A stretch of 64,000 bases of DNA, taken from Chitinophagales bacterium. Lineage in GTDB: Bacteria > Bacteroidota > Bacteroidia > Chitinophagales > CAIOSU01. Position numbers and translations under genes: made by a program. Below, one piece after another: positions 1-64,000 of the stretch. The notes beneath the pieces were generated by a model. That model made no database searches and was not told the origin of the DNA. It saw nothing but the letters and a program-made list of their open reading frames with translations. How positions within the stretch are numbered: the stretch's first letter is position 1; the number at the start of each line of letters is the position of its first letter. The stretch spans positions 124,001 through 188,000 of the forward strand of contig BPHB01000001.1 in the NCBI GenBank assembly GCA_026003335.1. The letters are read 5' to 3'.

Positions 1-1
1 T

Positions 2-790
2 CTGGTGGCGGAAAGATTTGCACAAAATAAAAACAGCTGGGAAGAAACGCTTTACCAGATTGTGGCCAGAAATTACGGGTTGAAAGCTAATGCCGATGCC
101 TTTGAGTTATTGGCCAGAAGCCTGCCGTTGAAAATTCTTGCCAAACATAAAAACAGCTTGTTTCAAATCGAAGCCCTCCTTTTTGGTCAGGCCGGTTTGT
201 TACACAGGCATTTTGAAGAAGCTTACCCGGATAAATTACAGGAAGAATATCGCTTTCTTCGGCAGAAGTATGGTTTGACTCCCCTGAATACCAAGCTTTG
301 GAAGTTTTTGAGAATGCGACCCATAAGTTTCCCTACCATCAGAATTGCCCAATTCGCAATGCTTATCTATCGCTCTTCGGGCTTGTTTTCTCAAATCATC
401 AGCAAAGACTCGGTGCATGAGCTCAGGCAGCTATTTGATGCAGGCACCTCAGATTACTGGCTCAACCACTATCTTTTTGATAAACCCTCTGTAAAAAAGA
501 ACAAAAAAGCGGGGAAGGCGTTTATTGACTCTCTGGTTATCAATGCGGTCTTGCCGGTACTGTTTACGTATGGCAAAATAAAAGACAACATAGAGATGCA
601 GGAGAAGGCACTGGAAATGTTAGCATCCCTGCCGCCAGATGCCAATTCTATATTGCGTCATTGGGAGCACCTTGGATTTACCGCCAGCTCGGCTTATGAA
701 AGTCAGGCATTGATTCAGCTTAAGAATGCACATTGTGATAATAAAAGGTGTCTGAAGTGTTTTATCGGCTACAAACTTCTCAAAGCTTAG
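2..790 (+). CDS. DUF2851 family protein, 5'-truncated by window edge
   Basis: This is the C-terminal part of a DUF2851 protein, a Bacteroidota-typical family of unknown function with full-length members of roughly 430 residues. The reading frame is open to the left edge, so the GTG at 5 is probably not the true start and the gene begins outside the window. Recognisable family features are the segment LLFGQAGLL near residue 60, the stretch LRMRPISFPTIRIAQ near residue 105, and a C-terminal cysteine cluster (CDNKRCLKC) close to residue 245 that could bind a metal. The gene ends 48 bases before the PspC gene on the same strand. Family assignment is by sequence pattern; the biochemical role is unknown. 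Confidence 0.8.
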   Translation: MVAERFAQNKNSWEETLYQIVARNYGLKANADAFELLARSLPLKILAKHKNSLFQIEALLFGQAGLLHRHFEEAYPDKLQEEYRFLRQKYGLTPLNTKLWKFLRMRPISFPTIRIAQFAMLIYRSSGLFSQIISKDSVHELRQLFDAGTSDYWLNHYLFDKPSVKKNKKAGKAFIDSLVINAVLPVLFTYGKIKDNIEMQEKALEMLASLPPDANSILRHWEHLGFTASSAYESQALIQLKNAHCDNKRCLKCFIGYKLLKA

Positions 791-838
791 TGGATAATTT
801 CATTGCAATGCACACTATAAATCTGTAAATTGCCGGAC

Positions 839-1057
839 ATGGACAAGTTACGTAATATCATTGAGCCCCGCTTTTTTGGCGTATGCGCCTACCTCGGTGA
901 AAAATTCAACATCCCCTCGTCTCAGATACGGCTTTTTTTTATTTATAGTTCTTTTGTTACCGCAGGCTCTCCCATCATTATTTATCTATGCCTGGCTTTT
1001 GTCATCAAGCTCAAAGATTATATCAGGGGCAGACGCAGCCCCCTGTGGGATTTTTAG
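839..1057 (+). CDS. PspC domain membrane protein
   Basis: A 72-residue PspC-domain protein. PspC domains occur in phage-shock and envelope-stress proteins and usually sit in the inner membrane. Visible features are the N-terminal IIEPRFFGVCAYLGEKF segment, where PspC proteins normally carry a GVCAGLA-like motif, then DRxxRLFF-like IRLFFIYSS and a hydrophobic stretch (about residues 30-55) followed by a basic tail. I chose the ATG at 839; an in-frame TTG at 830 is less likely. It follows the DUF2851 gene at short distance, so the two may be cotranscribed. Stand-alone short PspC proteins are common in Bacteroidota and mostly uncharacterised. Confidence 0.75.
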   Translation: MDKLRNIIEPRFFGVCAYLGEKFNIPSSQIRLFFIYSSFVTAGSPIIIYLCLAFVIKLKDYIRGRRSPLWDF

Positions 1058-1119
1058 AGCGTTTCCCCATTCCGTAATTCTTTCTTCACAATAAGAAATC
1101 AGACTTACCTTTACGTACT

Positions 1120-2421
1120 ATGCCCTTTTACCCCAATATGCAACGGTTAGCAGAATATGGTATCCTTGTGGGCTTACTTATGGGATGCTCAGGTATCTGG
1201 CTGCCGGGTTCTGTATATGCACAGATAAAAAATCCCGGATTTGAAAACTGGACCAATCTGCGTCCGGATGATTGGGTAACCAATAGTTGCCCGGAATGCG
1301 ATCCTCCTTGGGAAACATACATAGCCCGGCAGGATAGCGATGCGTATGCCGGAAATCATAATGTTGACCTGTTAGCGAATGGTCGGCATAAGCCGTTTGT
1401 CTATCAATATGTGGAGCTGGCACAAAATCCTGTGCACCTACAGTTTTACACCAAAGTGCTTTTCCCTCCCTGCGTAAACGAAGCAGGTTTCCATGAACGC
1501 GACACCATTAAAGCGCGCATAGAGCTCTTTTCCAACGGACTTTTGGCAGATTCAGTGGTTTGGATGTATGCCGATAGTTCCTGGGGGACATATCAGCCTG
1601 TGGATATTCCTTTGCCCGCTTCAGCTATCCGATGGGATTCCTGCCGCATATATTTTGAAGGAGGTATGGTTTACGGAGGGTGTGGTGTCATCCCAGCTCC
1701 AACCAGGTTCAAGATAGATGAGGTGGCATTGATTTATCCTTCGTGCGAAGCTGCTTTTTCATACCTTAAAAATGCGGACACGGTGCAGTTCAGCGGATTC
1801 AGTAATTTGACTTCAGCAACCCGCTGGCAATGGAACTTCGGAGACGGCAATGCGGATACGGCTTCTGCTCCGGTCCATATATACGAGCAGGAAGGGTGGT
1901 ATACCGTGTGCGTATATGTAGAAGGTTTGGATTCTGCCCGGCAGACGTGTTCTGCTACATTTTGTGACTCGGTGTTCATAACACGCGCATGTATTGATAG
2001 CACATTGATTTGCCGTCCGATAGGTCTTTGCTGCGATGCTCCGCTGTATATGCCGGTATGTGGTTGTGATGGAATAACCTATGATAATGTCTGCCAGGCA
2101 AGGCTCTGGTACGGGGTAACCCGTGTTACGGAGGGCAGTTGTCTGAACACGTCAGCTCCTCAACCGGATAGTTTAAAAGTTCAGATTCTGGCACGATTGC
2201 TCCATGAAAGATACCTGCAGTTGATAAGTACGAACCCCGGCAGGCTGGACATTGGGGTGTATTCCTTACTGGGTCAAAAGGTGGCTCATTACAATTTCAC
2301 CGTGCCGGCAGGAGTATCTATGCTTTCTTTGGAGGCTGAAAGTATCAGATCAGGCTTATATTATCTTACATTGCTTTTTAACGGGAAACACGCTGGAACA
2401 AAAACTATCCTCATACCATAG
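1120..2421 (+). CDS. Secreted protein with PKD and Kazal-like domains and T9SS sorting domain
   Basis: A 433-residue exported protein. It has an N-terminal signal peptide (hydrophobic LVGLLMGCSGIWL, cleavage near VYA-Q), and a galactose-binding-like N-terminal region starting NPGFENW. A PKD-type domain follows near residues 205-275, with the hallmark WNFGDGNADT. A cysteine-rich Kazal-like segment lies near residues 290-340, with the pattern PVCGCDGITYDNVC. The C-terminal ~75 residues form a type A T9SS sorting domain (DIGVYSLLGQKV, SGLYYLTLLFNGK). It is therefore predicted to cross the outer membrane through the type IX system and stay on the surface or be released. A Kazal fold suggests protease binding, but inhibition is not shown. 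The ATG at 1138 is an alternative start, because a TACCTTTA box lies at 1106-1113. Confidence 0.8.
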   Translation: MPFYPNMQRLAEYGILVGLLMGCSGIWLPGSVYAQIKNPGFENWTNLRPDDWVTNSCPECDPPWETYIARQDSDAYAGNHNVDLLANGRHKPFVYQYVELAQNPVHLQFYTKVLFPPCVNEAGFHERDTIKARIELFSNGLLADSVVWMYADSSWGTYQPVDIPLPASAIRWDSCRIYFEGGMVYGGCGVIPAPTRFKIDEVALIYPSCEAAFSYLKNADTVQFSGFSNLTSATRWQWNFGDGNADTASAPVHIYEQEGWYTVCVYVEGLDSARQTCSATFCDSVFITRACIDSTLICRPIGLCCDAPLYMPVCGCDGITYDNVCQARLWYGVTRVTEGSCLNTSAPQPDSLKVQILARLLHERYLQLISTNPGRLDIGVYSLLGQKVAHYNFTVPAGVSMLSLEAESIRSGLYYLTLLFNGKHAGTKTILIP

Positions 2422-2471
2422 GTTAAGTTTCAGGTTTTGTTTTTATTTAGCCGGGAAATTGCAATTTACGC

Positions 2472-3869
2472 ATGGAAGAAAAAGTAGTCCGCATAGCCGG
2501 AGCCCAGGGTTTTTATGGCGATAGTCCGTTGGCGGCAATGCATATTGTACAAGAAAAAGCAGCCGACTATCTGATGCATGACGCCTTGGCTGAGCTCACG
2601 CTATCCATCTTGCAGAAAGATCGTCAGAAGGACCCTACGCTGGGTTATGCCCGGGATATTGAACTTCTGGCCCGAACTCTTTATCCGGCAGCCTTCTCCA
2701 GCGGAATACGTATAGTTTCTAATTCCGGAGGGTTGAATCCGCCCAGTGCGGCAGCAAGGGTTGCAGAAATACTTCGTAAGCAGGGTCTAACGGGAATTAA
2801 AATCGCATACATTACTGGAGATGACTTGCTGAGCCGTATTCCTGAGCTGCACAAGCAGGGTATTTACCTGAATCACCTGGATACGGGTGAACCCTTTTCA
2901 ACCGCTGCCAATCAAATTACCCATGCAAATGTGTATATAGGAGCCAGGTCGGTGAAAGAAGCTCTTGACCGGGGAGCAGATATAATTCTGGCCGGTCGTG
3001 TTGCTGACCCCTGTCTTACGCTGGGAATCCTCGCCCATGCATTTAACTGGCCTCTTGAAGGGCAACCTTCCCAGCAGGATCTGGATAAACTCGCCTGTGG
3101 CATTACGGTAGGTCATGTGATTGAATGTGGCGGTCAGGCTTCAGGAGGAAATTCCTATGCCGAATGGCCTATGGATTACCCTATTCATAACCTTGCCTAT
3201 CCCATTGCGCATGTTCGGGAAGATGGTTCGGCTATTTTCACCCGTCTGAAAAGTCAGGGAGGAAAAGTTAGCCGCAACACAATTCGCGAGCAACTGGTAT
3301 ATGAGATACATGATCCGGCCAATTATATCACTCCGGATGTGATTGTGGATTTAACCCATATAGAATTGAAAGAAACAGGCCCTGATGAAGTATTTTTTTC
3401 AGGAGCAAAAGGCAAGCCCCGTCCGGAAAAATTAAAGCTAGCTATTGGGCTCTTCGGAGGATATATCAGTGAGCAGTTTTTCTTCTTTTCGTGGCCCTAT
3501 GCTTACGAGAAGTGCCTGAAATTTATTGATGCAGTGAAAAAAATATGGGAAAATCTGCCGCTGCAGATAGAACGTGCCGATTTTGCCATTGTAGGTGTAA
3601 ACGGCATTCATCAGGGGGCTGCTCCCACTCCTTCCCGGCAATGGCTGAATGAAGCTAATGAGTTAGGAGTGCGCGTAGCCATCCGGCATGCCGATGAACG
3701 CACCGGGCGCATGGCCATGAGCGCCATTACCTGCCTTGGGCTCAACGGCCCTCCGGGATTAAACAGCATGCCCGGTTGGGGTAAAACCAATCGCGTAAAA
3801 CTCAGCCTGTGGCCTACACTTGTACCACGTGAAATTGTGGAAGAAAAAGTAGAAATTATTGAAACCTGA
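2472..3869 (+). CDS. AtuA-type acyclic terpene utilisation family protein (DUF1446)
   Basis: A 465-residue member of the DUF1446 family, whose named member AtuA belongs to the acyclic terpene (citronellol/geraniol) utilisation cluster of Pseudomonas. Recognisable stretches are GAQGFYGDSPLAA at the start, SNSGGLNPP near residue 85, LAGRVADPCLTLGI near residue 175, and VGHVIECGGQASGGN near residue 220. The catalytic role of the family is not settled. The protein ends where the ~110-residue C-terminal domain of longer AtuA proteins would begin; that domain is encoded separately by the next gene, 10 bases downstream. The ATG at 2472 agrees with family N-termini. No other terpene genes are visible nearby, so a terpene substrate is not supported here. 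Confidence 0.75.
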   Translation: MEEKVVRIAGAQGFYGDSPLAAMHIVQEKAADYLMHDALAELTLSILQKDRQKDPTLGYARDIELLARTLYPAAFSSGIRIVSNSGGLNPPSAAARVAEILRKQGLTGIKIAYITGDDLLSRIPELHKQGIYLNHLDTGEPFSTAANQITHANVYIGARSVKEALDRGADIILAGRVADPCLTLGILAHAFNWPLEGQPSQQDLDKLACGITVGHVIECGGQASGGNSYAEWPMDYPIHNLAYPIAHVREDGSAIFTRLKSQGGKVSRNTIREQLVYEIHDPANYITPDVIVDLTHIELKETGPDEVFFSGAKGKPRPEKLKLAIGLFGGYISEQFFFFSWPYAYEKCLKFIDAVKKIWENLPLQIERADFAIVGVNGIHQGAAPTPSRQWLNEANELGVRVAIRHADERTGRMAMSAITCLGLNGPPGLNSMPGWGKTNRVKLSLWPTLVPREIVEEKVEIIET

Positions 3870-3879
3870 AAGCAATGCC

Positions 3880-4200
3880 ATGAAAAAAATCAGACTGATG
3901 GATATCGCCAGTGCCCGCTCAGGTGATAAAAATGACGTGTGTAATATCGGAGTGATGGCGCATACTCCGCAGGACTATGCCTTGTTAAAGAAATATCTGA
4001 CAGCCGAATTGGTAAAACGACATTTTAACGGTCTCATCAAAGGTGAAGTAGTGCGCTACGAATGGGATTGCATTGAAGCGCTCAATTTCATATGCCATGA
4101 GGCTCTTGACGGAGGTGGCAGCAGCTCTATGCGTATGGATAACCTGGGCAAAAACTTTTCCAGTCATCTGTTGCGCCTGGAAATAGAAGTAGCTGATTAA
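3880..4200 (+). CDS. AtuA-like C-terminal (ferredoxin-fold) domain protein
   Basis: A 106-residue protein corresponding to the small C-terminal domain found fused to DUF1446 in longer AtuA proteins. Family hallmarks are IASARSGDKNDVCNIGV at residues 7-23, LIKGEVVRYEW near residue 55, and the glycine run ALDGGGSSSMR near residue 77. I chose the ATG at 3880; a TTG at 3859 in the same frame overlaps the upstream gene and would add residues unlike the family. It starts 10 bases after the DUF1446 gene, so the pair is almost certainly cotranscribed and probably forms a complex equivalent to the fused protein. Confidence 0.75.
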   Translation: MKKIRLMDIASARSGDKNDVCNIGVMAHTPQDYALLKKYLTAELVKRHFNGLIKGEVVRYEWDCIEALNFICHEALDGGGSSSMRMDNLGKNFSSHLLRLEIEVAD

Positions 4201-4251
4201 TTTTTATCCGGTTTCGGTGTCTGTATCCTTTGTTGAAATCATGTTGTACCT

Positions 4252-5619
4252 ATGCGTAATGACGTAAAAGATTATATCCGCACCCATCAGGAACGCTTTC
4301 TCTCAGAGTTGTTCGGGTTGCTGCGTATCCCCTCTGTAAGTGCTGACTCCCGGTATAAAGCGGACGTGCGGAAAGCTGCCGAATGGGTCAAAGATCAACT
4401 GCTGGCTGCCGGGGCAGGTGAGGCAAGGCTTTACGATACTCCCGGTCACCCGGTGGTTTATGCAGAAAAAATAATATCCGATTCACTTCCTACAGTGCTT
4501 GTGTACGGACATTATGATGTGCAACCTCCTGATCCGCTTGAGTTATGGGACTCACCTCCCTTTGAACCGGTTTTAAAAAACGGTAAAATCTACGCCCGGG
4601 GCGCATGTGATGATAAGGGGCAGATGTATGTCCATATAAAGGCTTTTGAAACGCTGATGCAATTAAACCAACTACCCTGTAATGTGAAATTTATGATTGA
4701 AGGCGAAGAGGAAGTGGGTTCACAGCATCTGGGGGAATTTGTACGGCAAAACAAAGCTCTGCTTAAGGCTGATGTAATAATCATATCCGATACCTCCATG
4801 CTTTCCAATGAGCAGCCTTCCATTACCGTAGGCCTGCGTGGCCTGAGCTATGTGGAAGTGGAGTTGACCGGTCCTAACCGTGATCTGCACTCCGGAGTAT
4901 ATGGAGGGGCGGTGGGCAATCCTGCTAACATCTTGTGCGAGTTAATAGCTTCATTGAAAGACAAAGACCGCAAAATCACCATTCCCGGTTTTTACGATGA
5001 TGTAATTGAGCTGACGCCTGAAGAAAGAAAGCAAATGGCTCAAATTCCTTTTGACGAAGAGGACTACAAAAAACACCTTGGGCTGAACGCTCTTGATGGA
5101 GAAAAAGGTTTTACTCCCTATGAACTAACCACCGTACGTCCTTCATTAGATGTCAATGGCATATGGAGCGGGTATACCGGAGAAGGAGCCAAAACCGTTT
5201 TGCCAGCCCGGGCCTTTGCCAAAATCTCTATGCGTTTGGTGCCCTATCAAGACCCGGAGAAAATAACCCGCCTTTTTAGCGAATACCTTCTGGCAATAGC
5301 TCCCCCATCGGTGACCGTGCGCATTTCCCCGCATCATGGGGGCAAACCGGTACTGGTGCCCACGCATTCGCGGGCATATCACGCTGCCGAGCTGGCCTAT
5401 GAAAAAAGTTTTGGCAAAAAGCCACTGCCGGTGCGTAGTGGTGGCAGTATTCCTATTGTAGCTCTTTTTGAAGAAACGTTAGGACTCACCTCCCTGTTAT
5501 TGGGATTTGGTTTGGATACCGATGCCATCCATTCTCCCAATGAGCACTTCGGAGTCTTTAACTTTCTCAAAGGGATAGAAACCATTTGCTACTTTTATCA
5601 AAACTACCGGCATCTGTAA
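4252..5619 (+). CDS. M20 family metallodipeptidase
   Basis: A 455-residue M20/M28-superfamily zinc peptidase of the cytosolic dipeptidase (CNDP-like) group, which cleaves dipeptides or related amide bonds with two metal ions. The metal-site motifs are all visible: GHYDVQPP near residue 87, ARGACDDKGQ near residue 120, EGEEEVGS near residue 153, the SDTS aspartate near residue 182, and SPNEHFG near residue 428. DLHSGVYGG near residue 212 marks the dimerisation (lid) domain. Length and domain order fit the family. It lies 51 bases after the AtuA pair on the same strand and may share its transcript. Confidence 0.88.
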   Translation: MRNDVKDYIRTHQERFLSELFGLLRIPSVSADSRYKADVRKAAEWVKDQLLAAGAGEARLYDTPGHPVVYAEKIISDSLPTVLVYGHYDVQPPDPLELWDSPPFEPVLKNGKIYARGACDDKGQMYVHIKAFETLMQLNQLPCNVKFMIEGEEEVGSQHLGEFVRQNKALLKADVIIISDTSMLSNEQPSITVGLRGLSYVEVELTGPNRDLHSGVYGGAVGNPANILCELIASLKDKDRKITIPGFYDDVIELTPEERKQMAQIPFDEEDYKKHLGLNALDGEKGFTPYELTTVRPSLDVNGIWSGYTGEGAKTVLPARAFAKISMRLVPYQDPEKITRLFSEYLLAIAPPSVTVRISPHHGGKPVLVPTHSRAYHAAELAYEKSFGKKPLPVRSGGSIPIVALFEETLGLTSLLLGFGLDTDAIHSPNEHFGVFNFLKGIETICYFYQNYRHL

Positions 5620-5628
5620 GCAGCCCCG

Positions 5629-6165
5629 TCAGTATGGTTTCAGAAAATCCACTTGTATCCTGAAGCTGTCCGGCTCCATAAATTTTATTTGCTGACGTCC
5701 CTGTACCGAATAGCCTTGGTCCCGCACATAATTGAGTTGTTGATAAAGCGTGTAAAGAACATTGGATGTACGGATAAGGGCCGACACACGTACCGGATTT
5801 ACGCTATCAAAATGCACCGTCAGCGTGCGGGTGGGCAGGGAGCTATCCAGTGCCGTGTAATGGACACTGAACGATGATGCCGAGAAAGTGGTATCCGTGC
5901 GGTAGCTGCCTAAGTATGCTTTTTTATTGATATCAGCTTCGCGGAAAGGGGCCAGTTCCTGACGCCAGTTGCGGATTTTAAGAGTTTTTTCTTCAGACTC
6001 TCCATTCATGACCACTGTTTTGTGCACGGGAATGCCAAGAGAATCCAGTCTGGTTGCTTCCTGATGGATAAAATGCACCAGATTAAAATATTCAGCTTGG
6101 TTTTCCCTTACTTCATGACGAGTGCATCCGGCAAAAAACAAAAAAAGTAATACCCCCTTTTTCAT
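5629..6165 (-). CDS. Predicted lipoprotein, unknown function
   Basis: A 178-residue protein with a short lipoprotein signal (MKKGVLLFLFFAGC, lipobox FAGC, lipidated cysteine near residue 14). The mature part is hydrophilic with alternating pattern, and I do not recognise a family. It runs convergent to the M20 peptidase (9-base gap) and points away from the DUF4783 gene. Probably periplasmic, anchored to a membrane. Confidence 0.65.
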   Translation of the reverse strand: MKKGVLLFLFFAGCTRHEVRENQAEYFNLVHFIHQEATRLDSLGIPVHKTVVMNGESEEKTLKIRNWRQELAPFREADINKKAYLGSYRTDTTFSASSFSVHYTALDSSLPTRTLTVHFDSVNPVRVSALIRTSNVLYTLYQQLNYVRDQGYSVQGRQQIKFMEPDSFRIQVDFLKPY

Positions 6166-6359
6166 TTAAAAAGTTTCGTGACTGCTTACCCGGCCCCCTT
6201 TCTCCAAAAAGGAAGAAAATAACTGTAAACCTGGACACATTCCTGATTGTGGATAATTTTGCTAAATTATGCGAATGGAAATTGAAAACTTTAACTTTTC
6301 GTTTCACTACACCTGGGATGGCATGGTTTTCGCCTCCTTACTGTAAAATGGATTGAGTG

Positions 6360-6752
6360 ATGATGCTAAAACTTGTTTGTTTAATAGGATTCCTGTCCTT
6401 CCCGGGAGCAGGGCATATATTGCTGAATTCCGAGCTGGAAAAAATCGCCCTGGCAATACAAACCGGAAATTCCAGAGAACTGGCAAGATATCTGGACAAC
6501 TCCGTAGAGATCACCATTTATGAAAAGGAAGAAACCTATAGCAAAGTACAGGCAGAGATGGTACTGAAAGATTTTTTTACCCGCAACAAGCCCCTTTCTT
6601 TTAAAATAATTCATAACGGCAGCTCAAATCAGGGGGCACAGTATGCCATAGGCACCCTGACTACAGATAAGGGCACCTTTCGCACTTACCTTTACCTGAA
6701 ATTAAAGGGGCAGAGTCTTTTGATTCAGGAGATACGTTTTGAACGGGATTAA
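6360..6752 (+). CDS. DUF4783 domain protein, secreted
   Basis: A 130-residue protein with a signal-like N-terminus (MMLKLVCLIGFLSFPGAG) followed by a DUF4783-type, NTF2-like fold. Typical features are LEKIALAIQTGNSRELARYLDNSVEI, then ETYSKVQAEMVLKDFF and a C-terminal YLKLKGQSLLIQEIRFE. The fold is a small binding domain in the periplasm; the ligand is unknown. Start codons at 6357 (GTG), 6360 (ATG) and 6363 (ATG) are all possible; I chose 6360. It is followed 15 bases later by nadC, and DUF4783 genes are often found beside nadC in Bacteroidota. Confidence 0.72.
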   Translation: MMLKLVCLIGFLSFPGAGHILLNSELEKIALAIQTGNSRELARYLDNSVEITIYEKEETYSKVQAEMVLKDFFTRNKPLSFKIIHNGSSNQGAQYAIGTLTTDKGTFRTYLYLKLKGQSLLIQEIRFERD

Positions 6753-6767
6753 GCGGCATTCCTGCAC

Positions 6768-7601
6768 GTGGAAATAGAACACTTTATACGGGCTGCTATT
6801 GAGGAAGACATAGGAGCAGGTGATCATACTTCCTTAGCCTGTATTCCAGAGGCGCGGCTTAGCAAAGCCGAAATAATAGCCCGAGGCAATGGAGTGATTG
6901 CCGGCATTGAAATAGCCCGTAAGGTTTTTGAAATTATTGACCCTGATTTGGCCGTGGAACCTGTATTCAGGGATGGCGATATGGTTGAACGGGAAGACAT
7001 GGTCATGCTTATCCGGGGAAGAGCCCGCTCCATTTTAAAAGCCGAACGGGTGGTGCTCAACTTCATGCAGCGTATGAGCGGCATTTCCACCCTCACAAGA
7101 AAATATGTAAAAGCGGTAGAAGGGTTTCCGGTAAAAATTCTGGATACCCGCAAGACTACCCCCCTTTTTCGGGAGTTTGAAAAGCTTGCCGTTAAAATTG
7201 GAGGAGGTGAAAATCATCGCATGGGGCTGTACGATATGATTATGATAAAGGATAATCATATCGCTTACGCAGGTGGAATAAAGCCGGCTATACAGGCAGT
7301 TCGCCACTATCTGGAAGCCAATAATCTTTCCCTGAAAATTGAAATTGAAACGTCCTCCCTTGAAGAAGTGCAGGAAGTAATTGCAACAGGTGGTGTGCAC
7401 CGCATTATGCTGGATAACTTTAAAATTCCGGTTGTCAAAAAGGCCGTTAAACTCATCAATAAATCTTGTGAAATTGAGGTTTCCGGAGGTATTACACTGG
7501 AATCCGTTCGCGATTACGCAGCCTGTGGAGTAGACTACATCTCTGTCGGTGCTCTTACGCATTCCTATAAAAGCCTTGATCTGAGTCTGGAGGCAATATG
7601 A
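6768..7601 (+). CDS. nadC: Nicotinate-nucleotide pyrophosphorylase (quinolinate phosphoribosyltransferase)
   Basis: A 277-residue NadC, which joins quinolinate and PRPP to give nicotinate mononucleotide, CO2 and pyrophosphate in de novo NAD synthesis. It carries the family signatures: EEDIGAGDHTS near residue 12, RTTPLFR preceded by ILDTRKT near residue 125, GGGENHRMGLYDM near residue 147, IKDNHI near residue 160, IEIETSSLEE near residue 192, and EVSGGIT near residue 237. The start is a GTG at 6768, giving an N-terminus of normal length. No nadA or nadB is in the window. The gene lies in a plus-strand run with DUF4783 upstream. Confidence 0.93.
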   Translation: MEIEHFIRAAIEEDIGAGDHTSLACIPEARLSKAEIIARGNGVIAGIEIARKVFEIIDPDLAVEPVFRDGDMVEREDMVMLIRGRARSILKAERVVLNFMQRMSGISTLTRKYVKAVEGFPVKILDTRKTTPLFREFEKLAVKIGGGENHRMGLYDMIMIKDNHIAYAGGIKPAIQAVRHYLEANNLSLKIEIETSSLEEVQEVIATGGVHRIMLDNFKIPVVKKAVKLINKSCEIEVSGGITLESVRDYAACGVDYISVGALTHSYKSLDLSLEAI

Positions 7602-7700
7602 GTACATCTCAGCTGCTATTTTTTGTATATCCGGGGCAATCTGTGCCGGTTTTTGCACCAGCCGGATTCCTGTTCCGGGGTTTTTGATGCTTGCCGATTG

Positions 7701-8597
7701 ATGAATCAGAAAAAAAGAATCCTCTTTATTATCAATCCGATTTCCGGCATTCGCAGACGGCAGAAACAGCGCCTGCCTGAGCTGATTGTACAATATCTTG
7801 ACCGTACCAAATACACCTTTGCAATCCGATATACTGAATATGCAGGTCATGCTACCGAGCTGGCAAGAGAAGCGGTGCACAACGGGGTGGATGTAGTGGT
7901 TGCAGTAGGGGGCGATGGCTCGGTGAATGAAATCGGTCAATGCCTGGTTCATACAAATACCGCTCTGGCGATTTTGCCTTTTGGTTCCGGCAACGGACTA
8001 GCCCGCCATCTGGGTATTCCGCTGAATGCCCTACAGGCGCTGCAGGTTATCAATCAGGGGAAAGTGAAGAACATTGATGTTGGCGAATTTGCCCCTGGAA
8101 AATATTTCTTTAGCAATGTGGGCGTAGGCTTTGCCGTAACGGTAGTCAAATGGTTTGAACACCATAAAGTAAGAGGCTTTTTATCTTATGTTGTTGCCGT
8201 AGTGCGGGCCTTTACCAATAGCCAGCCGTTGAGGTTAAAACTGGCCGTAGATGAAAAGATAATGGACAAAGAGGTAACTCTTTTGAATGTATGCAACTCC
8301 AATCAATACGGCTATAACGTAGGCCTTGCACCGGATGCACGCCTGGATGACGGATTGCTGGATGTGGTAGTGCTAAATAAATTTTCTCGCTGGCGCTTTC
8401 CATGGTATGCCATCTGCATTCTCCTGAAAAAAACAGCATGGGTGCCGCACTATGAGCTGTATTTGGTAAAAGATTGTAGGGTTTTGAATGAAGACAAGCA
8501 ATACTGGACTCTGCAGGTAGACGGAGAACTGGAAAAATTCCGCTATGACTGGGAGGTGAAAGTGCTGCAGGGAGCTCTGCGCGTGATGGTGCCCTGA
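7701..8597 (+). CDS. Diacylglycerol/lipid kinase family protein (YegS-like)
   Basis: A 298-residue lipid kinase of the DAGK catalytic-domain family (YegS/BmrU type), which phosphorylates diacylglycerol or related lipids with ATP at the inner face of the membrane. The nucleotide-binding signature VAVGGDGSVNEIGQC lies near residue 65, preceded by INPISG near residue 11 and followed by LPFGSGNGLARHLGI near residue 93. The C-terminal domain begins with the NVGVGFAV segment near residue 140. I chose the ATG at 7701, which places ILFIINPISG at the usual distance from the start; the frame is open upstream to 7623 but that part is unlike the family. Confidence 0.85.
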   Translation: MNQKKRILFIINPISGIRRRQKQRLPELIVQYLDRTKYTFAIRYTEYAGHATELAREAVHNGVDVVVAVGGDGSVNEIGQCLVHTNTALAILPFGSGNGLARHLGIPLNALQALQVINQGKVKNIDVGEFAPGKYFFSNVGVGFAVTVVKWFEHHKVRGFLSYVVAVVRAFTNSQPLRLKLAVDEKIMDKEVTLLNVCNSNQYGYNVGLAPDARLDDGLLDVVVLNKFSRWRFPWYAICILLKKTAWVPHYELYLVKDCRVLNEDKQYWTLQVDGELEKFRYDWEVKVLQGALRVMVP

Positions 8598-8765
8598 ATT
8601 AAAAGGTATAATCCATCAGCCCCCTAATGACCAGAATCCCTGCTATCCGGTTTTGTAAGGCTGTTTTGAGATGCAAAGGCGGGAATCAGGTGTTTCCGCA
8701 GCTGTGTTGACCTGCGTCAGCAGGCAATGTCCTAATTTTAAGATGTATTTCTGAACAAAAAACAG

Positions 8766-9866
8766 ATGAAAAAGAAAAAGGTATTGGTAGCCATGAGTGG
8801 TGGCATTGACAGTACGGTGGCAGCCGTATTGCTTAACAAGCAAGGCTATGAGGTGATTGGAGTAACCATGAAAACCTGGGATTATGCCCATTCCGGGGGT
8901 ACCCGTAAAGAAACCGGATGCTGCAGCCTGGATTCCATCAACGATGCCCGACAGGTTGCCGTGGATATGGGATTCCCGCATTACATCATTGACATACGAA
9001 GCGAATTCGGAGAATACGTGATTGACAATTTCGTGGAAGAATACCTGGCAGGTCGTACTCCCAACCCCTGCATTTTATGCAATACCCATATCAAGTGGGA
9101 AGCGCTGCTGCGCAGAGCCGATGCCCTTCATTGTGACTACATAGCCACAGGACACTACGCGCGCTTGCGATATGAAAACGGCCGGTTTGTGATTGCCCGC
9201 GGCCTTGACCGCAGAAAGGATCAGTCCTATGTGCTATGGGGTGTAAGCCAGCAATGTCTCAGCCGCACAATTTTCCCTCTGGCGGACTATGATAAGACGC
9301 AGATACGCAAAATGGCTGAAGATTGGGGGTATACGGCTCTTGCCCGAAAACCTGAAAGCTATGAAATCTGCTTTGTACCCGATAATGACTACAGGGGCTT
9401 CCTGAAAAGAAAAGTGAAAAACCTTGAGGAAAACGTTCGGGGAGGAAAATTCGTAAACAGAGAAGGTAAAGTGCTCGGTACACATCAGGGTTATCCTTTT
9501 TACACAATCGGACAGAGGAGAGGATTGGGTGTTGCAACGGGACAACCGATGTATGTGACCGGGATTATTCCCGAAACCAATACGGTTGTGCTGGGAAATG
9601 AAGATGAACTGAAGCACCGGGCAATGTATGTAGGCAACCTGAATATGATTAAGTATAGCAACTTTACCGATGGCATGGAACTACTCACAACAGTCCGCTA
9701 TAACGATAAAGGCACCATGGCAAGGGTATATAATGAAAGAGATGGGAAACGGGTGCGGGTGGAATTTCAAAAGCCCGTAAGAGCAATTACTCCGGGCCAA
9801 TCGGCTGTTTTTTATGAAGGAGACGATGTAGTGGGAGGGGGTATCATCCAGCAAGTGTTTGATTGA
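8766..9866 (+). CDS. mnmA: tRNA-specific 2-thiouridylase MnmA
   Basis: A 366-residue MnmA, which thiolates U34 in the anticodon of tRNA-Lys, -Glu and -Gln using ATP and a persulfide relay. The PP-loop AMSGGIDSTVAAVLL is at residues 9-23. The two catalytic cysteines are in NPCILCN (near residue 100) and YEICFVP (near residue 203). Further signatures are ATGHYAR, KDQSYVLW and the C-terminal beta-barrel IGQRRGLG region. Length is normal. It is 168 bases downstream of the lipid kinase gene and 27 bases upstream of a lipoprotein gene. Confidence 0.95.
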   Translation: MKKKKVLVAMSGGIDSTVAAVLLNKQGYEVIGVTMKTWDYAHSGGTRKETGCCSLDSINDARQVAVDMGFPHYIIDIRSEFGEYVIDNFVEEYLAGRTPNPCILCNTHIKWEALLRRADALHCDYIATGHYARLRYENGRFVIARGLDRRKDQSYVLWGVSQQCLSRTIFPLADYDKTQIRKMAEDWGYTALARKPESYEICFVPDNDYRGFLKRKVKNLEENVRGGKFVNREGKVLGTHQGYPFYTIGQRRGLGVATGQPMYVTGIIPETNTVVLGNEDELKHRAMYVGNLNMIKYSNFTDGMELLTTVRYNDKGTMARVYNERDGKRVRVEFQKPVRAITPGQSAVFYEGDDVVGGGIIQQVFD

Positions 9867-9893
9867 AAAGTTAAACCTTAAATCAAAAACCGC

Positions 9894-10652
9894 GTGTTGT
9901 TTAAGCAAATCCAATCAAGGTATTCTGTCCTGCAATGGCGGTTGCAGGGAATACTGCTGTTCAGTATATTTATTTTGTCGGCTTGCGAAAAAAACGATCA
10001 AACTTTTCAGATAGATTATAAGTATTCCTACTTTCCTATCCGGCAGGGGCACTATGTTGTTTATGATGTAGATTCCATTGTGTACAACGACAACACGGGC
10101 ACCGTTGATTCTTTTCATTATCAGAAGAAGCATGTTATTGATTCTATGTTTACAGATAATGAGGGCCGAGAAGCCTACCGGCTTGTGCGTTATCAGCGTG
10201 AGAATGCTTCGCAGCAATGGCAATTAACTGATGTATGGTATTTCGTACGCACCTCATCAGCCCTGGAGATGGTGGAAGAAAATCAACGCTTTGTTAAGCT
10301 GGTGTTCCCTCCCAAAACCGGATTATCGTGGAATGGGAATAAATACATCACGCAGACGGATAACTGGTGGTTCTGGAAGCCTGTACCTTGGGAATACCAA
10401 ATCACAGAGCTGGATGTTCCGGCATCTTTTGGCTTGCTGCAATTTGATTCTACGCTTACCGTTGTACAACAGGACAAGGAATCGCTGATTCAAAAAGTAA
10501 AATCTGTGGAGCAGTATGCCAAAAACGTGGGGCTTGTCTACAAATACTTCCTTGCCCTGGATAAAAGCAAAGGGGATATCAGTCGCCCATGGACGGAGCC
10601 TGATTTTGGATTTATTTTCACCATGCAGATTGTAGAATACGGAATGGAATAA
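9894..10652 (+). CDS. Predicted lipoprotein, unknown function
   Basis: A 252-residue protein with an N-terminal hydrophobic segment ending in a lipobox (ILLFSIFILSAC, cysteine near residue 31), so it is probably a lipoprotein. The mature region is rich in aromatic residues and beta-prone (YFPIRQGHYVVYDVDS, WYFVRTSSALEMVEE). I do not recognise a named family, although similar 'YFPL..G.YWEYEVDSI' proteins are common in Bacteroidota. The start is the GTG at 9894; no ATG lies upstream of the signal sequence. It is 5 bases upstream of the subtilase gene and likely cotranscribed with it. Confidence 0.7.
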   Translation: MLFKQIQSRYSVLQWRLQGILLFSIFILSACEKNDQTFQIDYKYSYFPIRQGHYVVYDVDSIVYNDNTGTVDSFHYQKKHVIDSMFTDNEGREAYRLVRYQRENASQQWQLTDVWYFVRTSSALEMVEENQRFVKLVFPPKTGLSWNGNKYITQTDNWWFWKPVPWEYQITELDVPASFGLLQFDSTLTVVQQDKESLIQKVKSVEQYAKNVGLVYKYFLALDKSKGDISRPWTEPDFGFIFTMQIVEYGME

Positions 10653-10657
10653 ACTTC

Positions 10658-12355
10658 ATGTCACGTTTGTTTATCCTCATTACGACAGGAATAGGGTTAT
10701 ACATCAGCCATACCACCTATGCCCAATTGCCGGCTGATTCGGTTATCTATCATAAATACTGGATTCAGTTTTCAGATAAAAACAACTCTCCGTTTTCTCT
10801 TCAACACCCCGAAGCCTTCTTGTCTCAGCGTGCTATAGAGCGCAGGAACAGGCAGGGCATTCATCTGGACTCTACCGATCTGCCTGTTTCACCATTTTAT
10901 GTAGATAGCGTGCTGTCAACCGGGGTACGGTTGCTGTTGAAATCAAAGTGGCTCAATGGCGTTGCCGTGGAAACTACTGACACCGCAGCGCTTCGAAAGA
11001 TTGCTGCCATGCCTTTCGTGAAAGAGATTTTACCGGCAGCAGCCTATACCTATCAGGACACCAGTGATACGTCTGGCATTGAGTCCATTCGGTATATAGC
11101 TTCTCCGGTAAGAATTCCCAACCTTTTGTTTGATGAAGAGTTATATGGTTCCTCATTTAATCAGATTCATCTGGTGCATGGTGAATATCTGCATGAGCAG
11201 GGGTTTAGGGGAGAAGGAATGCTTATAGCCGTGCTGGATGCCGGATTTTACCGGGCAGACTCTTTGTCGGCCTTTGACAGTCTTTGGCTCAACAACAGGG
11301 TGGTGGCGGTACGGGATTTTGTATCAGGGTTAGATGATAGCATTTACCGTGAGAGCACCCATGGCATGTCTGTGTTGTCCATCATGAGCGGTAATCTGCC
11401 CGGACAGATGTACGGAACAGCTCCGGCCGCCTCCTACCTTCTGGTGCGCACGGAAGATGCCCGCACTGAATACCGGATTGAAGAATACAACTGGGCGGCA
11501 GGAGCCGAGTTTGCTGACAGCCTGGGTGCTGATGTCATCAACTCCTCATTAGGCTATACCCGTTTTGATGATCCCCAAATGCATTATACCTATGCAGACA
11601 TGAATGGGGAAACGGCAATTGTGAGTCGTGCTGCGCATATGGCGGCATCCAAGGGCATGATAGTAGTTACCAGTGCCGGCAACCAGGGTAATGGATCGTG
11701 GAAATACATCAGTGCTCCGGCTGATGCAGCCGACATTCTCTCCGTAGGAGCACTGGACACGCAGGGCCAATATGTGAGTTTCAGCTCAAGGGGGCCTACT
11801 GCTGATGGAAGAGTAAAACCAGATGTTGCAGCTCAGGGGAAAGACGTGGTGCATGTGAGCTACAGTGGCATGCTGAGCACGGGCAATGGCACTTCTTTCG
11901 CATCCCCCATCATTGCCGGTCTTGCAGCTTGTCTGTGGCAGGCTTTTCCGGAAAAAACAGCCATGCAGATGATAGGGCAAATCATTCAGAGCTGCTCTTC
12001 GGTGGCATTTCCGAATGATTCAGTGGGCAATGGTATTCCTGATTTCAGGCTTGCGTTTTTAAAGCTATTGGAAGAAAAAGGCCCAATCTATTACAGGGAA
12101 TATTCACCGGTAGCTTTCCCGAATCCATTTTCCGATGAACTCCATATTATGGTTTTTACACCGGCTGCCGGCACCTGCTTTGTGGAAATCAGCGATGCCA
12201 TGGGCAGGGTAGTTGCCCGCCAGCAGCGTTTGGTGCGGGAGTTGCGCTTCCATCAGTTTGATTTTAACGGATTGCACGCTCTGCAGTCAGGAATTTACCT
12301 TTGTCGGATTGGTAACGGAAAGGACGTCAAAACGCTGCGTCTTCTAAAATTTTAA
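10658..12355 (+). CDS. S8 family serine peptidase (subtilase), T9SS-exported
   Basis: A 565-residue secreted subtilase. After a signal peptide (about residues 1-22, ending TYA-Q) there is an inhibitor-like propeptide region, then the S8 catalytic domain with Asp in VLDAGFYRA (near residue 193), His in STHGMSVLS (near residue 232), the oxyanion region SAGNQGNG (near residue 343), and Ser in GNGTSFASPIIAG (near residue 412). The C-terminal ~75 residues are a type A T9SS sorting domain (FPNPFSDEL, ISDAMGRVVA, SGIYLCRIG). The propeptide-like region contains KYWIQFSDK, typical of Bacteroidota subtilases of this type. Predicted to be released to the cell surface or medium. Confidence 0.9.
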   Translation: MSRLFILITTGIGLYISHTTYAQLPADSVIYHKYWIQFSDKNNSPFSLQHPEAFLSQRAIERRNRQGIHLDSTDLPVSPFYVDSVLSTGVRLLLKSKWLNGVAVETTDTAALRKIAAMPFVKEILPAAAYTYQDTSDTSGIESIRYIASPVRIPNLLFDEELYGSSFNQIHLVHGEYLHEQGFRGEGMLIAVLDAGFYRADSLSAFDSLWLNNRVVAVRDFVSGLDDSIYRESTHGMSVLSIMSGNLPGQMYGTAPAASYLLVRTEDARTEYRIEEYNWAAGAEFADSLGADVINSSLGYTRFDDPQMHYTYADMNGETAIVSRAAHMAASKGMIVVTSAGNQGNGSWKYISAPADAADILSVGALDTQGQYVSFSSRGPTADGRVKPDVAAQGKDVVHVSYSGMLSTGNGTSFASPIIAGLAACLWQAFPEKTAMQMIGQIIQSCSSVAFPNDSVGNGIPDFRLAFLKLLEEKGPIYYREYSPVAFPNPFSDELHIMVFTPAAGTCFVEISDAMGRVVARQQRLVRELRFHQFDFNGLHALQSGIYLCRIGNGKDVKTLRLLKF

Positions 12356-12407
12356 TGGATTTTATAGCATCTTAGGCTCCTGAATTGCATTCAGAGCTTT
12401 TCCCGTC

Positions 12408-13610
12408 ATGCTGTTGGCAGCTATTTATACGGCTTTGTTTACCATACTGATCTGGAAATTGCCTTTTTTCAGAGGACAGATCTCCCGAAAAACAATCACG
12501 GCCGTGTTTCTGCTTAAAGTGATGATTGGCTTATTGTACAGCTACATTTATGTGAAGCACTATGGCGGGGGAGATACGCACTTCTACTTCCGTGATTCGG
12601 CATACATCGTGCAAACGTTACCGGAATCACCGGGTAAATATCTCTATCTGACATTGGGCCCCAACGGTGGCAAAATACCCGAATGTATTAAGCCACAAGT
12701 AAAGGCCATGGGATACTGGGGAAACACCAGCGGCTATATGGTGGTCAGGTTTAATGCATTAGTCCGTTTGTTTTCATTCGGAGAGTTTTATGTGCATGCC
12801 GTTTTCATGGCGTTTGTTTCATTGGTGGGTTTAATCTGGCTCCATCGCGCTGCAGCCCTTTTGATTGGTAATTCAACTTTGCTTGTGCTGGTGGTATTTT
12901 TTATCCCATCGGTGCTGTTCTGGGGATCAGGTGTACATAAGGAAGGTCTGCTGCTGTTTAGTCTGGGAATGTTTTTTTGGGGCACAGCCGGTCTGGTGAC
13001 CTACTGGCGTGCGGTTTTTTTGATTTTGATGCTTACGGGAGCCTTTCTTACCTATTGCATACGCGACTTTGTATTGCTGCTGCTGTTACCCGGCTGGGTG
13101 GTCTTTTTATTTGCCGGCAGGCGAAAAGCTGGCAGCACAATGATTTTGCTCAGTTATCTTTTCTTTTTTCTGCTGACATTTTCCCTTCCTCTTTTTGGCA
13201 CTCGCAACTTTCTGGAAATGATGGCATGGAAACAGGATCAGTTTCAAACCATCGGTGGCGGGAACACTTACATTCCGGTGCCTGCATTTCATCCGGATTG
13301 GACTGTATTGTTCAAGAATTTGCCGGCTGCTCTGCGCAACAGTCTGCTGGGGCCTTTTTTCATACCTGTACATCATCTGTATCAGCTGGCAGTGGTTGTA
13401 GAAAATGCTTTGCTTATTGGCGGCATGATGGTTATTCCGTTTTTCAGAAAATTAAAGGTTTCGCCCTTCGGGCTATGGACGGGGATATTTGCCTGTTGCT
13501 TGCTGCTGCTCATCGGGTATATTGTGCCCAATGTAGGGGCCATTGTGCGATATCGCAGTATAGTGCTTCCTTTTTTGCTGCTGCCATGGTGTCCTATAAG
13601 CCGGAAATAA
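12408..13610 (+). CDS. Polytopic membrane protein, unknown function
   Basis: A 400-residue integral membrane protein with about ten hydrophobic helices. The first loop contains YGGGDTHFYFRDSAYI (near residue 50), an acidic loop like that of lipid-linked glycosyl- or polymerase-type membrane proteins, and FFIPSVLFWGSGVHKEG follows near residue 165. These features resemble polysaccharide-biosynthesis membrane proteins, but I do not recognise the family and assign no reaction. It starts 52 bases after the subtilase gene. It ends 6 bases before the end of the convergent pseudogene at 13617. Confidence 0.65.
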   Translation: MLLAAIYTALFTILIWKLPFFRGQISRKTITAVFLLKVMIGLLYSYIYVKHYGGGDTHFYFRDSAYIVQTLPESPGKYLYLTLGPNGGKIPECIKPQVKAMGYWGNTSGYMVVRFNALVRLFSFGEFYVHAVFMAFVSLVGLIWLHRAAALLIGNSTLLVLVVFFIPSVLFWGSGVHKEGLLLFSLGMFFWGTAGLVTYWRAVFLILMLTGAFLTYCIRDFVLLLLLPGWVVFLFAGRRKAGSTMILLSYLFFFLLTFSLPLFGTRNFLEMMAWKQDQFQTIGGGNTYIPVPAFHPDWTVLFKNLPAALRNSLLGPFFIPVHHLYQLAVVVENALLIGGMMVIPFFRKLKVSPFGLWTGIFACCLLLLIGYIVPNVGAIVRYRSIVLPFLLLPWCPISRK

Positions 13611-13616
13611 AACAGG

Positions 13617-15011
13617 TTATTTCACCCGCATGATCCAGACCACGGTCATGTTGCCGGGATAGGTTTCCAAGCCTCTGTTGCGCATCCGCAGCCCATAATA
13701 CAGCCAATATCGGTTATCCATCTTTGTCTTCAAAACACAACTAAGTGCCATCCAGAGGCAGGGGGTAGGTGCTGCAGCAGCTCTGAAAGCTTGTTTCGTA
13801 GTCAAAATCCTTCAACGTATTGGTTTGATCAGCAGAAATAATACCGCTTACAGAGAAGCCGCGCAGGAACAGACCTGCAGATGAGAGAGAGCCGGCTTCA
13901 GTAGTGAAGGTTGCATTTAGAGCTGGCAAAGTAAGACCGTCATAAGGCGATTCCGGATCGTTAAGTACCTGACCGTTGCATTCAACCCATCCCCAGGGTA
14001 AGGATGGGGTTCCGGTCATGGATTTATGAAATGCTTGAATGGTCCCGATAGGTACTGCACCTACCTCCAGCCACCGTTGCCCGTTGTAATACATTTTTAC
14101 ACCTGCAGTAATATCAAAGACTTCCAGTCCCGTAGCCGGTATGCTGATAGCAAGGCGTTGAGAGGAGGTCATGCGGGGAATCAGTAGTCCGGCATTTGCT
14201 GAGCTGATATCCAGGATAGCGCTCGGATGAGGTGCAGGTGTCCCTATACCGATATGGCCGTGTTACCATTATACATATCGTTGCCGGCAATGATCCAGTC
14301 AGAATCCGTGCCCGGAGTGGATAGAATAACGCTATTACCTCCTGAAATAAGCAGAGTATTTCCCAGCAGAAATAATTGCTGTAATTCATTCGTAGGATCA
14401 GAATCTGCATCATTTACTCCATCCTGCAGCGGGCTCAGGTCAACAGTATTTCCGTTTTCTATGGATAAAAGCGTACCTGTAAGGGTTAGTTGCTGATTAT
14501 CATCACTGGTTGGGAGCTGAATGAAATTGCCTTTGCTGATAAACAAAGTATCCCCTGAGATGCTCAATGTTTATAGCTCATCGGTTGAATCCTCAACCGC
14601 ACCGGAGGCATTCAGAGCCGAACCGGCAAAGAAGGCATAGGGTACTGAGAGGAGCTCTGAAATACCCATCGGTGCGTAATTACTACCCCCTGCAGGGTCC
14701 AGCTCTACCTTGAGCCATTTTTTACCGGTTGCCCAGGATATGGCGGTGAAGTCACCCATAAGGGATAAGCCTCTGCCTATTTCAATGCTGAAAAGTCCAT
14801 AGGCATTGGTGCCCTCTTTATGTATTTCAGAGTAAACAGACTGTCCCCCTGCGGCACTGTCCAAAATACTTACCCGGATGCTGATTTGCTGATTGGTGAG
14901 GATATCTCCGGATTCATTGCGTGCTACAGCCTGATATTTTATTCCTTGAGGTATCTGGGCTGTCACCCAGCCGGCAATGAACATCCACCAGGCAATTAAA
15001 ACAGGTTTCAT
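13617..15011 (-). pseudogene. Broken phage-tail-collar-type surface protein gene, interrupted by a CRISPR repeat
   Basis: This was a secreted Bacteroidota protein. It has a signal peptide, an N-terminal region with QGIKYQAVARNESG and KKWLKVELDP, a central run of DADSDPTNELQQL-type repeats, and a C-terminal tail-collar domain (IGTIQAFHKS, GWVECNGQ, LPALNATF, FLRGF) ending NMTVVWIMRVK. Three lesions break it. First, a TAA at 14571-14573 stands where DELQTLSI would need CAA. Second, near 14246 the frame shifts by loss of one or four bases, between NGNTAISV and GTPAPHPSAIL. Third, a 37-bp insertion at 13706-13742, consisting of a CRISPR repeat plus one base, introduces a stop. Removing that insert gives PLDGT joined to WLYYGLRMRN in one frame. 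The intact length would be about 460 residues. Confidence 0.85.
13706..13741 (-). repeat. Solitary CRISPR repeat, 49 kb from the array
   Basis: The 36 bases match the array repeat at 62746 onward in 35 of 36 positions. The single difference is A for C at 13735 on the plus strand, which is G-to-T at repeat position 7 in crRNA sense. There is no second repeat and no spacer-repeat periodicity around it. In crRNA sense it lies on the minus strand, the same sense as the interrupted pseudogene. With one extra base (13742) it accounts exactly for a frame-breaking 37-bp insertion. TT dinucleotides flank the insert, so its exact ends are ambiguous by two bases. Confidence 0.95.
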
Positions 15012-15087
15012 GGCTAAGACTTTTTTAAAAAGGTAAAAATTTCTAAGGTTAAAATAAGAATAAACCTAAAAAAAGCGGGGGCTAAAA

Positions 15088-15125
15088 TGACACAAGGCGG
15101 CTTTTACACCGCCTTGCGCCAAAAT
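15088..15125. terminator. Possible terminator hairpin
   Basis: An inverted repeat, CAAGGCGG with CCGCCTTG around an 8-base loop, lies downstream of the minus-strand lipoprotein gene ending at 15196. The minus strand has T-rich sequence after it, but not an uninterrupted T run. It may serve as an intrinsic terminator for that gene. The 184 bases between 15012 and 15195 hold no gene. Confidence 0.4.
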
Positions 15126-15195
15126 TTTTCACGTGATGCCTGGTTAAAGCAATAAGATTTTACGGAGCTGGAATGCAAAAGTTTCGGAATCGGTG

Positions 15196-15912
15196 TCAGA
15201 AGTTTCCATGGGCTACTTTCAGGGCGATAATAACTTCAGGTGCGGATGTCAGTTTGGCTTGTTCCAGCGTCTGCTGAACCGATGATTTGCTTAGATGACG
15301 ATCCATGGCGCGGAAATCTTCTGCAGTAAAAGCCATAGCTATCTCGTTGGGATGATTGCGTTTGCGGGCTATGGTTACGAGAGCCAGTCCGTCATGCTTT
15401 CGTTCTTCTTCAAGGAGATCAAAGGCATTTTTAAAGGCTGTATAATCCTGCGTTTTGTATATGACGAAAAACCGCAGGTCCGTGGCGCGGGCAATTCTAT
15501 CATCGTTAAATACTGGTTCATAGAAATTGATTTCCGGGGTGTCAGTTACCCCTGCAGCCCGTAGGGCGGCCTGTTGGGCTTCTGAGTACAGGAAGGCCTC
15601 TGCTTTTTCAATACTTGAGGCCTGCAGCGATATCATGACATATAGTGTATCGGTCAGACTTCTGAATATTTCCGGATCGGACAGCTGATAGGTTTTTCTG
15701 AGAGAGTCATTGGATTTGAAGACCTGCAGCCACCTGCCGAAATCATTCACGTGATGAGAAATAACGAATAGAAGAGAATTTGCAGGCTGTGTACCTTCAG
15801 AGTGCGAAGTGGATAGCTGACGGTTATGTTGGTTTGACCGGTGGGACTGGTGGCAGGAAAAAAGACTGGATATCACAATCAGTAAGCATACCTTTAACGT
15901 GCTTCGGAGCAT
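15196..15912 (-). CDS. Lipoprotein with two dimeric alpha/beta-barrel-like repeats
   Basis: A 238-residue protein with a lipoprotein signal (LIVISSLFSC, cysteine near residue 20), a Ser/His-rich linker, and two related ~85-residue units. The first contains VNDFGRWLQVFKSND and LQASSIEKAEAFL; the second contains TQDYTAFKNAFDLLEEER and FTAEDFRAMDRHLS. Both resemble the ABM-like dimeric ferredoxin-fold (alpha/beta-barrel) domains that are usually single and cytosolic. The first unit ends with TPEINFYEP, the second with APEVIIALK, which supports an internal duplication. The ligand or reaction is unknown. A periplasmic lipidated version is somewhat unusual. Confidence 0.65.
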   Translation of the reverse strand: MLRSTLKVCLLIVISSLFSCHQSHRSNQHNRQLSTSHSEGTQPANSLLFVISHHVNDFGRWLQVFKSNDSLRKTYQLSDPEIFRSLTDTLYVMISLQASSIEKAEAFLYSEAQQAALRAAGVTDTPEINFYEPVFNDDRIARATDLRFFVIYKTQDYTAFKNAFDLLEEERKHDGLALVTIARKRNHPNEIAMAFTAEDFRAMDRHLSKSSVQQTLEQAKLTSAPEVIIALKVAHGNF

Positions 15913-15981
15913 TCTGTAAGTTTAAGGTACGTGATGTTTACGTTCCGCGAGGAACTTTTAGTTTTCAGAAGATTTTCTTTT

Positions 15982-16548
15982 TCAAGCTGAAGCGGAAGTT
16001 GTCAGCCTGCTTTTTACCAGCTCAAATGTGCCGAAAAACACCCCTATAAAAAACAAGTCTCCAACGAGGGTATAACGAAAAAATGGTATGGCAGCCGTAT
16101 AGCAGGTAATAAGTCCTTCCACGGTGGCAGGGTAACCTCCGCTTATCCACACACCAAAATTGGAGACCAGAAAAAAGACAACCGAAGAAGCAAGACCAGC
16201 CGCAAACACATTGACGAGCTTTAAGCGACTTTGGAGAAGAATTCCGATAAAGACCACCAGGAAGAAACTCAGATATACATACGGCATGGCAGGATAGAAT
16301 CCGCTGTAGGCACGCCAGCCAAGCTGATATGCCGCTTCCAGGAGCAAATCGGTAATAAGCATAACGCTAAGCGGCAGGATAAATGCGATCTTTTTGTTGC
16401 GCAGATAGGTCCCGGCAAACAACGCCATAGCCGTTACCGGAGCAATGTTGGGTATGTCAATTAAGGCAAGCCGTAAAGCCCCAGCAGCCAGAATAAAGAA
16501 GGCAGCTGCAGCTAGAACGGATGTTGATGATGAAAATTCCTTCCGCAT
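15982..16548 (-). CDS. DUF6580-like putative membrane transport protein
   Basis: A 188-residue integral membrane protein with about five helices. NIAPVTAMALFAGTYLRNKK near residue 36 and the following LPLSVMLITDLLLE segment are typical of the DUF6580 group, which is thought to be transport-related (ECF S-component-like), with unknown substrate. I chose the ATG at 16548; the frame runs to 16581 but the added residues lack family character. It lies 69 bases upstream of the lipoprotein gene on the same strand. I saw no riboswitch signature in the ~190-base upstream gap, so no substrate can be inferred. Confidence 0.65.
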   Translation of the reverse strand: MRKEFSSSTSVLAAAAFFILAAGALRLALIDIPNIAPVTAMALFAGTYLRNKKIAFILPLSVMLITDLLLEAAYQLGWRAYSGFYPAMPYVYLSFFLVVFIGILLQSRLKLVNVFAAGLASSVVFFLVSNFGVWISGGYPATVEGLITCYTAAIPFFRYTLVGDLFFIGVFFGTFELVKSRLTTSASA

Positions 16549-16740
16549 AACATTTCCTTTTAGCAGGCGTAAAAATAACAAACTCTTTTTAGTCAGAAGG
16601 ACTGGGGTAGAAGATTACCATTTAAGCGGTGTAAATAATTTCCTGTTTTAAGCATTTAGTCAGCAAAATGCTGGAAATTAAATTGATTTTGGAATTAGAT
16701 TTGCGCAGCTTCCGTTAGAAATGTAATAGATGACAGGTAA

Positions 16741-17184
16741 ATGCTGGATACGCTGATAAAATACGCTGCAGTTTATCTTTCCAGTATGATAAAGTTCGTG
16801 TTCGGCCCTATAACCGGGCTGGCACAGGATTTGTCATTCTGGGAGACCGCTCTCTTTACGGTGCTGGGTATGATGACGGCAGTGCTGATCATCACCCTTT
16901 TGGGAAGCAAAGCGCGCGCTTGGTTAATTACCAGGCTTAAATTGGAACATCGTTTTACAAAAAAGAGTGAGCGGCTTAAAGAGATATGGAGTAAATATGG
17001 CATTCCGGGAATTGCCTTTATCACTCCCTTACTGCTCACTCCCATAGGAGGCTCGGTGCTGGCAATTATGTTAGGGGGGTCAAGAAAGAAAATTATCAAG
17101 TATATGTTTTTAAGCGCTGTGTTATGGGCATTCACTATTTCTTTTGTATTTGACCGCCTTGGAGCTGCAGTATTTGGTTTCTAA
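16741..17184 (+). CDS. Small integral membrane protein (small multidrug export / VTT-like)
   Basis: A 147-residue membrane protein with three to four helices, a basic cytosolic loop (KKSERLKEIWSKYG near residue 80) and a proline/glycine-rich re-entrant-like segment (ITPLLLTPIGGSVLAIMLGG near residue 97). The arrangement resembles the Sm_multidrug_ex/VTT small membrane protein group. Substrate and function are not known, and the family call is tentative. It is convergent with kdsB (15-base gap). Confidence 0.5.
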   Translation: MLDTLIKYAAVYLSSMIKFVFGPITGLAQDLSFWETALFTVLGMMTAVLIITLLGSKARAWLITRLKLEHRFTKKSERLKEIWSKYGIPGIAFITPLLLTPIGGSVLAIMLGGSRKKIIKYMFLSAVLWAFTISFVFDRLGAAVFGF

Positions 17185-17199
17185 GCTTTTTAAAGCAAT

Positions 17200-17934
17200 C
17201 TATCGCCTTTCAGGCAATCGTTGCAAGTCTTCCGGAGTGTCCACAGCAAAAGTTTCCCTTGTGGTTTCTCTTACATAAATCGCAAATCCGTTTTCCAGCC
17301 AACGCAACTGTTCCAATGATTCGGCCTGCTCAAGGGGCGAAGGAGGTAGTTTGACGATCTGCAATAAGATTTCTTTACGGTATCCGTATATGCCAATATG
17401 TTTATAAAAGGTATTGTGCAGAATAGAGCTATGATCCGAACGGGGAAAAACAGCAGGAATGGGGGCTCGGCTGAAGTATAATGCCTTCTGGTTTTTGTCG
17501 GTGACGATTTTCACCACATGAGGGCTCAGATATTCCTCCGTGGTGTGAATTTTTTTTACAAGGGTAGCAATAGGGGCCTGCTGATCTTTCAGGCAGGAAG
17601 CAACCAGGTGTATCTGATCTGGTTCAATAAAGGGTTCATCTCCCTGAATGTTTATCACTGCATCAAAGGAATCGCCCAGGAGCTGACAAGCTTCAGCGCA
17701 GCGTTCCGTTCCATTACGGTGTTCTTTACGGGTCATTATGACCTTTCCCCCAAACTGCCTTACATGGTGAAAAATGCGCTCATCATCCGTAGCGACAACT
17801 ATCTTTCCGGGTAGAGCGCAGACAGCCTGTTCATACACGCGTTGGATCATGCTTTTACCCCCTATATCTGCAAGGGGTTTGCCGGGAAAGCGGGAGGAGG
17901 CATATCGGGCGGGGATGATTCCAACTATATTCAA
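17200..17934 (-). CDS. kdsB: 3-deoxy-manno-octulosonate cytidylyltransferase
   Basis: A 244-residue KdsB, which activates Kdo with CTP to CMP-Kdo for lipid A/LPS core assembly in the cytosol. Signatures are the N-terminal IPARYASSRFPGKPLADIGG (residues 6-25), VVATDDERI near residue 47, TRKEHRNGTERCAEA near residue 70, INIQGDEPFIEP near residue 94, and the C-terminal ENGFAIYVRETT. Length is normal. It confirms a Gram-negative envelope with Kdo. It is transcribed divergently from the FAD-linked oxidase, with a 70-base gap holding both promoters. Confidence 0.95.
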   Translation of the reverse strand: MNIVGIIPARYASSRFPGKPLADIGGKSMIQRVYEQAVCALPGKIVVATDDERIFHHVRQFGGKVIMTRKEHRNGTERCAEACQLLGDSFDAVINIQGDEPFIEPDQIHLVASCLKDQQAPIATLVKKIHTTEEYLSPHVVKIVTDKNQKALYFSRAPIPAVFPRSDHSSILHNTFYKHIGIYGYRKEILLQIVKLPPSPLEQAESLEQLRWLENGFAIYVRETTRETFAVDTPEDLQRLPERR

Positions 17935-18004
17935 CGGCTCACGATATTTAAGCTAAAATTACCAAAAGCTGGCGCTACCATGTAAATTAACAGGTTGCAC
18001 ATTT

Positions 18005-19315
18005 ATGCAGGAAAAAAAACACTTCAGCTATCGTAACTGGGCAGGCAATGTTCGTTTTACAGCAGCAAAATTCTTTCAACCGGAAAGTGAGCAGGATATC
18101 ATTGCCATTGTGAAGGAGGCCGCTTTTTCGGGGAGTACCATCCGGGTTGTTGGGGCGGGGCACTCCTGGTCCCCGCTGGTATGTGCCAGTGATTATCTGA
18201 TTAATCTGGATCGTTACAACCGCGTATTGCACGTCAATCACCAAAATTATGAGGTGAAAGTGCAGGCCGGCATTCGTATAAAGGAGTTGAACCGTATACT
18301 GGAACTCAACGGAATGGCATTATGTAATCTGGGGTCCATATCCGAGCAAAGTATTGCCGGAGCAATATCTACCGGTACACATGGCACGGGTATTCAGTTT
18401 GGTTGTCTGGCAACACAGGTGATCGGATTGCGCCTTATACTTTGTGATGGAAGGGTGTTGGAGCTCTCTGAGAACGACCCCAGAATGGATGCCTGCAGAG
18501 TAAGTTTGGGGTGTTTGGGCATTATCTCTGAAGTAGCGTTGCGGTGTTGTCCGGTTTTTCAGCTTGCGGAACAGGCATATCCACTGCCGTTCAATGAGGC
18601 ATTGCAGTTGTTACCTGACTTGATCAGAAGTACCGATCATTTAAAATTGTGGTGGTTTCCCCATGTAGACCAGATACAGATTTATCGCTATCAGCGAACC
18701 CATAAAAAGGCTATGCCTCCTGTTCTGATAGTGAGATGGTTCAATGATTACTTTCTGGCTGCATTTGTGTTTCGCCTGTTTCTGGGAACTGGGAAACTGG
18801 TGCCTTCTCTGGTTCCGTTGATTAACCGGGTGGTTTGTTTTCTGCACTTTAAAAAGAGGATGCGCACAGACAAAAGCTACCGTATGTTTAATGTGCCCAT
18901 GCCCCCTCCGCACAGGGAAAGCGAATATGCCATCAGGGTGGAAGATGCCATACCGGCATTACAAGCACTTCGGAACTGTATTGACCAGAGCGGCTGGATG
19001 ATCAATTTCATTGTAGAGGCAAGGTTTGTAAAGGGCGATAATATCTGGCTCAGCCCGGCTTATGGGAGAGATAGCTGTTTTATCGGAGCCTATCAGTATA
19101 ATCTTTCTTCGTGGTCAGCATACAAGGAAGCTTTTGAATCATTGATGAAAAAATATGGGGGGCGTCCCCACTGGGGAAAAGAGTTTTCCGTGGATCAGAG
19201 CTATCTTCAAGAGGCTTATCCCCGGTTTGATTCTTTCAGGAAGCTTCTACGAGAACTGGATCCTGAGGGCATGTTTCAGAATGCATTTACCCGAAAAATT
19301 TTTCAGGAAGAATAA
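18005..19315 (+). CDS. FAD-linked aldonolactone (D-arabinono-/L-gulonolactone-type) oxidase
   Basis: A 436-residue oxidoreductase of the vanillyl-alcohol-oxidase/aldonolactone oxidase family. The N-terminal FAD-binding domain shows RVVGAGHSWSPL near residue 47 and AGAISTGTHGTG near residue 117; the C-terminal ALO domain ends with the active-site HWGKEFS (near residue 390) and a DPEGMFQNAFT tail. Members oxidise sugar-1,4-lactones or alditols, making H2O2 or reducing an acceptor. The exact substrate cannot be read from the sequence. The ATG at 18005 is well placed. A strong terminator follows at once. Confidence 0.8.
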   Translation: MQEKKHFSYRNWAGNVRFTAAKFFQPESEQDIIAIVKEAAFSGSTIRVVGAGHSWSPLVCASDYLINLDRYNRVLHVNHQNYEVKVQAGIRIKELNRILELNGMALCNLGSISEQSIAGAISTGTHGTGIQFGCLATQVIGLRLILCDGRVLELSENDPRMDACRVSLGCLGIISEVALRCCPVFQLAEQAYPLPFNEALQLLPDLIRSTDHLKLWWFPHVDQIQIYRYQRTHKKAMPPVLIVRWFNDYFLAAFVFRLFLGTGKLVPSLVPLINRVVCFLHFKKRMRTDKSYRMFNVPMPPPHRESEYAIRVEDAIPALQALRNCIDQSGWMINFIVEARFVKGDNIWLSPAYGRDSCFIGAYQYNLSSWSAYKEAFESLMKKYGGRPHWGKEFSVDQSYLQEAYPRFDSFRKLLRELDPEGMFQNAFTRKIFQEE

Positions 19316-19316
19316 A

Positions 19317-19347
19317 TAAAAAAAGCGTCCCGCAGGACGCTTTTTTT
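19317..19347. terminator. Bidirectional intrinsic terminator
   Basis: A GC-rich hairpin (AGCGTCC with GGACGCT, short loop CGCA) is flanked by an A run on the left and a T run on the right. It can terminate both the plus-strand oxidase transcript and the minus-strand peroxiredoxin transcript, which converge here. Confidence 0.88.
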
Positions 19348-19370
19348 ATCCAGGTAGCTATCCTGCCCGC

Positions 19371-20018
19371 TTAAGATGAGGCTTTAACAGCATGTTCGGC
19401 CAGATAAGCCGCTACTCCCTCGTGTGTGGGCTTGAGACCTTGTTTGCCTTCTTCCCAGTTGGCCGGGCAAACTTCACCTTTGGTTTCAACAAATTGCAGA
19501 GCCTTTACCATTCTGAGAGCTTCTTCTACACTCCGTCCAAGGGGTAAATCATTAACGATTTCATGGCGGACAATTCCCTTTTTGTCTATGAGGAAAAGCC
19601 CACGATAGGCAACCGGATTGCCAATGAACACGGCATTACCCTCCTCATCTGCATCATATTCACCGGCTAAAACCCCGTAGTTCATAGATATGGTTTTTGA
19701 CAGGTCAGATACCAGGGGATAGGTCACACCTTCTATACCTCCCTTCTCTACGGGCGTATTCAGCCATGCCCAGTGCGACTGATGGGAATCCACCGAACAT
19801 CCTACCACCTGCACTCCCAGCTTTTCAAAGTCAGAAAGCCTTTCCTGAAAGGCAAGGATTTCCGTTGGACAAACAAAAGTAAAATCAAGCGGATAAAAGA
19901 AAAAGATCACATAGTTTTTCCCTACATATTGCTCCAGGGAAAAGTTATCTACAATTTCACCGCCATTTACTACTGCGGTAGCTTTAAATGCAGGTGCTTT
20001 TTTACCAACTAAAGACAT
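19371..20018 (-). CDS. 2-Cys peroxiredoxin (AhpC/Prx1 type)
   Basis: A 215-residue typical 2-Cys peroxiredoxin that reduces H2O2 and organic peroxides. The peroxidatic cysteine is in FTFVCPTE (near residue 50) and the resolving cysteine in GEVCPANW (near residue 171). The YVIFFFYPLDFTF and GCSVDSHQSHWAW segments match the Prx1/AhpC subfamily. I chose the ATG at 20018; the frame runs to 20105 but the extra residues are translated 5'-UTR and carry a stable hairpin. A consensus promoter box lies just upstream. No ahpF is adjacent; reduction by thioredoxin is likely but inferred. Confidence 0.92.
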   Translation of the reverse strand: MSLVGKKAPAFKATAVVNGGEIVDNFSLEQYVGKNYVIFFFYPLDFTFVCPTEILAFQERLSDFEKLGVQVVGCSVDSHQSHWAWLNTPVEKGGIEGVTYPLVSDLSKTISMNYGVLAGEYDADEEGNAVFIGNPVAYRGLFLIDKKGIVRHEIVNDLPLGRSVEEALRMVKALQFVETKGEVCPANWEEGKQGLKPTHEGVAAYLAEHAVKASS

Positions 20019-20054
20019 AGTCGTTGAAAAAATTTTTAAGGTTAAAAAATAAGA

Positions 20055-20110
20055 TTGCCGCTTTCGGATGTTTCCGATGGTAAAACCACCTGAAAGCGGC
20101 TGCAAATTTA
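20055..20110 (-). promoter_or_regulatory. Promoter box and structured 5' leader of the peroxiredoxin gene
   Basis: On the minus strand a TAAATTTG box (20103-20110) matches the Bacteroidota -7 consensus TAnnTTTG. Transcription should begin near 20098. The first ~45 bases of the transcript then fold: GCCGCTTTC (20092-20100) pairs with GAAAGCGGC (20057-20065), with smaller stems inside the loop, and a T-rich stretch follows. This could act as an attenuator or a 5'-end stabilising hairpin. The role is inferred. Confidence 0.55.
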
Positions 20111-20342
20111 GCTAAAACAAAAAATCCAATCAGGACATCGCTTTTTAAATTTCTGGTAAATTTTGGAGGAGCATACTCATAAACGCTTGTTAGAGGTGAT
20201 ATAAGAAGCAAACGGAGTAAGTGTGCATAAAATGTGCTTAACTTTTTTATGGATTAAGAGGTTTTAAAACTTTTTAATGGTAAATTAATAATGTATAATG
20301 ATTTAAGAGGTTAACATTGCAGGTATCAGAAGGAAGCCAATT

Positions 20343-20657
20343 ATGCATGTCTATATCATCATATCGGAGCGGGACGGTATCTACGAATTTCAGGGCTTCT
20401 GCCTAAGTGAAGAAGAAGTGGAGCGTAAAAAGAAAGGGGTGCATCATCCCATTGTGCTGAGAGAAGAAGTGGATGAGAAGCAGCTGCTGTTTGATGAAAT
20501 ATACGTGGCAGGAGCCTATGACCTGAGTCCTGAGCATCCTGACTACCGGGGCATCTATTATTCCCTTGAGCAAGCCCGGGAGGCCGCGGGCAATCCAAGC
20601 TTCATTTACGCATTAACCCTTCCGGTTAAGGCGGGCCTGCAGGAGGCGCATTGCTGA
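20343..20657 (+). CDS. Hypothetical protein, 104 residues
   Basis: A small soluble acidic protein I do not recognise. It has a beta-alpha-beta look (HVYIIISERDG at the start, LSEEEVERKKKG next) and no signal peptide or membrane segment. The ATG at 20343 follows a ~240-base gap with AT-rich, promoter-like sequence, and the stop lies 3 bases before the end of the convergent hydrolase gene. Codon use is like its neighbours, which supports a real gene. Confidence 0.55.
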   Translation: MHVYIIISERDGIYEFQGFCLSEEEVERKKKGVHHPIVLREEVDEKQLLFDEIYVAGAYDLSPEHPDYRGIYYSLEQAREAAGNPSFIYALTLPVKAGLQEAHC

Positions 20658-20660
20658 ATG

Positions 20661-21953
20661 TTAGAGGTAGGCTTTGTCCTTGCTGCCTTTCCTTATCTTT
20701 TTTTCCTGCTGGCGTTTTACAATTCCAATCAGAAAGTTCTTAAAGGGTGGAGTGTCTTTCAAACGGGGATTATCCCCTTTCTTTTTAAAGCGATCAAAGA
20801 AATATTTTGTGGCAATAACAGCAAAAGCTGCACAGGAATTGTGATCCAGGTAGGTACTGATATTTTTCAGCTTCACCTGCCGGGCACCCAGTGATGTCAT
20901 ATCCAGATAGGCTACAACAGAGTTTTTATAATTTACTTCTCTGTCTCCCTCGCAGTAACAAAGCTGAACCGGGGCTTCCGGTTTCCAGCAGGTGAGATTG
21001 TTTTCCTCCAGGCACTGCCTGAAGCGAAAGTTCGGATCATTCAGATAAGCTTCAACCCACTTTTCCTTTATCACATCTTTGGGCACTTTGGGCATTAGCT
21101 TGTCTAATTCGTACAAGGTTTTCTTTGCATTGTTTTCAAAAAAATGCGGCAGCAGGGTATCAAAAGGTTCTTTGAATATGGAATAAGGATTGTCTGTTTC
21201 AATAATTTTATAGGCTTCCTGGTATGACAGCAACAGATAGGGTAGATAGAAAGGCCGAGGGTATTCCTGAAACATGTACTTTTCCTGTTCACCGGTCATG
21301 TCGTATGCTCCGGACATGGGTGAGGAGGCCGTCACCTGAAAGCGTGGGTCATTCAGTTCCTGCAGGTATTTGTGGGCAGCCATAGCGGCATGGCCACCCT
21401 GTGAATAGCCTGTGATAAACAGCTGCCCATTATGTTTTATACCCAGAATCTGGTTGAGTTCCTCAGCGGCATAAAGCATGTAAATAAAAGCGTGTGCTTC
21501 TGACCAGGCATGCTGATAAAGGTGCTTGCCATCGCCTTTACCAATACCATAGTAGTCAGGATAAAAGGTAGCATAGCCGTCAGTGGCAAACATAAGGCAA
21601 AGTACTTGCTGAGCATTGTTGTCACTTATTTCACGCTCTTTATGGATCTGAGTGCCGTGACCATACATCATGTAGGGGAGAGGACGATCCACTTTGGGGA
21701 TAAAATAAATGCCGGAGGCGTTGCGCCAGGTGCTGTCAATCCATTGTACCTTGTAAATAATTTCATAGATATCTACATCATGCCTTATCGGCATAATAAA
21801 TCGGGGTATTTTCTTTTCTTTCCACAATTGCTTAAGGCTTTCTTTTGTGTACGTTTGAACATGTGAATAGCTGACCAGATAAGATGAAGGGGTAGAGGCA
21901 GTTAGGGAATTAATAAAAAAGAGTAATCCGAGGATAGTAAACAAGTGCCGCAT
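20661..21953 (-). CDS. Secreted alpha/beta hydrolase, lipase-like
   Basis: A 430-residue exported hydrolase. A signal peptide (MRHLFTILGLLFFINSLTAS) precedes an alpha/beta-hydrolase domain with the nucleophile elbow FITGYSQGGHAAMAA (Ser near residue 195). An upstream MYGHGTQ oxyanion-type segment and a C-terminal His region (YLDHNSC) complete a plausible triad. The layout resembles secretory lipases and polyester-type esterases. I chose the ATG at 21953; the frame opens to 22025 but the added part would hide the signal peptide. The substrate is not known. Confidence 0.75.
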   Translation of the reverse strand: MRHLFTILGLLFFINSLTASTPSSYLVSYSHVQTYTKESLKQLWKEKKIPRFIMPIRHDVDIYEIIYKVQWIDSTWRNASGIYFIPKVDRPLPYMMYGHGTQIHKEREISDNNAQQVLCLMFATDGYATFYPDYYGIGKGDGKHLYQHAWSEAHAFIYMLYAAEELNQILGIKHNGQLFITGYSQGGHAAMAAHKYLQELNDPRFQVTASSPMSGAYDMTGEQEKYMFQEYPRPFYLPYLLLSYQEAYKIIETDNPYSIFKEPFDTLLPHFFENNAKKTLYELDKLMPKVPKDVIKEKWVEAYLNDPNFRFRQCLEENNLTCWKPEAPVQLCYCEGDREVNYKNSVVAYLDMTSLGARQVKLKNISTYLDHNSCAAFAVIATKYFFDRFKKKGDNPRLKDTPPFKNFLIGIVKRQQEKKIRKGSKDKAYL

Positions 21954-22296
21954 TTTCAGGGAAATTTTTTCAAAAAGAGACGTCAAAATTAATGGAAGAT
22001 TGTAACAGGCATCCGTATTTTTCAAGGTTTTAACATTTTTGTATGTAAGTCTTATCCTGTCATCATCCTGATGACACGTGATGCTTTATTTCATACAAAT
22101 GTGCTCCCGGATAAATGCCGTTCGCCAGATAAATAAACAATATCCGATGAAGGCGCTTCTTTCTGTTTTGAGGATAGTACCATGTGTTAGGATGTTAAAT
22201 CACAAGAAGCCCTTGATGGACTATGGTTTCAGGATGTCGGGCTTGCCGTTGAGGTGGCCGTGAAAGAGCATAAGCCGATAGGGAACGTGGGTACGA

Positions 22297-23898
22297 TCAC
22301 ACTGCAGCTTCGGTCTTGAACTCGGAATTGAAGTGAAATCTCAACTCGGGCCAGTCTTCTTGAACAATCTTAAGCATCCAGGCAGTTTCAGCCATGAACA
22401 CGAGATGCTCATCCTTGTCGTAGTAAATAAAATCAGCTTTCTGGCGGATAAACTCTTTCAGGCGAGCTTCATTATCGGATGTTATCCAGCACGCCTTAAA
22501 AAGATTCAAGGGCCGGTATGTGCAGGATGCCTTATATTCATGTAAAAGCCTGTGCTGAATCACATCAAACTGAAGTTCACCTACAGTTCCAATTACTTTT
22601 TTGCTGCTATGCAGATGGGTAAAAAGCTGAGCCACCCCTTCTTCGGTAAGCTGGCGTATGCCTTTTTCCAGTTGTTTTGTCTTAAGCGGGTTGGTATTAA
22701 TCACTTCGCGGAAAATTTCAGGCGAAAAGCTTGGTATCCCCTTAAATTGCAGTATTTCACCTTCGGTTAAAGTGTCTCCGATCTTAAAATTACCGGTGTC
22801 ATAAAGTCCGATGACGTCACCCGGATAGGCTTCCTCCACGATATTTTTTGTTGCAGCGAGAAAAGAGGCTGGACTACTGAAACGCAGTTGTTTTTTTAAG
22901 CGGGTATGAAAGAAAAATTTGTTACGTTCAAATTTGCCCGAGCAGATTCGGAGAAAGGCAATGCGATCGCGGTGGAGCGGATCTATATTGGCGTGAATTT
23001 TAAAAACAAAGCCTGTAAACTTATCTTCTTCGGGAAACACTGTCCGCTCGGTAGTTTCCCGGGGTCGCGGGGGAGGAGCAATTGTAATGAAGGTGTCCAA
23101 AAGTTCTTTAACGCCAAAATTATTGATGGCGCTACCAAAAAAAACCGGAGCGACAGAACCTTTTAAATAATCCTTGGGATTGAATGGATCATAAACACCT
23201 TCAATAAGGGCTACATCTTCGCGGAGTTTTTGGGCGTCATCTACCCCAATCTGTTGATCCAGAATCGCATCTTCCAGATTGCGAATGGTCAGGATGTCGG
23301 TTTCTACTTTCTGACTGCCCGGATGAAACAGGTCCAGTGTATTATTGAAAAGGTTATACACCCCTTTGAAATCAGTGCCCATATTAATTGGCCAGCTCAG
23401 CGGGCGCACCGCAATATGCAGTTTAGCTTCCAATTCATCTAACAAATCAAAAGGGTCTTTTCCTACACGGTCTAACTTGTTGACAAATACAATTACGGGA
23501 GTGTTGCGCATACGACAGACCTCCATAAGTTTTTCGGTGCGTTCCTCAACTCCTTTTACGCTGTCAATAACAATTATGGCGCTGTCCACTGCGGTGAGGG
23601 TACGATAGGTGTCTTCTGCAAAGTCTTTATGACCGGGTGTATCCAGCAGGTTAATGAGCAGGTTTTTGTACTCAAAGGTCATGACAGAAGTGGCCACCGA
23701 TATGCCTCTCTGACGTTCTATTTCCATAAAATCAGAAGTGGCTGTCTTGCGTATTTTATTGGATTTGACGGCTCCTGCCGTTTGGATTGCGCCACCGTAA
23801 AGCAAGAATTTCTCCGTAAGAGTTGTTTTGCCGGCATCCGGATGGCTGATAATGGCAAACGTCCTTCTTCTGGATATTTCTGACAACAGATTTCCCAT
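22297..23898 (-). CDS. prfC: Peptide chain release factor 3
   Basis: A 533-residue RF3, a GTPase that removes RF1/RF2 from the ribosome after peptide release. The P-loop [16 protein letters not shown] is near residue 13; [11 protein letters not shown] is the G2 segment near residue 57; [17 protein letters not shown] is the G3 segment near residue 78; and FVNKLDR is the G4 segment near residue 133. The C-terminal RF3 domain contains [12 protein letters not shown] near residue 447. I chose the ATG at 23898 ([12 protein letters not shown]) over the upstream one at 23943 because it fits family N-termini. Confidence 0.93.
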
Positions 23899-24001
23899 AG
23901 CAGATAATTGGCCTGCAAAGTTAGTTAAAAACAAAAAGGCCACTTCTTGATTAAGGTCCTGAAAACCATGAAGTGTTAAAAATTAAAAAGACCCTTTTCC
24001 C

Positions 24002-24035
24002 TTGCCGGGTGGTGTTAATCTTTTTCCTACCTTTG
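24002..24035 (+). promoter_or_regulatory. Bacteroidota-type promoter of the DUF1573 gene
   Basis: A perfect -7 box, TACCTTTG (24028-24035), lies 23 bases downstream of a TTG (24002-24004), matching the TTG/TAnnTTTG promoter type of this phylum. The start codon follows about 35 bases later. Confidence 0.65.
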
Positions 24036-24070
24036 TTCGTAATAAATGATTAAAACCTAAAACCTACAAT

Positions 24071-24520
24071 ATGAAAAATTTATTAATGATCGTCTGCACA
24101 GTTTTGCTTTCTGCCGGACTTTTTGCCCAGAAAACTTCTGAAGAGCCCAAGCCAGTGATGACCTTTGAAACGGAAACCATTGACTATGGCACGATTATTC
24201 AGGATTCTGATGGTGCCCGTGAATTTAAATTTACCAATACGGGAAATGCTCCACTCATCATTAACAACTGCCAGGGAACATGTGGATGTACAGTACCCAA
24301 TTGTCCGAAAAATCCCATTCAGCCCGGTGAGAGTGCTACCATTGGAGTGAAGTACGCCACCAACAGGCTGGGGCAATTTAATAAGGGAATAAAAATTTAC
24401 TCCAATGCCACACCTGCCGACCAGCCCATTATGATTTACATAAAAGGGAATGTATTGCCCAAAGATGCTGGGGTAAAACAAGAGGGCACCAAGGAAGATC
24501 ATACCGGACACAATCATTGA
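24071..24520 (+). CDS. DUF1573 domain protein, periplasmic
   Basis: A 149-residue exported protein with a clean signal peptide (MKNLLMIVCTVLLSAGLFAQ) and a DUF1573 (immunoglobulin-like ASPM/SPD-2/Hydin-related) domain. Family hallmarks are IDYGTIIQDSDGAREFKFTN and APLIINNCQGTCGCTVPNCP near residue 75, with three conserved cysteines, then QPGESATIGVKY. The tail ends in a histidine cluster (HTGHNH), which could bind metal. Function is unknown; these proteins are abundant in Bacteroidota. It has its own promoter and a strong terminator. Confidence 0.85.
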   Translation: MKNLLMIVCTVLLSAGLFAQKTSEEPKPVMTFETETIDYGTIIQDSDGAREFKFTNTGNAPLIINNCQGTCGCTVPNCPKNPIQPGESATIGVKYATNRLGQFNKGIKIYSNATPADQPIMIYIKGNVLPKDAGVKQEGTKEDHTGHNH

Positions 24521-24545
24521 TTGCTACATCAGTAAGGTTAAATAC

Positions 24546-24579
24546 GAGGGAGCTTATTGGAGCTCCCTCTTTTTTTTTT
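24546..24579 (+). terminator. Intrinsic terminator after the DUF1573 gene
   Basis: A nine-base-pair stem (GAGGGAGCT with AGCTCCCTC, 6-base loop) is followed by ten T. It ends the DUF1573 transcript. Eight G follow directly. Confidence 0.9.
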
Positions 24580-24637
24580 GGGGGGGGTAGTGTTTTTGCA
24601 TGCATTACACAAGGCAAGATGTTGTATTTTTGCTCCC

Positions 24638-24724
24638 GGAGGGATGGCAGAGTGGTCGAATGCGGCAGTCTTGAAAACTGTTGACCTGGCAACGGGTCCG
24701 GGGGTTCGAATCCCTCTCCCTCCG
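24638..24724 (+). tRNA. tRNA-Ser (UGA)
   Basis: An 87-base class II tRNA. The acceptor stem is GGAGGGA with TCCCTCC and discriminator G, the anticodon loop reads CTTGAAA (anticodon TGA), a long variable arm is present, and the T loop is GTTCGAATC. CCA is not encoded. Confidence 0.95.
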
Positions 24725-24742
24725 CGTATCTCATCTTAGAGA

Positions 24743-27442
24743 TTATCTTAACTTATTGAAGTATTCCTGTGCTTGCAGGGTATCTCCCAGCATAAGATAG
24801 GCATTGGCAATATTGCCATTAAATTCCTTCCATTGTGGATTTTGTTGTAAAGCCAGTTTGCTCACTTCAATGGAACGGTGATAGTCTTTTAGGTTAAAAT
24901 ACAGTAACCCTAGTCCTGCATAAGCTTCAGCCATATACGGGTCGTTTTTTATTACACTTTGGTAATAGCGAATAGCCGTATTGTAATCTCCTTTTTGCTG
25001 GGCGATCATGGCAATTTGAAGAGCCGCTCTGCTGAAAGTAGAGTCCATTTGGTATACCTTAATAAAGCATTGCATGGCATTATTCGGGTCGTTAAGGGTG
25101 AGGTAGGCTTTCCCCAGATCATACCATGCATTGAAGAAATCAGGGTAAATCTCCAGAGCGCGTCTGTAATAGGTTACAGCTTCTCTTTTCATCCTCAGGC
25201 TCATGGCAGGGTTGGGCTCCTCGAATGAATAAATCATAAGATTAGAGGCCAGAAGATTATTAGCCTGTGCAGAATTATGCAGATGTTTGATGTCGTGTAG
25301 CATCAGGGTAAGATGATTGTCCCACTGGAAGTTGCGTGAAAAAGTTAATATCGCATAGGCAACCACGATGAATCCCCAGATATATCGCATCCATTTGGCT
25401 GCGCCTTTTAAACCCAACAGTGAAGATAGGGCAATGCAATAACCTATGCTGGGCACCAACAGATACCGCTCTGCAACCAGACCAGCTACTTTAATCAACA
25501 TACCTGAATACAGCATTATGGTACTCAGATAAATAAGTATTCCAGCTGACAGCAGAGGTATCTTTTTTCGGAAATACAAGGCAATAGCCAGCAGCAGCAG
25601 ATGTAGGAAAACAATTATCCATGAACTGACAGAGGCCATACAATCCGGGTCAATAGCCCTGTAGCCGTAATAAAACGACAAAGGATAGGCAACAGTTACC
25701 AGCTGCAGATATTTGCCCAATACCTGCATAGAGGTCCCGATGTGGCAAATCACACGAGTTTCATTCACCAGCGGATACTCAACAAATTCCAGCGGCCGAT
25801 TAAAGACTTCATTTTGCTTGTTTCCCGAGGCAGCCAGAGGTCGTGTGTCAAATTCAGGGGGCGGGAATGGTGCGTTTGATCCAGATAAAATGTAACTGAT
25901 TTGATACGCAGGTAAGAAGAAATATTTGGATCCATAAGATTGGTATTCCACGATTGCCGCCAATAACAACAAAATACTCAGGCGCATAAAAGATCTATAA
26001 GAAAGAAATCTGAAGTGCACCAAAAGGATGGAACCATAAATCAGCAAAGGGCTAAGTTGCTTATTAATAAATTGACTGAGTGAAATCAAAAGCATAATGG
26101 CAATAAAGGGCAACCTTATAACAGTGAATAATAAAAAGAAAGGCAATTGCTCAAACAAAACAATCTGCCCTTTGAAAATCATGGACATAACATCAATATC
26201 CATGTGCGGATAAGAAAACAGCATCCTCAGACAAAAATCAAATACAGATACACCGGTGCCTATTATCAGGATATAAAGGGTTCTACTTGTTGAAGGGTTG
26301 ACCAGAAAATAGCCGGCTGAAGCTATGCTTAGCCAAAGATGAGGTTGGATTTCTAATTGGGGCTGAAAAAACAACACCCGATATAAAGAAAGTTGCATAC
26401 CCAACAAAAGCAACTGCAAAGGGGTTAATGAATCAGGATTAGTAAAAACAATAGTGAATACTGAAAGAAGAAGGCAAATGATGCTTAATAAAAAGAAACC
26501 ACAAATTCCGGATATAGCTCCGGCTAGAAGGAGCAGAACTAATAAAACTGGTTTGACCTGATGAGTGTCAGATGAGAAATCATAATTCAGGATTTTGCTG
26601 AATTGATGGTACCCCCACTTCAGAAATTCACTTATAGATTGATTAAGATGCGGCATAATGTTCTCTCCTCTAAGGCGCCTTATGGCATAGGCAGCAATGT
26701 ACCCTACCACGGCAAGGAGAGGCATCCAAAGAAGAAAAGATGTATTGTAGAGGAGACTGAAAATCACTATTACCGTCAGAGCGGGCGCCAACAGAAGGAA
26801 GTACTTTTTGAGGGTTACATGACGATCATATAGAACAGCAATCAGTGGAATGGCAGCAGGAAATACAATGCCGCTGACCTTTGAGAGCATCGTAAGAGCA
26901 ACTACTAATAAAACAAGCAGATAATTATATGCCTTACTCTGTTGCAAAAACTTTACCGTAATGACAAGTGAACTCAGCCCAAATAGTGCCATGAGAATTT
27001 CATCCCGGTTTTTGATGCTGTTTACTACTTCTGTATGCACAGGATGTACTACAAACATCAGAGCTGCCGCAAGAGCTATCCATTTATTGGTAATAAATAT
27101 TTCAAGCAAAAGCAAAAGCAGGACACACAGAAGGCCGTAGAGCAATACATTCACGGCGTGGCTGATATGAGGACTTTCGCCAAATAGAGAGTGTTCTACA
27201 GCGAAGCTCACCAGCGCAATGGGCCGGTATTCATATTTGTAGCCACTGGCATCACTATAATAAGGCTGCGAAAAGATAGTCGGAATAGCTTTTATCCCCT
27301 GTGAGGTTAAGGGATGATTTTTGGTTACCAGCTCGTCATCCAGGTTATAGCGGTTGGGAATAGAGTTGGAATACAGCAGTATTCCAAAGGCAAAAAGAAG
27401 TGCGTAGCGAAACCGCAAAACAACAGATAATCGGTCTTTCAT
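24743..27442 (-). CDS. Large polytopic membrane protein with C-terminal TPR repeats (TMTC-like)
   Basis: An 899-residue protein. It resembles O-mannosyltransferase/TMTC-type membrane proteins: a first helix, then the acidic loop SNSIPNRYNLDDELVTKNHP (near residue 25), many helices, VHPVHTEVVNSIKNRDEI near residue 135, and C-terminal tetratricopeptide repeats over the last ~170 residues (AWYDLGKAYLTLNDPNNAM, AYAGLGLLYFNLKDYHRSI). Compared with shorter family members it has a long central stretch of extra helices (about residues 230-500). Glycosyl transfer from a lipid carrier is a possible role but is not shown. I chose the ATG at 27442, with the first helix directly after it. Confidence 0.7.
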   Translation of the reverse strand: MKDRLSVVLRFRYALLFAFGILLYSNSIPNRYNLDDELVTKNHPLTSQGIKAIPTIFSQPYYSDASGYKYEYRPIALVSFAVEHSLFGESPHISHAVNVLLYGLLCVLLLLLLEIFITNKWIALAAALMFVVHPVHTEVVNSIKNRDEILMALFGLSSLVITVKFLQQSKAYNYLLVLLVVALTMLSKVSGIVFPAAIPLIAVLYDRHVTLKKYFLLLAPALTVIVIFSLLYNTSFLLWMPLLAVVGYIAAYAIRRLRGENIMPHLNQSISEFLKWGYHQFSKILNYDFSSDTHQVKPVLLVLLLLAGAISGICGFFLLSIICLLLSVFTIVFTNPDSLTPLQLLLLGMQLSLYRVLFFQPQLEIQPHLWLSIASAGYFLVNPSTSRTLYILIIGTGVSVFDFCLRMLFSYPHMDIDVMSMIFKGQIVLFEQLPFFLLFTVIRLPFIAIMLLISLSQFINKQLSPLLIYGSILLVHFRFLSYRSFMRLSILLLLAAIVEYQSYGSKYFFLPAYQISYILSGSNAPFPPPEFDTRPLAASGNKQNEVFNRPLEFVEYPLVNETRVICHIGTSMQVLGKYLQLVTVAYPLSFYYGYRAIDPDCMASVSSWIIVFLHLLLLAIALYFRKKIPLLSAGILIYLSTIMLYSGMLIKVAGLVAERYLLVPSIGYCIALSSLLGLKGAAKWMRYIWGFIVVAYAILTFSRNFQWDNHLTLMLHDIKHLHNSAQANNLLASNLMIYSFEEPNPAMSLRMKREAVTYYRRALEIYPDFFNAWYDLGKAYLTLNDPNNAMQCFIKVYQMDSTFSRAALQIAMIAQQKGDYNTAIRYYQSVIKNDPYMAEAYAGLGLLYFNLKDYHRSIEVSKLALQQNPQWKEFNGNIANAYLMLGDTLQAQEYFNKLR

Positions 27443-27580
27443 GTATCCTTCTTGAGCCTGCCTGATTGCTTTAACCTCATTTATGGCAAAGAAAGCAAAT
27501 AGCCTCAAAGATGTGCAATTTGTTTTTCAGTGATGCCTGTGCAGCGATATTTCAGTCCAGGACTTTAAGAAAAGGCATTA

Positions 27581-28174
27581 TTATCTTTCTTGTGGGGACC
27601 AAAGGCGCATGTTCCATCCCAAACCCGCTGTGAGTTTCACTTCATGCAATGGAATAAACGGTTCCGAAGGAGCAGCCCTCACCTGTCCGGCCGTTGCCCT
27701 TACCTTAAGGAAAAGATGAAAAACTGAACCTATGTAATAATTCATACCGATGGCACCGGAAAGCAAAGCTGCATAGCCTGTTGCCCGTTGCGTTCGTCTG
27801 TCTTCACTCTGGCGTCCTATTTCAGCTATTCCCAGACCAGGACTGAGTCCAAAGTAGGGATCCAGTTTTCCCTTTCTAATCGGATGATAATTAAAACCCC
27901 AGTGTAAAGCATGATTTTTCTGCAATCCTGTTTGCTGCCTGTTAAGATTAAATCCATACCACCCCTCACCGGTAATAGAGAGTTTATCATCCACGAATAC
28001 ATCCAGGTCGGCCGCAAGATAAGCTGAGGCTTGCTGCTGTGCGGGTAGATAACCTCCGGCAAGATTACCTTGTGCCCGCACACAGCCTTTTTTGCTCTCT
28101 GTTATTGGCTGGGCAGTTAGTATTAGTGAAGCTAAAATAAGGATGGCCGTAAAAGAGGTTTTTAAGATTTCCAT
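27581..28174 (-). CDS. Outer-membrane beta-barrel-like protein
   Basis: A 197-residue exported protein with a signal peptide (ILILASLILTAQ) and alternating amphipathic strands (ASAYLAADLDVFV, LSITGEGWYGFNL, YYIGSVFHLFLKVRA) typical of small outer-membrane barrels. The C-terminal region has the strand LTAGLGWNMRLW. No named family was recognised. It overlaps the upstream gene by 13 bases, so the two are cotranscribed and probably act together. Confidence 0.6.
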   Translation of the reverse strand: MEILKTSFTAILILASLILTAQPITESKKGCVRAQGNLAGGYLPAQQQASAYLAADLDVFVDDKLSITGEGWYGFNLNRQQTGLQKNHALHWGFNYHPIRKGKLDPYFGLSPGLGIAEIGRQSEDRRTQRATGYAALLSGAIGMNYYIGSVFHLFLKVRATAGQVRAAPSEPFIPLHEVKLTAGLGWNMRLWSPQER

Positions 28175-28800
28175 AGTCGGGTGAATTTGTAATTCATGCT
28201 GAACGTAATCAGCAGATGACCTTCCCAGGCGGCATTTCTGTGTTCTTCTATGACCGGTTTCCCATCGGTGCTTTTATGCACATGCAGCTCTCTGCCTAAG
28301 TGAAGCATGTATTGCGCTGTGGTTGTCAGATCAATCTGCGGGGTCATGTTATAATGAAATCCTATACCGGCCTGCACGGCACTGTTCCATCGGGATGCTC
28401 GTGCATCCGGATTACCGGTGATATTTAATCGGGTATGGTCAAAACAATGACCTGCTAACACCAAAGGGGTCCATTTGCGGTTGTAGCCATGGGTATCTAT
28501 AAGGTAGTACATTACTGACCAGCCGATATGATAATCCATGCGCTGGACATTGCGGCCCGGATAACTATATAGCACGTCAGCAAACCATTCGGTATTGACC
28601 CGCCTGGTTAGCTGGATACGAAATTGGCCGCCCATGCCGTAGCCCCATTCACGAATATTTCCATGACTAAAAGCGCTTACGGTATTTCTTACTCCGAGGC
28701 CAAATTGCCCCCCGTCTTTAAAAATTCTTCCTCCGGCTTGCAGGCAAACAGGTAAAAGAAACACGGTGGTAAAAACATAGATCCGCATGATGTAAGACAT
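28162..28800 (-). CDS. Outer-membrane beta-barrel-like protein
   Basis: A 212-residue exported protein with a signal peptide (VFTTVFLLPVCLQAGG) and repeated aromatic/Gly-rich strands (FGLGVRNTVSAF, YGMGGQFRIQLTRR, IGWSVMYYLID). The end, HLLITFSMNYKF, fits a C-terminal barrel strand. ATG codons at 28800 and 28788 are both possible starts; the second sits closer to the signal peptide. It heads a two-gene operon with the next barrel-like gene. Function unknown. Confidence 0.6.
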   Translation of the reverse strand: MSYIMRIYVFTTVFLLPVCLQAGGRIFKDGGQFGLGVRNTVSAFSHGNIREWGYGMGGQFRIQLTRRVNTEWFADVLYSYPGRNVQRMDYHIGWSVMYYLIDTHGYNRKWTPLVLAGHCFDHTRLNITGNPDARASRWNSAVQAGIGFHYNMTPQIDLTTTAQYMLHLGRELHVHKSTDGKPVIEEHRNAAWEGHLLITFSMNYKFTRLWKS

Positions 28801-28940
28801 TATCCCTGTATTAAACAGAGTTAGTTGGCTTCCTTAACTTGTCTGCCAGCAGAATTATTGTATTTCGTAAAAAGAAAACATACCCCGGACGTGAGGCTTT
28901 CTCTTTAGAAGGTCATCTGTTTTGCTTTAACCTGTAAGAA

Positions 28941-29144
28941 TCAGTAGGCAGAAGTGCGTATAATAATCTCAGGGTCTCTATCCGTGAGTTGAAAAATGCT
29001 GCGTGCGGCATTCAACGCTTCATTGGCGTTGGCGTAATGTTGAGTATTATGGCCTGCATAATTTTCAAAGAGTATCCTCCACGCCCCATTGGTGCAATAA
29101 ATGTAAACCGTTATTTTGTTTTTTTCGGGTAAAGATGATTTCAT
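28941..29144 (-). CDS. Small hypothetical protein
   Basis: A 67-residue soluble protein with the pattern VYIYCTNGAWRILFENY and ANANEALNAARSIF. A beta-strand pair followed by a helix in which a tag such as 'F.t.eEAl.aAr.i' appears resembles small DUF2188-type proteins, but the match is weak. I chose the ATG at 29144; the frame runs to 29216. No partner is evident. Confidence 0.45.
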   Translation of the reverse strand: MKSSLPEKNKITVYIYCTNGAWRILFENYAGHNTQHYANANEALNAARSIFQLTDRDPEIIIRTSAY

Positions 29145-29338
29145 AGGCAAACATTTTTTGACAAAACATAACGAAAAAGACTTTTCTAATGTGGTTTTAT
29201 ATTCCCGAAGAGTCAAGTTTTATTTACAGCATAATGAGGGGAATAAAGGGCAAATACAAGAAACCGGGAATTTAATAATCTGCCTGGCTTATCTGATATC
29301 GCGTAGGAATCAGTAAAGAGTAAAGTACTCCTTAGATG

Positions 29339-30334
29339 TCATAAAACCTGTTTTTGCAGTTCGGGGAAAACCCGACTCACTTTCCTGAGCAAGTAACTGC
29401 CATACGTGCCATGGAAAAGATGAATGTCTTCTTTATCCCAGCGGGTTTCATCTGCAGGCTTAGCCGGTGGCAACCCTTTTATGGGTTCTATCACTGCTTC
29501 AAAATTGGGGTCAAAAAACAGCGGATACGAAAAGCGGCTTTTCCCGGATTGATTAATTACCCGGTGGGGCGTGGAGCGATAAAGGCCGTTGGTTATTCTT
29601 TCCAGCATGTCACCAATGTTACATACAAAAGTTCCAGGAAGGGGAGGAGCGTCTATCCATTGCTTTCTTGATTTCACCTGAAGCCCTCCAACCATATCCT
29701 GTTTGAGAATGGTAAGCAGTCCATAGTCTGTATGTTCCCCGACACCCCACAATGCATCAGCGTGCTGCTGAGGGGGATAGTGAAAAATACGGAACAGAAT
29801 AAGCGGATCACTGGTGTATTTCCTATAAAAATAGTCATGAGCCAGGTCCAGGCTGAGGGCTATGCCGCGCATTACTGCATGGCCCACCTGTGTGACGGCA
29901 TGCATATATTCCAAAACCACAGACTTGAGCTCAGCCGGACGCTCAGGGAAAAGATTTTGTCCGTGCAGGGGTAGGTTTCTTTGCACACGCTCATCTTGCG
30001 GAGGTAATTCTGTGCCAAAGTACAAACCTTCCTTCCAGTCAGGTTTTCCTGAAGTAAGTTCACCGCCTATAGGAAAATAGCCGCGCCATGCCCGCCCTCC
30101 TTTGTGCATGGCAATCTGCATTTTCTCCTTTTCATCCAGTGCGAAGAATGTTTGACTGAAATGTTCCAATGCATCCTGCAGCGTGGCACTTACCTGATGA
30201 CCTCTGATATAAAAGAATCCATGCTCCATGCAGGCTTCCCTGATCTGCTTAGATACGGCTATGGCAGCATCGCTTACCTTATTATCCACGAACATTAAAG
30301 GCGCAATATCTATAACAGGTAATACTTTCTGCAT
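29339..30334 (-). CDS. 2OG-Fe(II) oxygenase, isopenicillin-N-synthase-like
   Basis: A 331-residue non-haem iron dioxygenase with an N-terminal DIOX_N region (LPVIDIAPL, GFFYIRGHQV) and the catalytic 2OG-Fe(II) core. The iron ligands are His and Asp in VGEHTDYGLLT (near residue 200) and His in STPHRVIN (near residue 260); the 2-oxoglutarate-binding RxS is in RFSYPLFFDP. It couples 2-oxoglutarate oxidation to hydroxylation or desaturation of an unidentified small molecule. The start is the ATG at 30334; a TTG at 30340 is less likely. It is divergent from the DUF2911 gene. Confidence 0.85.
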   Translation of the reverse strand: MQKVLPVIDIAPLMFVDNKVSDAAIAVSKQIREACMEHGFFYIRGHQVSATLQDALEHFSQTFFALDEKEKMQIAMHKGGRAWRGYFPIGGELTSGKPDWKEGLYFGTELPPQDERVQRNLPLHGQNLFPERPAELKSVVLEYMHAVTQVGHAVMRGIALSLDLAHDYFYRKYTSDPLILFRIFHYPPQQHADALWGVGEHTDYGLLTILKQDMVGGLQVKSRKQWIDAPPLPGTFVCNIGDMLERITNGLYRSTPHRVINQSGKSRFSYPLFFDPNFEAVIEPIKGLPPAKPADETRWDKEDIHLFHGTYGSYLLRKVSRVFPELQKQVL

Positions 30335-30353
30335 TGCCAATATTTCAAACGAT

Positions 30354-30385
30354 TTTGGGATTTGCCTTCACTTAAGTTATTTTTG
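30354..30385 (+). promoter_or_regulatory. Bacteroidota-type promoter of the DUF2911 gene
   Basis: TTTG (30354-30357) and TATTTTTG (30378-30385) are separated by 20 bases and match the -33/-7 elements of the phylum. The DUF2911 start codon is 24 bases downstream. Confidence 0.6.
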
Positions 30386-30408
30386 AACAAACTACTAATC
30401 AAAACTAC

Positions 30409-31263
30409 ATGATCATGCAAAAATTAATGCAAGCTGTTTTTTTTATTGCGTTGCTTCTATTGCTCCATACCGACCTTCGTGCTCAGTTGGATATACCCAG
30501 ACCCAGCCCGTTGGGCAGGCTTTCTCAGGAGGTGGGTCTTAATGAAATAACCATTGAATACTCACGTCCGGGAGTAAAGGGTCGTGTCATTTTTGGAGAT
30601 CTGGTTCCCTATGGCAAACTATGGCGAACCGGTGCCAATGCCGCCACTAAAATTATCCTTAAAGACGATGCAAAATTTGAGGGATTGGATATTCCCAAAG
30701 GAGAGTACTCCTTGCTTACGATACCCGGAGAAACGGAGTGGACAATTATTATCAATAAAGATGCAACAGCAAGTGTGAGGACCTACGATCAGGCGAAAGA
30801 TCAGGTCAGGTTTAAGGTCAAGCCGCAGCGTATAAACGATAAAGTGGAAACTATGACTTTCCTCATTTCCAATGTCAAGATGGACCAGGCAGATATAGAG
30901 CTGATGTGGGAGAATACCAAAGTGAGCTTTAAAATGACCACTGAGGTTGACAGCAAAGTAATGAAGCAGATAGAAGAAGCTATGAAAGGTATTTCTCCTG
31001 CTACCTATTACCGGGCAGCATCATACTATTTTGAAACCGGCAAGGACCTGAACAAAGCCCTGGAATGGGTGAATAAAGCCCTTGAATCTGAACAAAAATT
31101 CTGGATGCTACACACTAAAGCCAAAATACAGGCGGCTTTAGGTGATTACAAAGGGGCCATTGAAACTGCAAAGAAGTCAAAAGAATTGGCCATCAAAGAA
31201 AATAATGATGATTTTGTTGCTTTGAATGATAAGTTGATTGCCGAGTTATCCAAGAAAAAATAA
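30409..31263 (+). CDS. DUF2911 domain protein with helical C-terminal region
   Basis: A 284-residue exported protein (signal near residues 1-26, ending LRA-Q) of the DUF2911 family. The domain (about residues 30-180) shows ASPLGRLSQEVG-like RPSPLGRLSQEV, ITIEYSRPGVKGRVIFG, LVPYGKLWRTGANAATKI and EWTIIINKD. The C-terminal ~95 residues form helical TPR-like hairpins (YYFETGKDLNKALEWVNKAL, AALGDYKGAIETAKKSKELA). DUF2911 proteins are widespread in Bacteroidota, with unknown function. ATG codons at 30409 and 30415 are both possible. It is convergent with the symporter gene (1-base gap). Confidence 0.82.
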   Translation: MIMQKLMQAVFFIALLLLLHTDLRAQLDIPRPSPLGRLSQEVGLNEITIEYSRPGVKGRVIFGDLVPYGKLWRTGANAATKIILKDDAKFEGLDIPKGEYSLLTIPGETEWTIIINKDATASVRTYDQAKDQVRFKVKPQRINDKVETMTFLISNVKMDQADIELMWENTKVSFKMTTEVDSKVMKQIEEAMKGISPATYYRAASYYFETGKDLNKALEWVNKALESEQKFWMLHTKAKIQAALGDYKGAIETAKKSKELAIKENNDDFVALNDKLIAELSKKK

Positions 31264-31264
31264 T

Positions 31265-32965
31265 TCAGCTCTGATGCTGTTGCGCCATTTGCAACAGACT
31301 ACCCAGCAACATCACAGCAATACACCCGATCAGGTTTAACCACAAGTACTCTACATGCACAATTTCTGCCTTGTCCAGCAGATACACGACAATAACCAGC
31401 ATTTCAGCCATAAGGGCGGCTACGAAAACAGCATTGCCTTTCACATGTTTGAGAAAAAAGGCAGTAATAAAAATGCCCAGAATGGTTCCATAAAACAAGG
31501 AGCCAAGAATGTTTACTGCCTGAATCAGATTTTCAAACAAAGATGCCAGCAGTGCAAACAGGATGGCTGCTACTCCGAAGAAAACAGTGAATATTCTGGA
31601 GGCCAGCAGATAATGCCCCTCCGGAGCCGTGGACTTGAATACACGTTTGTAGAGGTCAACCGTTGCAGTGGATGCAAGGGCGTTGAGCTCCGCAGACGTG
31701 GAAGACATGGCTGCTGAGAAAATCACCGCCAGGAGCAAACCCACCAGCCCGGCCGGCAGAAAGTGCATTACGAAATAAATAAAAATGTAGTCAGAGTCTT
31801 TTTTTTCCAGTGAGGGTATTATGGAGGAAATTACCTCTTGCGTCTGTTGCCGAAGCTGTTGCTCCTGTTTGAGTTTTCTGAGCAGATTATTTTGCAACCG
31901 GGCAATTTCGTGACTGTCTTTCTTCTGAAGTGCAAGGGCAAGTTGCTGCAATTCTTTCCGTTTTTCACTGAATAATTGTTGCTGCTGTTGCTCCAGCTGA
32001 TGTATCTCATGGGGCAATAGCTGACGGGTTTTTTCCAATGCCACCTGATTAAAATATACCGGAGCAGGCGTGAGCTGAAAAAAAACAAAAACCAGTACTC
32101 CTGTGAGCAGAATAAAGAACTGCATGGGTATTTTCAGCAGCCCGTTAAATAGGAGTCCCATGCGGCTTTCGGCAATAGACTTCCCTGCCAGATAACGCGA
32201 TACCTGTGACTGATCGGTTCCGAAATAGGAAAGTTGAAGAAATAATCCACCCAGCAAACCCGACCAGATGTTATAACGATTGCTGAAATCCAGCTCCCAG
32301 TCAATAAGATTCATTTTGCCCAATTTGCCGGCAGTCTGCAGTGCAGTTGCAACTGTCATATGCTGAGAGATGTGCCAAACAAGCGTTACCATTGCTATAA
32401 CCATGCCCGTAAAAATAATTGCCATCTGGTGTTTATGGGTTTGATTGACGGCTTTGGTGCCTCCTACCACCGTATAAAAAATCACAAGCATACCAATGAA
32501 GATTATGGTAAAGTTTAATGACCAACCCAGAATCTGCGACAAAACGATAGCCGGAGCGTATATGGTGATGCCGGCAGCGAGCCCGCGCTGTAAGAGAAAC
32601 AGGCTGGCAGTAAGAATGCGGGTTTTTAAATCAAAGCGGGATTCCAAAAACTCATAAGCCGTAAATACCTTCAACCTGTAAAACAGAGGTATAAATGCAA
32701 TGCAAATGATGATAACGGCCAGTGGCAACCCAAAGTAAAACTGTATAAAGCGCATACCATCCTCATAGGCCTGCCCCGGTGTGGATAGAAAAGTGATAGC
32801 GCTGGCTTGGGTTGCCATCACCGATAATCCGATTACCCACCATTTTGACTGATTATCTCCGAGCAAAAAGCTCTGAATATTTTTACTCCCCCGTGTTTTC
32901 CATGCTCCATAGCCGGAGATGAACAACAGCGTGCCAAGCATTACAATCCAGTCTGCTATTGTCAT
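31265..32965 (-). CDS. Sodium:solute symporter with a charged coiled-coil insertion
   Basis: A 566-residue SSS-family transporter that couples Na+ entry to uptake of an unidentified solute. Visible family parts are the N-terminal SFLLGDNQSKWWVIGLSVMA near residue 32, ATQASAITFLSTPGQAYEDG near residue 50, YFGTDQSQVSRYLAGKS near residue 245, and SAAMSSTSAELNALASTATV near residue 430. Between two helices there is a glutamine- and lysine-rich stretch of about 85 residues (roughly 320-405, LEQQQQQLFSEKRKELQQLA) that should form a long coiled coil. It overlaps by 4 bases (ATGA) a 46-codon membrane peptide gene upstream. Confidence 0.85.
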   Translation of the reverse strand: MTIADWIVMLGTLLFISGYGAWKTRGSKNIQSFLLGDNQSKWWVIGLSVMATQASAITFLSTPGQAYEDGMRFIQFYFGLPLAVIIICIAFIPLFYRLKVFTAYEFLESRFDLKTRILTASLFLLQRGLAAGITIYAPAIVLSQILGWSLNFTIIFIGMLVIFYTVVGGTKAVNQTHKHQMAIIFTGMVIAMVTLVWHISQHMTVATALQTAGKLGKMNLIDWELDFSNRYNIWSGLLGGLFLQLSYFGTDQSQVSRYLAGKSIAESRMGLLFNGLLKIPMQFFILLTGVLVFVFFQLTPAPVYFNQVALEKTRQLLPHEIHQLEQQQQQLFSEKRKELQQLALALQKKDSHEIARLQNNLLRKLKQEQQLRQQTQEVISSIIPSLEKKDSDYIFIYFVMHFLPAGLVGLLLAVIFSAAMSSTSAELNALASTATVDLYKRVFKSTAPEGHYLLASRIFTVFFGVAAILFALLASLFENLIQAVNILGSLFYGTILGIFITAFFLKHVKGNAVFVAALMAEMLVIVVYLLDKAEIVHVEYLWLNLIGCIAVMLLGSLLQMAQQHQS

Positions 32966-33102
32966 TTCAACTGGCTGGTAAGTATGCTGAAGAAAATAAT
33001 CTGTACAATCAAAAAGCCGATGACGAAGCCGTAAAGGGCTGTCCAGCTTAGTAAAGGAGGTAGCTCTTCTGGTACTTTCTCGCGGTTATTGTTGGTTTCC
33101 AT
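32962..33102 (-). CDS. 46-residue single-pass membrane peptide
   Basis: A short gene of 46 codons: a hydrophilic N-terminus (METNNNREKVPEELPPLLSW) followed by one transmembrane helix (YGFVIGFLIVQIIFFSILT). Its start (ATG at 33102) lies inside the 3' end of the PIG-L gene (17-base overlap), and its last bases overlap the symporter start as ATGA. This tight coupling on both sides and the clear helix argue that it is translated. It may be an accessory subunit of the sodium symporter, as small helices accompany some SSS transporters. That role is inferred. Confidence 0.7.
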   Translation of the reverse strand: METNNNREKVPEELPPLLSWTALYGFVIGFLIVQIIFFSILTSQLK

Positions 33103-35587
33103 ACTCGTTTGCAATGAGATTGGCAAACAGACGATAAGCCCCCGGAACACCGGCAGGCAATTGCCTGAAGAAAGAAATCCCTGTATAGATAAACGCCCCT
33201 TTTCCATGTTCTGCATACAAAATACTTCCCGGGTGAGGGGGCTCACCGGGGTCAGCCCATGCGATAAGAGTCTGATACCGGCTATCCCATTCTTGGGGGA
33301 AGTAAAGCCCGCGTTCCTGTGTCCAGTTTTTAAAATCATCTGCTGTGATTTTGTTAGGATAATTAAGCAGCGGATGAGCAGGATTCAGAAACGTAACCGC
33401 AGCATGCTCATCGGTAACGCGATCACGCCCTATAGTAAAAGGGTAGGGGCCTATGTCTTCACTAAGCAGCCCCCCGGTGGTCTGATACTGCACTACCAGC
33501 CGGCCTCCATTTTCTACATAGCGCAGCAGTATTTCGTTTTGCTGAGGAAGCCATGCTTCCGTATTATAGGCGCGTATTCCGACAACTACGGCATCAAACT
33601 GCTGCAGAAATTTTTCCGAAATATTTGCTGCGGTAATCTGTGTTACAACATAACCTGCCTGCCGGAGACTTTCTGCTACCTCATCACCTGCGCCCATGAT
33701 ATAGCCAATGTGTATGCCGGCTTTTTTCAGGTCCAGTTTAACTATTTTGCTTCGGGCTGTCGGAAAAAAGGATTGAGCAGGAATGTGATCATAGGCTATT
33801 TCTACAAAATCCCGGTCGGTTCGACCTCTGCTGGTCAGTATAAATGGGCGTAATTCAAATTGCAGTATTCCCGCTGGAGGTGTCAGCACGAAGGAGAATG
33901 TTTTTTCTTCTCCTGTTTTGTGTAGTTGAAAATGCGTTTCCGCCGGCTGCAACTTCCAACCCTGCGGGAGGCCAAACTCTACTTTCCCTGTAATACTGTC
34001 TTCCCATGCTTTCACAACATAATGAATTTCCTTCGGCTGATTATCGGCAAAAAGCACTACCGGCTCCCTGGGGTGGATGGTTACTGCAGGAGTAATAATA
34101 AAAGGACGATACTGTTCGCCCTTAACCCGGTCAGTCCATTTATATTGCACCGGTACGCAAAAGGTAAGGGTTAAGCCGTTTATGAGGAGATCAAAGCAAG
34201 CTTCCAGTGGGGGAGGGTTCTCCGGCTGTATACCCAGAGTGTCATTGGGAACGACATATTGGCCGGTAGGGTGGTTTTCGGTAATAAGCCAGTAAGGTTG
34301 GGAAATGCTTTGACTTTCCGGAATCCGGATGTTACATTCGTGGCTCACAGGCTGATTAAAAGCGAGCACAGTATCCAGATTCAAGTTGCAGCCACTTTTC
34401 CCGATAGATATTTTTTTTAGTTCTGCAAATGCATCGGATCTGTTAATGGCTGTGGCTGTTATTTTCACCAAACTACCCGGGGATGCATGGAAATCGGTTG
34501 CAAAAGCTCCCAGATAAAGCCCGCATACCGAGGCAATTAGACTTTTGATCTGCTGTTTTTTAGCTTGGCTCCAGTAATCTCCCTTACCCTGAACAAGAGC
34601 ATAAGCCTGAGTCAGTAGCGGCAGAATATCTTCCGGGCGCTGTGGGTTAAATTGGCTAGTTGCGCTTGCCAGCAAGGATTGTATCTTACTGCCGCCTTTC
34701 ACTCTTCCCCAGGTAGTGTCAATCCCCTCTAACCAATAGGTCATTCTGCGGCCTTTCACATATTCCAGATATTCGGGCTCTGAACCGATGGTTTTTGCAG
34801 TGCCGAATCCCTGACTTTTGTGCTGGCTTCGACTGTCGGCTGCTATCTCTGTGCAGGAGTATCCAAGTTCAGGCAGATAAGCGCCTACATCAATCTTTAT
34901 TTTCCCGGTGGTGTCCATGATGGTGCCCGTGTTGCGGTAAAACCACGGGGAAGTGTTCCAATATAGACTTACCGGTTGCCACGGCTGCACATGAGCCAGT
35001 TGCTCGGGAAAAGCATGTTTGTCGGCAGCCAATGCAAAAGCTTTTTCAGCCAGATAAGCGGAAGCTTCATGGTGGCCGTGTGTTTGATAATTATATTCAA
35101 GAGGGGGGAAACGAGTAATAATCACATCGGGTCTGAATGTACGGATAACATAAACCATATCACGCAGAATGGTATTCTCATCCCAGAAGGCGAGTGTTTC
35201 CTGATAACTTTTGGAGTAGCCGAAGTCGTTGGCACGCGAAAAGAATTGTATGCCACCATCTATTTTACGAGCTGCCAGGAGTTCCTGTGTGCGCAAAATA
35301 CCAAGCAGGGCGCCTTGCTCTTTGCCGATAAGGTTTTGCCCGCCATCGCCCCGCGTTAAAGACAGATAGGCGACTTCCAGGTTTTCCTTTTTGGAAAGGT
35401 AGGTAATCAGGCGGGTATTCTCATCATCAGGATGCGCAGCAATGTATAACACCCTACCGAGCGTATTGGCTTTTTTTAGCATTTGTATAATCTCCCCTGC
35501 ATGATGCGTTGCTTGTTGTGCCTGAAGAACGGAAAGAGAACTAACACAAAGAATACCTGTAAGAAAGAGGAATTGCCTGAATTTCAT
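33086..35587 (-). CDS. PIG-L family deacetylase with large C-terminal extension
   Basis: An 833-residue exported protein (signal near residues 1-23). The N-terminal PIG-L (LmbE-like) zinc N-deacetylase domain spans about residues 30-300; its motifs AHPDDENTR (near residue 51), SLTRGDGGQN (near residue 77) and HGHHEASAY (near residue 172) include the metal ligands. A middle beta-rich region follows, and the last ~200 residues resemble a class-I glutamine-amidotransferase/ThuA-like fold (FDAVVVGIRAYNTE, LRYVENGGRLVVQYQT). These enzymes deacetylate N-acetyl-sugar-type substrates; the substrate here is unknown. It is the first gene of a three-gene operon with a 46-codon membrane peptide and a sodium symporter, which suggests release and uptake of the product. 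Confidence 0.85.
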   Translation of the reverse strand: MKFRQFLFLTGILCVSSLSVLQAQQATHHAGEIIQMLKKANTLGRVLYIAAHPDDENTRLITYLSKKENLEVAYLSLTRGDGGQNLIGKEQGALLGILRTQELLAARKIDGGIQFFSRANDFGYSKSYQETLAFWDENTILRDMVYVIRTFRPDVIITRFPPLEYNYQTHGHHEASAYLAEKAFALAADKHAFPEQLAHVQPWQPVSLYWNTSPWFYRNTGTIMDTTGKIKIDVGAYLPELGYSCTEIAADSRSQHKSQGFGTAKTIGSEPEYLEYVKGRRMTYWLEGIDTTWGRVKGGSKIQSLLASATSQFNPQRPEDILPLLTQAYALVQGKGDYWSQAKKQQIKSLIASVCGLYLGAFATDFHASPGSLVKITATAINRSDAFAELKKISIGKSGCNLNLDTVLAFNQPVSHECNIRIPESQSISQPYWLITENHPTGQYVVPNDTLGIQPENPPPLEACFDLLINGLTLTFCVPVQYKWTDRVKGEQYRPFIITPAVTIHPREPVVLFADNQPKEIHYVVKAWEDSITGKVEFGLPQGWKLQPAETHFQLHKTGEEKTFSFVLTPPAGILQFELRPFILTSRGRTDRDFVEIAYDHIPAQSFFPTARSKIVKLDLKKAGIHIGYIMGAGDEVAESLRQAGYVVTQITAANISEKFLQQFDAVVVGIRAYNTEAWLPQQNEILLRYVENGGRLVVQYQTTGGLLSEDIGPYPFTIGRDRVTDEHAAVTFLNPAHPLLNYPNKITADDFKNWTQERGLYFPQEWDSRYQTLIAWADPGEPPHPGSILYAEHGKGAFIYTGISFFRQLPAGVPGAYRLFANLIANEYGNQQ

Positions 35588-35925
35588 GCTTCAGTATTTT
35601 TAATTTGTGCAGTCAAATGCCCTGAGCTGCAATGATAATAAAATCAGATTGTATGGCTTTTTGTATAGTATTGGGGTAGTTACCTCTAAAATCCCCCTAC
35701 GCTAACACGGGGATGATTTTGATGGCTTGGTGCAATAATTGCCGGAAAGAGGAATAAGTCATTTAATCGGAAATTCTGGTACATTCATGAGAACCAAGGA
35801 CGAGCTGATCCTGAAGGGGGTTAGGCAAAATTTCTGAAAAACCTTTCCATGATGCCGGGAGTTGCATTCCGTTGATTATGCAAACGCGATTATTGCTGCC
35901 TCATGAGGGTTTTGTCAGAGGCGGG
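35588..35925. other. Intergenic region without a recognised gene
   Basis: About 340 bases between the aldehyde dehydrogenase stop and the PIG-L start, both on the minus strand. It contains an imperfect inverted repeat at 35688-35720 (AAAATCCCC with GGGGATGATTTT) that could end the dehydrogenase transcript. The part near 35600 is AT-rich and is the probable promoter region of the PIG-L operon. No open frame here has family character. Confidence 0.5.
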
Positions 35926-37503
35926 TTATTTGATTTTTTCTTTATTGCCGATACTGTCCAACTTCAGTCCGTTCAAGGCAAACTTCAGCCAGTTTTTCTT
36001 TCTTGCGAAATAAGAGTCCATCAGATTTACCAGCAGTGCATACTTGCTTTTTGTGAAGGGATACCAGTGAGGTTCAATCTTGCTGCCTTGTTTGTCAATG
36101 AGAATGCTTTTACTGTTGCAGAAGGTAGTAATGCCGGGTTCGCCTTTATAGCGTCCAAAGCCGCTTTCCTTCACGCCTCCGAAAGGAAGCGCAGGATTGC
36201 CTTCATTGAGCATGTGGCTGTTGATGCTGACATTGCCGGTTATCAATTTACGTGCTACACGTTCGGCCCGTTTCAGGTCTTTTGACCATACACTGGATCC
36301 TAAACCATAAGGTGAATCATTGGCCAGTTGAATTGCTTCTTCTTCGGTTTTGAATTTCATTACAGCCACAACAGGTCCGAAGGTTTCTTCACTGGCAATT
36401 TTCATGCTGTGGTTGCAGTCTGCTATAATGGTGGGTGGAAAATGGTGCGAGCCCGGTTCCCGTTTACCTCCGGTAAGTACACGCGCTCCTTTCTGCACTG
36501 CATCCTGAATATGTTCTTCAATAATTTTGATCTGAAATTCTGCAGTTACGGCCCCAACATCACAACAATCCGGCTCACGATAGTTGATGGCAGGAGAGGA
36601 AAGACGTAGCTTTTTTGTTTTTTCCACCATCATATCCAGCAGTTTGTCGTAAATAGATTCCTGCACATAAAGCCTCTCAATGGAGGTACACGACTGGCCT
36701 GCATTGGTAAAGGCGCCCCACAGTAAGCCGTTCACGGTGCGCTCCAGGTCCACATCATCAAAAACGATAGCCGGATCTTTACCTCCCAGCTCCAGATCAA
36801 CAGGAATAAGGTATCTGCTGGCATGCTCCATCACCTTGCGTCCGCCCCGCACACTCCCGGTGAAATGGATTTTATCAGGGCGTTGATCAATGCAGCGGGC
36901 GCCTGTACCCTTACCACCATACACCACCTGGAAGGCATCTTTCATGAAGCCACTCTCCTGTATCATTTTTTCCCATAGTCCTTTCAGTGGGGTAACCTCG
37001 CTGGGCTTAAACACCACGGCATTGCCCGCCAGAAAAGCCAGCAGGCCGGGCACAATGCCTTGATAGAAAGGATAATTCCAGGGTGTGATTACCAGAATGA
37101 CACCCAACGGTTCATACACAATCTTTGACTTTTTGCCCATAAGAAATATGGGTACTGAAGTGGGATGGTCTCGTAAGATTTTTGGGGTAACTTTTTTAAA
37201 GTGATCTATGACATCGCACACTTCAAATACTTCACTGGTAAGGCAATCCAGCCGGGCTTTTCCGGTTTCCTCTACAATGCGGTCAATGATGTATTCGCGG
37301 TTTTTGAGTATAAAATCATTGATTTTAAGCATCTCCTCAATGCGTTGCTGCACACTCATGTCGGCAATTCGGGGCTGTATTGCCCGGGCTGAATCAAATA
37401 CCTTTTTCAGATGTGCATCATCCGGCTCGGTTATTTGATAAAGCTCTTTATTGGTAATAGGATTCAACACCGGAATGGTTTGTAAAGAGACTTGGGTTTC
37501 CAT
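35926..37503 (-). CDS. Aldehyde dehydrogenase family protein
   Basis: A 525-residue NAD(P)-dependent aldehyde dehydrogenase. The Rossmann signature PLGVILVITPWNYPF is near residue 133, the catalytic glutamate lies in DLELGGKDPAIV (near residue 239), and the nucleophilic cysteine in FTNAGQSCTSIERLYV (near residue 272). ETFGPVVAVMKF near residue 372 and PFGGVKESGFGRYKG near residue 442 are also typical. The substrate is unknown. Compared with soluble class members it has a short C-terminal extension ending in a basic, partly hydrophobic tail, so membrane association is possible. The gene stands alone. Confidence 0.9.
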   Translation of the reverse strand: METQVSLQTIPVLNPITNKELYQITEPDDAHLKKVFDSARAIQPRIADMSVQQRIEEMLKINDFILKNREYIIDRIVEETGKARLDCLTSEVFEVCDVIDHFKKVTPKILRDHPTSVPIFLMGKKSKIVYEPLGVILVITPWNYPFYQGIVPGLLAFLAGNAVVFKPSEVTPLKGLWEKMIQESGFMKDAFQVVYGGKGTGARCIDQRPDKIHFTGSVRGGRKVMEHASRYLIPVDLELGGKDPAIVFDDVDLERTVNGLLWGAFTNAGQSCTSIERLYVQESIYDKLLDMMVEKTKKLRLSSPAINYREPDCCDVGAVTAEFQIKIIEEHIQDAVQKGARVLTGGKREPGSHHFPPTIIADCNHSMKIASEETFGPVVAVMKFKTEEEAIQLANDSPYGLGSSVWSKDLKRAERVARKLITGNVSINSHMLNEGNPALPFGGVKESGFGRYKGEPGITTFCNSKSILIDKQGSKIEPHWYPFTKSKYALLVNLMDSYFARKKNWLKFALNGLKLDSIGNKEKIK

Positions 37504-37647
37504 AGGCAGGCAGTAAGCGATTTAGATAAGAAAACGGGTTTCTGCTTTCAAAAATAAGGAAAGGAAAGCGGATAATGAATACGCAGAATGGAAAACCCTG
37601 GGGGCTTCTTTAGCTGAAGCGGAACAGAACTGTACAGGAAAAGAAAA

Positions 37648-38112
37648 TCACGAAATCAACTTTTCACGGAGCATGAACTCCAGTTGTTCGTTGGTTCGTT
37701 TCAGGTTCTCTATCAGCTCCTTCCTTTTACGGGTTTCACAGTACACTTCGTAGGCTTTCTCAATGGCTTCAGTGAGGTCTTCCTCCTTCCAGGGTTTTGT
37801 GAGATAGCGGAAAATCCCGGCCGTATTAACGGCTTCAATCACGGCTTCAATATCTGAGTAGCCGGTGATAAGAATCCGCATCGTATCAGGATATTTCTGC
37901 GCTACGGCCTCAAAAAATTTTACTCCGCTCATTTTGGGCATTCTCTGGTCGGCAAGAATTACCGGAATGTTCTCCTTCTCCAGGATTTGCAGGCCTTCCT
38001 TGCAGGAGGAGGCTGTAAATACCCGATAGCGCTTTCTGTAACTGGCTTTAAAAGCCATCAGGTTGTGAACTTCATCATCTACATACAGGACGGAGATTTT
38101 TTCAGTGGCCAT
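37648..38112 (-). CDS. Response regulator, receiver domain with C-terminal coil
   Basis: A 154-residue single-receiver protein. The acidic pocket is VLYVDDEVHN (residues 9-18), the phosphorylated Asp is in VILADQRMPKMSG (near residue 55), and LITGYSD plus RYLTKPWKEED carry the Thr and Lys switch residues. About 35 helical residues (ETRKRKELIENLKRTNEQLE) follow, probably a dimerisation coil. No output domain. The receiver closely resembles that of the receiver-kinase hybrid at 43670-44773 (shared LTGY.DIE.VI and TKPW segments), so they may belong to one relay. It diverges from the Rv1355c-type gene. Confidence 0.88.
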   Translation of the reverse strand: MATEKISVLYVDDEVHNLMAFKASYRKRYRVFTASSCKEGLQILEKENIPVILADQRMPKMSGVKFFEAVAQKYPDTMRILITGYSDIEAVIEAVNTAGIFRYLTKPWKEEDLTEAIEKAYEVYCETRKRKELIENLKRTNEQLEFMLREKLIS

Positions 38113-38327
38113 GTTTTATTTTATTGCATTTCTTAATCCTGTATTACGAAAAAGCAATCTGCCTGTTGCACATATTTTTTTTCATTTGCCATTTTTAACA
38201 CTTGCCCAGCCGCTCTGTAGCCAAAGGTTACTACAAATGTATTGAAAGCATTTTAAATTTTCTAAACAATCTTTCGTAATACCTCTGCACACTTTCCGTA
38301 GTGGATAATTTCCCCGTTCTGTAAGGC

Positions 38328-40712
38328 ATGAGTATAAAAAGCGGACTTATCTTTAAGGCACCTGTAAAAGCACATACTATGCAGCAAATTCAGAATCTTT
38401 TAAGTGAACGGCTTCGTGCGGCTGATGAGCTACGCATGATATATAAGCCTCTTTTTTACCGTCTCTCAGATGCGCGCGATGCTGAACGTTTTGAGGAGCT
38501 TTTGGACACGCCTGGCTTACGTGTCAGCGATGAGCTGAACGGTCAGTTGCGCGAATTGATAAAGCTGAAAAACCCTACGATCCGATTTTCGCCTGATGAG
38601 TTGAACCGTGCCGCCAGGGAATATCTGCAGGGCAGGCCATCCAGTGCCTACGGCGTGTGGGTGTATTACCCCTGGCTCAATCATGTTGTGCACATCCTGG
38701 ATAAAGAAGAATACCGGTTACTACGTACAAATCGCAATCAATACAAAATAACACCGGAAGAGCGCGCCATTCTGGAAACAAAGAAAATAGGCGTATTGGG
38801 CCTGTCAGTAGGCCAGTCAGTTGCCCTTACCTTGTCTATGGAACGCGGCTATGGTGAACTGCGCATTGCCGATTTTGATGTACTGGAGTTAACCAATCTG
38901 AATCGTATTCGTTCTGGTGTGCAGGATTTGGGGTTGCTGAAAACGGTTTCTACCGCGCGTCAGATTGCCGAAATTGATCCCTTTCTGAATGTAAAGTGCT
39001 TTCACCAGGGACTTACAGAAGATAATCTGGAGGAGTTTCTGCTGGAAGGGGGCAAGCTGGATTTGCTGATTGATGAATGTGACGGGCTGGACATAAAAAT
39101 ACTTGCCCGCCTCAAAGCCCGGGAATTGAAAATACCGGTGTTGATGGAAACCAGTGATAGGGGCATGCTGGATGTAGAACGCTTTGATCTTGAGCCAAAT
39201 CGCCCGATTTTACATGGTCTCATTGACCATCTTGACCTGAATCCCGCTAATCTTAAAGGATTAACAAATGAGGAAAAAATTCCTTATGTCTTGCCCATGG
39301 TCGGATTGGAAACGATGTCTGACCGTCTGAAGGCTTCCATGCTGGAAGTGGAGCAATCCATTACCACCTGGCCGCAGCTGGCTTCAGATGTCATTCTGGG
39401 AGGAGCTTTGTCGGCAAGTGTATGCCGCAGAATTTTTCTGGACCAGTTTCGTGCTTCGGGAAGATTTTTTGTAGACATAAACGAAATCGTAAGCGAAGAC
39501 AGCAAATATCGCTTTAATCAGGTTGCAGAAGAAACGCAGCTAGAAACACCGGTTATCGCAGAGGAGGTGGATGTAAAATCGCTTGCGGCCCGCGATGGGC
39601 AGATCGCTCTCACTCCTGCGCAGGCAGCTGGGCTGGTTGAAGCAGCTATAAGGGCCCCAAGCGGGGGCAACAATCAACCCTGGAAATGGGTCTATGAAGG
39701 CAGAAATCTTTATCTGCTCCTGGACCGCAACAGGGCAACTGCATTCCTGGATTTTGAGCAGGCCGGTTCTTATCTCAGCCTGGGGGCAGCCACTGAAAAT
39801 CTGGTTTTGCAAGCCCACAGGTTTGGCCTGGAAGTGAGCGTGGAAACTTTTCCTGATGCGCAAAATCCACTCCTGGCTGCTGTTTTTCGGTTCTTCCATG
39901 GTGCGCCACCTGCCGGCATTACTGTTGAAAGTCATCAGCATGACGGGCTTGCCGATGCCATTGGTATCCGGCTCACTAACCGGCTCATCCGGGAGCGCAA
40001 GAATATAGAGGCTATCAGACTTTTTGAATTGCAACATATCGGACAAACTGTTACGGGTGCAGAAGTGAAACTGATTACCGGAGCGGAAGCCATGAAGCAG
40101 GTCGGGGAATTAATTTCCCGAACCGATAGGATTATGCTCACGCATCGCGAGGGACACAAAGGTTTTGTGTCCGAGATACGCTGGACGGAAGAGGAAGCCC
40201 AGCGTACCCGTGATGGAGTAGATTTGGCTACCGTGGATTTAACCCCCGGAGAAATAGCCGGTCTGAAAATTGCCCGCAACTGGTCGGTGGTAAAGACCCT
40301 CAACAACTGGGGCGGAGGCAGTGTTTTTGAAAAACTCTCGCGCAAGGGTGTTGCTGCAGCCTCCGCATTAGGGCTGATTACTATGCCGGGAACGGATTCC
40401 CTGCATTATTTTCTGGCAGGCCGGGCACTGGAACGTCTCTGGCTCTACGCCAACTTGCATCAGATTGCTTTGCAGCCCATGACTGCATTGCCATTTATGT
40501 TGTTGCGCCTGGTGCGTGGAAATGGGCAGGGCCTTTCGGAAGGTAATATAAAAGATCTGCATCGCATACGGCTGCGGTTGCATCAATTGTTTGATGTGGG
40601 GGAAAATAGAAATCCTGCCTTCTTGTTCCGACTGCTGGTTGCTGAAGATCCCAAGGTGAAATCTCTGCGCAGGCCACTGGAAGAAGTATTGGTTTACAAG
40701 GACCCCGCTTAA
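38328..40712 (+). CDS. Rv1355c-type fusion of an E1/ThiF-like domain and a nitroreductase-like domain
   Basis: A 794-residue two-domain protein of the Rv1355c family. The middle part (about residues 130-400) is an E1-like/ThiF adenylating domain with KKIGVLGLSVGQSVALTLS (ATP/NAD-binding loop, near residue 150), DFDVLELTNLNRI, and DLLIDECDGLDIK. From about residue 440 it is a flavin nitroreductase-like domain (AAIRAPSGGNNQPWKWVYEG). The N-terminal ~120 residues belong to the family but are unassigned. The reaction is not known; the combination suggests activation of a carboxylate followed by a redox step. ATG at 38328 is used; 38379 (second Met) is possible. It shares one base with the next gene (TAATG). 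Confidence 0.8.
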   Translation: MSIKSGLIFKAPVKAHTMQQIQNLLSERLRAADELRMIYKPLFYRLSDARDAERFEELLDTPGLRVSDELNGQLRELIKLKNPTIRFSPDELNRAAREYLQGRPSSAYGVWVYYPWLNHVVHILDKEEYRLLRTNRNQYKITPEERAILETKKIGVLGLSVGQSVALTLSMERGYGELRIADFDVLELTNLNRIRSGVQDLGLLKTVSTARQIAEIDPFLNVKCFHQGLTEDNLEEFLLEGGKLDLLIDECDGLDIKILARLKARELKIPVLMETSDRGMLDVERFDLEPNRPILHGLIDHLDLNPANLKGLTNEEKIPYVLPMVGLETMSDRLKASMLEVEQSITTWPQLASDVILGGALSASVCRRIFLDQFRASGRFFVDINEIVSEDSKYRFNQVAEETQLETPVIAEEVDVKSLAARDGQIALTPAQAAGLVEAAIRAPSGGNNQPWKWVYEGRNLYLLLDRNRATAFLDFEQAGSYLSLGAATENLVLQAHRFGLEVSVETFPDAQNPLLAAVFRFFHGAPPAGITVESHQHDGLADAIGIRLTNRLIRERKNIEAIRLFELQHIGQTVTGAEVKLITGAEAMKQVGELISRTDRIMLTHREGHKGFVSEIRWTEEEAQRTRDGVDLATVDLTPGEIAGLKIARNWSVVKTLNNWGGGSVFEKLSRKGVAAASALGLITMPGTDSLHYFLAGRALERLWLYANLHQIALQPMTALPFMLLRLVRGNGQGLSEGNIKDLHRIRLRLHQLFDVGENRNPAFLFRLLVAEDPKVKSLRRPLEEVLVYKDPA

Positions 40713-41392
40713 TGAATAAGGTCATCTCTATCCGAGCTTTTCGCGCAGTTGATGAGCCCCATACGTGTGAACTGTTTTATGAAGGCCACGTCAATGTATT
40801 GCGGAGCTATGGCGTGGAGCCAATCAGCTCGGCAAAAAAAGAATGGTTCAATAATCCTCAGGTGTATGTGGTCATTGCGCAGATGGATGATCAGATTGTG
40901 GGCGGAGCCAAATTACATAAAGTAGGCGGTACCCAGCCTTTGCCGCTGGAAGAGGCTGTTGGAGCTATGGATAAACGCGTTTACGATTTAGTGAAGCGTT
41001 ACGCTCCGCATACAGGCGAAGGATGCGGGCTATGGAACAGCAAGCTGGTTGCAGGCATGGGAATCAGCTATATACTTTCACGTACTGTCATTGCAATGAC
41101 TGTCATGTTGGGTGTTTCCCGCATGTTTGCCTTTTCTTCTGACCATACCTTGGGCATGTTTCGGGAATTTGGTTTCCACATTGTCAGAAAAGTGGGTAAA
41201 AACGGAGACTTTGAATATCCCTCTGCACAATATATTTCCAGGATACTCCTAATCAACACACAAACCTTGAGCAGGGCTCTTCCGTATAACAGAGAGGTTA
41301 TGCTGTCGCTAAGGAAAAATCCCCAACAAAGAAGAAAGGAGAGAGGCCCTAAAGGCGAATTGGAAATTGAATACAATCTGCTCTTCTCCTGA
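40712..41392 (+). CDS. GNAT-like acyltransferase
   Basis: A 226-residue protein with a GNAT or autoinducer-synthase-like fold. ISIRAFRAVDEPHTCELFYEGH opens the domain, YVVIAQMDDQIVGGAKLHKV forms the core strands, GLWNSKLVAGMGIS sits where the acyl-CoA-binding loop is expected, and VSRMFAFSSDHTLGMFREFGF is the last strand-helix unit. Its start overlaps the stop of the Rv1355c-type gene, so the two proteins are made together. A role in making or transferring an acyl group onto the product of the upstream fusion enzyme is a plausible inference; the substrate is not visible. Confidence 0.65.
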   Translation: MNKVISIRAFRAVDEPHTCELFYEGHVNVLRSYGVEPISSAKKEWFNNPQVYVVIAQMDDQIVGGAKLHKVGGTQPLPLEEAVGAMDKRVYDLVKRYAPHTGEGCGLWNSKLVAGMGISYILSRTVIAMTVMLGVSRMFAFSSDHTLGMFREFGFHIVRKVGKNGDFEYPSAQYISRILLINTQTLSRALPYNREVMLSLRKNPQQRRKERGPKGELEIEYNLLFS

Positions 41393-41432
41393 CATCGGGT
41401 GGTTTCCTTTGGCCATAGTATGAAGTTGTGCA

Positions 41433-43667
41433 ATGAAGTCTTTCGTATTTACTTTTTTTATTTTTCTTTTTTCATCCTGCCTGCGGGGAGAGGAGATACC
41501 TCCTTTTATTTATGACAAGGGACTTGAGAAGCTACCCGGGAAATATCTCGGTATTCTGGAAGATACTACGGGCAAGCTTACCGCCATTGAAGTAATCAGA
41601 GAAGGGAAGTTTACTCCTGCATCGCAGGACTTGCCTAATCTGATGATCAGCAAATCAGTGTTTTGGGTCAAATTTCAAATAACGAATCGCTCAGACAACC
41701 CGAAAGTACTGTTCATGTATGATTATCCTATCACGGATAAAGCCAATCTGTATGCTGTTTTACCGGATGGATCGGTTTCTGTACAACTATCCGGTGAAAA
41801 GGTTGCAATTAACAAAAGAAAATATAAACAAGCTGAATTTATATATGATTTAAACATACCGATAAATGAAACCCGTACTTTCCTTCTGGAGGTGGCTAAC
41901 AGGCAGCAGATAATCTTGCCCCTGTATGTTGGTCCTACGGAACTGATTTTTGATGCCGTTCTGAAAAATACCTCTATAGTGGGCTTGTATGCGGGCATAA
42001 TTGTCGTAATGTTTTTCTATAACCTGTTTCTGTATGGTGCTCTTAAGGAAAAAAATTACATCTGCTACGCTGCCTTCGTTCTGTTGTCCGGATTAACTCA
42101 TGTCAGTCATCATGGATACACTTATAAAATGTTATGGCCTTCTCTGCCTTGGGCAGCAGAGCTAAGTGTAGCTCTGTCTCCGGCACTGGTGGGTATGGCA
42201 GGCATCCTTTTTGTCAGAAATTTTTTGAATATAAAGCAGAATCTGCCTCGTTTCACGCCTGTGTATAACATTACTTCAGTCGGTTATATTGCTTGTATGT
42301 TGTTGTATATGACGGGTAGTTATCAATTGAGCTACAAGCTCACTCAATCCACGGCATTACTATTTATGTTGGTTATTATTATTTCTGCAGCACGTGTCGC
42401 TTATCAGGGATACCATCCGGCACGCTATTTCTTTGCGGCATTTGTTTTTCTTATTGTTGGAATTGTTCTTTATATACTAAAAGACTTTGGACTTTTGCCT
42501 TACACAAAATTTACGGTGTATGGCCTGGAAGCCGGATCATTTTTTTCTATTGTGATGTTGTCCTTTGCGCTTGCAGACAAAATCAACCTGATGAGGAGAG
42601 AAAAAGAAATATCTCAGGCTCGTGCTATGGAGGCATTGCAGGAAAACGAACGCATAGTAAGAGAGCAAAACATTATGCTTGAAGCAAAAGTGGCGGAGCG
42701 AACAACAGAATTGCAAAAAGCCAACCGGGAACTCCAGGCTGCTATTGAAGACCTTAAAGAAGCTCAGGCACAACTGGTAGAGGCTGAAAAGATGGCCTCT
42801 CTTGGTCAGCTCACGGCCGGCATAGCCCATGAGATTAATAACCCGATAAATTTCGTGGTTGCCAACATTAAACCCCTTAAAAGGGATGTTGACGACATGC
42901 TGGAAATATTGAACAAATACAGCCAAATAAAAGATGTTGATCAGATTAGAGAAAAACTGGATGAAGCAGAACGTTTGCGGCAGGAGCTGGACCTGGACTA
43001 CATCGTAGAGGAAGTTAAACTCTTGCTGAAAGGCATGGAAGAAGGAGCTAATCGTACTGCTGAAATTGTAAAAGGGTTGCGGACATTCTCCCGCCTGGAT
43101 GAGGGCGACCTCAAAATGGCAGATATTAATGACGGTCTGGAATCTACTTTGCTATTGCTGAGCGGCTCCCTGGGCAACATCCGGGTAGAGAAAAAACTTG
43201 CTGCTCTGGGCCCGGTTGAATGCTATGCCGGCAAGCTCAATCAGGTATTTATGAATATCCTGCGCAATGCTACGCAGGCTTTTAAAGAAAAGCAGTTCAA
43301 AGAAGGGGAAACTCCGGTCATCACCGTGGAAACCGAAGACCTTGGGGATGAGGTCATCATCCGCATAGGGGATAACGGTATAGGCATTCCTGAAAACATT
43401 AAAAACCGGATTTTTGAACCCTTTTTTACCACCAAAGAGGTAGGCGAAGGCACCGGCTTAGGGTTATCCATTGCCTATAATATCATAGAAAAACATCATG
43501 GCGTTATTGAAGTAGATTCGCAGGAAGGCGTGGGAACGCAATTCTCAATAATTATTCCCAAGCTGCAGACTGTTGCCGAGGAAACAACCCCGGATAAAGA
43601 ATACACGATGCGTGAACAAAGACGCAACAGGCTCTTAAAAAAGAAAAGCCAACTTAAAACAAGGTGA
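41433..43667 (+). CDS. 7TMR-DISM sensor histidine kinase
   Basis: A 744-residue membrane sensor kinase. A signal sequence leads to a periplasmic 7TMR-DISMED2 domain (about residues 30-170, SKSVFWVKFQITNRS, PITDKANLYAV), followed by seven membrane helices (about 180-385), a coiled coil (about 390-450), the HisKA phosphoacceptor LTAGIAHEINNPINFVVANI (His near residue 467), and a HATPase domain with NILRNATQAFKEK (N box), IGDNGIGIPE and GTGLGLSIAYN. DISMED2 domains bind small, often carbohydrate-like, ligands. It is 40 bases downstream of the GNAT gene and overlaps the next gene by 4 bases when its GTG start is used. Confidence 0.92.
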   Translation: MKSFVFTFFIFLFSSCLRGEEIPPFIYDKGLEKLPGKYLGILEDTTGKLTAIEVIREGKFTPASQDLPNLMISKSVFWVKFQITNRSDNPKVLFMYDYPITDKANLYAVLPDGSVSVQLSGEKVAINKRKYKQAEFIYDLNIPINETRTFLLEVANRQQIILPLYVGPTELIFDAVLKNTSIVGLYAGIIVVMFFYNLFLYGALKEKNYICYAAFVLLSGLTHVSHHGYTYKMLWPSLPWAAELSVALSPALVGMAGILFVRNFLNIKQNLPRFTPVYNITSVGYIACMLLYMTGSYQLSYKLTQSTALLFMLVIIISAARVAYQGYHPARYFFAAFVFLIVGIVLYILKDFGLLPYTKFTVYGLEAGSFFSIVMLSFALADKINLMRREKEISQARAMEALQENERIVREQNIMLEAKVAERTTELQKANRELQAAIEDLKEAQAQLVEAEKMASLGQLTAGIAHEINNPINFVVANIKPLKRDVDDMLEILNKYSQIKDVDQIREKLDEAERLRQELDLDYIVEEVKLLLKGMEEGANRTAEIVKGLRTFSRLDEGDLKMADINDGLESTLLLLSGSLGNIRVEKKLAALGPVECYAGKLNQVFMNILRNATQAFKEKQFKEGETPVITVETEDLGDEVIIRIGDNGIGIPENIKNRIFEPFFTTKEVGEGTGLGLSIAYNIIEKHHGVIEVDSQEGVGTQFSIIIPKLQTVAEETTPDKEYTMREQRRNRLLKKKSQLKTR

Positions 43668-43669
43668 TT

Positions 43670-44773
43670 ATGGAAAACATTGCCTGGCCAACTAAACCTA
43701 AAATATTATACCTGGATGATGAGCCCAATAACCTGATAACATTCAAGGCGGCTTTCAGGCGTGAATATGATATTCAGACGGCCACGTCTGCAGAGGAGGC
43801 TTTGAGCCTCATGGACCAACACTTATTTGAAGTAGTCATCAGTGATCAACGCATGCCCGGCATGACGGGAGTAGAATTTTTTAAAGCCCTCTTTGAAAAA
43901 TATCCGCTTCCGGTGCGCATACTGCTTACCGGTTATGCAGACATTGAATCGGTAATTAAAGCAATTAATGAAGGCCATGTGTACCGGTATATTACTAAGC
44001 CATGGAATGAGGCTGACCTCAGGCTGGCCATTAACAATGCTTTGCAGCTTTATCATGCCCAAAATGAAATAAAACGCAGAAACATAGAACTACAAAAAGC
44101 ATATGAAGAACTGGAAAAGTTCGTATATTACGCTTCTCATGATATGAGAGCTCCGCTGGCTTCTGTTCTGGGGATTGTTAAGCTGGCTAAAATGGAAAGC
44201 AGTTCCTCCGGACAATATCTGGATATGATTGAGATGACCGTGAAAAAACTGGATGTGCTTTTACAAAATATAATCAGCTACTATCGTAATGCCAAATCCG
44301 ACAATGCGGTTGAGGAAATTAACCTGGAGAAATTTTTACAGGAGTCGGTTGAACGCCATGCTTATCTGGATGATGCACAGCACATCCGGTTTACTATTGA
44401 TGTGAAGCAGGAAAAACCTTTGAACACTGACCCCGTGCGGCTGGGCATTGTGCTAAACAATCTGATTTCCAATGCTATTCGATATCAGCGCGAAGATGCC
44501 CGGGATAAAATGGTACGCCTGAGCGCTCATGTGCAAAACGGTCATGCCATTATAGAAGTAGAAGACAATGGAATAGGTATAAACCCTGAGCTTCAGGATA
44601 AAATCTTTACCATGTTTTACCGCTCAGCGCAAAAAAAGTCAGGATCAGGGATTGGACTATATATTGTTCAGGATGCGGTTAAAAAATTAAATGGGAAAGT
44701 TGAAGTGACAAGCAGGCCCGGTGAGGGGTCCAAGTTTACCATAATCATACCCAATCAGAATGGAACCAGCTAA
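43670..44773 (+). CDS. Hybrid response regulator/histidine kinase
   Basis: A 367-residue cytosolic protein. A receiver domain comes first: ILYLDDEPNN (near residue 9), VVISDQRMPGMTG (Asp near residue 55), and LLTGYADIES. A coil follows, then a HisKA domain with FVYYASHDMRAPLASVLGIV (His near residue 157) and a HATPase (NLISNAIRYQ, VEDNGIGINPE, GSGIGLYIVQD). Both GTG 43664 (a 4-base overlap with the kinase gene) and ATG 43670 are possible starts; I report the ATG. It presumably accepts phosphate from the upstream kinase and passes it on to the receiver that follows. Confidence 0.9.
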   Translation: MENIAWPTKPKILYLDDEPNNLITFKAAFRREYDIQTATSAEEALSLMDQHLFEVVISDQRMPGMTGVEFFKALFEKYPLPVRILLTGYADIESVIKAINEGHVYRYITKPWNEADLRLAINNALQLYHAQNEIKRRNIELQKAYEELEKFVYYASHDMRAPLASVLGIVKLAKMESSSSGQYLDMIEMTVKKLDVLLQNIISYYRNAKSDNAVEEINLEKFLQESVERHAYLDDAQHIRFTIDVKQEKPLNTDPVRLGIVLNNLISNAIRYQREDARDKMVRLSAHVQNGHAIIEVEDNGIGINPELQDKIFTMFYRSAQKKSGSGIGLYIVQDAVKKLNGKVEVTSRPGEGSKFTIIIPNQNGTS

Positions 44774-45164
44774 TACACCTTTGGTCATGCTGGTGGATGA
44801 CAACGAAATTGACCTCTTTTTAGCAAAAAAATTTCTGCGTGTTGCAGGTATTACGGAAAAAATTGTAACTTTTCAAACAGCTGCGGAAGCACTGGATTAC
44901 CTGGAAAAGCATGCTGGCAGCATCACCGATCTGCCTGACCTCATTTTACTGGATATTCAAATGCCGGTTATGAACGGATTCCAATTTCTGGAGCGTTTTG
45001 CCACACTTCAGAACTACCTCAGTAAAACTCCGCACATCATTATGCTTTCCTCTACTGTAGACCCCATTGATGAAGAGCGCGCCCGCTTGAATCCTCTGGT
45101 AGCAGACATGCTCAAAAAGCCGCTCAACCCTGATGAGCTGAAGGCAACTATAGCCAAACTATAA
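44760..45164 (+). CDS. Single-domain response regulator
   Basis: A 134-residue receiver of the CheY/Rcp1 type. The acidic pocket is LVDDNEIDLFLAKKFL near residue 11, the phosphorylated Asp is in DLILLDIQMPVMNG near residue 61, and ADMLKKPLNPDEL carries the conserved Lys near residue 120. It overlaps the previous kinase gene by 14 bases and closes the operon. Rcp1-type receivers often act as protein-protein outputs of the kinase encoded beside them. Confidence 0.93.
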   Translation: MEPANTPLVMLVDDNEIDLFLAKKFLRVAGITEKIVTFQTAAEALDYLEKHAGSITDLPDLILLDIQMPVMNGFQFLERFATLQNYLSKTPHIIMLSSTVDPIDEERARLNPLVADMLKKPLNPDELKATIAKL

Positions 45165-45222
45165 AAGCCTCATCCTTTTGTGTAAAAACAACCGGTCCCT
45201 GAGACAGACCAGAGTAAAAATG

Positions 45223-45306
45223 TGCCCGGAAAGGGAATCGAACCCCCACGGTGTTGCCACCACTGGATTTTGAGTCCAGCGCGTCTACCAGTTCCGCCAT
45301 CCGGGC
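45223..45306 (-). tRNA. tRNA-Leu (CAA)
   Basis: An 84-base class II tRNA. The acceptor stem is GCCCGGA with TCCGGGC, the anticodon loop reads CTCAAAA (anticodon CAA), a variable arm is present and the T loop is GTTCGATTC. Third in a minus-strand cluster after tRNA-Thr and tRNA-Gly. Confidence 0.95.
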
Positions 45307-45375
45307 AATGTATGTTGCAGCAGGCTTTATCAGCACCTATTGTCGGGGTGCACTTTCAGAGGCCTGTGTATTCTG

Positions 45376-45448
45376 AGCGGGAAACGGGACTCGAACCCGC
45401 GACCCTCAGCTTGGGAAGCTGATGCTCTACCAACTGAGCTACTCCCGC
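45376..45448 (-). tRNA. tRNA-Gly (CCC)
   Basis: A 73-base tRNA with acceptor stem GCGGGAG/TTCCCGC, anticodon loop TTCCCAA (anticodon CCC), D arm AGCTCAGTTGGTAGAGC and T loop GTTCGAGTC. Middle of a three-tRNA cluster. Confidence 0.95.
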
Positions 45449-45559
45449 CTGAGAAAATTGCCAGTAAGCCAAAGTAACAAAAATAAATGCTTGTATAAAA
45501 AATAAAGACCGCATGCCTGAATTGAGCACATACATCTTAAAACAACTTGTCAGGCACCG

Positions 45560-45631
45560 AGCCGAAGACGGGATTTGAACCCGTGGCCTACGGTTTACGA
45601 AACCGTTGCTCTACCGCTGAGCTACTTCGGC
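45560..45631 (-). tRNA. tRNA-Thr (CGU)
   Basis: A 72-base tRNA with acceptor stem GCCGAAG/CTTCGGC, anticodon loop TTCGTAA (anticodon CGT) and T loop GTTCAAATC. First of the minus-strand tRNA cluster; it ends 52 bases from the sensor kinase gene. Confidence 0.95.
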
Positions 45632-45683
45632 TGAAAACCAAGGGACGAAAAATAGCAACTTCTGCCATATTCTTCCAAACCAT

Positions 45684-48600
45684 TCAGCTATAAAGGGGCA
45701 GCTCAATAAAAAATGTTGTCCCTTTTCCGGCCTCTGATTCAAACCATATTCTGCCGCCAGCCGCTTCAATAATTTCCTTTGTTATGGCCAATCCAAGTCC
45801 GGTGCCTCCGCTTTTGGTAGTGAAATTGGGGATAAAAACTTTTTCTGCCTGTTCCGGAGTGATGCCGATGCCATTATCCTGAATCGTTACGGTCACCTTT
45901 CCGTTGGCTTGCTGCAGGCTTATAATTATTTGGCCAGCCCGTTCAGGCGGTATGGCCTGAATAGCATTTTTAATCAGATTGTTAAACACGCTCAGCATCT
46001 GATTGCGGTCGCAGAAAACCTGCACTGGCTCCATTGGCCGTGTAAAGCGGATGAGCCCGTCCCGCTCCTCACTGAAAAGGTTCACAGCAGAAGTGATGAT
46101 GTCGCTCAGGTTAATCACTTCGTTTTGAGCGCGCGGCATTTTGGCAAACGAAGAAAACTCCGAAGCAATACGCGCCAGATTGTCAATCTGCTCGATCAGT
46201 GTTTCGCATACTTTTTTGGCAATCTCCTGACTTCTGGGGTCACCCTCTGCCATGGTGCGCTGCAGATGTTGAATGCTCAGTTTCATTGGAGTCAACGGAT
46301 TTTTTATTTCATGCGCAATCTGTTTTGCCATCTCACGCCAGGCGCTTTCTCGTTCCGACTTGGCCAGCATCTGGGCGCTCTTTTCCAGCTCCACCAACAT
46401 ACGATTATATTCAGCTATCAGCGAACCGATTTCATCGTTGCTCTTCCATTCAATAGGTTCATTCTTTTTACCCAATTGAATCAGATTCAGCTTTTCGCTG
46501 ATAATCCGGAAAGAGCGGGTGATGGAGTCTGATAAAAAGTAAGCCAGTATTCCGGCAAGCACCAGCAGCAGTACATACACATTCACCAAAGTAACCAGCA
46601 GGGAGGCGATTTCGTTATTCAGTTCCCGTTCTCTTGCAAAATAAGGGAGATTAAGATACCCTAACAGGGTGCCGTCATTATTCCGGATGGGGGAGTAGAT
46701 AGAAATAAAATTCAGACTGCCGATATGTTCACTCTGAATGAACTGTACCTTATTTTCCAATGCGGAATGCAGATAGGCCGTCGGATCCATCAAGGGCGAC
46801 AGCAGCCCTTTGTCAAAAATCTCCGGCTGCGAGGTGTTAGTCAGCATACCAGGCGGACTGTAAATATTGATGTCAATGTTTTCTATGTCAGAGAGTGCAG
46901 AAAGATCAATCGGGCTGCTGGCTTGAATGGAGTAGGGGGTCAAAATGGTGGTGTCTTCCTTTAAAATATATTCAATAGCCGTTCTTACACTGAGGCTTTT
47001 ATTCATCAGATACTCCATGTGCGATTGCTTGTATTCTTTTACTATATTGGAAATAGTATAATAACCGATAAAGAAAAAAGAAGAAAGGATAGTTATTATA
47101 AGTGAAAACTGAATCTTATCCCGAAAAGTCAGATTTACTTTTGGTAGCGGAATCCTTCCTGATAAAAGACGAAGCACCAGGTAGCGTAAGCTGATGAGCA
47201 GAATTCCGGCAACCAGATAAATGCAAAACAGATAGGAAAACAGTGAAAAAGGAGCAAGCATAGTCTTGTCCTTATCGGTGATAACCACATATTTATTGTC
47301 GCTTGAGCGATAAATCAGATGTTTCAGAGAACCTTCACCTACTTCTTTAAATTCGCGTACTTCCGGCAACGTGTCTGAAAAGAAACTAAAATGAAAAGGG
47401 TAAGAATATTCACCATGATGCTTCACCAGAATGCCGTCTGAATAGAGTGCATAGCTGTAATGCTCCATATTTTCCGGAGGCTTGATTTTTTCTTCTAGCA
47501 GCAATTCGGGGTAGAGGTTTTTCTGCGAATAGGTTTTGGGTATCAGTTCCAACACAATTGACCCGACAAGCTTGCCCTGGTAGATAATAGGCAGATTACT
47601 TATATAGGCATAACTTCCGTAGGGTTTGGGAATGTAATACAGAAAGTCGCTTAAAGTTTGCTGCGCGCGGGATATTTGCTCTTCGTTTAAAAGTTCCAGA
47701 TAAGCATCCGGTGCCGAACGAAAAAGGCGCCCTTCCGGATTTAACGTGTAGATGCTGACATCATATTTTCTGAAAAAACCTGAGAAGTATTTTATCCTTA
47801 TACGGTCAGTAATTTCCTGCGTGGAAATAAAGGGCTTGATGAAATAGTTTCTGATAAAGGGATCTTCCAAAATCCGACCTTGTACATCCAGAAAGAGAAA
47901 TTCGGTAGCCAGATCCCGTTCAGTAGATAGCTTGCGAGCCAGATTTTTTCTGTTTAACAAATCCTGTGCTCCGCTGTAATAATTCAGGTATATGGTGGCA
48001 AACATACACAGCGGCATAAGCAGAACTATCATATTGGAAGGCGTACTGAGCGGAACCCGTCTGGACACCAGAGAATGTAATACAACAAGAATGAGCATAA
48101 TGGCCAGCGCAGCAGCATACTCCAGCCAAGGGCTGCCTCTAGTGATCAGGACTGCCAGATAAATAGCAGATGCTGTGACGCCTGACCACAAAACCAGTTT
48201 TTTATCCGAATCAGAAAAGGTACGGAAAGCCTTCACTGTCGTTAACGCCAGGACAGCCAGACCAATGGTGATACAGCCTAACGCGATGACGCTGTAAATA
48301 TTGAAAGATGCAAGATCATGAAAGGCAAAAGGTATTTTTGAATCAATCAGCAGGCTTTTAAACAAAAAAGCTGAAAGGCGCGAGGAGCCGAACACTATCA
48401 GAAAAAGGATTGAATAAAGTATAAATCGCGCTGCACGTGAAAGCTGTTCAGGCAGGGAGATGGAAACATGCCGGTAGAAATAAACTACCACCCAGAACAG
48501 TAAAAGCAGATTGATACTTAAATCGCCCAGTGATTTGTTCAGAGAAGATGATGCGTAAAGCTGAGGGCTGAATAACTCCATGTCATAAAGGCCCGTAGGA

Positions 48601-49382
48601 TAATTGGCCATCAAACTGCCCCAGCGGATGGCTCCCAAAAGCGCTGCAAGCAGAACGAAGCTGCCCGGTGCGGAAAAAGCTGAAACCATTCTGGCTATAT
48701 ATGCAACAGCCATCAGCAGAAACCCCAGCGACAAGTAATACAAAGCCACTTTCATCTGCCTGCCTGTGGAGATGGGGTTGTCTCTGGGCTGGAGATAAAA
48801 CAGAGGTTTTCCCTCTGAATTTCTGACAGGGAAAGCCTTCGGTACTTCAGTTAGAGACAGCTCCCATTGTGCAGGGATATCCAGTAAGGGATTAAATGTA
48901 TTCTGGATATGTCTGTTTTGAACCGGAAAGTTGTGTTTTAGCAGAAATGAGCGAATGATAGTGTAGGTATGGCCTGTGGAATCCGTCTTTCTGATCCCTG
49001 CTATTTCATAATAGCCTCCCGGCAGTTTATATACGTAGCTGCCACCGGTTAGCGCGTGGATAACATGTGCAGGAGGAAGAGCCTTGTTGTTATTCCATAA
49101 AATCGGCTCTCCATTTTTATAGATTAGGAATCCATAAGGGCGCGATAAAATTTCGGGGAAGTAGCTGGATCGGAAACGGTTTTCAATCAGATCGTGTATT
49201 ATCTGACTATCGGCTGTCAGTTGCTCAAAGTCTTGCATTACACTGCCCAACCTGCTTTCAGTTGTGCGCACAATAACTTGCGGAGCCTTATCGGGGAAAA
49301 GCCATTCAGAATGAAACGAAGCGGCAAACGCTGCCACAGCCAGGAGCAGAAACAACAGCGATTTCTGAATATGCGCTTTCAA
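45684..49382 (-). CDS. Large multi-pass sensor histidine kinase (NtrY-like)
   Basis: A 1232-residue membrane kinase. It has an N-terminal helix and a periplasmic region (about 30-215), a cluster of about seven helices (about 215-480), a second large periplasmic sensor region, further helices near 715-750 and 775-795, and a third extracytoplasmic domain before the last helix near 955. A HAMP segment (DSITRSFRIISEKLNLI, near 970) leads to HisKA, REMAKQIAHEIKNPLTPMKL (His near residue 1025), and a HATPase (NLIKNAIQAIPPERA, IQDNGIGITPEQ, GTGLGLAITKEII). The architecture resembles the large NtrY-type kinases of Bacteroidota. No response regulator is adjacent, so its partner is elsewhere. Confidence 0.88.
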   Translation of the reverse strand: MKAHIQKSLLFLLLAVAAFAASFHSEWLFPDKAPQVIVRTTESRLGSVMQDFEQLTADSQIIHDLIENRFRSSYFPEILSRPYGFLIYKNGEPILWNNNKALPPAHVIHALTGGSYVYKLPGGYYEIAGIRKTDSTGHTYTIIRSFLLKHNFPVQNRHIQNTFNPLLDIPAQWELSLTEVPKAFPVRNSEGKPLFYLQPRDNPISTGRQMKVALYYLSLGFLLMAVAYIARMVSAFSAPGSFVLLAALLGAIRWGSLMANYPTGLYDMELFSPQLYASSSLNKSLGDLSINLLLLFWVVVYFYRHVSISLPEQLSRAARFILYSILFLIVFGSSRLSAFLFKSLLIDSKIPFAFHDLASFNIYSVIALGCITIGLAVLALTTVKAFRTFSDSDKKLVLWSGVTASAIYLAVLITRGSPWLEYAAALAIMLILVVLHSLVSRRVPLSTPSNMIVLLMPLCMFATIYLNYYSGAQDLLNRKNLARKLSTERDLATEFLFLDVQGRILEDPFIRNYFIKPFISTQEITDRIRIKYFSGFFRKYDVSIYTLNPEGRLFRSAPDAYLELLNEEQISRAQQTLSDFLYYIPKPYGSYAYISNLPIIYQGKLVGSIVLELIPKTYSQKNLYPELLLEEKIKPPENMEHYSYALYSDGILVKHHGEYSYPFHFSFFSDTLPEVREFKEVGEGSLKHLIYRSSDNKYVVITDKDKTMLAPFSLFSYLFCIYLVAGILLISLRYLVLRLLSGRIPLPKVNLTFRDKIQFSLIITILSSFFFIGYYTISNIVKEYKQSHMEYLMNKSLSVRTAIEYILKEDTTILTPYSIQASSPIDLSALSDIENIDINIYSPPGMLTNTSQPEIFDKGLLSPLMDPTAYLHSALENKVQFIQSEHIGSLNFISIYSPIRNNDGTLLGYLNLPYFARERELNNEIASLLVTLVNVYVLLLVLAGILAYFLSDSITRSFRIISEKLNLIQLGKKNEPIEWKSNDEIGSLIAEYNRMLVELEKSAQMLAKSERESAWREMAKQIAHEIKNPLTPMKLSIQHLQRTMAEGDPRSQEIAKKVCETLIEQIDNLARIASEFSSFAKMPRAQNEVINLSDIITSAVNLFSEERDGLIRFTRPMEPVQVFCDRNQMLSVFNNLIKNAIQAIPPERAGQIIISLQQANGKVTVTIQDNGIGITPEQAEKVFIPNFTTKSGGTGLGLAITKEIIEAAGGRIWFESEAGKGTTFFIELPLYS

Positions 49383-49442
49383 GAGGTTATCCGGTTAAGC
49401 TACTTCTGGTTAAAAATCCGGGAATGTTGTATGCTGCCGCCC

Positions 49443-50219
49443 TTATTCCTTGGATTTAGCCTGTTCCCACAAGGCATCCATCTGTTCCAGCGTCATTGTA
49501 CGCAGGTCGCCTCGTAACTGGTTTACAGTGTTTTCAATGTACTCAAAACGTCTGATGAATTTTCGGTTTGCCTTTTCCAATGCTGCTTCAGGGTCAACTT
49601 TGATATACCGTGCATAATTTACCAGGGCAAACAGCACGTCTCCGAATTCTTCTTCCACCTTGCTGTCGGGCATATTTTCAGAACTGGCAACCGCCTGCTG
49701 CAACTCCTGCAATTCTTCCCGCACCTTATCCCACACCTCACGGGCTTCTGTCCATTGAAATCCTACCTGAGCTGCTTTCTCCTGTATGCGGTAAGCTTTG
49801 ATAAGAGCGGGCAGTGAAACCGGCACTCCCGACAAAACTGATTTTTTCCCTTCTGCAAGTTTCAGCTTTTCCCAGTTCTGCTTTACCTGTTCTTCAGTTG
49901 TTGCCTGTACATGTCCGTAGATGTGCGGATGTCTTTTTATCAGCTTTTCACACTCTTCACGGATAACGGAAGCAAGGTCAAACCATTTTTCCTCAGAAGC
50001 GATTTTGGCGTAGAACACAATGTGCAGCAGCAAGTCGCCCAGTTCTTCGCGGATGGCTTCCGGCTCACCCAGGTCGATGGCGTCAGCCAGTTCATAGGTT
50101 TCTTCAATGGTAAGATTGCGCAGGGTGGCCATGGTCTGCTTTTTATCCCAGGGGCATTTTTCCCGCAACTCATCCATAATAGCCAGTAGTCTTTCAAAGA
50201 CAGTAAGTGTTTGGTTCAT
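49443..50219 (-). CDS. mazG: Nucleoside triphosphate pyrophosphohydrolase MazG
   Basis: A 258-residue MazG, which hydrolyses (d)NTPs to monophosphates and pyrophosphate. The first MazG domain carries CPWDKKQTMATLRN (near residue 22), LTIEETYELADAI (near residue 33) and EELGDLLLHIVF (near residue 57), with the EExxE and ExxD Mg2+ ligands. A second, degenerate copy follows from about residue 165, with EEFGDVLFALVNYAR. Length and duplicate domain are standard for the family. It is downstream of nothing obvious and 60 bases ahead of the large kinase on the same strand. Confidence 0.95.
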   Translation of the reverse strand: MNQTLTVFERLLAIMDELREKCPWDKKQTMATLRNLTIEETYELADAIDLGEPEAIREELGDLLLHIVFYAKIASEEKWFDLASVIREECEKLIKRHPHIYGHVQATTEEQVKQNWEKLKLAEGKKSVLSGVPVSLPALIKAYRIQEKAAQVGFQWTEAREVWDKVREELQELQQAVASSENMPDSKVEEEFGDVLFALVNYARYIKVDPEAALEKANRKFIRRFEYIENTVNQLRGDLRTMTLEQMDALWEQAKSKE

Positions 50220-50416
50220 AAGGGGTTCAGAATGATGAGGTTAAAGTTACCAATTTTGAAAAGACATGCCGGGGCCAACAAAAGTTTGATAATCAACCAT
50301 GTACGTAACCAAGCGCAGTTGCAAGAAACATACTATGCACGATTTTTGTTGTATAATCCAGTGAAAGGAATGTAATTTTTCCAGGAACATTTTCAGAGGT
50401 ATAACCGTATATCCAC

Positions 50417-50992
50417 ATGTTAAACCTGAAAAAATTGAGCACCGTAAAACCCTCAAAGGGTGTCTTGCTTTTGGCAGAGCCTTTTATGGCTGATCCACAC
50501 TTCAGGCGAACGGTGGTTGTGCTGTGCGAAAATCAGAGAAGCGGCTCAATAGGGTTTATACTCAACCGTCCTACACCCCTGAAGCTTCCAGAAGCAATTG
50601 ACGGAATCTTAGTCAATTTTGATGCTCCCTTGTACTATGGCGGGCCGGTGCAGACTGATACTTTGCATTTCGTACATAATGTAGAAAACCTGGATGGGGC
50701 AATAAAAATCATAGATGGCCTTTACTGGGGTGGTGATTTTGAGCAGCTTAAAGAGTTGATTAATACCAACGCAGTCAGGCCGGAAAATTTTCGTTTCTTC
50801 GTAGGCTACTCAGGATGGGATGTGAGCCAGCTGGATAATGAAATAGCCGCCAACTCCTGGATTACCTATCCGGCAAAGGCATATCATGTTTTTAAATCAC
50901 CTCCGGAAACGCTCTGGAAAGACGTGCTGCGGGAAATGGGCGGAGAATTTGCGCTCATGGTGAACTTCCCTGAAGATCCCCAGATGAACTAA
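50417..50992 (+). CDS. YqgE/AlgH family protein
   Basis: A 191-residue YqgE/AlgH (DUF179) protein. Hallmarks are LLAEPFMADPHFRRTVVVLCE near residue 17 (20 residues spanned here in part), SIGFILNRPT near residue 44, APLYYGGPVQTDTLHFVH near residue 71, and FRFFVGYSGWDVSQLDNE near residue 134. The fold is known; the biological role is uncertain. The ATG at 50417 is the only plausible start. It is divergent from mazG and convergent with the OmpA-type gene. Confidence 0.9.
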   Translation: MLNLKKLSTVKPSKGVLLLAEPFMADPHFRRTVVVLCENQRSGSIGFILNRPTPLKLPEAIDGILVNFDAPLYYGGPVQTDTLHFVHNVENLDGAIKIIDGLYWGGDFEQLKELINTNAVRPENFRFFVGYSGWDVSQLDNEIAANSWITYPAKAYHVFKSPPETLWKDVLREMGGEFALMVNFPEDPQMN

Positions 50993-51010
50993 CCTGCTTT
51001 GTAGGGCAGC

Positions 51011-52966
51011 TTACTGTGAAATGATCTTAAATTCGGTTCTGCGGTTGAGTGCTCGGCCGCTCTCGGTGCCATTATCGGCAATGGGCTGGCTCTCTCCGTA
51101 GCCTACGTATGTCAATCGGGGAGCAGGTATCTGGTGGGCAATAAGGAAATCATAAACGCATTTTGCCCTCTTTTCAGAAAGCATTTTGTTAAATGCTTCA
51201 GAGCCGATACTGTCCGTATGTCCACTGATTTCAATGTTAATGCTCGGATTTTCCTGCATGAAGCGGGCAAGAATTTCCAGCTCTGCTTCTGACTGAGGCT
51301 GCAGCTCGGCAGAGTTGTAGGCAAAGAAAATATTCCGCAGAATAGACTTTTCTCCTGCTTTGATTTTTTTTAGCGGCACTTCCAGTTTGAAGTGCTCTTC
51401 CGCTTTAAGGTTTTTCAGACTAAAGTTTTCTGAATGAAAAAGGTACCCTTCTTTGGAAATGTTGAGCGCATAGTCTTTCCCCGTTTCCAGCGTAAGCAGA
51501 AATTCACCGTTTTGTTCGTCTGAGAGGGTGTTGTTTACTTTTACTTTAGTGTTCAGCTCAATAAAATCAATTTTGGCTGCAATTCCTTTCCCATTTTCAT
51601 CTTTCACGGTTCCCTTTACAAAGGTTACAGCACCGGGAGCCAGGTCACGTCTGAGTACAAAGGAATAAATGTCATAGTTGCTTTTACCTGTTTCAGAACT
51701 GTTGAAGCGGTCAGAGGCAAAATAGCCGGTAGTGCCATCCAGTGAAACAAATATGCCTTCTTCGTTTTCAAAGGAATTTATTGGTAGTCCGATGTTGACC
51801 GGTTTTTGCCATTGGCCGTCAGAACCTTTCACCGACATGAAAATATCTGCATTACCAAATCCAGGGTGACCTTCTGAAGAAAAATAGAGCGTGCGGTTAT
51901 CCGGATGGATAAAAGGGCGTTGCTCATCATAAGGAGTATTCACTGTCTGCCCAAGATTTTCCGGCTCACTCCATTTACCGTTTTCCTGCAGATGCGTAAC
52001 CCATAGATCCAGTCCGCCATATCCTCCCTTGCGGTTGCTGCAGAAGTACAGGGAACGGCCATCGCCAGAGAGGCAGGGCTGGGTTTCTTTAGAGCGCGTG
52101 TTTACCGGGTCTTCCAGATTCTGCGGGTCAAGCCAGGTGTCGCCCACCTTGTGGGTCACCCAGATGTCGCAGCTTCCGATGTTTTTGGGATGCTCACAAA
52201 TAGTCAGAAACAGCTTGCGCCCGTCCGGTGTAATGGTAGCCGCAGCTTCGTTGTACGTGGTGTTGACGTTGGGGGGCATGGGTATAGAAGGTCCCCAGTC
52301 TGACCCCTGCCAGAGGCTGTAATAAATATCCTCGTTTACAACATTATTAGCTGTGTAGGTATGCCGGGTAAAGAATAATTTTTCACCATCTGCTGTAAGG
52401 GTGGGAAAGTATTCCCGTGCCGAAGTATTGATGTATGCATTCAGCGGGGTAACCTGGGATTCTGCATCGGCAGGATATCGTAGTAAATAATCCTTCACAA
52501 ACAGCAAGCTCGCCTCCAGGCGGTTAGCCTGTGCCTGTTCTGATGCAGATAAACTATACGTTCTGTAATCTGCAAGTCTTTGCAGACCCTCTTCTATCCG
52601 GTGCGTGGCCAGACATACACGCGCCATGGAAAAAAGTCTTTGCTTTTTATTAGACAGATTTAGCTGAAGCAGTTTTTTCAATGCTTCATAGGCTTCTTCA
52701 TACTGATGCAGGCGAAGACAGGTATATGCCAGATTATCAAGGGCATCCTGATAATCGGGGGCAACCTGTAGCGCCTCCTGAAAGGATTTTTTTGCTTCTT
52801 CAAAACGGTCCCAGTTCAGATGCTCCATCCCTTCGGCAAAAAGCTTCTGAGCCTTTTTGGATACCGACTGACTTTGAGCGGTACACAGCGCTGTGCTGAT
52901 AAGTAATAAGGCAAACGTATTCAGGGTAACCCTAAATATTTGTGTATTTGCAGTGATAATTCCCAT
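51011..52966 (-). CDS. OmpA family protein with TPR and PD40 repeats
   Basis: A 651-residue exported envelope protein. A signal peptide (about residues 1-30, ending CTA-Q) is followed by a tetratricopeptide region (MEHLNWDRFEEAKKSFQEAL), a PD40/WD40-like propeller (ADGEKLFFTRH, PDGRKLFLTICE, GDGRSLYFCSNRKGGYGG, PDNRTLYFSSEGHPGFGNAD), a carboxypeptidase-regulatory-like domain near residue 455, and a C-terminal OmpA domain that binds peptidoglycan (FFAYNSAELQPQSEAELEIL, ISGHTDSIGSEAFN). The domain order TPR-PD40-CarbR-OmpA is typical of Bacteroidota, including T9SS-associated PorE-like proteins. Its start lies inside queE: the 46-base overlap covers the first 15 codons, including the start of the signal peptide. 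Confidence 0.9.
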   Translation of the reverse strand: MGIITANTQIFRVTLNTFALLLISTALCTAQSQSVSKKAQKLFAEGMEHLNWDRFEEAKKSFQEALQVAPDYQDALDNLAYTCLRLHQYEEAYEALKKLLQLNLSNKKQRLFSMARVCLATHRIEEGLQRLADYRTYSLSASEQAQANRLEASLLFVKDYLLRYPADAESQVTPLNAYINTSAREYFPTLTADGEKLFFTRHTYTANNVVNEDIYYSLWQGSDWGPSIPMPPNVNTTYNEAAATITPDGRKLFLTICEHPKNIGSCDIWVTHKVGDTWLDPQNLEDPVNTRSKETQPCLSGDGRSLYFCSNRKGGYGGLDLWVTHLQENGKWSEPENLGQTVNTPYDEQRPFIHPDNRTLYFSSEGHPGFGNADIFMSVKGSDGQWQKPVNIGLPINSFENEEGIFVSLDGTTGYFASDRFNSSETGKSNYDIYSFVLRRDLAPGAVTFVKGTVKDENGKGIAAKIDFIELNTKVKVNNTLSDEQNGEFLLTLETGKDYALNISKEGYLFHSENFSLKNLKAEEHFKLEVPLKKIKAGEKSILRNIFFAYNSAELQPQSEAELEILARFMQENPSINIEISGHTDSIGSEAFNKMLSEKRAKCVYDFLIAHQIPAPRLTYVGYGESQPIADNGTESGRALNRRTEFKIISQ

Positions 52967-53568
52967 TGCGGATGGTCTTTGATATAGTGAACGATTTCAG
53001 CAAGCATCTTTTTTTCTCTGCTCCATTCAGGTTGCAGAAAGCGCTTACAGGATACAGTTACCTTCGCTGCATTTTCTTCTGCCCACAAAAAATCGCTTTT
53101 ATTAAATATAATCATCTTCAGCTCATTGGCTTGTGTAAAAATGGTAGGTAGGGGAGGTTTAAATTTTTTTGGCGACAGGCAAATCCAGTCCCACTCTCCG
53201 CTCAGCGGAGAGCTACCCGATGTCTCAAGATGGGTTTTCAATCCCCTGCTTTTCAGCTGTGCGGTAAGAAACGTCAGGTCATATAACAGGGGCTCGCCTC
53301 CGGTGATTACCGCTATCTGCGCACCTGATGCCGCTGCCTGTTCGGCTAAGTATTGCACCGACCAGTAGCCGGACGCATCCACCGTCCAGGATTCTTTGAC
53401 ATCACACCAGTGACAACCCACATCGCAGCCTGCAAGGCGGATGAAAAAGGCTGCTTTGCCCTGATAATGCCCTTCACCCTGAATAGACCGGAAGCACTCA
53501 TGCACCGGAAGGATTTCGGTGTAAGTAGCCCCACAGGTCACCACATTTCCCAATGCACCTGTTGACAT
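52921..53568 (-). CDS. queE: 7-carboxy-7-deazaguanine synthase
   Basis: A 215-residue radical-SAM enzyme that forms 7-carboxy-7-deazaguanine in preQ0/queuosine synthesis. The [4Fe-4S] cysteines are in LAGCDVGCHWCDVKESW (CxxxCxxC, near residues 48-55), preceded by CFRSIQGEGHYQGKAAFFIR near residue 25, and followed by ITGGEPLLYD near residue 88. Length is normal. No queC, queD or queF is within the window. Its 3' end overlaps the OmpA-type gene by 46 bases. Confidence 0.92.
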   Translation of the reverse strand: MSTGALGNVVTCGATYTEILPVHECFRSIQGEGHYQGKAAFFIRLAGCDVGCHWCDVKESWTVDASGYWSVQYLAEQAAASGAQIAVITGGEPLLYDLTFLTAQLKSRGLKTHLETSGSSPLSGEWDWICLSPKKFKPPLPTIFTQANELKMIIFNKSDFLWAEENAAKVTVSCKRFLQPEWSREKKMLAEIVHYIKDHPQWELSLQIHKYLGLP

Positions 53569-53701
53569 ACTGTGCCGAAATTAGGAATAAGACGGTAGAT
53601 GTCTGAGAGTATCTGCATCAGGATATCTGCCTGATGCTTGTGGGCAAATCACTTATCGTATCGGGTAAGTAGCCTGAATGCGGGGCAAGGAAAGGATGTC
53701 A

Positions 53702-54583
53702 TCAGCTATAAATTTCCTTTTTACAGGCATGGAGGGTATTCATCAGCAGGGCAATCACGGTCATGGGGCCAACTCCTCCGGGAACGGGGGTGATGTAGCT
53801 GCACCTGTGTGCTACTTCATTAAACTTTACGTCTCCTTTTAATGTAAAACCTGACTTTTTTGAGCTGTCAGCAATGCGGGTGATGCCCACGTCAATCACA
53901 ACGGCTCCTTCCTTCACCATAGAAGCCGTAATAAACTCTGGCTTGCCAAGGGCTGCAATCAAGATATCAGCCCTGGAAGTGTAATATGCCAGGTCTTTTG
54001 TTCGGCTGTGGCAAAGTGTAACGGTGCAGTTACCTGGCTCTGCATTTCTGGAAAGCAGAATGCTGAGGGGCGTGCCCACTATATTGCTGCGACCCACGAT
54101 CACGCAGTGCCTGCCTGCCGTTTGGATGCCGTATTTTTTTATGAGCTGCAGGATGCCGAATGGTGTTGCCGGCACATAAGCAGGAAGCCCCAACGTCATT
54201 CTTCCAACATTCATGGGGTGAAAACCATCTACATCTTTTTCAGGACGAATAGCCAGCGTCACCTTACGTTCATCAATATGAGCGGGCAACGGCATCTGCA
54301 CAATGAATCCATCAATGTCAGGATCCTCGTTCCACTTTTGGATTTGCTCCAGCAATTGGGGTTCACTGATATCCGCGGTCATCTTCAGCAGGGTGGAGCG
54401 AAAGCCTACATATTCGCAGGCCTTCACTTTGCCGGCTACATAGGTTTCGCTGGCCCCGTCATTGCCCACAAGGATTGCGGCAAGGTGCGGTATTTTGCCG
54501 CCACGGTTTTTTATGTCCTCTACCTCCTGCCGGATTGCGTTTTTGATTTCCTCAGCAGTTTTTTTACCGTCTAAAAGAACCAT
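53702..54583 (-). CDS. folD: Bifunctional methylenetetrahydrofolate dehydrogenase/cyclohydrolase
   Basis: A 293-residue FolD, which interconverts 5,10-methylene-, 5,10-methenyl- and 10-formyl-tetrahydrofolate in the cytosol. Signatures are [20 protein letters not shown] near residue 38 (catalytic Lys in YVAGKVKAC), [13 protein letters not shown] near residue 92, [14 protein letters not shown] near residue 115, [17 protein letters not shown] near residue 164, and [16 protein letters not shown] near residue 268. It starts 1 base after the lepA stop and is cotranscribed with lepA. Confidence 0.96.
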
Positions 54584-54584
54584 C

Positions 54585-56375
54585 TCAGTCGTTGAGTTTT
54601 AACACAGCCAGAAAGGCCTGCTGGGGTACCTCTACCTTTCCTATCTGACGCATTTTCTTTTTCCCCTTTTTCTGCTTTTCCAGCAATTTGCGCTTACGGG
54701 TAATATCGCCCCCATAACATTTGGCGGTGACGTCTTTGCGCAGGGCGCTGATTGTTTCCCGTGCAATAATTTTTGCTCCGATAGCCGCCTGAATGGCTAT
54801 GACAAATTGCTGCCGGGGCAGCAGTTCTTTTAACTTTTCACAAAGCCGCCTTCCGAAATCATATGCCTTATCGCGGTGTATTAGCGAGGAGAGGGCATCT
54901 ACATTTTCCCCGTTGAGTTTAATATCCAGTTTCACCAGGTCACCGGGGCGATAGCCTATAGGGTGGTAGTCAAAGGACGCGTACCCGCGTGAGATGGACT
55001 TCAACCGGTCGTAAAAATCAAATACGATTTCGGCAAGCGGCATTTCAAAACTCAGCTCTACACGGGTAGGCGTCAGATACACCTGGTTTTTCAGAATGCC
55101 ACGCTTGTCCAGGCAAAGTTTCATGATAGCGCCCAGAAATTCCGGCTTGGTAATGATCTGGGCGCTGATCCAGGGCTCCTCGACATGGTCAAGCCGCTCA
55201 GGAGGAGGCATGTCAGCCGGGTTGTTCATCAGCAGCTTCTCTCCGCTTTTGGTATATGCGTAATAAGAAACGTTAGGTACCGTGCAGATGACCGACATGT
55301 CAAACTCCCTTTCCAGACGCTCCTGCACAATTTCCAGGTGCAACATGCCCAGAAAGCCACAGCGGAAGCCAAACCCGAGGGCAGCGGAACTTTCGGGCTC
55401 AAACACCAGCGCAGCATCATTGAGCTGAAGCTTTTCCAGCGATTCGCGCAGCTCCTCGTAGTCATCTGTGTCGGTAGGGTAGATGCCGGCAAATACCATG
55501 GGCTTCACATCTTCAAAACCCTTTATAGCTTGTGCACACGGACGATCAAAGTGGGTAATCGTGTCGCCTACTTTTATTTCCCGCGAGGTTTTAATGCCGG
55601 TGATGATGTAGCCCACATCACCGGCAGAAATCTGTTCACGGGGCTGATAATCCAGCTTTAAAATGCCTACCTCATCAGCCTCATAATCTTTTCCTGTGTT
55701 GACAAATTTTACATGGTCGCCTTTGCGGAGCGTGCCATTGAAAACACGATAGTATGCAATTACCCCGCGAAAGGGATTAAACACCGAATCAAAAATGAGC
55801 GCCTGCAAGGGCTCATCAGGATCACCCTTCGGATGAGGAATCCTTTTGATTATGGCTTCCAGAATCTGATTTACCCCTTCTCCGGTTTTGCCGCTCGCCC
55901 GGATGATATCCTGGGCCGAACACCCGATAAGGTCAATGATCTGTTCCTGCGTCTCTTCTATCATTGCCCCCTCCATGTCAATCTTGTTCAGCACGGGAAT
56001 GATTTCCAGGCCGTGCTCTATGGCTAGGTAAAGATTGGAAATGGTCTGTGCCTGAATGCCCTGGGTGGCATCTACCAGCAGCAGGGCGCCTTCGCAGGCA
56101 GCAATAGCCCGCGACACTTCATAGGAAAAATCCACATGGCCTGGGGTGTCAATCAGGTTGAGCACGTAGTTTTCACCCTGATAGGGGAATTGCATTTGTA
56201 TGGCATGGCTCTTTATCGTAATGCCCCGTTCCCGCTCCAGATCCATGCTGTCCAGCACCTGGTCCTTTTTCTGTCGTTCCTGCAGGGTCTGGGTTATATC
56301 CAGCAGGCGATCCGCCAGGGTGCTTTTGCCATGGTCAATATGGGCGATAATGCAAAAGTTACGGATATACTTCAT
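54585..56375 (-). CDS. lepA: Elongation factor 4 (LepA)
   Basis: A 596-residue translation GTPase that acts on stalled or misassembled ribosomes. The P-loop is [16 protein letters not shown] (near residue 9), G2 is [14 protein letters not shown] (near residue 48), G3 is [17 protein letters not shown] (near residue 72) and G4 is VLNKIDM (near residue 127). The LepA-specific C-terminal domain ends with [20 protein letters not shown] chose the ATG at 56375 ([12 protein letters not shown]) because it matches the family; the frame is open to 56402. It lies about 140 bases from the 3' end of the tracrRNA gene, same strand. Confidence 0.96.
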
Positions 56376-56511
56376 GTCTCTGAAAGCCGCAAAGATAAGC
56401 ACCTGTCAGCGGAGTACATACCGTTTGGACTTTTCACCTCTTTCATGCGCGGGGAGCAACACTTCAGGCAATGTAAACCACGATGATGCGCCTGTCTGCA
56501 GCGGGCACATT

Positions 56512-56605
56512 AAAAAAGCCCCACCGAAGCGGGGCTTAAGGCTTTTCACCTTCGGCACAAAGGCCTTATTGTGATAAGAAGATAAAGATGGATAAATCTT
56601 CTGAT
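56512..56605 (-). ncRNA. tracrRNA of the type II-C system (predicted)
   Basis: On the minus strand, bases ~56597-56569 are complementary to the array repeat in crRNA sense. From crRNA position 2 to 28 the pairing is continuous except for U-U mismatches at 9-10, a C-A mismatch at 16 and one G-U wobble at 7. The pairing part is followed by CACAATAAGGC, a nexus-like segment of type II-C tracrRNAs, then a hairpin (AAGGCC... with paired CCTT), and a perfect terminator hairpin with a UUCG loop (56516-56537), ending in a T run at 56512-56517. A -33/-7 promoter (TTG at 56636-56638, TACCTTCG at 56608-56615, 20-base spacing) places the start near 56602. It diverges from cas9. Confidence 0.85.
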
Positions 56606-56607
56606 CC

Positions 56608-56638
56608 CGAAGGTAGGCAACTTTTTGAAATCTTCCAA
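56608..56638 (-). promoter_or_regulatory. tracrRNA promoter
   Basis: On the minus strand TTG (56636-56638) and TACCTTCG (56608-56615) are 20 bases apart, which fits the Bacteroidota -33/-7 elements with one mismatch in the -7 box. It overlaps the cas9 promoter on the opposite strand. Confidence 0.55.
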
Positions 56639-56654
56639 TTGCTTTTTACATTTA
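56624..56654 (+). promoter_or_regulatory. cas9 promoter
   Basis: TTTG (56624-56627) and TACATTTA (56647-56654), 19 bases apart, match the -33/-7 elements except for the last base of the -7 box. The cas9 ATG lies 32 bases downstream. The region is shared with the divergent tracrRNA promoter, so expression of the two may be coupled or mutually exclusive. Confidence 0.55.
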
Positions 56655-56685
56655 TTTCACCATTCAAAACCTAAAATCTTAAGCC

Positions 56686-59600
56686 ATGAGCAAAATTCTT
56701 GGATTGGATCTGGGAACAAACAGCATTGGGTGGGCAGTGGTGGAGAAGGATGGCAGTGAACTGAGGATGCATGAAGCCAATGGTACGCCAACAAAGGGTG
56801 TTGTGATTTTTCCGGAAGGAGTAAAAATTGAAAAAGGCACAGAAAAATCAAGAGCAGCCGAACGTACCGCTTTTAGGAGTGCAAGGAGATTAAAATTCAG
56901 GCGTAAGCTTAGAAAATATGAAACACTAAAGGTTCTTGCTGAGTATGCACTATGTCCATTAACGGTGGAAGAGGTTGAGGCATGGAGAAAGTCCGGATTT
57001 ACCAAATATCCTGAAAACGAAGTTTTCCGGGATTGGCTGCGCACAAACGAGGAAGGGAATAAGAATCCCTATTTCTTTCGCGACAAGTTTTCACGGCAGA
57101 AATGTGATTGGGAAGGGAATCAGGCGGTTGCTTTTGAATTGGGCAGGGCTTTTTATCATCTTGCGCAACGCAGAGGATTTAAAAGCAACCGCCTGGAGCA
57201 GTCGGATGAAACTATGATTTCCGCAATAAAGGATCAAATACAGGATGCTCTGCAGGAAGCAGAAAACTCTAATGCCCTTTATCAAAGGCTACAGGATTTG
57301 TTTGAAGAATATGATTTTGAAAACCGCACTAAAGATGACCTGAATGCTACCGAACAAAAGCTCAAAACGATATGGAACTACATAACAAAAGTCTTGACCA
57401 ACAAGATAAAGGGCAAGGATTATTCAAAGTTTGATGCGGCTAAAAAGGAGATTGACAGATATATCAACCGTCCGGAAAATCTTGGAACGGTGGAAGGGGG
57501 AATCAAAGAGCTTTCGGATAAAATGGAGGCAGCCGGATGCAAAACCCTCGGACAATATTTCTGGCTTTTATACCAACAGGACCGCAATAATCCCAACAAT
57601 AAAATCAGAACCAACTACACTGCCAGGGAAGAGCATTATGAAGCAGAGTTTGATACAATCTGCAAAGTGCAGCAAATACCTGAAAAGTTAAAGACAGCTT
57701 TGTACAAAGCTATTTTCTTTCAACGGCCATTGAGGTCGCAAAAGGGACTGGTAGGCAAATGCACTTTTGAAAGGGCAAAACCGCGATGCCCTGTTTCACG
57801 ACCCGAGTTTGAGGAATTCAGGATGTGGTCGTTTATGAATAACATCAAAATAAAAACCCCAGGTGACGAACGGCTGCGGCCTCTGACTCAGACCGAGAAA
57901 GACCTGATCATTCCCAAATTTTACCGCCAAAAACCCACCTTCAAATTTGAAGAGCTGGTTAAAGCTCTCAACCCTAAAGCAAATTTTGTTTACTACAAAG
58001 ACCATGAAGCGAAAGATGCGGAGTATCTGGTGAACTATAAACTGAATACCACCGTCAGCGGCTGCCCGGTTTCAGCAGCACTGAAGAGCCTGATGGGTGA
58101 CGACTGGAAAACCAAGGTATATACTTATCAAACCGTAAATGCCAAAGGTGAATCCGTTCAACGCAAGGCTGACTATAGAGATTTGTGGCATGTGCTTTTC
58201 ACATTTGATGATGAAAAAAAACTAAAAGCTTTTGCCTCTGAGAAGCTTAAAATGGATGAGGCTTCGGCTAGAAAGTTCACCAAAATCTTCTTATCACAAG
58301 GTTACGCAAACCTTAGCCTCAAGGCTATTAAAAATATACTGCCCTGGCTGAAAAAGGGTTTGATTTATTCCCATGCCGTTTTTATGGCAAACATGCATAA
58401 GGTAGTGGATAAATCCGTTTGGGAAAACCCCAATAGCCGTGAGCTGATTGAAAAAGAAATAGGTGCCATTATTGAAAACCACACCGATGAAACACGAATA
58501 GCAAATGCCATCAACGGACTCATCAGAAGATACCGTGATGAAAATGCACACTACTCAAAAGAAGCTGAGCCTGCATTCAAATGTGACCTTGAAAGTAAGC
58601 TTAAAGCTATTTATGGGGCAAAGACATGGCAGGAAAAGGCAGATAAAGACATTTTGCTTTCCGATGCATTTGAACTTTTGAAAAAGCACCTGAAAAAAAT
58701 TGACAGCAAAGATGCTTTCGTAAAAGTGAAACGTATTGACGAGCGCGTCATTGAATTCCTGTGCGATAACAACCTGATAAGCGATGAAAACCAGCTGAAA
58801 AATCTTTACCACCCATCCGATCTTGAAGGTTTTAAACCGGAAATAGCCAAGAACAAGAACGGTGATCCTGTGATTGTGAACGGTAAGCAGTTGAAAATTC
58901 TTCCCCTTCCCAAAACCGCATCCATCAAAAACCCGGTGCTTATGCGGGCGATGCATCAACTCCGCAAGCTGATTAATCAACTTTTGCTTGACGGTGTGAT
59001 TGATGATCAAACCCGCGTGCATATTGAATTAGCTCGTGAAGTCAATGACGCCAACAAACGTGCGGCATGGAAAACCTGGCAGGATAATCTACGCGACAGG
59101 CGCGAAAAAGCCGTGAAGGAAATCAAGGACCTTTACAAGAAAGAATGCGGTAAAGAAATTGAGCCTGCGGAAGACGACATTACCCGCTACCTGCTTTGGG
59201 TAGAACAAGACAAGCGCGAAATCTATGAGCCGGAAGGCAGAAATATCAGTATCTGTGACATTATAGGGCCTGACCCGAAGTATGATATTGAGCATACTAT
59301 TCCGCGCAGCCTCTCCTGGGACAACTCCATGATGAATAAAACGCTTTGCTCAAAAAAATTCAATCGCGAAGTAAAAAGAAATCAGATTCCGGCTCAACTA
59401 CCCAATCACGCTGACATCCTGCAGCGTATTGAATCCTGGAAGAAGGATAAATATCTTAAACTTGATCAGGAGATTAAAAAAATCAATGCCAGCCATATCC
59501 CTGACAAAGCCACTAAAGACAAGCTTATCAGAAAACGACATGTGCTCAGATTTAAATACGAATACTGGAAGGGGAAGTATGACCGCTTTATCATGAAAGA

Positions 59601-61188
59601 GGTGCCTGAAGGTTTTAAAAATAGCCAGATCGTGGATACGGGCCTGATTACACGGTTTGCCAAAAACTATTTAAGTTGTCTTTTCAGAACTCCCAGCGAC
59701 AATAGCAATGTGATGGTGGTTAATGGACAAATTGTTGCGGAATTTCGGAAAGCATGGGGCTTGCAGGACGAATATGAGAAAAAGTCACGCGCTAATCATG
59801 TCCACCATTGCATGGACGCCTTAACCATTGCCTGCATGACTAAGGACAAATATGATGCTTTTGTGGAACAATGGCGCAAAGCGGAAGAAGAGGGTAAATA
59901 TGATGTGAAAACCAGAATCAAAATTCCGAAGCCCTGGGAAACTTTTACCGAAGATGTAAAGAACCTGGAAAACGAAGTGCTGATTGTATATGCAAGTAAA
60001 GACAATGTGCCTAAACAAACCAAACGAAAGGACAGAAAACGCGGAAAAATTGTCTATGCGCTTATGACAAAGCTGCCGGAAGAAATGCAAAACAAAACAG
60101 AAGGAGTACACTATTTCAAAGTCGTCCAAAATGGACAAACGCTCTATAAAGTCCCCAGATATCTTAAAGGCGACACCGTGAGAGGGTCATTGCATCAGGA
60201 TACTTTTTATGGCGCAATAAAAAAAACAGGAGAAGAGGATGTGCAATATGTTGTGCGGAAAAAACTTGCAGATCTTAAAGATGGCGACTTGGATAAAATT
60301 GTTGATCCCCGGATACGTGAAATTGCTAAAGCAGGGAGGGAAAAGGAAAAACAGCTGAAAAAAGAAATGGAAGCTCTGAAGAACAAATTGAAAAAAGATG
60401 ATGAGGAATCGGAGTCAGAGATAAACGCCAAAATTCAGGCTATCCAACATAGCATAGACCACGAATTGTATCGCATTACGCCTAAAAACGGAAAAACGCA
60501 GTATGTGCCTATCCGAAAGGTGCGCATCAAAGCGCACATTACAGAACCGCTGCCTGATTTTAAACTGCACCGCGATGTAAAGAAACATCCTGACGGCTCT
60601 GAAAAATATCCCTATAAAAAGTGGATTTATGTGCAGAATGATGAAAACTATGGCCTCGTATTCTTTGAAAACGCTGACAGAACAAAACGCTCCGCGCAAA
60701 TCATCAAAATGATTGACGCGGCAAAATATTTTAAAGCCAGCAACAAAGAATATCGTAGAGAGCACCCCCTCGTGGAACCCCAAAAGGGTATGAAAATTAG
60801 AGGCATCCTGAAACCGGGCACCATGGTGCTGTTTTACAAAGAACATCCCGAAGAGTTATGGGAACTAACCCAGGTTGATTTGATAAAAAGATTGTATTTC
60901 GTGCGAAAAACGGGTAAGGATGGCCGTGTGACTTTTCAATTTCATCAGGAAGCCAGAAATGATGAGCAATTAAAGGAAGATTATATAAAGCAATATGGCA
61001 AGGAACCTCCAAAATCATTAACCAATGGTGAAAGCTCCATTGATTTCGCCAGGCTGCCTGTGCCCAGGTTGCGTCTTAGCCCGGTAAATATGCGCTTGCT
61101 GATACAGGGTGTGGATTTCAGAATCACTCCCACCGGCAAAATAGAAAAAATAGAGTCGCGGCAAATCATACAGGCAAACGAAAAATAA
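56686..61188 (+). CDS. cas9: Type II-C CRISPR-associated endonuclease Cas9, long form
   Basis: A 1500-residue Cas9, the RNA-guided nuclease of the system. RuvC-I is ILGLDLGTNSIGWAVVE with Asp8; the arginine-rich bridge helix follows near residues 60-85 (SRAAERTAFRSARRLKFRRK). RuvC-II is VHIELAREVN with Glu781; HNH is YDIEHTIPRSLSW with His870 and Asn893 (KKFNRE); RuvC-III is VHHCMDALTIA with His1041 and Asp1044. All catalytic residues are intact. About residues 1205-1265, after RuvC-III, form a highly charged coiled-coil-like segment (KEKQLKKEMEALKNKLKKDD). Long II-C Cas9 proteins near 1500 residues are known in Bacteroidota. Next to it lie only cas1 and cas2, with no csn2 or cas4, which defines II-C. 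Confidence 0.97.
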   Translation: MSKILGLDLGTNSIGWAVVEKDGSELRMHEANGTPTKGVVIFPEGVKIEKGTEKSRAAERTAFRSARRLKFRRKLRKYETLKVLAEYALCPLTVEEVEAWRKSGFTKYPENEVFRDWLRTNEEGNKNPYFFRDKFSRQKCDWEGNQAVAFELGRAFYHLAQRRGFKSNRLEQSDETMISAIKDQIQDALQEAENSNALYQRLQDLFEEYDFENRTKDDLNATEQKLKTIWNYITKVLTNKIKGKDYSKFDAAKKEIDRYINRPENLGTVEGGIKELSDKMEAAGCKTLGQYFWLLYQQDRNNPNNKIRTNYTAREEHYEAEFDTICKVQQIPEKLKTALYKAIFFQRPLRSQKGLVGKCTFERAKPRCPVSRPEFEEFRMWSFMNNIKIKTPGDERLRPLTQTEKDLIIPKFYRQKPTFKFEELVKALNPKANFVYYKDHEAKDAEYLVNYKLNTTVSGCPVSAALKSLMGDDWKTKVYTYQTVNAKGESVQRKADYRDLWHVLFTFDDEKKLKAFASEKLKMDEASARKFTKIFLSQGYANLSLKAIKNILPWLKKGLIYSHAVFMANMHKVVDKSVWENPNSRELIEKEIGAIIENHTDETRIANAINGLIRRYRDENAHYSKEAEPAFKCDLESKLKAIYGAKTWQEKADKDILLSDAFELLKKHLKKIDSKDAFVKVKRIDERVIEFLCDNNLISDENQLKNLYHPSDLEGFKPEIAKNKNGDPVIVNGKQLKILPLPKTASIKNPVLMRAMHQLRKLINQLLLDGVIDDQTRVHIELAREVNDANKRAAWKTWQDNLRDRREKAVKEIKDLYKKECGKEIEPAEDDITRYLLWVEQDKREIYEPEGRNISICDIIGPDPKYDIEHTIPRSLSWDNSMMNKTLCSKKFNREVKRNQIPAQLPNHADILQRIESWKKDKYLKLDQEIKKINASHIPDKATKDKLIRKRHVLRFKYEYWKGKYDRFIMKEVPEGFKNSQIVDTGLITRFAKNYLSCLFRTPSDNSNVMVVNGQIVAEFRKAWGLQDEYEKKSRANHVHHCMDALTIACMTKDKYDAFVEQWRKAEEEGKYDVKTRIKIPKPWETFTEDVKNLENEVLIVYASKDNVPKQTKRKDRKRGKIVYALMTKLPEEMQNKTEGVHYFKVVQNGQTLYKVPRYLKGDTVRGSLHQDTFYGAIKKTGEEDVQYVVRKKLADLKDGDLDKIVDPRIREIAKAGREKEKQLKKEMEALKNKLKKDDEESESEINAKIQAIQHSIDHELYRITPKNGKTQYVPIRKVRIKAHITEPLPDFKLHRDVKKHPDGSEKYPYKKWIYVQNDENYGLVFFENADRTKRSAQIIKMIDAAKYFKASNKEYRREHPLVEPQKGMKIRGILKPGTMVLFYKEHPEELWELTQVDLIKRLYFVRKTGKDGRVTFQFHQEARNDEQLKEDYIKQYGKEPPKSLTNGESSIDFARLPVPRLRLSPVNMRLLIQGVDFRITPTGKIEKIESRQIIQANEK

Positions 61189-61254
61189 GTGTGCTGCCTA
61201 CTTTCTTTAAATTGTCAACTGTGGAACGAACAATGTCCGGCAGCCTAAATCCCG

Positions 61255-61286
61255 TTTGACTTTTACACGATTCCGTATTACATTCT
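61255..61286 (+). promoter_or_regulatory. Possible promoter of cas1-cas2
   Basis: TTTG (61255-61258) and TACATTCT (61279-61286) are 20 bases apart in the 147-base cas9-cas1 gap. The -7 box matches TAnnTTTG at four of six fixed positions. If used, cas1 and cas2 would be expressed separately from cas9. Confidence 0.45.
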
Positions 61287-61335
61287 TTTACAGTTAATCA
61301 GCTTAACCCATCAACCTTTAGCCGGTTAACCAAAT

Positions 61336-62256
61336 ATGCTCAAGCGTACCCTGGTCATTAGCAGCCCGCACCATCTCAGCGTGCGCAACAAACAACTGAT
61401 GCTTGACAACAAAGACACGGGCGAGCAGAATCAGGCGCCCATTGAAGATCTTGGTTGCCTCCTCCTTGACCAGCAAGGCATCACCCTCACACAGGCAGCC
61501 ATTTCGGAGCTCACCCTTCATAACGTATCAGTAATATTTTGCGATGAAAAGCATCTGCCAGTGTCCATGCTGCTGCCGCTGGAGGGGCATTACCTGCCCA
61601 ACCAGCGATTAAGGCAGCAACTGGATGCCGGTGAGCCGCTGCGCAAACAGCTCTGGCAGCAAACCGTGAAAGCCAAGCTGCGCAACCAGGCTGCCCTGCT
61701 GGACAGCATCGGCAAAAGTGGCGAACCGCTCAGAAGATGGGCAACACGCGTGCGTAGCGGTGATACCACCAACGTGGAAGGCTTGGCCGCCCGCTACTAC
61801 TGGCGCAACCTCTTTGGCGAGGCCTTCAAACGCGACCGCTATGGCGAACCGCCTAATCAGCTGCTCAACTACGGCTATGCTATCCTGCGTGCAGCGGCCG
61901 CCCGCTCGTTGGTTGCTTCCGGCCTACTCCCCACCCTCGGCATCCATCACCATAATAAATACAATGCCTTTTGCCTGGCTGATGATATCATGGAGCCATT
62001 TAGACCATTTGTTGACCGGGTGGTATGGGAGCGTATCCGGCAGGGCGCTGCTGGGGATATCACCCGCGAAGATAAAACGGCTTTGCTGGAAGTGCTCAAT
62101 ACAGACGTGTGGTGGGGAAAGGAGAGAAGCCTCCTGGCAACTGCCCTGGGCACGGTAAGCGCCCATCTTGCCGCTTGCTTTGAAGGAACCCGGCAAAGCC
62201 TGAAATATCCCGAAATGAAGGTGATGAAGGAAAACGGACAGGTACTGCGGAGATAA
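61336..62256 (+). CDS. cas1: CRISPR-associated integrase Cas1 (type II)
   Basis: A 306-residue Cas1, the integrase subunit that with Cas2 inserts new spacers. The catalytic metal ligands are Glu148 in NVEGLAARYYW, the His in GIHHHNKYNAF (residues 204-206), and the Asp/Glu of ADDIMEPFRP (about 216-220). The N-terminal beta domain begins TLVISSPHHLSVRNKQLML. Base composition is clearly richer in G+C than cas9 next to it: sampled 60-base blocks hold 33-37 G/C here against 20-24 in cas9. It starts 147 bases after cas9 and 29 bases before cas2. Confidence 0.95.
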   Translation: MLKRTLVISSPHHLSVRNKQLMLDNKDTGEQNQAPIEDLGCLLLDQQGITLTQAAISELTLHNVSVIFCDEKHLPVSMLLPLEGHYLPNQRLRQQLDAGEPLRKQLWQQTVKAKLRNQAALLDSIGKSGEPLRRWATRVRSGDTTNVEGLAARYYWRNLFGEAFKRDRYGEPPNQLLNYGYAILRAAAARSLVASGLLPTLGIHHHNKYNAFCLADDIMEPFRPFVDRVVWERIRQGAAGDITREDKTALLEVLNTDVWWGKERSLLATALGTVSAHLAACFEGTRQSLKYPEMKVMKENGQVLRR

Positions 62257-62285
62257 ATATACGCACATGTAAGGAAGGTAAACAC

Positions 62286-62633
62286 ATGGTAAAAAATCAT
62301 TTCTCGCGCCTTAGTGCCTATCGCGTTATGTGGCTCTTTGTGATTTTTGATTTACCCACTGAAACCAAAGCCGACCGCAAAGCCTATGCGGAATTCCGGA
62401 AAAAACTTCAGCGTCAGGGTTTTACCATGATGCAGTATTCCGTTTATATTCGCCATTGTGCCGGCAGCGAAGCTGCGGAAACATACATCAAAAAAGTAAA
62501 AAGCTTTATTCCGGCTAAAGGGCATGTAAGCATTGTACAGATTACAGACAGGCAATTTGGCAATATCGTGAATTTCTGGGGGAGCCAACCAGCACCCCTC
62601 CCCAAGGCACCTAAGCAACTGGAATTTTTTTAG
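62286..62633 (+). CDS. cas2: CRISPR-associated protein Cas2 (type II)
   Basis: A 115-residue Cas2, which forms the Cas1-Cas2 adaptation complex. The ferredoxin-like core has MWLFVIFDLPTETKADRKAY (residues 15-34) with the conserved FDLP, QGFTMMQYSVYIRHCAGSE and GHVSIVQITDRQFGNIV. An internal ATG at residue 15 is a possible alternative start, but the upstream part (SRLSAYRVM) is typical of this Cas2 group and I keep the first ATG. Its stop is 112 bases before the array. Confidence 0.94.
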   Translation: MVKNHFSRLSAYRVMWLFVIFDLPTETKADRKAYAEFRKKLQRQGFTMMQYSVYIRHCAGSEAAETYIKKVKSFIPAKGHVSIVQITDRQFGNIVNFWGSQPAPLPKAPKQLEFF

Positions 62634-62652
62634 TTAGGCAATTAAAAATACA

Positions 62653-62695
62653 GAAAATGCCCCCCAACGTACCTGCCGGGGAGCATTTTCTTTTT
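62653..62695. terminator. Terminator-like hairpin between cas2 and the array
   Basis: A stem of GAAAATGC and four C pairs with GGGG and GCATTTTC, with a single C-A mismatch, and T5 follows on the plus strand. On the minus strand the flank is also T-rich. It can end the cas operon and could also stop the opposing crRNA precursor transcript. Confidence 0.75.
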
Positions 62696-62745
62696 ACCGA
62701 TATCCCTTTTAACCGATTGAAAATCAAAAGCTAGTTAGTGCCTAG

Positions 62746-64000
62746 AATATCGGTTATCCATCTTTGTCTTCAAACCACAACACGTCCTCACCGCCGGCGC
62801 TATGCAAATATCGGTTATCCATCTTTGTCTTCAAACCACAACTTGCATGCATCGAGACCTTGTCTGTAATATCGGTTATCCATCTTTGTCTTCAAACCAC
62901 AACGACGCAAGCATGACTGTTAATATTAGTAGAATATCGGTTATCCATCTTTGTCTTCAAACCACAACTATTGCCCTGAACAATTGGATTCAAACAAAAA
63001 TATCGGTTATCCATCTTTGTCTTCAAACCACAACTATCCGTGTGGTACATGTCCCACTGCTTTGAATATCGGTTATCCATCTTTGTCTTCAAACCACAAC
63101 TCTGGAACACCGCAAGCCTTATCTTATCAGAATATCGGTTATCCATCTTTGTCTTCAAACCACAACAAAGCGAAGATAGCGATTACCTAAAGCAGAATAT
63201 CGGTTATCCATCTTTGTCTTCAAACCACAACTCGGGAGTAAAATAATAATCAATCTTTTGCAATATCGGTTATCCATCTTTGTCTTCAAACCACAACCCT
63301 GTTAGTAAACGCATCAATCGCAGGTTGAAATATCGGTTATCCATCTTTGTCTTCAAACCACAACCTATCCAATAGGATTAACGCTTACACCAACAATATC
63401 GGTTATCCATCTTTGTCTTCAAACCACAACGATAATTGGGAAGAGATGAAAGAATTTTTTAATATCGGTTATCCATCTTTGTCTTCAAACCACAACCGTT
63501 ATAAATCTTTTTTGCTAACGTGAGCGAATATCGGTTATCCATCTTTGTCTTCAAACCACAACTGCAGAAAAAGTTCTACGCGATACCGGCTGAATATCGG
63601 TTATCCATCTTTGTCTTCAAACCACAACTAAGGGGATATGCCGCCGCTCTCCTGCCAGAATATCGGTTATCCATCTTTGTCTTCAAACCACAACACCCGG
63701 CGTGAAGCCCTGACCGCACAGGAAAATATCGGTTATCCATCTTTGTCTTCAAACCACAACAGGATGCTGGCATTGGTGGAACTGTTGTGGAATATCGGTT
63801 ATCCATCTTTGTCTTCAAACCACAACACCGTGTGTGCACCGGCGCTGACACGATTGAATATCGGTTATCCATCTTTGTCTTCAAACCACAACTGTGATAA
63901 GATTTTCGAGTTCAGAGATGGTAATATCGGTTATCCATCTTTGTCTTCAAACCACAACCGCCCGATGCTATCGCTACGCCAATACTCAAATATCGGTTAT
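62746..64000 (-). CRISPR. Type II-C CRISPR array, truncated by the window edge
   Basis: Nineteen full 36-base repeats and a twentieth partial one (63989-64000), with 19 spacers. In plus-strand sense the repeat starts AATATCGG and ends CCACAAC; in crRNA sense it starts GTTGTGG and ends CGATATT. All 19 full repeats are identical. Spacers are mostly 30 bases; two are 29, one is 31, and the two next to cas2 (62782-62806 and 62843-62867) are only 25. Complementarity with the tracrRNA shows that the minus strand is the crRNA strand, so the array is read toward cas2, the leader is beyond 64000, and the cas2 end holds the oldest spacers. No spacer was seen to match the solitary repeat's host gene. 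Confidence 0.99.

Follow-up and report, generated by a model that had tools for sequence, protein, structure and literature searches.

How did a single CRISPR repeat come to lie inside a chromosomal gene, 49 kb away from the array whose repeat it matches? The window, i.e., the whole stretch of 64,000 nt that was analysed, corresponds to C1:124001-188000, part of a 2.08 Mb contig in a genome of 3.9 Mb (24 contigs). The features at the site are:

13706..13741, minus strand: solitary full-length type II-C CRISPR repeat; crRNA sense on the minus strand, GTTGTGTTTTGAAGACAAAGATGGATAACCGATATT
13742..13742, minus strand: extra base A between ACT-T of the gene and the repeat
13617..15011, minus strand: broken collar-like surface-protein gene, with a signal-peptide-like start at 15011 and its end at 13617

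The sequence at 13706-13741 (AATATCGGTTATCCATCTTTGTCTTCAAAACACAAC) matches the array repeat over its full length at 35 of 36 positions, with exact borders. The original prediction was right in this identity and in the distance of 49 kb; the repeat itself occupies 13706-13741, and 13742 is the extra base. The one mismatch is at crRNA-sense position 7, and every array repeat is without this change. The number of 35/36 matches expected by chance in the genome is about 2e-13; a chance match cannot be the explanation and is excluded. When the whole genome is searched with up to 3 mismatches, 97 copies of the repeat are found, and outside of the contiguous array there are only 13706-13741 and C1:194165-194200. 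A search of the whole genome with the core 21-mer (2 mismatches) gives 96 matches, made up of 94 in the array, the solitary copy, and the terminal repeat, and finds no partial copies elsewhere. A repeat is regarded as solitary when no other or partial repeat lies within 100 bp, and here there is no remnant within 300 bp. The sequence at 13706-13741 is a real, array-derived copy.

The source of the repeat is the CRISPR-Cas locus at the other end of the window:

56510..56607, minus strand: candidate tracrRNA upstream of cas9, with an anti-repeat followed by a GC hairpin and a T run (by eye)
56686..61188, plus strand: cas9 (1500 aa; HMM)
61336..62256, plus strand: cas1, type II (HMM; the type II cas1 model is best)
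62286..62633, plus strand: cas2 (HMM)
62746..64000, minus strand: start of the CRISPR array, which runs past the window end to C1:192941; next come 1223 bp of phage DNA and then the terminal repeat C1:194165-194200

The array begins 49 kb from the solitary repeat, directly after cas9-cas1-cas2. The last gene before the array is cas2, and the operon has neither csn2 nor cas4. From this operon content, the system is type II-C. The contiguous array, which ends at C1:192941, consists of 94 perfect repeats and one with 3 mismatches. The copy at C1:194165-194200 has a substitution at its 3' end and looks like the array's own terminal repeat. Terminal repeats are often substituted at the 3' end (PMC8047081), and in G003, a genome of the same family and the nearest relative with a similar locus, the last repeat is changed at the same end. 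The array repeat of G003 (AATATCGTTAATCCATTTTTGTCATCAAACTACAGC) is a clear homologue of the repeat studied here. The solitary repeat therefore has CRISPR ancestry, and the copying ran from array to gene. The reverse direction, with the gene as origin of the repeat, is ruled out by the same homologous repeat.

Several other properties of the arrays were observed. The two cas2-proximal spacers (window 62782-62867) are 25 nt long, the usual length being 29-30 nt. Two pairs of spacers are identical duplicates (C1:189473/189934 and 190000/190065), and more near-identical pairs exist along the array. About 40 array spacers compared with phage records, and three compared with IMG/VR, gave no match. 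Beyond the terminal repeat, at L033:6302-6700, is a gene fragment that resembles SBBP-type repeat proteins (by eye) and contains stops and a frameshift. The same genome has a second type II array at C2:547375-550512 (within L149, C2:536500-556499), whose 49 repeats are identical to each other but differ in sequence from the repeat studied here; two in-frame TAA codons lie in its cas1 match.

The gene that carries the repeat encodes a collar-like C-terminal domain, recognised by a weak match to the PHROG tail collar fiber. It has three disabling changes: a stop at 14571-14573, a frameshift near 14250, and an immediate stop (TAG) at the repeat, the last as originally predicted. The first two do not figure in the original prediction, and they make the gene a pseudogene whether the repeat is there or not. 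Housekeeping genes nearby, lepA and folD among them, are intact, and poor sequence quality is therefore not an obvious cause of the lesions.

Was the repeat added to this gene, or did it take the place of a part of it? It had been proposed that one repeat plus one base was inserted precisely, and that deletion of 37 nt restores an ending like that of the family. The deletion does restore the frame, which then ends in WIMRVK, and it keeps the conserved G-S/T-W motif as G-T-W; a frame is restored by chance in 1 of 3 cases. The joined sequence, however, is not confirmed as the ancestral state, since near homologues are longer by 7-12 residues. The comparison with homologues that had been suggested for finding the empty site gave no such site at the nucleotide level: among 40 relatives, no DNA-level homology of the gene extends beyond about 50 bases. 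Protein homologues with a full C-terminus were therefore compared, taken from related genomes and public contigs, of which the nearest are about 50% identical. The distance from FLRG to the C-terminus is 78 residues in L065 and L072, 79 in L066 and L078, 75 in L067 and L095, 77 in L098, and 74 in L081. In the gene studied here it is 67 residues without the 37 nt and about 79 with the repeat kept. The joined protein is thus 7-12 residues shorter than all near homologues, and the deficit is exactly at the interval of the repeat. Measured from DGT to GLR, the four nearest homologues span 54-57 nt, compared with 58 nt in the present gene when the repeat is counted and 21 nt when it is left out.

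Profiles of the near homologues give scores of 129.0-130.3 bits when the interval is deleted, 130.5-131.3 when it is masked, and 135.7-136.1 when the repeat is read through. Keeping the interval is thus better than deletion by 0.2 to 6.7 bits, a margin that varies with the coding chosen for the interval. The residues KMDNRYWL encoded by the repeat score about 5 bits better against the homologues than unknown residues do; this gain is put down to coincidence or to a small number of bases shared at the 3' border. Up to about one codon from each border, native gene sequence can be recognised, where PLDGT corresponds to P-D-N-G-S and W-L-x-x-G-L-R to Y-L-x-D-S-(F/L)-R of the homologues. By the homologue alignment, the extra base at 13742 may be native gene sequence. 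Homologue lengths and profile scores thus favour replacement over the precise insertion that had been claimed: judging from these protein comparisons, it is more likely that the repeat replaced about 32-35 nt of the gene than that it was inserted cleanly. A naturally short loop with a clean insertion is possible, since the nearest homologues are only about 50% identical, a more distant homologue (L073) is as short as the deleted version (67), and the G-T-W motif is kept.

The borders of the repeat and the gene sequence on both sides bear on how the replacement could have happened:

13742..13771, minus strand: 30 nt upstream of the repeat (crRNA sense); spacer S_A under a recombination model, matched by no current spacer
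13676..13705, minus strand: 30 nt downstream of the repeat (crRNA sense); spacer S_B under the same model, matched by no current spacer

Exactly one whole 36-nt repeat is present, with no spacer sequence at either edge. We give a probability of roughly 0.4 to the reading that array-templated repair or recombination, likeliest by way of spacer homology, put the repeat into the gene in place of about 32-35 nt. An array with the order S_A-R-S_B would exchange with a gene of the form P_A-x-P_B through homology of the spacers to their targets. The gene would then read P_A-R-P_B, and its repeat would stop exactly at the spacer borders. A one-sided variant would fit as well: invasion through S_A, copying of one repeat, and rejoining at a microhomology of a few bases. 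Recombination through flanking spacers would be expected to give exact borders, while random capture of a piece of the array would carry spacer ends. Under the model, the two hypothetical protospacers would have GAGGCTTG and GAATATGA on their PAM sides. When the 94 present spacers were compared with both flanks, the best match was 11 nt, at the level of chance, so that the required homology must be assumed to be lost. The matching spacers would have disappeared later from the array; their loss, like the spacer homology and the break itself, is inferred. Since the gene is chromosomal, such spacers would have been self-targeting. In addition, two suitably placed, array-adjacent spacers from one gene are needed, which is a strong requirement and counts against exchange.

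A product of seemingly reciprocal type is found at the far end of the array. Outside of the window, the last spacer slot is filled by 1,223 bp of contiguous phage DNA (L033:5043-6265; C1:192942-194164). This segment starts within a Mu F-like head gene, stops within a gpG-like gene and is bounded exactly by the two repeats. No second copy of it is found in the genome. In 14 further type II arrays surveyed in related genomes, no gap between near-intact repeats exceeds 100 bp (0/14); 159 bp past the end of one of these arrays is a repeat remnant with 9 mismatches. Both the solitary repeat and the phage-filled slot could come from spacer-homology recombination at two different targets, a link that we infer. 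The wider idea, that spacer-mediated exchange between array and target leaves a bare repeat in the target and target DNA as a giant spacer in the array, is speculative and rather unlikely.

Among other routes, a break or stalled fork at the gene may have copied one repeat by microhomology alone, with or without loss of gene sequence. This filler repair or template switch is rather unlikely, though it requires no lost spacers; the junction is ambiguous by two bases (TT), and a clean join gives a frame and keeps the homologue-like G-T-W motif. Random switching in an array with a period of 66 nt, however, is not expected to end exactly at repeat borders, and in its clean-insertion form the nearest homologues speak against an empty site. 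The same edges bear on a further possibility, that an ectopic array or array fragment collapsed to one repeat through repeat-repeat recombination. Such a collapse is a discussed outcome (PMC8047081), yet it should leave pieces of spacer at the edges, where gene sequence instead reaches to about one codon from the repeat, and no repeat remnants occur within 300 bp; we consider this origin improbable. Off-target spacer integration by Cas1-Cas2 is far less probable again. Although cas1 and cas2 are both present and open, their activity should give a spacer flanked by a target duplication of about repeat length, and would not copy an array repeat. Neither a spacer nor a duplication is seen, and direct repeats within 60 bp of the repeat do not exceed 5 bp. 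The structure largely refutes this explanation, in agreement with the original prediction that Cas1-Cas2 integration does not produce such an arrangement.

It is also improbable that the repeat is an assembly or binning artefact. CRISPR repeats can cause assembly misjoins, and a chimeric join could have passed through the repeat. The flanks, however, are two halves of one gene in the right order and spacing, the 2.08 Mb contig resolves an array of 95 repeats, and the solitary copy has its own mismatch that is found in no array repeat. The repeat could instead be a functional unit left by a mobile element, e.g., an RNA anti-CRISPR (Racr) or a crRNA-like regulator. Viruses and plasmids are known to carry solitary repeats that match the host subtype, in every CRISPR type but VI, and such units have been sought between genes, not inside them (PMC10651486). 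The mismatch leaves most of the anti-repeat pairing possible (by eye). Against a function, the repeat sits within a decaying chromosomal coding gene, there is no second partial repeat, and the 20-nt guide-like sequence next to it matches nothing else in the window; we regard a functional unit as another improbable origin. Array-templated replacement is the preferred reading.

The original prediction was that the repeat unit itself had moved. Its array origin is borne out by the homologous repeat of G003, and capture during break repair is the most plausible class of mechanism, while a single copy does not support the idea of a mobile unit. Other isolated copies had been suggested as a check; with up to 3 mismatches there are none in this genome beyond the terminal repeat and none in 60 relatives. 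The exact repeat is absent from GTDB contigs and IMG/VR. No solitary copy is found of the second array's repeat in the same genome, nor of the repeat in G003, the nearest relative with a homologous repeat. With neither dispersed copies nor presence and absence among relatives, a mobile repeat element is not warranted, and because the event is single the repeat should not be called mobile. If spacer-mediated exchange is true, it would offer an origin for some solitary repeats; the target may lose the PAM side of its protospacer and may escape cutting, independently of Cas1-Cas2, and arrays could take in long pieces of foreign DNA with no need for the adaptation machinery. If only chance filler repair took place, the repeat is a one-off curiosity in a pseudogene.

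Repeats outside of arrays are also found in known systems. CreTA has one or two ectopic repeats, often degenerate, by which Cascade is guided so that it represses a toxin RNA (PMC9458426). The likeness lies in repeats outside of an array in a bacterial chromosome, and the difference in a single near-perfect repeat, a Cas9 system, and no recognised toxin module. Ectopic spacer acquisition in type II systems (PMC7999890) likewise places adaptation products away from the leader end, but its spacer-repeat units are added inside the array, and no gene receives a bare repeat. The present case resembles terminal-repeat polymorphism and array rearrangement (PMC8047081) in the 3'-end substitution at C1:194165 and in the recombination of repeats with each other; they account neither for a repeat moved by 49 kb nor for 1.2 kb of phage DNA in the place of a spacer. 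Closest in form are the solitary repeat units (SRUs), mainly RNA anti-CRISPRs (Racr) of phages and plasmids, which were sought in intergenic regions and are often preceded by a promoter (PMC10651486). SRUs are carried intergenically by viruses, plasmids or other mobile elements, whereas the present copy lies in a broken chromosomal coding gene. Solitary repeat units are already known as a kind, and the present copy in a chromosomal pseudogene shares with them a single repeat of the host's own CRISPR subtype and no adjoining array.
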